Shown here: piece after piece, positions 1-27,473 of the stretch | Position numbering within the stretch: the stretch's first letter is position 1 | How the letters are laid out: the number at the start of each line of letters is the position of its first letter | Source of the DNA: Prevotella sp. | GTDB lineage: Bacteria > Bacteroidota > Bacteroidia > Bacteroidales > Dysgonomonadaceae | Assembly: GCA_031260865.1 (NCBI GenBank) | Contig: JAISKQ010000221.1 | Span: forward strand, 1-27,473 | DNA length: 27,473 nucleotides | Direction of reading: 5' to 3' | Notes under the pieces: model-generated | The model's input: the letters and a program-made list of their open reading frames with translations, nothing else | Database searches by the model: none | Told to the model about the DNA's origin: nothing | Program-made: the position numbers and the translations under genes

Positions 1-26
1 TTCTTAGATTCATTTTTATTCTCCAT
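1..26 (-). CDS. Possible 5' end of a gene cut by the window edge
   Basis: An ATG at 26 on the minus strand opens a frame that runs off the window start, reading MENKNESK. The stretch upstream (27-137) is AT-rich and holds no other gene I can support. Eight residues give no family. The call rests only on an open frame in the same direction as the next genes, so it could be chance. Confidence 0.22.
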
Positions 27-137
27 AATCTTATATTTTACAAATAGTTCGTTCAAAAATTAAAGGATGTAATACTTTATATATTTTAGCCAATCTTTTT
101 TATAAACTCAGTAGATTTATTTAGTTAGCGGCAATCT

Positions 138-332
138 TTATATATCAGGGAAAAACATCCACATTATTAACCTATTACCAATACCGGTAAATATAAAAAA
201 CAGTATTCCTGCAATGAGAAAAAGAATCAATCCAACAACTTGTGTCTTAGGTGTATTTTGTTTTTTGTTGCTGTCATAACCATAACAGCAACCATAGGCA
301 ATTATCCCAATAATAATAATTAGATACAACAT
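138..332 (-). CDS. Small two-helix membrane protein, unknown function
   Basis: A 64-residue protein with two hydrophobic stretches (about residues 2-18 and 31-53) separated by a short polar, Lys/Asn/Thr-rich loop. This fits a helical-hairpin membrane peptide. I recognise no family. It is followed at 41 bp upstream by another short minus-strand gene, so it may sit in a run of small envelope genes. Small hydrophobic frames occur by chance in AT-rich DNA, which keeps confidence moderate. Confidence 0.42.
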   Translation of the reverse strand: MLYLIIIIGIIAYGCCYGYDSNKKQNTPKTQVVGLILFLIAGILFFIFTGIGNRLIMWMFFPDI

Positions 333-373
333 AAGTTATCTGTTTTTAAATATTACCAACTTTTAATTTTAAT

Positions 374-673
374 TTATTTATAACAATACCCACAAGCCGT
401 GAGACCTTTTCTTTTAGCTTCCGACAGACTTACTTTTTGGCTGTCGCCTTTGCAGGCTTTCATTCCCCTGCACATAGAATTATGATAACGCTTCGAGTAC
501 TGTCCGGTGCAAATAAGGACTGTCTGTTCTCCCGGAGCTAACAACTCGCTGTGTTCATACGCTGCAACACCGCTATTTATAACGGCGGATTCTTTCAGAT
601 TATCGCTTTTCGTAGCACTTCCTGCAAAGGAAGATAAAAACAGAGAAATCGCAATAAGAGTTAGTGTTTTCAT
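374..673 (-). CDS. Secreted small protein with a Cys-rich putative metal-binding C-terminus
   Basis: A 99-residue protein. Residues 1-20 are a signal peptide (KTLTLIAISLFLSSFAGSA). The C-terminal half has C55, the motif YHNSMC (H64, C68), C74, then VSLSEAKRKG leading to C94-x-x-C97. The pattern YHxxxC...SLSEAKxxGxxxCxxC is a recurrent small module in secreted bacterial proteins, often placed at the end of nucleases and resembling the Ada-type zinc site. Metal binding is inferred from the Cys/His spacing. The gene lies 16 bp after the coiled-coil lipoprotein gene and is probably cotranscribed with it. No enzymatic domain is present. Confidence 0.7.
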   Translation of the reverse strand: MKTLTLIAISLFLSSFAGSATKSDNLKESAVINSGVAAYEHSELLAPGEQTVLICTGQYSKRYHNSMCRGMKACKGDSQKVSLSEAKRKGLTACGYCYK

Positions 674-689
674 AGCTCTATATATTATG

Positions 690-938
690 TTACCAATCCA
701 TCATTTTTTCAGTTTCACAATCATCCAAATCAGATTTACAATTATCAAATTTCATCTGTAAATCATCTACTTCTTCTTGTAAATCATCACGTTCTTGCGT
801 TACTTTTTCCAATTCGTCTTCAAGCGTCCTTTTTTCAAGCACAAGGTCATCATACTCCTGCTTTGAGACGTAATTATTGCAAGACGTAAGCAGGGTCAAT
901 GACAATATAGTAAGAGCAAACAGACAACAACCTTTCAT
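690..938 (-). CDS. Small coiled-coil lipoprotein
   Basis: An 82-residue protein. Residues 1-20 form a lipoprotein signal peptide ending in the lipobox LTSC (C20). From about residue 27 to 75 it is almost entirely a charged heptad-type coiled coil rich in Leu, Glu, Asp and Lys (for example ELEKVTQERDDLQEEVDDLQ). It should be anchored in the inner or outer membrane and extend as a rod or bundle into the periplasm. Its 3' end is 16 bp from the next gene, suggesting a two-gene transcript. No specific family is recognised. Confidence 0.65.
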   Translation of the reverse strand: MKGCCLFALTILSLTLLTSCNNYVSKQEYDDLVLEKRTLEDELEKVTQERDDLQEEVDDLQMKFDNCKSDLDDCETEKMMDW

Positions 939-1011
939 AGTTATAATTATTCTGTTAAAAAAAAAATGTTCCTTTAACGTAAATAATGATATATAAAACG
1001 TCTCCGACTAA

Positions 1012-1761
1012 TTATTTCATCTCGTTAATAATCCGGCGCGTCGCTTCGGAAATAAAATTAGACCATGCGTCAGAACTAATAGTTTCGTATGGAGTCAACG
1101 GTTCATTTACATTTAAACGCTTTACATAATTTGGCGCAATGATTGTTGATCCGGATGGTCCGTATTGATAAATATATTCACATCCATCCAAGCATGGCGT
1201 CCAATAAAAAGTATAGTTACCTGCTACTTCGTTTTCTTTTAGAATAACGATTTTAAAATCAGCCTTACGTCCTCTTAATGTTGTTCCTGTGGGCAAAGTA
1301 AAAGGTTTCCCGTTCTTATCATAATAAATATTTGTGGAAAATTCCACAGAAGTAACATCGACTAATTCCAATAAAATATCAACTCCTGTCAGTTCATGCA
1401 ATTTAGCGTAATCCATTTGTTGATTTTGATTGGCGACTTTTTCAAAAACAGCTTCGTCTCTAACTATAAAATTGTTCTTGATCAACTCCTTTTCTATTGA
1501 GCTATACGTTGAAGACAATGATAAATTTTTATTGTCGGATATGACCGTATTTGATTTTGGAACACGTACCACAATAGATGGATTGGGATTATTTTTTAGC
1601 AGATTGTCCAAAGATGATTTTGTGTAAATCTCATCCGGTTTAGAATTAAATTTGACAATTACTCTTTTCGTCGAAAAACAAGACGCAAAGGTTAGAGCTA
1701 TCAGCAAAAGAAATAAGATTCCAACGTTAGGGAAAATAGATTCAACCTGTTTTTTTTTCAT
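1012..1761 (-). CDS. Lipoprotein of unknown function, possibly CsgG/GNA1162-like fold
   Basis: A 249-residue protein with an N-terminal hydrophobic segment (about 12-27) and a lipobox-like TFASC ending at C28. The body has alternating strands and helices; the segment around ELTGVDILLELVDVTSV resembles the middle of CsgG/GNA1162-type periplasmic lipoproteins, where a helix (IEKELIKNNFIVRDEAVFEKV) precedes a strand with 'G-D-hydrophobic'. That resemblance is weak and I would not assign function from it. I see no consensus -7 element in the 50 bp upstream. Instead the minus-strand terminator and hairpin at 1813-1965 lie directly upstream, so this gene may be read from a longer, attenuated transcript. 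Confidence 0.65.
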   Translation of the reverse strand: MKKKQVESIFPNVGILFLLLIALTFASCFSTKRVIVKFNSKPDEIYTKSSLDNLLKNNPNPSIVVRVPKSNTVISDNKNLSLSSTYSSIEKELIKNNFIVRDEAVFEKVANQNQQMDYAKLHELTGVDILLELVDVTSVEFSTNIYYDKNGKPFTLPTGTTLRGRKADFKIVILKENEVAGNYTFYWTPCLDGCEYIYQYGPSGSTIIAPNYVKRLNVNEPLTPYETISSDAWSNFISEATRRIINEMK

Positions 1762-1812
1762 AATAATGTAATTTTTATTCCCCGCTCAGTTCCAAGACAG
1801 AGATTTATACAT

Positions 1813-1965
1813 AAAAAAAGCGTGGAACTGTTAAATCTATCTACCTCTGAGGCTCCTCTAAAAGCCAATGTAGCAAATAGACAACAGTCCCACGCCTTAT
1901 ATAAAGACGTGGAACGTTCTGTCTATACCCTTGCTACATTTTGAAATTTTAGAGGATTTCAGAGG
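1813..1965 (-). ncRNA. Candidate structured RNA or attenuator with competing rod and terminator
   Basis: On the minus strand a rod-like hairpin can form from these arm pairs: 1844-1850/1959-1965 (7 bp), 1854-1863/1947-1956 (10 bp), 1867-1876/1931-1940 (10 bp), 1877-1883/1920-1926 (7 bp) and 1890-1894/1908-1912 (5 bp), with only small bulges. The segment 1883-1895 can instead pair with 1820-1832 (13 bp including one G-U pair), immediately followed by seven U (1813-1819), which is an intrinsic terminator. The two folds share one strand and exclude each other. The start of the lipoprotein gene is about 50 bp downstream. It could be a leader attenuator, a free-standing 6S-like small RNA, or a palindromic mobile remnant. 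No clear promoter is visible upstream. Confidence 0.5.
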
Positions 1966-2138
1966 AAAGGGTAATATTTAAACGCTTCGTTTTAATTTCG
2001 ATATGTCAAATCACGCATAACGCTTTATGTCGTAATTCGATGTAAATATAAAAAATTATTTATGATTGCATTAAAAAAATCAGTAAAAATATCAATAAAA
2101 AAATCAATACTTTTAAATAAGGATTCTGTTCAAAACCG

Positions 2139-2155
2139 ACAATGTTTTTCATTGT
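2139..2155 (-). terminator. Weak hairpin after the MATE gene
   Basis: A perfect 6-bp hairpin, ACAATG-TTTTT-CATTGT, lies about 35 bp past the stop codon of the MATE gene. On the minus strand it is followed by CGGTTTTG, so the U-tract is short. It may end the MATE operon, but this is weak. Confidence 0.28.
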
Positions 2156-2190
2156 GTCTTATCGTTTGAATGGAATCACTCCCCTCTCCT

Positions 2191-3564
2191 CTACCCTATC
2201 TTCGGTCTTCGTTTCTGTACCCTGCGGTAAATGACGGCAAACCAAACAGGAAGTATTATACCTTTGCAAACCGTGGATATGGCTATTGCCCACCATACGC
2301 CTACAATCCCCATTCGCGAGGCGAGATAATAAGCCAGCGGTATGCGCAACGCGTTGAAGGTAATGCTTATCACCGCAGGCTCTATGGTGCGTCCGATGCC
2401 ATTGAACATGCCTTGCGTGGTCAGTTCGAACATCATGAATATCTGTACCAGCCCCATCACAAAGAGATATTCGGCTCCGGCTTTCATCGCGTTTTCTTCG
2501 GGCACAATAATACCAAAAATCCGCGCGCCAAACAGGATGAATACGATACTGACCAAAACGCCAAGCGAAAGCATCACCCGTATGGTGTAGATATATGCCT
2601 TCTTGCCCCGCTCCAATTTGTTCGCCGCGTAGTTTTGGGCGACAAAAGCGCTGAGCGCCGTGGAAAAGCCTTGCGATGTGTTCCATGTCACGGCTTCTAT
2701 TTGCCCGCCGGTTGTTTGCGCCATCAATCCGAGATGCCCTCCATGAATGGAAGCCGCGCGCGCGAGGTTCATATTTATAATGGCGTACAAGGAGTTCATA
2801 ATAGCCACCGGAGTGCCAAGGTAGAAGATGCGTTTCAGATAAATGGCCTTAGGCTTGACAAAGAAGGAGAAATCACCCAATATGCGGTCGCCATACTTTA
2901 TTTGATAGAAAAACAGGATGAATACGAACAGTTGGGAGATAACCGTGCCAATGGCTGCTCCATGCAGCCCAAGTCCCAACGCGAACATCAGTATAGGGTC
3001 GAGTATCATGTTCAGTACCAGCCCCGCCGCGTTATTCTTGAATGGTACGATACTGCGCCCTGCTCCATTGTATATACCGGTGAAATTATAGGACAGGAAT
3101 TGAAAAGGCAAACTGATAGTGAGTATGCGGAGATAGATCGCCGCGTCGGCTGTTATCTCCGGTTCCAGCCTGAAAAACGAGAGTATCCGGTCGGCGAATA
3201 TCAGCAGAGTCAATATCCATATCGTTCCTATTATAATGGCTGTGGTGGTGGAATGTGACGCGTAAATAGCGGCTCGCTTCATCTTCTTCGCGCCGATAGA
3301 TTGCCCGACAGCTACCTCCGAGCCTATCATCGCCAGATAAGCGATGGAGGATGTGAGCCACAAGAGCATGCCTATCGCTCCTATCGCCGCTTCCGACTTT
3401 GTCGCTATTTCGGGATGGGAAACAGTTCCTAACCTGCCCACCCACGACATCGCCATCAGCGTGTATGCCATTTGCAGGAAGCTTGTACCCATCAATGGCA
3501 ACGCAAGGCGTATAAGGGTGGAAAATATTTTTCCTTCCGTAAGGTTGTGGATTCCTGTCTTCAC
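2191..3564 (-). CDS. MATE family multidrug/cation antiporter
   Basis: A 457-residue polytopic inner-membrane protein with about 12 hydrophobic helices, the usual size for the MATE family (NorM/DinF/MepA type). The start LTEGKIFSTLIRLALPLMGTSFLQ is the typical first helix with the conserved Pro. A second half begins near residue 240 (IFYLGTPVAIMNSLY), giving the expected two-fold pseudo-symmetry. MATE proteins export cationic compounds or metabolites using Na+ or H+ gradients; the substrate here cannot be inferred. The gene starts 9 bp after the stop codon of the YihY/BrkB gene, so it is the last gene of that operon. Its third positions look GC-richer than the neighbouring genes, which gives long but meaningless antisense frames. 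Confidence 0.93.
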   Translation of the reverse strand: MKTGIHNLTEGKIFSTLIRLALPLMGTSFLQMAYTLMAMSWVGRLGTVSHPEIATKSEAAIGAIGMLLWLTSSIAYLAMIGSEVAVGQSIGAKKMKRAAIYASHSTTTAIIIGTIWILTLLIFADRILSFFRLEPEITADAAIYLRILTISLPFQFLSYNFTGIYNGAGRSIVPFKNNAAGLVLNMILDPILMFALGLGLHGAAIGTVISQLFVFILFFYQIKYGDRILGDFSFFVKPKAIYLKRIFYLGTPVAIMNSLYAIINMNLARAASIHGGHLGLMAQTTGGQIEAVTWNTSQGFSTALSAFVAQNYAANKLERGKKAYIYTIRVMLSLGVLVSIVFILFGARIFGIIVPEENAMKAGAEYLFVMGLVQIFMMFELTTQGMFNGIGRTIEPAVISITFNALRIPLAYYLASRMGIVGVWWAIAISTVCKGIILPVWFAVIYRRVQKRRPKIG

Positions 3565-3573
3565 CGGTGTAAA

Positions 3574-4893
3574 TTATAGGTTTTTAAGTAATTGATTACC
3601 ATTTTGGCTACCGGATAAATCCTTCATTTCCAAAATCGCATCCCATTCTTTCCGAAACTCTATATCCGTATCAATCTTAAAATCTTCCGAACCATGCCGC
3701 TCTATTTTCTCAAACAGATAGTCGACTGTGATGTGATTAATATCGATAGCAGGTATATACGCGGGAACCAGCACGTCTTCCGAAGGAGTTTCCGCCAACA
3801 TATCTATCTTCTGTAAATAGAACAGGATATCGCCGGTCAGTTTGGTAGGTATCTTATAATATTCCGACAGTTCATCGGCTGTATAAGGGGTATGACCTTT
3901 TTCGAAACGCTTTATAATAAGCGTCATTATCAGTAATGTGATAAAGTCCTTGTATCGTCGGCTTATATTGGATGTTTCGTGTTCGAAGCTGAACTTGTTG
4001 ACATTCTGATAGGCAAACGACAACTGCACTCCGAACAAAACGAAGAACCAGGTGAGCTGCAACCATAACAGCAATAACGGCAAAGCGGCGAAACTACCAT
4101 AAATGGCATTGTATTTAGAAATCCATATCTGACCGTTGATATACAATATCTGAAATACCTGAAAGCATATACCTGTGAATATCCCCCCGAACAAGGCGCT
4201 CATGAATTTGACCTTTGTGTTTGGAATGTAGATATAAAGGATGGTAAAGAGCAATATCGTTATCAGAAAAGGGACGACTTTCATGAAAGGTCCCAGCAAC
4301 AGCCCTAAGATATATTGTTCTTCGGCGGTGGTGCTCAGCAATATATTGACTCCGGCATTACAAATCAGGAATATGGGGGCTATTATGATGAGGGCAAGGT
4401 AATCCGTGAACATACGGTAATATGTCCGTCCTTTTTTTAGTTGCCATATCACGTTGAAATTGTCCTCAATATTCGAAAGCAGATTGATGACCGTGTATAA
4501 TAATAAAATGACGCCTACACCCAGGAAAATGCCGCCTTGCGCGTATTCTATGGATTTGTCTATAAACGCGGTTGTATTGTTCAGCATCTCCTCTTGCCCT
4601 GCAAAGTAGCTGAATAGCTGAGTCTTCACAATGTTTTGGAATCCGAAGCCCCTCGCGATGGCGAATAATACAGCCAAGAGAGGAACTATGGATAGTAATG
4701 TGCTGTATGTCAGCGCTGACGCACGAGTAAAGAGTTGCGTACCGCTAATATTCCGGATAGCAAGGATAAATGATTTGATAATGTTATAAAGCCCGATTTT
4801 TCTCGACGACCGGTCTTTCTTGTTGATTCGCCATATATCGTATGACAGAAAATGGACAACATCCTTTATGAACAGCTTTATTTTTTCAATCAT
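3574..4893 (-). CDS. YihY/BrkB family (UPF0761) inner-membrane protein
   Basis: A 439-residue protein from the chosen start (ATG at 4893, MIEKIKLF). Conserved YihY/BrkB features are visible: RASALTYSTLLSIVPLLAVL near the first long helix, then five further membrane segments, ending with LPLLLLWLQLTWFFVLFGVQLSFA. A soluble C-terminal region of about 140 residues follows, as in the longer Bacteroidetes members, and resembles a winged-helix-like tail (YTADELSEYYKIPTKLTGDILFYLQ). An ATG further upstream (4944) is in frame, but a perfect -7 element (TATCTTTG, minus strand 4922-4915) lies between the two, and the extra residues are not hydrophobic, so I prefer 4893. The family was once called ribonuclease BN in error; its biochemical role is unclear. 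It lies in an operon with the MATE gene. Confidence 0.9.
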   Translation of the reverse strand: MIEKIKLFIKDVVHFLSYDIWRINKKDRSSRKIGLYNIIKSFILAIRNISGTQLFTRASALTYSTLLSIVPLLAVLFAIARGFGFQNIVKTQLFSYFAGQEEMLNNTTAFIDKSIEYAQGGIFLGVGVILLLYTVINLLSNIEDNFNVIWQLKKGRTYYRMFTDYLALIIIAPIFLICNAGVNILLSTTAEEQYILGLLLGPFMKVVPFLITILLFTILYIYIPNTKVKFMSALFGGIFTGICFQVFQILYINGQIWISKYNAIYGSFAALPLLLLWLQLTWFFVLFGVQLSFAYQNVNKFSFEHETSNISRRYKDFITLLIMTLIIKRFEKGHTPYTADELSEYYKIPTKLTGDILFYLQKIDMLAETPSEDVLVPAYIPAIDINHITVDYLFEKIERHGSEDFKIDTDIEFRKEWDAILEMKDLSGSQNGNQLLKNL

Positions 4894-4914
4894 GTTTATC
4901 AAACAATTTCTAAA

Positions 4915-4922
4915 CAAAGATA
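4915..4922 (-). promoter_or_regulatory. -7 promoter element in front of the YihY/BrkB gene
   Basis: TATCTTTG on the minus strand matches the Bacteroidetes TAnnTTTG element. It sits 21 bp before the preferred start codon at 4893. I see no TTG at the expected distance upstream, so it may be a weak internal promoter within the operon. Confidence 0.35.
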
Positions 4923-4974
4923 ACTTGTTCTTTGAAAAGGACACCTATTTGTTCTATGTAATATTCAAGGAAAC

Positions 4975-5727
4975 TTACCTTATACGAGCCAAAGGTCTTT
5001 TCAGGTCAGCCTCTTTTTCGGTCGTAAACGGATATATACTATCTTCCTTTAACATAAACCGCAGCGTATCTCCTACTTCAAAAATATGGTTGTCAGACTT
5101 TTGTATCACACAGATGATAATGTCTCCTTCTTGGCTGTATATGCCTGTCAGCCGATTTTTCAAGAAAGAGCCTTCGATCTCATACATAAAGTTATTGTTC
5201 TTGCCAAAAGACATTATCCCCATGGCTTCTCCCAAAAATCCTTTGTATTGTTTCGTTATGTCAAATTCGGTCAGCGCTTTGGCTTGTTGCTGTTTAGGTT
5301 GGAAAGGATCGGGATACAAGCTATCCATAAACACAAGAAATTCGTTGGTATATAGGTATATGTCGTTATCCCTCAATATTGTAAATTTTCCGATGCAGAT
5401 TTCATCCGCCAAAAGATCCTTTGAATATATCCTTATTTTGGCTCGTGTGTCAGGTATTGGAAATGTATTGGGAAAAGTTAAACCTGAGTCTAAGCTATCA
5501 AGCATCTGCATAAAATTACTTATTCCATCCGGACTTGTTATTGTCATTACCTCTATATCTTCTTTATGAAATGAAGAATCGAACATATCGCAACTCACAG
5601 GGGATGAGGTTTCTGTATCCATTGGGACAGATAAAATCTCAATTTTGGTTATTTCTTGGGAAAAGCAATTTATAGAAAACGCTATAAACAGACTGAATAA
5701 AATAATTAACTTCACTTGTGGCTTCAT
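4975..5727 (-). CDS. Secreted protein of unknown function
   Basis: A 250-residue protein with a Sec signal peptide (residues about 5-24, ending NCFSQ). The rest is soluble, with no membrane segments, and alternates beta-strand-like stretches with polar loops; a short segment LYTNEFLVFMDSLYPDPFQP is followed by a Gln-rich stretch. I recognise no family. It is probably periplasmic or exported. It is preceded by a good consensus promoter and is likely the first gene of an operon with the YihY/BrkB and MATE genes, since the gaps are 81 bp and 9 bp. Confidence 0.68.
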   Translation of the reverse strand: MKPQVKLIILFSLFIAFSINCFSQEITKIEILSVPMDTETSSPVSCDMFDSSFHKEDIEVMTITSPDGISNFMQMLDSLDSGLTFPNTFPIPDTRAKIRIYSKDLLADEICIGKFTILRDNDIYLYTNEFLVFMDSLYPDPFQPKQQQAKALTEFDITKQYKGFLGEAMGIMSFGKNNNFMYEIEGSFLKNRLTGIYSQEGDIIICVIQKSDNHIFEVGDTLRFMLKEDSIYPFTTEKEADLKRPLARIR

Positions 5728-5782
5728 TATATAGTCTGTGTTTGTTTGAAATTATAGACTTACTTATTTACCTTATCAGCCT

Positions 5783-5813
5783 CAAATTTAATAAGAATAA
5801 AATTAGCAAACAA
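5783..5813 (-). promoter_or_regulatory. Consensus Bacteroidetes promoter for the secreted-protein/YihY/MATE operon
   Basis: On the minus strand TTG (5813-5811), a 20-base spacer, and TAAATTTG (5790-5783) match the primary-sigma -33/-7 pattern. The expected start point is near 5776, giving a leader of about 50 bases before ATG at 5727. The -33 element lies inside the stem of the preceding terminator. Confidence 0.55.
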
Positions 5814-5843
5814 TCCTACCAATGAAAATTGACAGGATTGTTT
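5808..5843 (-). terminator. Hairpin terminator after the ABC exporter operon
   Basis: A perfect 10-bp inverted repeat, AAACAATCCT (5808-5817) and AGGATTGTTT (5834-5843), lies 68 bp past the stop codon of the ABC permease gene. On the minus strand it is followed by the U-rich GCTAATTTTATTCTTATT. It can also form on the plus strand. Confidence 0.55.
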
Positions 5844-5865
5844 ATACTTATTTTTATATGGCACT

Positions 5866-5925
5866 CTATTTCAGCCTTATTGATATTTCAGTTTTATTTA
5901 TATTTCAGTTTTATTTATATTTCAG
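5866..5925. repeat. 17-bp tandem repeat spanning the stop codon of the ABC permease gene
   Basis: Two identical 17-bp units (5892-5908 and 5909-5925), one diverged unit (5875-5891) and a partial unit (5866-5874) occur in tandem. Read on the minus strand, the unit is CTGAAATATAAATAAAA. The first copy encodes the last residues LKYK and stop of the permease; the later copies lie beyond the stop. It looks like slippage-driven duplication of the gene end. Confidence 0.8.
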
Positions 5926-7227
5926 CCATTTAAACATTTCGGCTATCGTAACCTTTTTGCCATACATTAATATACCTATCCTGTAAATTTTAGCAGCCAA
6001 TTTGACCATCAATATCGCGGCTATATACAGTAATATGACCGATACAATCAGCTCCCATAGCGGAATTTCAAACGGAGCGCGCACCATCATCACCACCGGT
6101 GAAGTGAATGGTATCAGCGAACACCAAAACGCTAAAGAACCATCCGGATTTTTCGCCGCCGCGAATCCGGTATAGAAAGCCAACATTAAGATAATAGTGA
6201 GAGGCATCATCAACTGTTGAGCTTCTTGCGCGTCGTTGGCGGCAGAAGCAAACATCGCGTAAAGGGACGAGAATAACAGATAGCCTCCCGCGAAGTATAG
6301 TATCAGGCAGATGCCTATCTGTAACCAATTGATACCGAGAAAATCATTAAGCGAAGCCGCCATTCCCGGATTGTTTTGTATCATATTCATCGCCTGCTGA
6401 TTTTCCAATGAATTTAGATCAACGCTTCCGCCAAAGAATATTTGCAAAGCGACAATAGCGCCGCCGCCGATTATCAGCCATACACCCAACTGTAAAAGCC
6501 CGACCAAGCCCACGCCGATAATTTTACCCATCATCAGGTCGAAAGGTCTTACCGATGAGATGATTACTTCGATGATGCGATTTGTCTTTTCTTCTACAAC
6601 GCTTTGTACAACCATCTGCCCATACATCATAATGAAGAAAAACATACAGAAGGTAAGAGCCACACCCGCGATAGATGCTATATCGCCAAGGGTCTCCGTT
6701 TCCTTTCCGGTTTCATCCCAACGTATCGAAGTCATGTTTATTCTATCTTTCGATTTAAACAAATCTTGTAAATCCGCCACAACTTGAGGATCGATATTAC
6801 TGCTTTTTGTAAAATCATCCATCTTTCTCGTTTTCACAGCTTCTGTCAACACATCATTTATATAAGCCGTTAATTCGCGTGGAGGCTGTTGTTTTTCCGA
6901 GAAGAAAGCCACCGCGCCCGGATTTACACTCAAGTCACCCTTTATTTCCAGCAGGGCTGTATTTTCTCCTTTCGGCTTGTTAGCTGTTTCATCCAATTTG
7001 ATAAAGTTATAATTTTTAGATGATTCGAATAGATTGGAATATAGCCCCGAATCATCCTTTACATATACCGTTTTAATGTTGTCATTATCGCTTATCATCA
7101 TTAATATAGCCGGTATGGTCGTTACCCCCAAAAACAGGAACGGGGTAAGCAACGTTGTCAGAATAAAAGCCTTTGTTTTTACTCTGGACGAAAATTCTCT
7201 CTCTATAATTAATCCTAATGCTCTCAT
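5911..7227 (-). CDS. ABC-2 family exporter permease (NatB-like)
   Basis: A 438-residue inner-membrane protein. It has one N-terminal helix (about 19-45, with the usual SRVKTKAFILTTLLTPFLFLG), a soluble extracytoplasmic domain (about 50-180), then five to six membrane segments ending near residue 420. This is the ABC-2 layout seen in NatB (COG1668), the membrane part of Na+ exporters and related systems. The ATG overlaps the end of the ATPase gene by 4 bp (ATGA), showing translational coupling and a shared complex. Substrate is not deducible; NatAB of Bacillus exports Na+, but many Bacteroidetes homologues are uncharacterised. The gene end is tandemly duplicated. Confidence 0.9.
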   Translation of the reverse strand: MRALGLIIEREFSSRVKTKAFILTTLLTPFLFLGVTTIPAILMMISDNDNIKTVYVKDDSGLYSNLFESSKNYNFIKLDETANKPKGENTALLEIKGDLSVNPGAVAFFSEKQQPPRELTAYINDVLTEAVKTRKMDDFTKSSNIDPQVVADLQDLFKSKDRINMTSIRWDETGKETETLGDIASIAGVALTFCMFFFIMMYGQMVVQSVVEEKTNRIIEVIISSVRPFDLMMGKIIGVGLVGLLQLGVWLIIGGGAIVALQIFFGGSVDLNSLENQQAMNMIQNNPGMAASLNDFLGINWLQIGICLILYFAGGYLLFSSLYAMFASAANDAQEAQQLMMPLTIILMLAFYTGFAAAKNPDGSLAFWCSLIPFTSPVVMMVRAPFEIPLWELIVSVILLYIAAILMVKLAAKIYRIGILMYGKKVTIAEMFKWLKYK

Positions 7228-8138
7228 TGTTCTTTTTGGGATACGATTTGTATAAAAATATCATTCATAGACGGCAATTCTTCCTCAAAGGAGATTATCT
7301 CGTATTTTTCAGCTACCTCCTGTATCAACGCGGAATTGGAAGCCTCATCATCAACACGTTGTATCCGCACTTCCGTATAATCTTTATAAACAGATTGTGA
7401 TAAGATGGAATAGAGTTCCGATTCCATGTCGAAACTATCTCCGGCAACCTGCAATTTGAATATGTGCTTCCTGTATCGGGAACGGATTTCCTTCACATTT
7501 CCGTTCAAGACCACTTTGGATTTGTTTATCAGTGATATTTCGTCACAAAGTTCCTCTACCGATTCCATGTTATGGGTGGAGAGGATAATGGTTTTCCCTT
7601 TGGCTTTCAGTTCCAGCAATTCGGTTTTCAGCAATTCGGTGTTTACGGGGTCGAATCCGCTAAACGGCTCATCAAGGATATACAAATCAGGCTCATGGAT
7701 TACCGTGGCTATGAATTGTATCTTCTGCTGCATCCCTTTCGATAGTTCTTCCACCTTCTTATCTTCCCATGAAAGGATGTCGAATTTCTTTAGCCAATAT
7801 CGCGTCTTTTGTATGGCTTCTTCCTTTGACAGCCCTCTTAATTTAGCCAAGAAAATGATATGTTCTCCCACTTTCATCTTTTTATACAACCCTCTCTCTT
7901 CGGGAAGGTAGCCGATATTGAAAACATCATCGGCTGTGGATTCTCTTCCATTCAAAAAGACTTTGCCTTCATCGGGCGCGGTTATTCTGTTAATAATACG
8001 GATAAGGGATGACTTACCCGCGCCATTTGGTCCCAGCAATCCATAAATACATCCTTTAGGCACTTGCATACTCACCCCATTGAGAGCGGTATGATTGCCA
8101 TATTGTTTTACAACATCCTGTGCTTCGAGATAATACAT
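7224..8138 (-). CDS. ABC exporter ATP-binding protein (NatA-like)
   Basis: A 304-residue ATPase with all nucleotide-binding motifs: Walker A GPNGAGKS (36-43), signature LSKGMQQ (132-138), Walker B LYILDEP (152-158) and the H-loop His189 in ILSTHN. Residues 1-215 are the ATPase domain. The last 90 residues form the C-terminal extension found in NatA-type (COG4152) subunits. It pairs with the permease gene whose start overlaps its stop. The dimer would power export through the ABC-2 permease at the inner membrane. A dispersed element carrying a perfect -7 sequence lies about 85 bp upstream and may be its promoter. Confidence 0.94.
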   Translation of the reverse strand: MYYLEAQDVVKQYGNHTALNGVSMQVPKGCIYGLLGPNGAGKSSLIRIINRITAPDEGKVFLNGRESTADDVFNIGYLPEERGLYKKMKVGEHIIFLAKLRGLSKEEAIQKTRYWLKKFDILSWEDKKVEELSKGMQQKIQFIATVIHEPDLYILDEPFSGFDPVNTELLKTELLELKAKGKTIILSTHNMESVEELCDEISLINKSKVVLNGNVKEIRSRYRKHIFKLQVAGDSFDMESELYSILSQSVYKDYTEVRIQRVDDEASNSALIQEVAEKYEIISFEEELPSMNDIFIQIVSQKEQ

Positions 8139-8183
8139 GCTTAATATTAATTAAATTGACCGTTATTTTTTATATTAGTCGTA

Positions 8184-8335
8184 ATAGAATTCTAAAAATC
8201 ACATTCATATTTAGAAAAAGTGACAAAAGTAACAGTTTTTTCAGAGTTCAAGTTTACTGGCTTGATAGAACTCTTGCACGCTTGTAACTCAAAACTTATT
8301 ACTTGTAACTTGTAACTTGTAACTGTTTTTGATAA
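8184..8335 (-). repeat. Intergenic repeat-rich segment related to 14585-15195 and 19205-19285
   Basis: It holds the inverted dispersed element, the string AGTAAACTTGAACTCT shared with 15138-15153 (minus orientation here), and a short GTAACTT tandem run near 8302-8320. TAGAATTCTAAAAA near 8186-8199 recurs near 19226. The segment codes for nothing visible. Confidence 0.55.
8220..8251 (-). promoter_or_regulatory. Dispersed element copy, possible promoter of the ABC operon
   Basis: On the minus strand TTG (8251-8249), 17 bases, and TACTTTTG (8231-8224) form a promoter-like pair. The -7 part is inside TGTTACTTTTGTCAC, a sequence also found four times at 14818-15184. The expected start point gives a leader of about 80 bases before the ATPase gene. 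Confidence 0.4.
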
Positions 8336-8346
8336 ATTTGTAAAAT

Positions 8347-8388
8347 AAAAAAAAGGTCATTCCGGTAAAGAAACGACCTTTTTTATTT
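8347..8388 (-). terminator. Intrinsic terminator of the DUF349 gene
   Basis: GGTC (8355-8358) and GACC (8375-8378) with flanking A- and T-tracts form a hairpin. On the minus strand the stem is followed by eight U. It starts 14 bp past the stop codon of the DUF349 gene. Confidence 0.8.
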
Positions 8389-8401
8389 TATTGTTTAGAA
8401 T

Positions 8402-10252
8402 TTATTTTTCCAACTCATTCAGATTTTCATCGATAGCTTCAATTTTCTTTATCAACAAGTCTAACTCGGACTTCAAATTCTCAATCTTATTATTTACATC
8501 TTTCAATAAGCCGCCGGCTCCTTTAGATGATATAGATAAGAAGTTCATATTGTTTTCGTATGTCTGAAGATCGGATTTCACTTTATTGTATTGATGCATC
8601 AAATGATCCCGCTCTTTGTAGAACGCTTTTTTCGGATTATCCAGCTTAGAAAGGTTATCTTTCATGTTCGACTTGAATGACTCGAAGCGACGTTCTGTTT
8701 TATCTATTTTCAGACGATCGTAGTGAGCGTCAACAGCCTGATGAAATTCCTTATATATTTTATCTTTTTCCTTGAACGGAACAAAGCCTATCTTGTGCCA
8801 TTCATCCGCTAAAGCGCGAACATGCTCTAAAGCTTCCGATGAACCAAGAGACTCGTCCAAAGCCTTTATTTTCCCTATGATTTCTTTCTTCGCTGCTAAA
8901 TTTTCAAGTTCCTCGTTCTTGTGCGTATGTTCATTCTTTTTCTTCTGTTCAAAGAAATAGTCGCAGGCTGTAACAAATTCTTTCCAAATGGCATCCGAGA
9001 ATTTACGAGGGACAGGTCCTATCGTTTTCCATTCTTTCTGAATCGTAATCAATCGGTCTGCTGTGGATTTCCAATCCGTGCTATTTTTCAATGCTTTCAC
9101 TTGTTCTGTCAAAGCGCGCTTTTTCTCCAAGTTTTCGTCCATTTCATTTCTGACACCCTTAAAAAATTCGCTTTTCTTTTCGAAGAAAGCATCACAAAGT
9201 GAACGGTATTCTTCAAATATCTGGTTATTCACTTTTTTAGGAACAAAGCCTATTGTCTTCCATTTCGCTTGCAAGTCTATCACAACCTTGCTCTTTTCAT
9301 CCCATTCCTTGAATGACGTAAGAGTAGAATAGTCAATATTTTTCAGCGTTTCGCATATAGCGTTTTTTTCCGCCAGATTTTCTTCTTCTCTTCCTTTCAG
9401 GGATTCAAAGTGAATCTGATAGCTCTTGTTTATAGCTGTCGACGCATTCTTGAAACGAGTCCATATTTCATCTCTCAACTCTCTGGACACCGGTCCTATT
9501 TCGCGCCATTGCTGATGAAAATTCTGTAATTGATGAAAAGAAGACACCGCGTCCGTATCAGCCACTAATTTTTCGACAGATTCACAGATCGCGGTTTTCA
9601 GTTCCAGATTCTTTTTGAAATCATAATCACGAAATTCATTATTAATCTTTATCAGGTCATAAAACTTTTCGGTGTAGATCTGATACGATTTCCAAAGGTC
9701 TTTTTCTTTTGATTGAGGAATCGACGTGATTCCATTCCATTGTTGTTGCAGATCCTTAAATTCTTTATAGAGCTTATTAAAGTCACCCGAACTTTCGGTA
9801 ATGACCTTTATCGATTCTATTATCTTGAGTTTCTTATTATAATTTTCTTCTTTGATCTTTTCTTCCGTTGCCAACTGGCTCGCGCGCTTCTCTTTTATGT
9901 CATTCAGAAACGTTTTTAATACTTCTTCGCTTGGGTCAGGCGCGGGCACAAAAGTTTCCACATCGTTTCCCGCTTCGATAAACTCAGTTTTCTGAGCCTC
10001 TATCGCGACCGAACGCAACTTGTAGAAAGACTGTTTGAGTGACTCGACTTCTGCTCGGGTTGGTACCTCCGGTTGAATAACCAAGTTTTTCAATTTTTCA
10101 ATGATTTCATCCTTGGTTAAAGAAGGATTCTTTACCAACGAAGTCTCTGGAGTTGTTTCCGATTGCTCTTTTATTTCTTCTACTATCGGTTCATTTACAA
10201 TGTCTTCCGATAGATTGATTTCCGGCAATTCGGGATTTAGGTTCTCGCTCAT
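8402..10252 (-). CDS. DUF349 repeat protein
   Basis: A 616-residue cytoplasmic protein, all alpha-helical and highly charged, with no signal peptide. After an acidic, low-complexity N-terminus (about 1-60) it carries about five repeats of the DUF349 unit, recognised by W-K-x-I-G-x-V-P followed by a helix ending in YF(F/Y)xxK: WNGITSIP, WREIGPVSRE, WKTIGFVPKK, WKTIGPVPRK and WHKIGFVPFK. A long coiled coil ends the protein (about 545-616). DUF349 proteins are widespread in Bacteroidetes and Actinobacteria; their function is not settled. It is a single-gene unit with its own terminator and a plausible promoter at 10300-10329. Confidence 0.92.
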   Translation of the reverse strand: MSENLNPELPEINLSEDIVNEPIVEEIKEQSETTPETSLVKNPSLTKDEIIEKLKNLVIQPEVPTRAEVESLKQSFYKLRSVAIEAQKTEFIEAGNDVETFVPAPDPSEEVLKTFLNDIKEKRASQLATEEKIKEENYNKKLKIIESIKVITESSGDFNKLYKEFKDLQQQWNGITSIPQSKEKDLWKSYQIYTEKFYDLIKINNEFRDYDFKKNLELKTAICESVEKLVADTDAVSSFHQLQNFHQQWREIGPVSRELRDEIWTRFKNASTAINKSYQIHFESLKGREEENLAEKNAICETLKNIDYSTLTSFKEWDEKSKVVIDLQAKWKTIGFVPKKVNNQIFEEYRSLCDAFFEKKSEFFKGVRNEMDENLEKKRALTEQVKALKNSTDWKSTADRLITIQKEWKTIGPVPRKFSDAIWKEFVTACDYFFEQKKKNEHTHKNEELENLAAKKEIIGKIKALDESLGSSEALEHVRALADEWHKIGFVPFKEKDKIYKEFHQAVDAHYDRLKIDKTERRFESFKSNMKDNLSKLDNPKKAFYKERDHLMHQYNKVKSDLQTYENNMNFLSISSKGAGGLLKDVNNKIENLKSELDLLIKKIEAIDENLNELEK

Positions 10253-10299
10253 ATAATTAGTTTTTAGAATGAAAGGACATGCCTTAAGTTTTCACAAAG

Positions 10300-10329
10300 C
10301 AAATTAATGATTTTTTTTTGTGATTTCAA
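10300..10329 (-). promoter_or_regulatory. Probable promoter of the DUF349 gene
   Basis: On the minus strand TTG (10329-10327), 20 bases, then TAATTTG (10306-10300), one base short of the TAnnTTTG consensus. It lies about 48 bp upstream of the start codon. Confidence 0.4.
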
Positions 10330-10368
10330 CTACAAGAGTAAACTTTTTTTTAGATTATCTAATAAAAG

Positions 10369-13300
10369 TTATCGTTTACCTCTTTCTTTCAGTTGTTGCT
10401 TTCGTTTTTCTTCGGCTTGCTTCTCTTTTTCTTTACGTTCTTTTTCTCTGTTTTTCTCTTTTTCTTTACGTTCTTTATCCTGTTGACGGAGACGTTCTTT
10501 TTGAAGGCGTTCCCTGCCCTTGCGTTCAGCTTCTTTTTGTTTATACAGGTTTTCCCGCGCCTTTAACGTCGCTTGCGCCGCGTCTTCTTTTTGTTTTTCC
10601 TCAAGGCGTCTCCGATCTTCGGCTTGTTTCTTCGCGTTGTTTATTGAATCCTCCTCTGCTTTTTCGGCTTTGGCGATAGCATCTGTTCCGGCTTTTTCAA
10701 TCTTCTTTATTGAATCCTGTCGAGCTTTCAGAATCGTTTTTTGGTTTTTCTCCTGTTCTTTCCGTTGTTTTTCTTCTATTTTCAGCGCTTCTTTTTCCTC
10801 TTTCGTCAGTTTTTCCCTGTTTTTATAGTTATTAAAGAGATTCTTTATGCCGTCCACCGGATTATTCACCACATCTTCTATGTTTTCTACAACCTTGTTT
10901 ACCTGTCCCGCTTTCTGTAACTGATCCTTGGTTAGTAAGTCATCCGCGTTTATTTGTTTATCATCCGCGGGTTTCCCGCCTTGTTCTTCTTCCTGCTTTT
11001 CGGCAGTCACGGACGGCTCTATCACAGGGGTTTCTATTGTAGGAATTTCCGTCGGCTGTATATTATCCACTTCATCTGTTTTCCGCGTTACAGGTTTTAT
11101 TACAGGGTCATATACAACCCCGTTCCACGATGCTATCAATTGAGGAAATTGCCCGGCGAAATTTTCACTGAAATAAGTCATGTATTTTTCGAGACCCAAG
11201 CGGGGAAGCACGTTTATATAATTATCCGTGGAAATAGGCAAAACGACAATGGAAGTGTCGAGACGCCGCATTAATCCGCCTCCGTTATACGCCCTAACCA
11301 GGTATGACCTGATAGAATTGAAAGAATCAAATCCTTTGATTTGAAGGACATTGTACGGAGGATCACTTTCAAAACTTAAGTCGAACGTCTGAATGACGTA
11401 ATTAGAGAAATTGTAATCCGCCACCTCGTACAGCAATTCATTCCGGTCTATTGTGTTAGGCTTGAACATTAGTAACAATATATACGGACTATCGAGCGTA
11501 TCGGTATATCGCGACACCTTGTTTTGGCTTTCAGCCGACGATTCTCCGCTTTCATAAGCTTTGCTCCAATCGAAATCGGTAATCGGCGTACCATCCGACA
11601 GCAGTATCTTTCCTGCTTTTACCCGGTCAAGTATTTCGGTTGCCAATGGAGTTACTTCCGATTTCGGATATTTTTCCACCATCTCGGTCAGGCTTGCCTC
11701 CAAATTATAAGCATCGCGCGTTTGCGCGTAAGTCAATGCGTTCAGTAATGTGAAGTTCGGCATTAAATCCGTAAACGGATACTTCTTCTTCATCGATTGA
11801 TAATTGAGTCTCACAACGTCCACATCTCCCCGCCGGTATGCTTTGTATGCTTCATCGTAGAGAGAATCCTGCAAACCCGCCATATGCCTGAAGTTCCACT
11901 CAAAATCGGGTTGGGAAACCGATTCCGCGTATTTCCCGGTAGAAAATTCCGCCAATATTTTAGATTGATAGAAAGACATCATACGACTGTCTCCCGCCTG
12001 CATATATATCAATAGCAATTGATAGTAGATTTCTTCCAGATTTGGCGTGTAAGGAAAACGACGGAGATCTGTGCCGAAAGCATCGATGGCCAAGGTCATA
12101 TCCCCCAGTTTATCTTTATAGATCAACCCCATATTAAACAAGGCGTTTTCGATCAATATATTCGAAGCCTCTATCGCTTCCGAGGTTAACGGTAATTGCT
12201 GCAAATAATACTCCACGGAATATTTATCTTCGATAACATTCCCTGCCGATTCCGTTTTCTGATTGTCGGCAAGCAGGTTATCCTGTCCTTCGGTTGGAGT
12301 CGAATCCGATTCTCGCGTTATATCCGATTCCAAAAATCCGGTGGAGTTTTTATTTTTTCGGCGCCAGTCATCCTCTAATTTACGAGTTCCCCATTGTTTT
12401 TGGAATGCTATTTTACCTTGGTTCACAGCCTGTTCGTTATAGAAATAGAAAGAATTTGACGCGCCTTGTTGTGTGGGTATAGCAGGCGTAGCGGGCGTTG
12501 GATTGGCTTGTTCAAATAAACTTTCCTCCATATCGCCCCATGAGGAAATCTGATTCTTCTTCTCCTCAATCCGCTTCATATTCTCTTCTTCTTTCAACGC
12601 CTTAGCCTCTACTTCTTTCAGCTCGGCTATCTTATTGTTTATTATATCTAAACGTTCCGTTTCCGGCAACTGAGCCAAATATTGCAAGCTATCCTGTTCC
12701 TCTACCGTTTTCACATGGACAACAAGCTCATCCAACACGCCGGAGCGGAGCGCTACCCTCGGATAATCCGCATGATTTCTCTTTAGTTGCGACAATGCTT
12801 CCGAATAGCATGGCTGAGCCAATACAAATTCCCGCCGCGCGAAATAGACGTCTCCCAACCGTACTTGAGCCACCGCTTTGTCATATCCGCCACGGATACT
12901 TTCGGTTATCGCCTTCCTGTAATTATCAATGGCTCTTGTCGTATCCGCTTTCTCCAGATGCACATTCCCCATCGCGTAATATAGCTGATCAAGATATTCT
13001 TTGTTCTTCGGACTTTTAGCCATCTTGGAAAGGATGGACAATGCCTTTGCCTTTCCTTGCGAATCGTCCAGCATAATCTGTCGCAGTCGCGCGTTGAACG
13101 TGTATTTATACGGCGTGCTCATGCCCTTGACGGAGGCAAATGCTTTGTCGGCTTTTGCTTTATCGTTTGTTTCAGCGTACAATTGACCTAAAAGATACTT
13201 CATACGGGTTTTCCGAAGCTGATTCTTTTCTTTTTTCACGGCTGATTCCAAGTGTGGAATAGCCGCCTGATACTCATTGTTATACACAAGGTAATTAGCT

Positions 13301-13953
13301 TTCACTAAAGAATACAGACCTTTATGTTTTTCGGGTGCTCCTCCGGCTATTTCTATTTTATGTAAAATATTTTCCGCCTCGTACATCCATCCCATTTCGG
13401 TATATGCCCTTGCTATCCACAGCCGACATTCCGCGACAATATCGGGATTGGAACTATAAATTTTTGTTATATAAAGGAATGTCGTTATCGTCTGTAAATA
13501 ATCGCCATCCTGAAACTCGGCTTTGGCAAGCAACAGCCATACCTGATCCATAAAAGGCGTAAATTCCTTCTGTTGAAGCCACGCTTGATAATCGGCATCG
13601 CCACGCCTGTCGGGATTCCGCCGGGGACGGGCTTTTATCGAATGTAATTTGATCGCCTTGGTCGTTTTATCCACCGTCGTGGTAAAGTTGCCCGATGGAC
13701 TTATGGAGTCCGAGCTTTGCGGAAAAATATACAGTATCTCGGACAGGTTATCCTCGCGTCCTCTTTCTTTTGCATCCAAAGCTTCTTTGTAAGCTATATC
13801 CGCGTTATAATGTATATTGTAGCGGGTGTTTACCGAATGGTAAAAACGTGTCAAGGCAGTGTTCTTCTTGGTAGAACACGCCGGTGTGAGGAAAAGCAGG
13901 AGCAATACACCAAAACCAATGGATAGCGTATATGCCGGATTATTTTGTGACAC
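10369..13953 (-). CDS. porW: PorW/SprE-type TPR lipoprotein with long Lys/Glu-rich tail
   Basis: A 1194-residue lipoprotein starting at GTG (13953); no ATG fits, and an in-frame stop lies just upstream. The signal peptide ends at the lipobox TPAC (C26), followed by CSTKKNTALTRFYHSVNTRYN, the hallmark opening of PorW/SprE proteins. Residues about 150-450 and 590-800 are TPR-type helical repeats, separated by a Gln/Asn/Ser-rich linker. A compact domain follows (about 830-960: ILLLMFKPNTIDRNELLYEV). The last 170 residues are a Lys/Glu/Arg-rich coiled coil. PorW/SprE act in type IX secretion and gliding in other Bacteroidetes, probably linking periplasmic and outer-membrane parts. It is clearly longer than the P. 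gingivalis and Flavobacterium proteins. No other type IX gene or CTD-bearing cargo is visible here, so a secretion role is inference. Confidence 0.85.
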   Translation of the reverse strand: MSQNNPAYTLSIGFGVLLLLFLTPACSTKKNTALTRFYHSVNTRYNIHYNADIAYKEALDAKERGREDNLSEILYIFPQSSDSISPSGNFTTTVDKTTKAIKLHSIKARPRRNPDRRGDADYQAWLQQKEFTPFMDQVWLLLAKAEFQDGDYLQTITTFLYITKIYSSNPDIVAECRLWIARAYTEMGWMYEAENILHKIEIAGGAPEKHKGLYSLVKANYLVYNNEYQAAIPHLESAVKKEKNQLRKTRMKYLLGQLYAETNDKAKADKAFASVKGMSTPYKYTFNARLRQIMLDDSQGKAKALSILSKMAKSPKNKEYLDQLYYAMGNVHLEKADTTRAIDNYRKAITESIRGGYDKAVAQVRLGDVYFARREFVLAQPCYSEALSQLKRNHADYPRVALRSGVLDELVVHVKTVEEQDSLQYLAQLPETERLDIINNKIAELKEVEAKALKEEENMKRIEEKKNQISSWGDMEESLFEQANPTPATPAIPTQQGASNSFYFYNEQAVNQGKIAFQKQWGTRKLEDDWRRKNKNSTGFLESDITRESDSTPTEGQDNLLADNQKTESAGNVIEDKYSVEYYLQQLPLTSEAIEASNILIENALFNMGLIYKDKLGDMTLAIDAFGTDLRRFPYTPNLEEIYYQLLLIYMQAGDSRMMSFYQSKILAEFSTGKYAESVSQPDFEWNFRHMAGLQDSLYDEAYKAYRRGDVDVVRLNYQSMKKKYPFTDLMPNFTLLNALTYAQTRDAYNLEASLTEMVEKYPKSEVTPLATEILDRVKAGKILLSDGTPITDFDWSKAYESGESSAESQNKVSRYTDTLDSPYILLLMFKPNTIDRNELLYEVADYNFSNYVIQTFDLSFESDPPYNVLQIKGFDSFNSIRSYLVRAYNGGGLMRRLDTSIVVLPISTDNYINVLPRLGLEKYMTYFSENFAGQFPQLIASWNGVVYDPVIKPVTRKTDEVDNIQPTEIPTIETPVIEPSVTAEKQEEEQGGKPADDKQINADDLLTKDQLQKAGQVNKVVENIEDVVNNPVDGIKNLFNNYKNREKLTKEEKEALKIEEKQRKEQEKNQKTILKARQDSIKKIEKAGTDAIAKAEKAEEDSINNAKKQAEDRRRLEEKQKEDAAQATLKARENLYKQKEAERKGRERLQKERLRQQDKERKEKEKNREKERKEKEKQAEEKRKQQLKERGKR

Positions 13954-13989
13954 GTATAATTGACAACTGGTTTAACTTAATATAAAACA

Positions 13990-13997
13990 CAAAAATA
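13990..13997 (-). promoter_or_regulatory. -7 element for the PorW/SprE-type gene
   Basis: TATTTTTG on the minus strand matches TAnnTTTG and lies about 36 bp before the GTG start. No TTG is found at the usual distance upstream. Confidence 0.38.
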
Positions 13998-14053
13998 AGC
14001 ATTTTATTGTTTGGTATCCTATAATGCGGCAACGCAAATTAGTTTCTAAAACA

Positions 14054-14085
14054 TTTGCATATATTAAAAATGATAACTATTTTTG
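14054..14085 (+). promoter_or_regulatory. Consensus promoter of the tRNA-Leu/tRNA-Gly unit
   Basis: TTTG (14054-14057), exactly 20 bases, then TATTTTTG (14078-14085) is a full match to the Bacteroidetes -33/-7 pattern. Transcription would start near 14092, about 75 bases before tRNA-Leu. Confidence 0.6.
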
Positions 14086-14128
14086 AACCCGAAAAGAAAA
14101 ACAGGTCAATAAATAATGCTTGTTGAGT

Positions 14129-14155
14129 AAATGTGATAAGAGGTCACATTTTTTT
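14129..14155 (+). terminator. Terminator-like hairpin just before tRNA-Leu
   Basis: AAATGTGA (14129-14136) pairs perfectly with TCACATTT (14144-14151) across a 7-base loop, and the T-tract runs 14149-14155. It lies between the tRNA promoter and the tRNA, so it could release a leader RNA of about 60 bases. The same sequence is a TGTGA-N7-TCACA dyad and could instead be a protein-binding site. Confidence 0.5.
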
Positions 14156-14166
14156 GTTTAAATCAT

Positions 14167-14250
14167 GCGCACGTGGTGGAATTGGTAGACACGCTACTTT
14201 GAGGGGGTAGTGCCGGTAACGGTGTGCAAGTTCAAATCTTGTCGTGCGCA
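14167..14250 (+). tRNA. tRNA-Leu (anticodon GAG)
   Basis: The acceptor stem GCGCACG (14167-14173) pairs fully with CGTGCGC (14243-14249), with A as discriminator base. The anticodon arm is CTACT-TTGAGGG-GGTAG, placing GAG at positions 34-36. A variable arm (TGCCGGTAACGGTG) marks a class II tRNA, and the T arm has GTTCAAATC. CCA is not encoded. It decodes CUC and CUU. Confidence 0.95.
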
Positions 14251-14288
14251 CACATAATAAATATTGCAATTAATTTATATTGCTCAAC

Positions 14289-14361
14289 GCGAAAGTAGCT
14301 CAGTTGGTAGAGCACGACCTTCCCAAGGTCGGGGTCGCGGGTTCGAGCCCCGTTTTTCGCT
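14289..14361 (+). tRNA. tRNA-Gly (anticodon CCC)
   Basis: The acceptor stem GCGAAAG (14289-14295) pairs with TTTTCGC (14354-14360, one G-U pair). The D arm has AGCTCAGTTGGTAGAGC, the anticodon arm is CGACC-TTCCCAA-GGTCG (CCC at 34-36), and the T arm has GTTCGAGCC. CCA is not encoded. It lies 38 bp after tRNA-Leu and is probably cotranscribed. It decodes GGG. Confidence 0.95.
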
Positions 14362-14396
14362 CTCCTCAAAAAGACAGTTGAGAGACAAAATAAGAC

Positions 14397-14435
14397 AACG
14401 CCTTCCAAATCAGATATTTGAAAGGCGTTTTTTTT
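14397..14435 (+). terminator. Intrinsic terminator of the tRNA unit
   Basis: AACGCCTT (14397-14404) pairs with AAGGCGTT (14422-14429), with an inner CAAAT/ATTTG helix, followed by a run of T to 14435. This is a strong stem-loop with T-tract 36 bp after tRNA-Gly. Confidence 0.88.
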
Positions 14436-14601
14436 ATATTATTCCATCCAAAAGGTCAACCCGAAAAATAGTGAAGGAAGGGGAAACGAAGCTTATATCT
14501 CAATAAATAATTTTAACTTTTTATAACATAGATTATTGCCCGCGAATGGCTAAAAACCGTCATCTCTTTTTTACAAAATTATCTATATATAGATGAGTTG
14601 T

Positions 14602-14699
14602 AAGTAATGAGTTTTGAGTAATGAGTTTTGAGTAATGAGTTTTGAGTAATGAGTTTTGAGTAATGAGTTTTGAGTAATGAGTTTTGAGTAATGAGTTTT
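14602..14699. repeat. 14-bp tandem repeat, seven copies
   Basis: The unit GAGTAATGAGTTTT occurs seven times head to tail; the first copy has one change and an eighth, degenerate copy starts at 14700. The 14-bp period is not a multiple of three, and no real gene crosses it. It is a likely site of slipped-strand length variation. Confidence 0.92.
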
Positions 14700-14794
14700 G
14701 AGTAATAAATTACGAGTTAAAATTACAAGAAGGAATTGAGAGTTTTGAGTAATAAGTAATAAGGAGAAAGTAATGAGTGTACAAGAAAAATGAC

Positions 14795-14840
14795 ACAAAG
14801 CAATGTTGACTGAAAAGTGTTACTTTTGTCACCTTTTTTT
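14795..14840 (+). repeat. Dispersed element, copy 1
   Basis: ACAAAGCAATGTTGAC, GAAAAG, then the core TGTTACTTTTGTCAC (14818-14832) and a run of T. The core includes TACTTTTG, a perfect -7 promoter sequence. Confidence 0.75.
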
Positions 14841-14976
14841 AACAATAAACCATTCGCGACGCAAAGCGATGATTAAAGAGGTCTTTGATATGATGATATA
14901 GTTACAAGTTACGAGAGTTCTATTTTACTAGCTTGCAAGTTTACAAGAACGTGAAAAATAAAAAGTAAAGAATAGC

Positions 14977-15021
14977 GCGAAGCAATGATGACCGAAAACT
15001 GTTACTTTTGTCACCTTTTTT
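14977..15021 (+). repeat. Dispersed element, copy 2
   Basis: GCGAAGCAATGATGACCG followed by AAAACTGTTACTTTTGTCACC (core 15000-15014) and a run of T. It matches copy 1 over about 40 bp with few changes. Confidence 0.75.
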
Positions 15022-15066
15022 GAGTTTTGAGTAATGAGTAGTAAGTAATGAGTAATATTAAAAATG

Positions 15067-15112
15067 GAGCAAAGTGGTGTTACCTAAAAACTGTTACTTT
15101 TGTCACCTTTTT
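15067..15112 (+). repeat. Dispersed element, copy 3
   Basis: A more diverged left part (GAGCAAAGTGGTGTTACC), then AAAAACTGTTACTTTTGTCA (core 15092-15106) and CCTTTTT. The core is identical to the other copies. Confidence 0.7.
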
Positions 15113-15136
15113 GCAGGAAGGCATTACTTGAAATCT

Positions 15137-15192
15137 AGTAAACTTGAACTCTTGTAAACTTCTTACTACTGTTACTTTTGTCACTTTTTTTA
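15137..15192 (+). repeat. Dispersed element, copy 4
   Basis: Its left part differs from copies 1-3 and instead matches the inverted copy near 8220-8260 (AGTAAACTTGAACTCT). The core TGTTACTTTTGTCAC is at 15170-15184, followed by a T-tract. TTG at 15152-15154 lies 18 bases before the TACTTTTG element. Confidence 0.72.
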
Positions 15193-15396
15193 AAAAATTA
15201 ACCATCTACCCTCGACTTTTGGGGGTGACCCCTTGTTTTTCTCTATTACCCGACGGTTAAATTTGGGTTATTTTATCTTTCATTACATTAGCCTTTTAGC
15301 ACATATTTAAGGATAACAATATGGAATACAAAAGCTAAACTATCATAGTCTTTTGCAATAAAAGACCCTTTTCTTTCTTTATTCCATTAATATTTA

Positions 15397-15404
15397 TATC
15401 TTTG
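15397..15404 (+). promoter_or_regulatory. -7 promoter element of the Kelch/SARP regulator gene
   Basis: TATCTTTG matches TAnnTTTG and lies 36 bp before the start codon at 15441. At the -33 position only TTT is present. A perfect 7-bp hairpin (15348-15366) lies just upstream. Confidence 0.45.
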
Positions 15405-15440
15405 TAAAAAGAGTTAAGAAAACCTTAAATAAGCCGAGAC

Positions 15441-17969
15441 ATGAGTTTACGTATAGTTATAACATCTATCATATTCCTTATATATACTTCCCCATCTATA
15501 TCACAAGGTTTATACATCAAAGGAAATAATTCCTTAATAGATGAAAGAACTTCCTATAATGTATTTGAGAGAAACACTCCTACATTCAAGAATATTTTGA
15601 TGATGGATTTTGATATAGTTCCAGAAAATCCTCGTTCGAGAGGAAGCATTGTGCGTATTAAAAATGAAGATATTGACGCGGTTTATAATATATCATACAA
15701 TGGCGAGGAAAAAATACCGGTTTTCAAACTCAATCATGAAGGATCAAATACGTTAATATCAATACCTTTCGATAAAGATATTTTGAACGAGAATCAATGG
15801 ATAAAAATACATGTTGAGTTTGACATGGTAAAAGATTCCATAAAGCTTCGGGTAGATGAAAAAGAAGCTTCAACGAGATTGGAACAAAAGAAAAACAGTT
15901 GGCTTCCATATATCTATTTTGGACGAAGTGAACATGTTATTGATGTTCCTCCTTTCAAACTGCGGAACTTGACTATTTCGGACAATGAAAAAACATATTA
16001 TTTCCCTCTAAACGAAAGCGATGGAGAATATGTACACGACTCAAGCCAAAAGATAATGGGACATGTTTCCAATCCTGTATGGCTGATAAATGATGCTTAT
16101 TACTGGAAAAAACGACCTGCTTTTTCTTCTAAAAAAGTCGCCGGATCAAACTTCAACTCTAATACACAAGATATCTACTACTTCAATGAAGATTCTATAA
16201 TTGTATATAATATACGCACAGAAGATATAAAATCCCACAGATATACAAACAGTTGCCCTATGCCCATGCGTTTGGGTACGAACTTTATCGATCAACGTAA
16301 TAACAGGCTCTATATATATGAAGTCGCGGATCCTCCTTATGGCGATATTGTAATAGCCTATCTGGATTTACAAAGCTACACTTGGACTGCTGTCTCTTCC
16401 GAAGTTTTGCCCATGCAGCTGCATCATCACAGCTACTATATGGACGTGGAGAATAACCGCTATATAATCTTCGGCGGTTTTGGAAGGACTTCGTACTTCA
16501 ATAATTTCTATTCGTTCAACTTAGCGTCTAATCACTGGGGAAGACTTCATTTTAAAGGAGATACAATTACGCCGCGCTACTTTACGTCAATGGGGTATAA
16601 CAACTCGGATAATAAACTTTACCTATTTGGAGGAATGGGCAACAGCGCCGGAGACCAGACTGTCGGACGTGTATATTATTACGAGTTGTACAGGATAGAT
16701 TTAGAGAATAAAAAGATAGATAAATTGTGGGAGATACCGTGGAATAAAGAGAATGTTGTTCCCGTTAGGAATATGGTCTTTTCTGATAAAAACCATTTTT
16801 ACACCTTGTGTTATCCGGAACATTTTTCCCACTCATTTCTCAAGCTATACCGTTTTTCGGTTACTGATGGAAATTATGAGATATTAGGGGATTCCATCCC
16901 TATCTTATCCGAGAAAATAACAACAAACGCAAACCTATACTATAATTTACGGACTAACGAATTACTATCGATAGTACAAGAATTTGACTACGATGATGTA
17001 GCCTCCACAGCTAAGATATATTCTATCTATTTCCCTCCCGTAACAAAAGATGAACTGGCAACATACACCTCAAAAACAACAAATTGGTCATGGATAATAG
17101 TCGCCATTTCTATATTATTGATTCTTATGCTAATATCTATATCTTTTCTCCTTCGCATAGTCCTCCGAAAGAAAAGGCACAAACAAGAGGACATTGCTTT
17201 AAAAGACAAGACATTAAGTAAAAACATCGCAACGGCTGATAGTCAACAGATAGAAACCCGTCCAAACTCGATTTATCTCTTTGGCGATTTTTCTATAACG
17301 GATCGGAAAAACAAGGAAATCAACTATCTGCTTAGCGCCAAATTGCGCCAGGCATTCTTCCTGATTCTATATCATAGCCTTGGCAAAGGTATAACTTCCC
17401 TGAAATTCAGCGAATACCTATGGCCGGGCAAATCGTATAATAAAGTAAAGAACTCGCGTGGCGTAATTCTAAATAACCTGAGAAAGATACTGAGTGATTT
17501 GGATGGTATAAGCCTAAAACATGAGAAAGAAGGCACTTACAAAATAACGTTCTCCAAAGAATGCTATTGCGATTATCTACGCTGCCTTGAGATTGCTTCA
17601 GGAAACAATATGGATGAAAACATGGATGAGTTCATTTCGATTGTATCAAGAGGAAAATTCCTTAAATCGGAAGATATTCAGCTATTCGATTCCTTCAAAG
17701 AATACATTGAACGAAAAACCGAATCCGCTTTATATTTCTATATGGAGAAATCTTATGAATCAGCCAATTATACAAAAACAATTTCATTGAGCGAAAGCGT
17801 CTTCAATTTAGACCCGTTGGATGAAGAGGCGCTCCATTATATGATAAAGGCTCTGTTGAGATTAGAATTAAAAGATGAAGCAAAACGTAGATACTTCCTC
17901 TTTGCGGTGGAATACAAGAAGACGATGGGAGAAGAGTATGGCAAGTCTTTTAGCGATTTATTGAAATAG
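15441..17969 (+). CDS. Membrane-spanning transcription regulator: LamG/Kelch sensor, TM helix, SARP-like DNA-binding domain
   Basis: An 842-residue protein. Residues 1-22 are a signal peptide (ending SISQ). Residues about 23-200 resemble a LamG/concanavalin-like sandwich. About 215-530 is a Kelch/galactose-oxidase-type propeller with the blade motifs IIFGGFG (near 342) and LYLFGGMG (near 392). One membrane helix (about 549-572, WSWIIVAISILLILMLISIS) precedes a basic stop-transfer patch RKKRHK. From about 610 a winged-helix of the OmpR/SARP type begins (IYLFGDFSIT..., with ILNNLRKIL as the likely recognition region), and 710-842 matches the helical BTAD domain of SARP activators (SESVFNLDPLDEEALHYMIKALL). 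The protein would sense something outside the cytoplasmic membrane and act directly on DNA. It converges on the PUL end at 18102, so it is a candidate PUL regulator; that link is inference. Confidence 0.82.
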   Translation: MSLRIVITSIIFLIYTSPSISQGLYIKGNNSLIDERTSYNVFERNTPTFKNILMMDFDIVPENPRSRGSIVRIKNEDIDAVYNISYNGEEKIPVFKLNHEGSNTLISIPFDKDILNENQWIKIHVEFDMVKDSIKLRVDEKEASTRLEQKKNSWLPYIYFGRSEHVIDVPPFKLRNLTISDNEKTYYFPLNESDGEYVHDSSQKIMGHVSNPVWLINDAYYWKKRPAFSSKKVAGSNFNSNTQDIYYFNEDSIIVYNIRTEDIKSHRYTNSCPMPMRLGTNFIDQRNNRLYIYEVADPPYGDIVIAYLDLQSYTWTAVSSEVLPMQLHHHSYYMDVENNRYIIFGGFGRTSYFNNFYSFNLASNHWGRLHFKGDTITPRYFTSMGYNNSDNKLYLFGGMGNSAGDQTVGRVYYYELYRIDLENKKIDKLWEIPWNKENVVPVRNMVFSDKNHFYTLCYPEHFSHSFLKLYRFSVTDGNYEILGDSIPILSEKITTNANLYYNLRTNELLSIVQEFDYDDVASTAKIYSIYFPPVTKDELATYTSKTTNWSWIIVAISILLILMLISISFLLRIVLRKKRHKQEDIALKDKTLSKNIATADSQQIETRPNSIYLFGDFSITDRKNKEINYLLSAKLRQAFFLILYHSLGKGITSLKFSEYLWPGKSYNKVKNSRGVILNNLRKILSDLDGISLKHEKEGTYKITFSKECYCDYLRCLEIASGNNMDENMDEFISIVSRGKFLKSEDIQLFDSFKEYIERKTESALYFYMEKSYESANYTKTISLSESVFNLDPLDEEALHYMIKALLRLELKDEAKRRYFLFAVEYKKTMGEEYGKSFSDLLK

Positions 17970-18009
17970 TCTCATTTAACAATCTGAGAGATAAACGCAT
18001 ATTATAATA

Positions 18010-18044
18010 ATAGAGAGACCGCCAACTTTTAGCAGCCTCTCTAT
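18010..18044. terminator. Weak bidirectional hairpin between convergent genes
   Basis: ATAGAGAG (18010-18017) and CTCTCTAT (18037-18044) form an 8-bp stem between the regulator gene and the last PUL gene. No proper T-tract follows on either strand. Confidence 0.35.
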
Positions 18045-18101
18045 CATTATCGCCCGATATCTTTACTTCGAGCTTTGGGCATTCATTTAATCCTGAAAAA
18101 C

Positions 18102-19145
18102 CTATTCCGAAACTTTAAACATATTTATTTCAGCTAAACTGATATAATTTCCCGATCTGGAATCAAGGAACACAACCTTGATATAACGGCTCTTTTGAAG
18201 TTCCGGAAGCAATGTCAATGTACGACTGTTTGTATTGTCGTTAAAAATGACGCTACCAATCATTTTGAATGAATTATCATCGGCTGTGATACCGTCTGTC
18301 GTTACAGGAGATGTATAAACTTCGATCGTCTTAGCTTCACGATAAGAAGATTGAGTAAATTCAACCTGATGAAATTCAGATAATTGATGTGTATCTATCA
18401 ATATCCAAAAAGGAGGTTGTTCCGAGTATTTAGCTTCCCAAATGGTATTGGTTTTTCCGTCAAACAGATTGTAAACAGAATATCCTTGCGTACTGCTCGC
18501 AACAGCTGTCCAATCCTTTCGGTCTAACGCGACGGGAGAATATTGAGAAAACAGCTTAATCGGTTTAGACACAATATCGTTTTTCCCATCGGCAGGAGTA
18601 GCTGTGATTTCGACAATTCCTTTTGAAACCGACTTGCAAATACCTTTTTCATCAATCGATACAATTGAAGGATCTGATGATTTATATATCAAACCACGAT
18701 TGCTGGCTGTAACCGGATATGCTGTGAATAGTGTATTTAGATCCACTGTTTTATCTTTTGCCAAGACAAGACCATCCGTAGAGGTAGCTATAGAATCGAC
18801 ATATTCGATAACTTCAATAACACATTTTGCGTTTGTCAATAATTCACCCTGAGGCGCAGTAACAAGAAGTGAAGCGAATCCTCCTTTTTTAGCCGTAATA
18901 ATCCCGCCCTTACTTACTGAGAAAATATTATCGTCGGATGTATAATACCAAACTGATTTAGTCGAAGGATATGTCTCTATATTAACTTGATACGCCTCAT
19001 CTTTATCAAGACGGATAGTATCATTGTCTGTCTGTAAAATTTTTATAGATTCTACATATTCAACCTTATTATCATTATCCGAGCATCCTCCACATAATAA
19101 AAGTGGTATTGCCGCAAATAAGAGAATTTTATTTAGTTTTTTCAT
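18102..19145 (-). CDS. Surface lipoprotein with two Big-2-like domains and a C-terminal F5/8C (discoidin) domain
   Basis: A 347-residue lipoprotein; the signal peptide ends at C21 (LLCGGC) and is followed by SDNDN, an acidic sequence of the kind that directs Bacteroidetes lipoproteins to the cell surface. Residues about 30-112 and 115-197 are two Big-2 type immunoglobulin-like domains (YYTSDDNIFSVSKGGIITAK; IYKSSDPSIVSIDEKGICKS). Residues about 205-345 form an F5/8 type C jelly roll with WTAVASSTQG, LFDGKTNTIWEAKY and a C-terminal RYIKVVFLDS strand. F5/8C domains usually bind glycans. It is the last gene of the PUL, separated from the preceding gene by 233 bp, so it may be expressed at a different level. 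It probably acts as a glycan-binding accessory protein. Confidence 0.85.
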   Translation of the reverse strand: MKKLNKILLFAAIPLLLCGGCSDNDNKVEYVESIKILQTDNDTIRLDKDEAYQVNIETYPSTKSVWYYTSDDNIFSVSKGGIITAKKGGFASLLVTAPQGELLTNAKCVIEVIEYVDSIATSTDGLVLAKDKTVDLNTLFTAYPVTASNRGLIYKSSDPSIVSIDEKGICKSVSKGIVEITATPADGKNDIVSKPIKLFSQYSPVALDRKDWTAVASSTQGYSVYNLFDGKTNTIWEAKYSEQPPFWILIDTHQLSEFHQVEFTQSSYREAKTIEVYTSPVTTDGITADDNSFKMIGSVIFNDNTNSRTLTLLPELQKSRYIKVVFLDSRSGNYISLAEINMFKVSE

Positions 19146-19204
19146 AAATTCGTAAACGTTTTAAGTGACAGCAAGTATTCGAACAGTCAACGGTAATCAA
19201 TTAG

Positions 19205-19285
19205 TGAATAGTTTTACCGGCATGATAGAATTCTAAAAACTATCAAATTAGAACTCTCGTAACTATTATAACTACTTGCCAAAAT
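19205..19285 (-). repeat. Intergenic segment related to the repeats at 8184-8335 and 14585-15195
   Basis: The minus strand carries AGTTACGAGAGTTCTA, identical to 14905-14920, and TAGAATTCTAAAAA, shared with the 8186 region. It lies in the 233-bp gap before the F5/8C gene. No core TGTTACTTTTGTCAC is present here. Confidence 0.45.
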
Positions 19286-19320
19286 AATAAATAGCTCTGT
19301 GACCTTAATTTATAAAGATT

Positions 19321-19360
19321 TATTATATCCGGTGCAGACATAATCCGCACCGATATTATA
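19321..19360. repeat. Inverted repeat inside the PUL
   Basis: TATTATATC-C-GGTGC pairs with GCACC-GATATTATA across an 11-base loop, giving about 14 bp with one mismatch. It lies 19 bp after the stop of the DUF1735/LamG gene. There is no T-tract, so it looks more like an mRNA stabilising or processing hairpin than a terminator. Confidence 0.5.
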
Positions 19361-19378
19361 GTAAGGAACTGTTTAAAT

Positions 19379-20545
19379 TTAAGGACATCTTACACCTTCT
19401 ACCCAAGAAATCGTTCTATTGCCAATAGCATCGTATCCATGACCAGTATAATCAACCACAATATTCTTATTCGCGTCATCTTTCCAAGAATTGAATTTCC
19501 AATAAGCTAACAGGTCAGGGGCATCAGCAGATACGGCACATATATTATTTAAAATCTCAGCTTCGGTAAGCGCCCGTGTCCAAACACGCGCTTCACTGAT
19601 ATTCCCTTTCAATGTACGCCCCTTGTCATTACTGGTTGTCCCGATGTAGAATGTACGGCTAGGATCGACTCCTAATAAGTTTATACCTCCACGTGGAGCA
19701 TCGGTGTAAGCATTCAAACGGCCATTGATGTACAGACAGATTCTCTTTCCATCATACGTCGCAGCAACATGTACCCATTGTCCGGTAGGAACAGCGTCAA
19801 TACTGGATACAGGGTAACCTCCTCCTGCTAATTGAAGAATATCTTTAGGTATCTTAACATCCCCAAAACGAACAAGGAAGTTTTCTTCAAGTCCCATAAC
19901 TGTACTGATATAAGGGCTATTATTTTGGAAACTGTTGACATATATTCTGGCTTCCATCGTTATTTGAGAGACCGCGGACAAATCGCGCGCTGGATCACTG
20001 TCAAAATCAACAGAAAAATAAGTACCGTTCAATACAGCAGCCTTTGTTATGATAGTCTTATTAATAACCACATACATAACCTTCGAGGACTCCAATATAG
20101 ACAGGCTACCATCTTTTACACCTGTAATTTCAATCGGAAGGCAATATGTATCCTCATCTTTGAAGCTATCAAGTGATTTTATTGTTAAGTAAAATGGTTC
20201 GGACGCATATTTATTCTTTTCTATAAGAGCATCCTTTGCCTCAAAAACATAAGCGTTGCTTGGTAATGTCTTATAGTTTGTACCATTCTCTTTATTAAAC
20301 TGTTCCACCAACTTCTCATTCACCTTGACTCCTACTTTTATATTTTCGGAGACCTTTGCTGACGCCCGCACACTCAAACCGATGTTGGTTGGTTCCTCTA
20401 AGGAATATTTGACAATCGGAGATACGTCAGTCCCTGTAAAATAAAGAACATCCTCGAATTTTTCCGGATTATCGCATGAAACCACCCACCCTGATAAAAA
20501 CAGGATCAGTAATAAATATTTCATTATAGTTTTCATTCTTTTCAA
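19379..20545 (-). CDS. DUF1735 and LamG domain surface lipoprotein, probable glycan-binding protein
   Basis: A 388-residue lipoprotein with lipobox VVSC (C24) followed by DNPEKFED. Residues about 35-165 are a DUF1735 domain, recognised by FNKENGTNYKTLPSNAYVF and the Y-x-LPIEITG strand. Residues about 180-380 are a LamG/concanavalin A-like domain (ITMEARIYVNS, GQWVHVAATYDGKRICLYIN, GNISEARVWTRALTEAEI). This DUF1735-LamG pairing is typical of surface glycan-binding proteins next to GH18 endoglycosidases in Bacteroides PULs. It starts 27 bp after the GH18 stop and is in the same operon. It likely holds the glycan at the outer surface for the enzyme and SusCD. Confidence 0.9.
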   Translation of the reverse strand: MKRMKTIMKYLLLILFLSGWVVSCDNPEKFEDVLYFTGTDVSPIVKYSLEEPTNIGLSVRASAKVSENIKVGVKVNEKLVEQFNKENGTNYKTLPSNAYVFEAKDALIEKNKYASEPFYLTIKSLDSFKDEDTYCLPIEITGVKDGSLSILESSKVMYVVINKTIITKAAVLNGTYFSVDFDSDPARDLSAVSQITMEARIYVNSFQNNSPYISTVMGLEENFLVRFGDVKIPKDILQLAGGGYPVSSIDAVPTGQWVHVAATYDGKRICLYINGRLNAYTDAPRGGINLLGVDPSRTFYIGTTSNDKGRTLKGNISEARVWTRALTEAEILNNICAVSADAPDLLAYWKFNSWKDDANKNIVVDYTGHGYDAIGNRTISWVEGVRCP

Positions 20546-20572
20546 ATTAAATTTAGATTCAATACCTATGTA

Positions 20573-21574
20573 TTACTTAACCGCAGGATTCATTATCTGT
20601 ATCGCCTCACGCAAATATTTATAATCACTATCAGGGTGACCATATTCATATTCCATGTGGTATGTTCCACATCCGCCTTTGCGTCCTTGAGTAGGCTGCC
20701 AATAAGCAAATCCCTTCAATGCGTTTACATTCCCTAAAGTAGGATCTGAAAAACTAACGCCGCCGGTTCTCCAATAACTCTCAAAATTTTCAGTTATTAT
20801 ATATTGATGAGGCTTAAATATCGAACGAATATTATTATAATCACTTTGTAAATAAGAGTTAGAACTTCTTGCATAGTTCTGACCTATTGCATAATTAAAG
20901 TAATCGGCGACTGACTCCGGAAGTAAATAATTTTCTCCATCTATTACCAATAATTTATTCGAACCTGATTTGGGTCCTAAATATTCCCCAAGAGTTTTTA
21001 CGAAGACAACCATATCTTCACCCATCGGACAATCTTTTACATCTTGTGTACCTCCAATTATCGGCTCATAATCTATGTCTAATCCATCAAAGCCTAAATC
21101 AATGATTTCTTCAGCTAATGCTTTAGCATAAGCTTTAAGAGCCTCCTGACGATCCTTAGGCCAACTGTCTTCCGGTATATTCGGCAATTCTTTACCCACC
21201 CATCCTAACAGTGTCGTCACAAGGATTTTAGTGCCTTTCTTTTCACGGACATACTTCAGATCGACATATTTTTCAGGTGTCATCTTATCTCTATGCCACA
21301 TATTTCCCCATAGTCCAACAATATCGACACTATCAGGCATAGCGCTTAGTCTGGAAACCATTGAAGAGCCGGAACCTGTCCAACCTCCGAACCAACCGAA
21401 AGCAACCTGACGATCTAACATTACACTTTTATATGCTCTCAGATTCTTCCAATATACCTCACCTCTATCTATGGGGTTCTGTATATTCTTTGATTCTATT
21501 TCAGTCCATTCATCCTGGCATGCCGCGAAAGGAACTAATAATAGCAATATTATTACATATATTAAATTTCTCAT
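20573..21574 (-). CDS. GH18 family lipoprotein, probable endo-beta-N-acetylglucosaminidase
   Basis: A 333-residue lipoprotein. I place the start at ATG 21574; an in-frame TTG two codons upstream (21580) is less likely. The lipobox is PFAAC (C19), followed by QDEW. The GH18 active-site motif is intact: DGLDIDYE at 163-170, with E170 as the acid/base and D168 positioning the substrate N-acetyl group. Upstream strands AFGWFGGW and VDIVGLWGNMW and the later ENFESYW, GFAYWQP fit a TIM barrel of endo-F/H type. Known surface GH18 enzymes of this size in Bacteroides cut the chitobiose core of N-glycans; a chitin or peptidoglycan substrate is less likely but not excluded. It lies 26 bp after the SusD-like gene. 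Confidence 0.9.
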   Translation of the reverse strand: MRNLIYVIILLLLVPFAACQDEWTEIESKNIQNPIDRGEVYWKNLRAYKSVMLDRQVAFGWFGGWTGSGSSMVSRLSAMPDSVDIVGLWGNMWHRDKMTPEKYVDLKYVREKKGTKILVTTLLGWVGKELPNIPEDSWPKDRQEALKAYAKALAEEIIDLGFDGLDIDYEPIIGGTQDVKDCPMGEDMVVFVKTLGEYLGPKSGSNKLLVIDGENYLLPESVADYFNYAIGQNYARSSNSYLQSDYNNIRSIFKPHQYIITENFESYWRTGGVSFSDPTLGNVNALKGFAYWQPTQGRKGGCGTYHMEYEYGHPDSDYKYLREAIQIMNPAVK

Positions 21575-21600
21575 AATCAATTATTTTAGCAATCTGTAAA

Positions 21601-23211
21601 TTATTTCTTATCCCACCAAAGCTTAGTGCCACCGTTATCCGGTCCCCCCAGCAAAGTTATGGCTTCATCCACATTATTCTTATTTACACTATATTCCGAC
21701 TTAGGAAACGGTATTCGGCGTATCTGTTTATTCGTATCAATAGTTCCATTACTATTGTTCTTTATTACAGGGAATAGTTTAGGATACCCTGTCCTACGAA
21801 ATTCACTCCATGCTTCCTGACCTTCAGGGAACATTGACAACCATTTTTGAGTAATAATGCGTTCCAAACCTTTTTCAAAAGCAACACCATCTTCCCATTT
21901 GACTTTTATGTCAGTAGTAGCCGTCGCGTTTCCGCTACCAACCTTATCTACAAAATCGGCGGGAACAGAAGTCGCATCATTGACATAATTGCCGGATTTA
22001 CCAGCTATGCCCCTCTGCTCGAAAGATGTTTCGATACCTTTATTATACAAGTCTTTGGCAGTACCACCCATTGACCAACCTCTTAGAGCGCCTTCGGCTC
22101 TCAAAAAATACACTTCGGACGCGCACATCCACAAAACAGGAAAATCGGCTGTATTATCCCCTATATTAGGAGCTGACATATTTTCGTATGACACTTTATT
22201 GTTTATAACAACACCATTTCTTACGCCATAGATTCCCATGTCGGCAAGTTTCGATTTGCTGAAATAAACCTCCAATCTTGGGTCTTTATATCCTTTCAGG
22301 AAAGATTCCATACTGGCTCCCATCCTTATATCAGCATATCTATCCCAACATACTTTCAACGGATTATAGATCTGAACTCCTAATCCTGATCTCAAAACCG
22401 CATTATCCTGATTACCGGTCATTACTCCATATTCGTTATTCACAGCCTCCATCGCATATTTTTTAGCCAGTTCAGGTTCCACATATACAATACGCATCGC
22501 CAAACGCAATTTCAATGAATTGGCGAATACAATCCATTTTCTATAATCTCCTTTGTATATCAAATCAAACTTCTTTAATGGCTGAGCGTTAGGGTCAGCT
22601 TTAAGGAAGTTGTCAAGCTCTTCGATTGCAGTATCCAAATCATTAAAAAAAGCTTTATACACTTCTTTCTGCGAATCATAAGGAGATCCCAACGCGCCTT
22701 CTCCCATACGGGAATATGGGATTGGTCCATAATTATCGGTAATGCGATGTAATGTCATTACTTTTAGAATCTGAGATAGAGCAAAAGCGCTAGGCAAATC
22801 ATATTCTTCGGATTTTTTCTTGATTTGATCCCAAGCCCCCATTACACGGTAAGCCACATCGAAGCCGACATCGTTCCAATTATCAAAATACAGATTATAG
22901 GTACTATTATTGCTGCTTCCATTCCATTGTCCTATCGCGGCCATATATCCTGAAAAAATATCACCGGTAAGATTCTGAGCGCGTTGATACTCGTTCGCGT
23001 CAATGTCGCTTGTTGGTATCACATCCACTTGCATAGTTGGAATCAGACCACCTAAGGCAAGCATATCAAGCTCCAGATCTTTATCCGTTAACCGATTATC
23101 ATCTGTATTATATTTTTCAAAACCATCTGTACATGAAATCATTGTTAATGATAAACACATTAAAACAGTTCCGGCAAATACTTTTATTTTAAGGTATTTA
23201 TTCTGTATCAT
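21601..23211 (-). CDS. susD: SusD-like-2 outer-membrane lipoprotein
   Basis: A 536-residue lipoprotein with lipobox MISC (C27) and the opening TDGFEKYNTDDNRLTDKDLE, which marks the SusD-like-2 branch (RagB/SusD nutrient-binding proteins) rather than classical SusD. Helical TPR-like segments follow (SQILKVMTLHRITDNYGPIPYS; YKGDYRKWIVFANSLKLRLAMRI) and the C-terminus has the usual FPEGQEAWSEFRRTGYP. SusD proteins lie over the SusC barrel as a lid, capturing oligosaccharides. It starts 24 bp after susC ends, as expected for a coupled pair. Confidence 0.95.
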   Translation of the reverse strand: MIQNKYLKIKVFAGTVLMCLSLTMISCTDGFEKYNTDDNRLTDKDLELDMLALGGLIPTMQVDVIPTSDIDANEYQRAQNLTGDIFSGYMAAIGQWNGSSNNSTYNLYFDNWNDVGFDVAYRVMGAWDQIKKKSEEYDLPSAFALSQILKVMTLHRITDNYGPIPYSRMGEGALGSPYDSQKEVYKAFFNDLDTAIEELDNFLKADPNAQPLKKFDLIYKGDYRKWIVFANSLKLRLAMRIVYVEPELAKKYAMEAVNNEYGVMTGNQDNAVLRSGLGVQIYNPLKVCWDRYADIRMGASMESFLKGYKDPRLEVYFSKSKLADMGIYGVRNGVVINNKVSYENMSAPNIGDNTADFPVLWMCASEVYFLRAEGALRGWSMGGTAKDLYNKGIETSFEQRGIAGKSGNYVNDATSVPADFVDKVGSGNATATTDIKVKWEDGVAFEKGLERIITQKWLSMFPEGQEAWSEFRRTGYPKLFPVIKNNSNGTIDTNKQIRRIPFPKSEYSVNKNNVDEAITLLGGPDNGGTKLWWDKK

Positions 23212-23235
23212 AAGTTTATATGTTTTAAATTATTT

Positions 23236-26200
23236 TCAAAACTGTACTTTTACACTAAACCCTAAACTCTTCAGACTAGGTTGCATAAAATAATCAAATC
23301 CCTGATAATAAGTACCTGTTGAGGCTGTTGTTTCAGGATCATAAGGAGCCTTATTATAAATCATTAATAAATTTCTAGCGATAAGCGAAATACTTAACTG
23401 ATCAATATTTCCGTTAAACAATTTAGCAGGGAATGTATAGCCCAAAGAAGCTTCTCTTAGTCTCACATTGGTAGAGCTATATACATACTCGGATAATATA
23501 CCGGTTGTCCCGCCTCCTATTACCGCATAGTAATTCTCCGGGTTCAGACGACCATCATTTATCAGCACCCCACCTTCATCACGAGCCTTCGCCGATGAGG
23601 CGGATGTTCCATATCTATCCATTAATGCTTGAGTAGCAGACACTCCGACACCACCTATACGCGCATCGATAAGGAAACTGAGATCAATTCCTTTGAAAGA
23701 GATTGTATTGTTCCATCCTAAATTATATTTAGGGTTTACATTACCTGCCCGTACCCAATTTTGAGGATCAGCTGTTACGGCGCCACTTTCTCCATCAACA
23801 TGTACATAACCGTTGTTATCTTTACGAAGAGTAGATACATATATTTCTCCCATAGAAGCGCCTTCATTCAACTGCATACGGTAAGATCCGTTTTCGCAGA
23901 CATTTAATGAATTTTGACTCATTGGTTTTCCGGTTGTCGGATCAATTGTACCTTCAGGCACAAGTTCTTTTATCTTATTCCGGTTCAACGTATAGGTCAA
24001 GTTAGAATTCCAGCCTATAGAGCCAAACGAGTTTTTATAACCTAATGCAACTTCAAATCCCCAGTTGTTTACTTTACCTGCATTCAGGAACGCGTGTGAA
24101 ATACCAACGGCGCTACTTCCTGCTTTTACTTTAAATAGCTGATTATAGGTATTTGAATTATAATACGTTACATCTAAGTTGAATTGATTTTTCAAAAAAT
24201 GTATATTTGTCCCTATTTCGAAAGCTTTTGTTCTTTCCGGTTTTAGACCATCAGCGGGATAAAAGGCTGTAAGATCTAAAACGCCATTGGTTATTCCATA
24301 CGAATTTCTAGTAATATAACGTTGAGGAGCATTACCGACTTCACTATATGAAGTTCTCAATTTCATAAAAGAAATTATATCCCTTGGCATTTCAAATATA
24401 TCAGACAATACACCCGACAAACCTACCGAAGGATAGAAAAAACTAGTACCCCCCTTAGTAAAAGCCAACTGGGAAGCCCATTCGTTACGCGCGGTAAGAT
24501 CTAAATATACCAAACTGTTATACCCCACCTGAAGTGTCGCGAAAAGAGCTTGTGTCTGATCTTGAAAGCCTGATTGAATAGGTTTTGTCTGAGCATCAGC
24601 CATATCTATATTAGAAAAAGAAAAGAAGTTAGGCGCTTGGGATAAGAATCCTTCCAGTCCTGCCACTTCATTCTTCATATCCATTATACTCGCTCCGATT
24701 GTAGATGTCAGGCTTATGTTATTATTAAAGCGCTTGTCTATATTTGCCAGGATGTCAGCATATATTTGTTTATCTGATAATTTTCTATTCTGATAGTAAC
24801 CATTTTCCGAAGCAAACATTAAATCAGAAGAAGCGGATATTTTACGGGTGAAAGTGTTCTCCGTATTGTCCATACGCACACGTCCTGCTACATTCAACCA
24901 ATCAAGGACATTATATTTCAACGATCCTGTAATTGAATAACGGTCTGTTTTATTTTGGAATCTCTCTCTATTTGTAATCCAATAAGGATTTTGCATACCT
25001 AAGCCCTGATTTCCATAAGGCCAAAACTGAGTTTTAAAGTTACGCTCCGCGTTATACCGTTCGTATACTTTATATTTGTTGAAGTCATCTCCACGAGGGA
25101 ACAGATAAAGCGGTAACAGCGGATTATGGAATTGCCCCTGAGTCATCATATTCAAATCTTTCTGACGGGCATACGACATCGCCAAGTCGAGGCTCAACTT
25201 ATTTTTTATAAGGTCTGTCGAATTTCTTATATTCATATTGAGCCTGTTAAGATCGTTGTTCGGTAAAATACCGCGAGCCTGCATAGCGGCAAGAGAAACA
25301 AAAGTCTGATTTCGTTCTGAACCAACCGAGGCGCTCAATGAATTCATCTCTGTATAACCTGTTTGGAAAAAATCTTTCGGATCGTAACAAGAAGGAGCTT
25401 CCAGTTTTGCGCCCCAACTATTGAAAGCATTATCTTTAGTTCCATAAGTATTCTGAAATTCAGGCATAACGAAAGGACTCATGAACTGGGTGCTGTTGGA
25501 ATAGCTCATTTTAAGCTTACCCGCTTCCCCTCTCTTGGTGGTTATGAGAATAACGCCGTTAGCCCCTTGACTACCATATAGCGCGGCGGCGGCAGCTCCG
25601 GTTAAGACAGATATACTTTCCACATCATCCGTATTGAGAAAAGAGATAGGGTCGCTATCTCCTCCGTCCGGAGATTCATAAAATGACTCGGGTTGCTCAT
25701 TCTTTGTACTAATGATAGGAACGCCATCTATCACATACAATGCGTTATTTTCTCCAAATAATGATTTTGTTCCACGCATAACGACACGTGATGAGCCTCC
25801 TATCCCGGAAGCGCTACTATTAATTTGCACACCGGCTACTTTTCCGGCAAGGCTATTAATGAAGTTAGCGTCTTTTACAGTAGTCAACTCTCCTGCCTTT
25901 ATTTCCTGCACATTATAAGTTAAAGCTTTAGCCTCTCTTTTAAGCCCTAATGCCGTTACAACCACATCACCCAATATAACGTTATCTTCTTCCATCACAA
26001 GGTCGAAAGTGGTGTTAGTACCCACTAATACTTCTTTGGATAAATAACCCATATACGAGAAAACTAAGACATCTTTATTAGTTACCTTGATGGTATATTT
26101 GCCATCTACATCTGTTGCTATACCATTGGTAGTACCTTTTATGACAACATTAACGCCAATCAAAGGTTCGCCTTGTCGATCTTTTATTTGTCCCGATATC

Positions 26201-26634
26201 GTTTTACCTCCATCTTGTTTCACAGACTGATATTCTCCTACTTGTTTCGTATTCTGTTTATCTGTCAATATTATACTCTTGTCCAAGACGGAATAAGCTA
26301 CATTTGTCCCTTGAAACATTTCGTTCAATACGACAAAAATATCTTTCTTTGATACGGCAATGGAAACTTTCCTGTTAACATCAATCTGCTTCGTATTATA
26401 GAAGAACGTAAATTCAGATTGACTCTCTATTTGTTTGAGTACATTTTCTACTGTCTGATTTTTCACATTGAGATTCAATACCGCATTTTGAGCATAACTA
26501 TTCGACGCTTGAATCAAACCAATAGAAACGCATATAAATATAAAACACAATTTCATAGGCAGTGGGATTTTATCAAATGTTTGTCGTGCTGACTTTAACA
26601 TCCAGGGCCATTGGATGATAAAATAATTTTTCAT
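23236..26634 (-). CDS. susC: SusC-like TonB-dependent outer-membrane transporter with STN domain
   Basis: A 1132-residue protein. After a 26-residue N-terminal extension comes a signal peptide (27-49, ending SYAQ). Residues about 55-125 are an STN/secretin-TonB domain (VENVLKQIESQSEFTFFYNT), which contacts a FecR anti-sigma factor. Residues 146-215 are a CarboxypepD_reg-like domain (GEPLIGVNVVIKGTTNGIATDVDG). Residues about 225-345 form the TonB plug (DVVVTALGLKREAKA, YVIDGVPI), and the rest is the 22-strand barrel ending in FSVKVQF. It imports oligosaccharides with SusD across the outer membrane. The STN domain and the fecR gene just upstream show that it also signals substrate to a sigma factor. 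Confidence 0.96.
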   Translation of the reverse strand: MKNYFIIQWPWMLKSARQTFDKIPLPMKLCFIFICVSIGLIQASNSYAQNAVLNLNVKNQTVENVLKQIESQSEFTFFYNTKQIDVNRKVSIAVSKKDIFVVLNEMFQGTNVAYSVLDKSIILTDKQNTKQVGEYQSVKQDGGKTISGQIKDRQGEPLIGVNVVIKGTTNGIATDVDGKYTIKVTNKDVLVFSYMGYLSKEVLVGTNTTFDLVMEEDNVILGDVVVTALGLKREAKALTYNVQEIKAGELTTVKDANFINSLAGKVAGVQINSSASGIGGSSRVVMRGTKSLFGENNALYVIDGVPIISTKNEQPESFYESPDGGDSDPISFLNTDDVESISVLTGAAAAALYGSQGANGVILITTKRGEAGKLKMSYSNSTQFMSPFVMPEFQNTYGTKDNAFNSWGAKLEAPSCYDPKDFFQTGYTEMNSLSASVGSERNQTFVSLAAMQARGILPNNDLNRLNMNIRNSTDLIKNKLSLDLAMSYARQKDLNMMTQGQFHNPLLPLYLFPRGDDFNKYKVYERYNAERNFKTQFWPYGNQGLGMQNPYWITNRERFQNKTDRYSITGSLKYNVLDWLNVAGRVRMDNTENTFTRKISASSDLMFASENGYYQNRKLSDKQIYADILANIDKRFNNNISLTSTIGASIMDMKNEVAGLEGFLSQAPNFFSFSNIDMADAQTKPIQSGFQDQTQALFATLQVGYNSLVYLDLTARNEWASQLAFTKGGTSFFYPSVGLSGVLSDIFEMPRDIISFMKLRTSYSEVGNAPQRYITRNSYGITNGVLDLTAFYPADGLKPERTKAFEIGTNIHFLKNQFNLDVTYYNSNTYNQLFKVKAGSSAVGISHAFLNAGKVNNWGFEVALGYKNSFGSIGWNSNLTYTLNRNKIKELVPEGTIDPTTGKPMSQNSLNVCENGSYRMQLNEGASMGEIYVSTLRKDNNGYVHVDGESGAVTADPQNWVRAGNVNPKYNLGWNNTISFKGIDLSFLIDARIGGVGVSATQALMDRYGTSASSAKARDEGGVLINDGRLNPENYYAVIGGGTTGILSEYVYSSTNVRLREASLGYTFPAKLFNGNIDQLSISLIARNLLMIYNKAPYDPETTASTGTYYQGFDYFMQPSLKSLGFSVKVQF

Positions 26635-26641
26635 AAATTTG
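26611..26641 (+). promoter_or_regulatory. Antisense promoter overlapping the susC start
   Basis: On the plus strand TTG (26611-26613), 20 bases, then TAAATTTG (26634-26641) matches the Bacteroidetes -33/-7 pattern, with the same spacing as the tRNA promoter at 14054. It reads away from susC, into its leader. Confidence 0.55.
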
Positions 26642-26647
26642 TAATGT

Positions 26648-26740
26648 TTAGTAAAAATAATTTCTTTTAGCCTTTAATTATAAGGCGGATAGACATTGTT
26701 TCATGTAAGGAGATACGCCAATATTTCCTTACATTTTTTT
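26648..26740 (+). ncRNA. Candidate antisense small RNA opposite the susC leader
   Basis: A consensus plus-strand promoter (26611-26641) and an intrinsic terminator (26703-26740) frame an RNA of about 93 bases complementary to the region between fecR and susC. The start is estimated as about seven bases after the -7 element. No coding frame lies in it. Bacteroides PULs with sigma/anti-sigma control are known to carry antisense RNAs at susC 5' ends (for example DonS of B. fragilis), which repress the locus. The match here is by position and signals only. Confidence 0.5.
26703..26740 (+). terminator. Intrinsic terminator between fecR and susC, plus strand
   Basis: ATGTAAGGA (26703-26711) and TCCTTACAT (26726-26734) form a perfect 9-bp stem with a 14-base loop, followed by seven T (26734-26740) on the plus strand. 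No plus-strand gene precedes it, so it marks an RNA start within the susC leader region. Confidence 0.65.
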
Positions 26741-26778
26741 AGGTTTTCTTTCTCTTCATGGCATTAAAATTGTTAGGG

Positions 26779-27473
26779 TTAATAAATTTCGATTATACTC
26801 TTATCTACTTTATTTGTATTATTATAAGTGGTTATATATCGGCTTTTTATATTCGATGAAATTTTAAAATATTCCAATATCCTATCCAAACGCTGATGTT
26901 CAAATGTACCGGAGAATGAATAATCTTTAAGCTTAGGGTTTTTGATTATAAAGTCAACATTGAAACGTTTACTTAATATCTTGAGGGCATTCTCCAAGGA
27001 GGTGTTGTTAAAAATGATTTTCCCGTCTATCCACGCAATGTCAGATTCCACGTCAACCGATGTTGTGACGGCGGTTCTATTCAACGTATTGTAAACACTT
27101 TTTTGATTTGGAGTCATCAATAAATGTCGGACATCATTTTCGGCGGAAAGGTACGATAACCCAATCTTTCCATTTACCAATGTAGTAATAACATCCTCAT
27201 TTTTACTATATGCCTCCACATTAAACTCTGTTCCTAAAACTTCTATCCGTATATTATTCGCCGTCGAAACTATAAACTTATGTTTTAGGTCTTTTTCGAC
27301 TTTAAAATATGCTTCTCCATTTAATGTTACTTCTCTTGTTTCTCCGGTAAATTTAAGCGGATATTTTAAAGATGATTCGGAATTAAGCCACACTTTGGAA
27401 CTATCGGGCAATGTTAATTGTGTAATCATTCCCGGATTCGTTTTTATTTCAATATATTCATCTGTGGTTATTG
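26779..27473 (-). CDS. fecR: FecR family anti-sigma factor, 5' end beyond the window
   Basis: The frame runs off the window end at 27473. The visible start ATG at 27429 is internal, because the upstream codons are open and read ITTDEYIEIKTNPG, the normal FecR sequence before MITQLTLPDSSKVWLNS. Residues from there to about 110 form the periplasmic FecR domain (LNGEAYFKVEKDLKHKFIVST, IRIEVLGTEFNVEAYSKNED). The last 70 residues are the DUF4974/STN-like domain (NTSLENALKILSKRFNVDFII). FecR proteins span the inner membrane, hold an ECF sigma factor, and respond to the STN domain of SusC. The sigma gene should lie just upstream, outside this window. It ends 145 bp before susC. Confidence 0.93.
   Translation of the reverse strand, partial: ITTDEYIEIKTNPGMITQLTLPDSSKVWLNSESSLKYPLKFTGETREVTLNGEAYFKVEKDLKHKFIVSTANNIRIEVLGTEFNVEAYSKNEDVITTLVNGKIGLSYLSAENDVRHLLMTPNQKSVYNTLNRTAVTTSVDVESDIAWIDGKIIFNNTSLENALKILSKRFNVDFIIKNPKLKDYSFSGTFEHQRLDRILEYFKISSNIKSRYITTYNNTNKVDKSIIEIY

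Follow-up and report, generated by a model that had tools for sequence, protein, structure and literature searches.

Among the closest described systems is DonS of Bacteroides fragilis, which represses an N-glycan-specific PUL by a mechanism called unknown (PMC11697453). Ten DonS-like RNAs were reported in Bacteroides thetaiotaomicron, five of them by Northern blot, and members of this family are 78-128 nt long (PMC7366714). Later, 32 PUL antisense RNAs were annotated in B. thetaiotaomicron, with some antisense/PUL pairs anti-correlated and others positively correlated (PMC10994844). Small RNAs such as FopS and GibS also act on PUL mRNAs, and FopS-10 blocks translation of susC(BT_3983) (PMC11697453). 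Functional work on DonS-type RNAs has been called for (PMC11697453; PMC10994844).

The window analysed here, a stretch of 27,473 nt from Prevotella sp. (GTDB family Dysgonomonadaceae; contig JAISKQ010000221.1), makes up an entire contig; the draft genome it belongs to has 335 contigs and is 74% complete. A minus-strand PUL occupies its right end, in the order fecR, a 144-bp gap, susC, susD, GH18, a BT_3987-like/LamG protein and an F5/8 type C protein. Domain search showed the GH18 to be of the BT1044/EndoS kind, and an N-glycan-type PUL is the best reading of the locus. FecR together with an STN-type SusC points to sigma/anti-sigma control, with the sigma gene expected past the contig end. Several of the closest named SusC relatives belong to Dysgonomonas, which makes this probably Dysgonomonas DNA; a literature search turned up no paper on small or antisense RNAs in that genus. 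Adjoining the PUL on the opposite strand is a Kelch-repeat protein of 842 aa (window 15441-17969, plus), in which a transmembrane stretch and, at the C-terminus, a regulator-like part can be made out by eye. The earlier note had proposed an antisense RNA unit between fecR and susC. The features of this region are as follows.

26594..26598, plus strand: A/T tract TTTAA, 40-36 bases 5' of the -7 element, a possible UP-like promoter part (from class counts)
26611..26613, plus strand: TTG, a -33-like element (letters read; weak across the set)
26634..26641, plus strand: TAAATTTG, -7 element fitting TAnnTTTG and overlapping the susC start codon
26646..26740, plus strand: predicted antisense RNA, about 95 nt, non-coding (start by -12/-5 spacing, end at the T-run)
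26670..26686, plus strand: first RNA hairpin, GCCTT / AAGGC (single-sequence fold only)
26703..26740, plus strand: intrinsic terminator, stem-loop 26703-26734 plus T-run to 26740 (terminator scan, fold, letters)
26739..26759, minus strand: mini-ORF ATGAAGAGAAAGAAAACCTAA (MKRKKT), with GCC directly 5' of its ATG and a stop that meets the 3' end of the antisense RNA
23236..26634, minus strand: susC with STN domain (Pfam STN, Plug, TonB_dep_Rec_b-barrel), its leader opposed by the antisense RNA
26779..27473, minus strand: fecR (anti-sigma; Pfam FecR and FecR_C), truncated by the contig end at 27473

Reading the letters bore out the promoter of the earlier note, since TTG is followed by exactly N20 and TAAATTTG on the plus strand, and its T at 26634 pairs with the A that opens the susC ATG (minus, 26634-26632). 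The proposed terminator hairpin is also present: its arms ATGTAAGGA (26703-26711) and TCCTTACAT (26726-26734) are perfect 9-mers about 60 bp past the promoter, and the T-run at 26734-26740 reaches the claimed seven T when the final base of the stem is included. On folding, the terminator stem comprises 13 pairs, including G.U, around a 6-nt loop. Some measures had to be adjusted. The gap, given as 145 bp, measures 144 bp from the fecR stop to the susC ATG. A short RNA stands, but instead of about 93 bases from 26648 it is predicted to be about 95 nt with +1 two bases away at 26646, because TAnnTTTG, the -7 element motif of the housekeeping sigma factor (PMC7366714), occupies -12 to -5 (PMC9723704). 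The promoter does overlap the start codon, but the RNA itself would begin about 11 nt upstream of the ATG. Such an RNA would be fully complementary to most of the fecR-susC gap, and therefore to the susC leader as far as the leader extends. Its sole ATG is directly followed by TAA. The 93-nt RNA folded with z = -5.73 and its complement with z = -3.47. An Rfam search of 26400-27000 gave no match above the gathering score and two sub-threshold ones, both to eukaryotic families.

This layout resembles that of the DonS family, whose members are divergent to susC in PULs with sigma/anti-sigma genes: the predicted RNA lies opposite the susC start and leader of such a PUL, its 95 nt compare with 78-128 nt (PMC7366714), and it has its own promoter and intrinsic terminator, which we assume to be a mark of the family. 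The 32 PUL antisense RNAs of B. thetaiotaomicron occupy the same position relative to susC, judging from the text of PMC10994844. The window differs from DonS in that it comes from another genus, probably Dysgonomonas, and that the unit is known here from DNA; the likeness to DonS is judged by layout. FopS and GibS of B. thetaiotaomicron pair partially near the start codon (PMC11697453), whereas the window RNA would be fully complementary in cis and end about 11 nt short of it.

The earlier note considered the three parts together hard to explain otherwise. The pattern TTG-N19..21-TAnnTTTG can be read at 5 places in the window when both strands are counted, so that the promoter pattern alone is weak evidence, and the same is true of the terminator alone, since a scan of 24500-27473 found this one site where shuffles gave a mean of 1.9. 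What is rare by chance is the arrangement.

The arrangement was therefore counted across other loci. The comparison set held 147 entries labelled STN-SusC with upstream DNA, namely the window, 79 places picked by hand among the matches listed and 67 loci (those of 80 whose SusC match starts at residue 53 or earlier), and 20 control SusC genes whose match begins only at about residue 130. Of these 167 entries, 18 STN and 1 control were set aside, either for want of an ATG or an upstream ORF or because the gap was shorter than 60 bp; this left 129 STN and 19 control gaps, of which 100 and 17 were non-redundant; 11 control gaps without an upstream ORF were retained at a fixed 200 nt. Two entries labelled STN, L017 and L021, match only from residues 145 and 134, and both are outside the 100. 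Relatedness was removed in part, at 85% similarity for the 100 gaps and at 65% for a stricter set of 72 clusters. The gene upstream of susC was identified as fecR by Pfam in the window and is an upstream ORF in the other gaps. As generic baseline, 621 starts of genes flanking the 67 named loci were used. The register, the A/T tract, the wobble skew and the mini-ORF motif described below were noticed first, and the later counts were made in mostly the same sequences.

An intrinsic terminator on the antisense strand was found in 59 of the 100 non-redundant gaps (52 antisense only, 7 both strands), and one on the sense strand in 9 (2 sense only, 7 both). Shuffled gaps had a terminator at rates of 2.6% antisense and 0.5% sense, and control gaps in 1/17 and 3/17, respectively. 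In gaps from genomes that for the most part belong to the window's genus and family it was present in 39/58, and it was also seen in named Bacteroides, Tannerella, Tannerellaceae, Alistipes, Pedobacter, Sphingobacterium, Mucilaginibacter, Parapedobacter, Chitinophaga and Terrimonas; the gaps counted from Prevotella/Segatella (0/3), Proteiniphilum (0/2) and Rikenellaceae (0/2) had none. The terminator rule was strict: L172, a B. fragilis GH18 PUL gap that we take to be possibly the don locus, has a weak hairpin with few T and was scored as a miss. An in-register TAnnTTTG and a strong antisense terminator are thus both absent from this probable B. fragilis counterpart. The genome of the window holds two further STN-type susC places, one (G000:C90, L029) with a hairpin and A-run by eye, outside the counts, and one (G000:C225, L051) without an antisense terminator.

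Such a hairpin might instead act on the sense strand, as the end of the fecIR transcript or as a susC attenuator. The two-way terminators in 7/100 gaps and the sense-only ones in 2/100 fit this, as does the sense strand of the window, which beats shuffles (z -3.47). Against it, the T-run of the window lies on the antisense side only, and mismatches in the stems point the same way. Across 53 stems of antisense orientation, the mismatches, taken in their sense-strand letters, comprised 59 A.C and 7 G.T; A.C on the sense strand is G.U in the antisense RNA, so these are mostly pairs tolerated by the antisense RNA alone. Counted per stem, 38 lean to antisense-tolerated mismatches and 2 to the opposite. 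Because A and C are frequent in the sense strand, some skew toward A.C is expected; the baseline in weak hairpins was 157:68, and the observed skew exceeded it (p = 1.4e-4; 0.005 on 25 stem clusters), so base composition accounts for part, not all, of the skew. The antisense RNA also folded better than its complement in 57/59 gaps. Given the T-run side, the wobble direction and the fold energy, the sense-strand reading is disfavoured, and we regard it as very improbable.

The earlier note had suggested an alignment to look for covarying stem bases. In five relatives including the window, the terminator stem had 13 consensus pairs, 6 of them changed on both sides and one broken in 2/5 relatives; compensation is thus seen in the terminator stem. 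A two-hairpin consensus had been expected, but the first hairpin was not recovered and the terminator alone was. Among terminator loops at other loci, L029 and L035 share TTGCAG, and L042 has its exact inversion, CTGCAA; the stems are similar, so that the loop looks as though it flips inside the palindrome.

A conserved antisense -7 element, also to be looked for according to the earlier note, does recur. TAnnTTTG stands near the start codon in 32/59 gaps with a terminator, 3/41 without, 1/19 control susC and 6/621 generic starts. It is mostly in a single register, with its first T the complement of the A of ATG (30/39 STN-type sites versus 1/42 generic), and the terminator was present in 28/30 in-register gaps. 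In the 72 stricter clusters, 20 had both parts, 21 the terminator only, none the promoter only and 31 neither (p = 1.4e-6). A fixed -7 register on the susC ATG was not found in the open PUL-antisense literature searched, as far as its excerpts go, and the Cao 2016 DonS paper lies outside that scope; for this reason parts of the anatomy may already be described.

These counts bear on two other explanations. In one, the terminator is a mere insulator that shields fecIR from antisense transcription, and the short RNA has no role. The 27/59 terminator gaps without TAnnTTTG near the start codon speak for it; the promoter-terminator association in the 72 clusters (p = 1.4e-6) speaks against it, and so do the predicted RNA lengths, which across gaps centre on 89 nt, near the 78-128 nt of the DonS family (PMC7366714). 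We consider an insulator alone improbable. In the other, the match is due to chance in AT-rich DNA, or an A-rich start context mimics the -7 element. The gap is indeed AT-rich, and the relaxed form TAnnTTT, in register-range in 49/59 terminator gaps, 8/41 gaps without terminator and 57/621 generic starts, is also common at non-STN susC starts (9/19 controls); likewise, AAAnnTATG is found at the start codon in 7/19 controls. However, AAAnnTATG occurs in 17/621 generic starts versus 45/59 terminator gaps, TAnnTTTG in 6/621, and the -7 element is associated with the terminator. The 621 generic starts thus disfavour mimicry despite the relaxed form at non-STN susC, and we hold chance or mimicry for the least probable account, close to negligible.

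Other promoter parts were counted in the same classes. An all-A/T tract at the place of TTTAA was found in 34/59 terminator gaps, 6/41 without, 2/19 controls and 57/621 generic starts. Strict TTG-N19..21-TAnnTTTG was found in 10/59, 1/41, 1/19 and 4/621, respectively; the -33 element is weak across the set, and it is likewise not findable in F. johnsoniae (PMC7366714).

A further explanation accepts the RNA as made but incidental: polymerase bound on the start codon of susC, or running into polymerase on the sense strand, would itself hinder susC transcription. It is consistent with a promoter fixed on the start codon and with RNA sequences and stems that vary widely between gaps. On the other side, stem structure is kept on the antisense strand, which fits a stable RNA, yet would also fit a mere terminator. 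Interference of this kind seems to us unlikely, though a serious candidate.

The earlier note took loss of promoter and hairpin in close relatives as evidence against the unit. Setting aside whether they keep the same PUL, six near SusC relatives gave a mixed result, with partial units in three and none or another hairpin in three. L003, whose SusC is 75% identical to the window's, has a different hairpin with a T-run and a -7 ending in A, as do L005 and L007; L004 (SusC 65%) has neither hairpin nor -7, and in L008 and L009 a two-way hairpin near fecR is all that is present, without -7. The most similar gaps belong to L023 (SusC 53% identical) and L055, whose SusC proteins are less like the window's than those of the near relatives. 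They carry in-register TAGATTTG and TAATTTTG, respectively; L055 keeps the whole unit, and L023 keeps the in-register -7 and, by eye, the hairpin and T-run. The gaps of L133 (uncultured Bacteroides) and L164 (B. acidifaciens) resemble those of L023 and L055. The first SusC residues (window 26570-26634, minus; L023, L055, L133) seem tied to the gap type, not to the SusC body: SusC proteins behind window-type gaps are alignable from residue 1-3, and that of the 75%-identical L003 from residue 26 only. An exchange of susC heads is possible.

To look further afield, the gap DNA was searched against 393 genomes of the order. It matched 47 of them, including the window's own, and 28/29 foreign loci were examined (L207 was left out). 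Many matches were AT-rich noise, and 11 lay where an ORF of 150 aa or more begins. At six of these 11, all in other families (L186, L187, L188, L189, L191, L204), an in-register TAnnTTTG stood at the start of the long ORF, known by its length only, together with an unrelated hairpin and a T-run, seen by eye. Among 13 gaps outside Bacteroidales by name, 6 had a terminator, 1 an in-register -7 and none both.

A short sense ORF borders the antisense RNA in the window, and similar ones recur. An ATG lies between fecR and the hairpin in 54/59 terminator gaps, with a stop within 8 codons in 44/54 (the ATG being chosen by the analyst). The motif G[CT][CT]NATG was found in 46/100 gaps versus a Markov expectation of 6.1%, and in 3/17 controls; 33 of the 46 read exactly GCCTATG. 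A stop followed within 8 codons in 43/46 of these gaps, compared with 17/46 for the +2 frame over the same span. The motif is found both with the terminator (32/59) and without it (14/41), and by eye the mini-ORF was also seen outside Bacteroidales. We considered GCCTATG as an ECF -10 element, no ECF motif being known for B. thetaiotaomicron according to the excerpt of PMC7366714. This is disfavoured because the distance to an upstream AACC varies by eye over about 6-18 nt, unlike promoter spacing, and because of the early in-frame stop in 43/46. The mini-ORF could nevertheless be part of a promoter. The susC(BT_3983) fragment was inferred to start about 77 nt 5' of the ATG, a fragment end that is maybe not the true start (PMC11697453); if sense transcription generally starts there, the mini-ORF would lie outside the susC mRNA. 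Short ORFs in long leaders have been remarked on in general (PMC7366714), and our literature search on a susC mini-ORF, covering titles and abstract openings, found no 2-8-codon mini-ORF between fecR and a hairpin.

As a tentative proposal, which we think possible but somewhat less than even in likelihood, FecR-linked susC genes of many Bacteroidales may have a built-in module of an ATG-fused antisense promoter, a terminated antisense RNA and a sense mini-ORF near the RNA 3' border. The mini-ORF, mostly of 2-8 codons and often started by GCCTATG, would be either a translated leader or part of an ECF promoter. One stretch of DNA serves both as start codon and as antisense promoter, and this would tie together elongation on the sense strand, the start of translation and initiation of the antisense RNA.

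Taken together, the recurrence of promoter and terminator in relatives, the compensated stem and the fitting PUL support the antisense unit of the DonS kind that the earlier note placed between fecR and susC, and the window very probably carries a real one. The predicted RNA is likely a brake on susC. What the DNA shows is the anatomy and its recurrence; beyond this we infer transcription in this organism, repression and the following switch logic. Housekeeping sigma factor would drive synthesis of the non-coding small RNA, about 95 nt long, from a -7 element built over the susC start codon, and transcription would head away from susC and end at the intrinsic terminator just before fecR. Without substrate, pairing of the RNA with the leader, polymerase on the susC start region, or both, would keep leaky susC expression low. 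A receptor signal passing via FecR to the ECF sigma factor would then induce strong sense transcription that overruns the antisense promoter.

We favour this DonS-type antisense RNA, made by housekeeping sigma factor and holding down leaky susC until FecR-controlled sense transcription takes over, with moderate confidence, because of the terminator and promoter counts, their association, the wobble direction, the fold energy, the loci of other families and the RNAs known in B. thetaiotaomicron. Counting against it are the near relatives with partial or lacking units, the 27/59 terminator gaps without TAnnTTTG and the relaxed -7 at non-STN susC, as well as the positively correlated pairs (PMC10994844), the want of a gap with both parts outside Bacteroidales and L172 with neither part.

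The recurring anatomy, with an RNA short of the start codon, a promoter fused there and a stem kept on the antisense strand, narrows the mechanisms open to DonS-type RNAs. Its sequence signature lets such RNAs be found in Bacteroidales without RNA-seq, and the mini-ORF/GCCTATG element may bear on the ECF promoters of such PULs.
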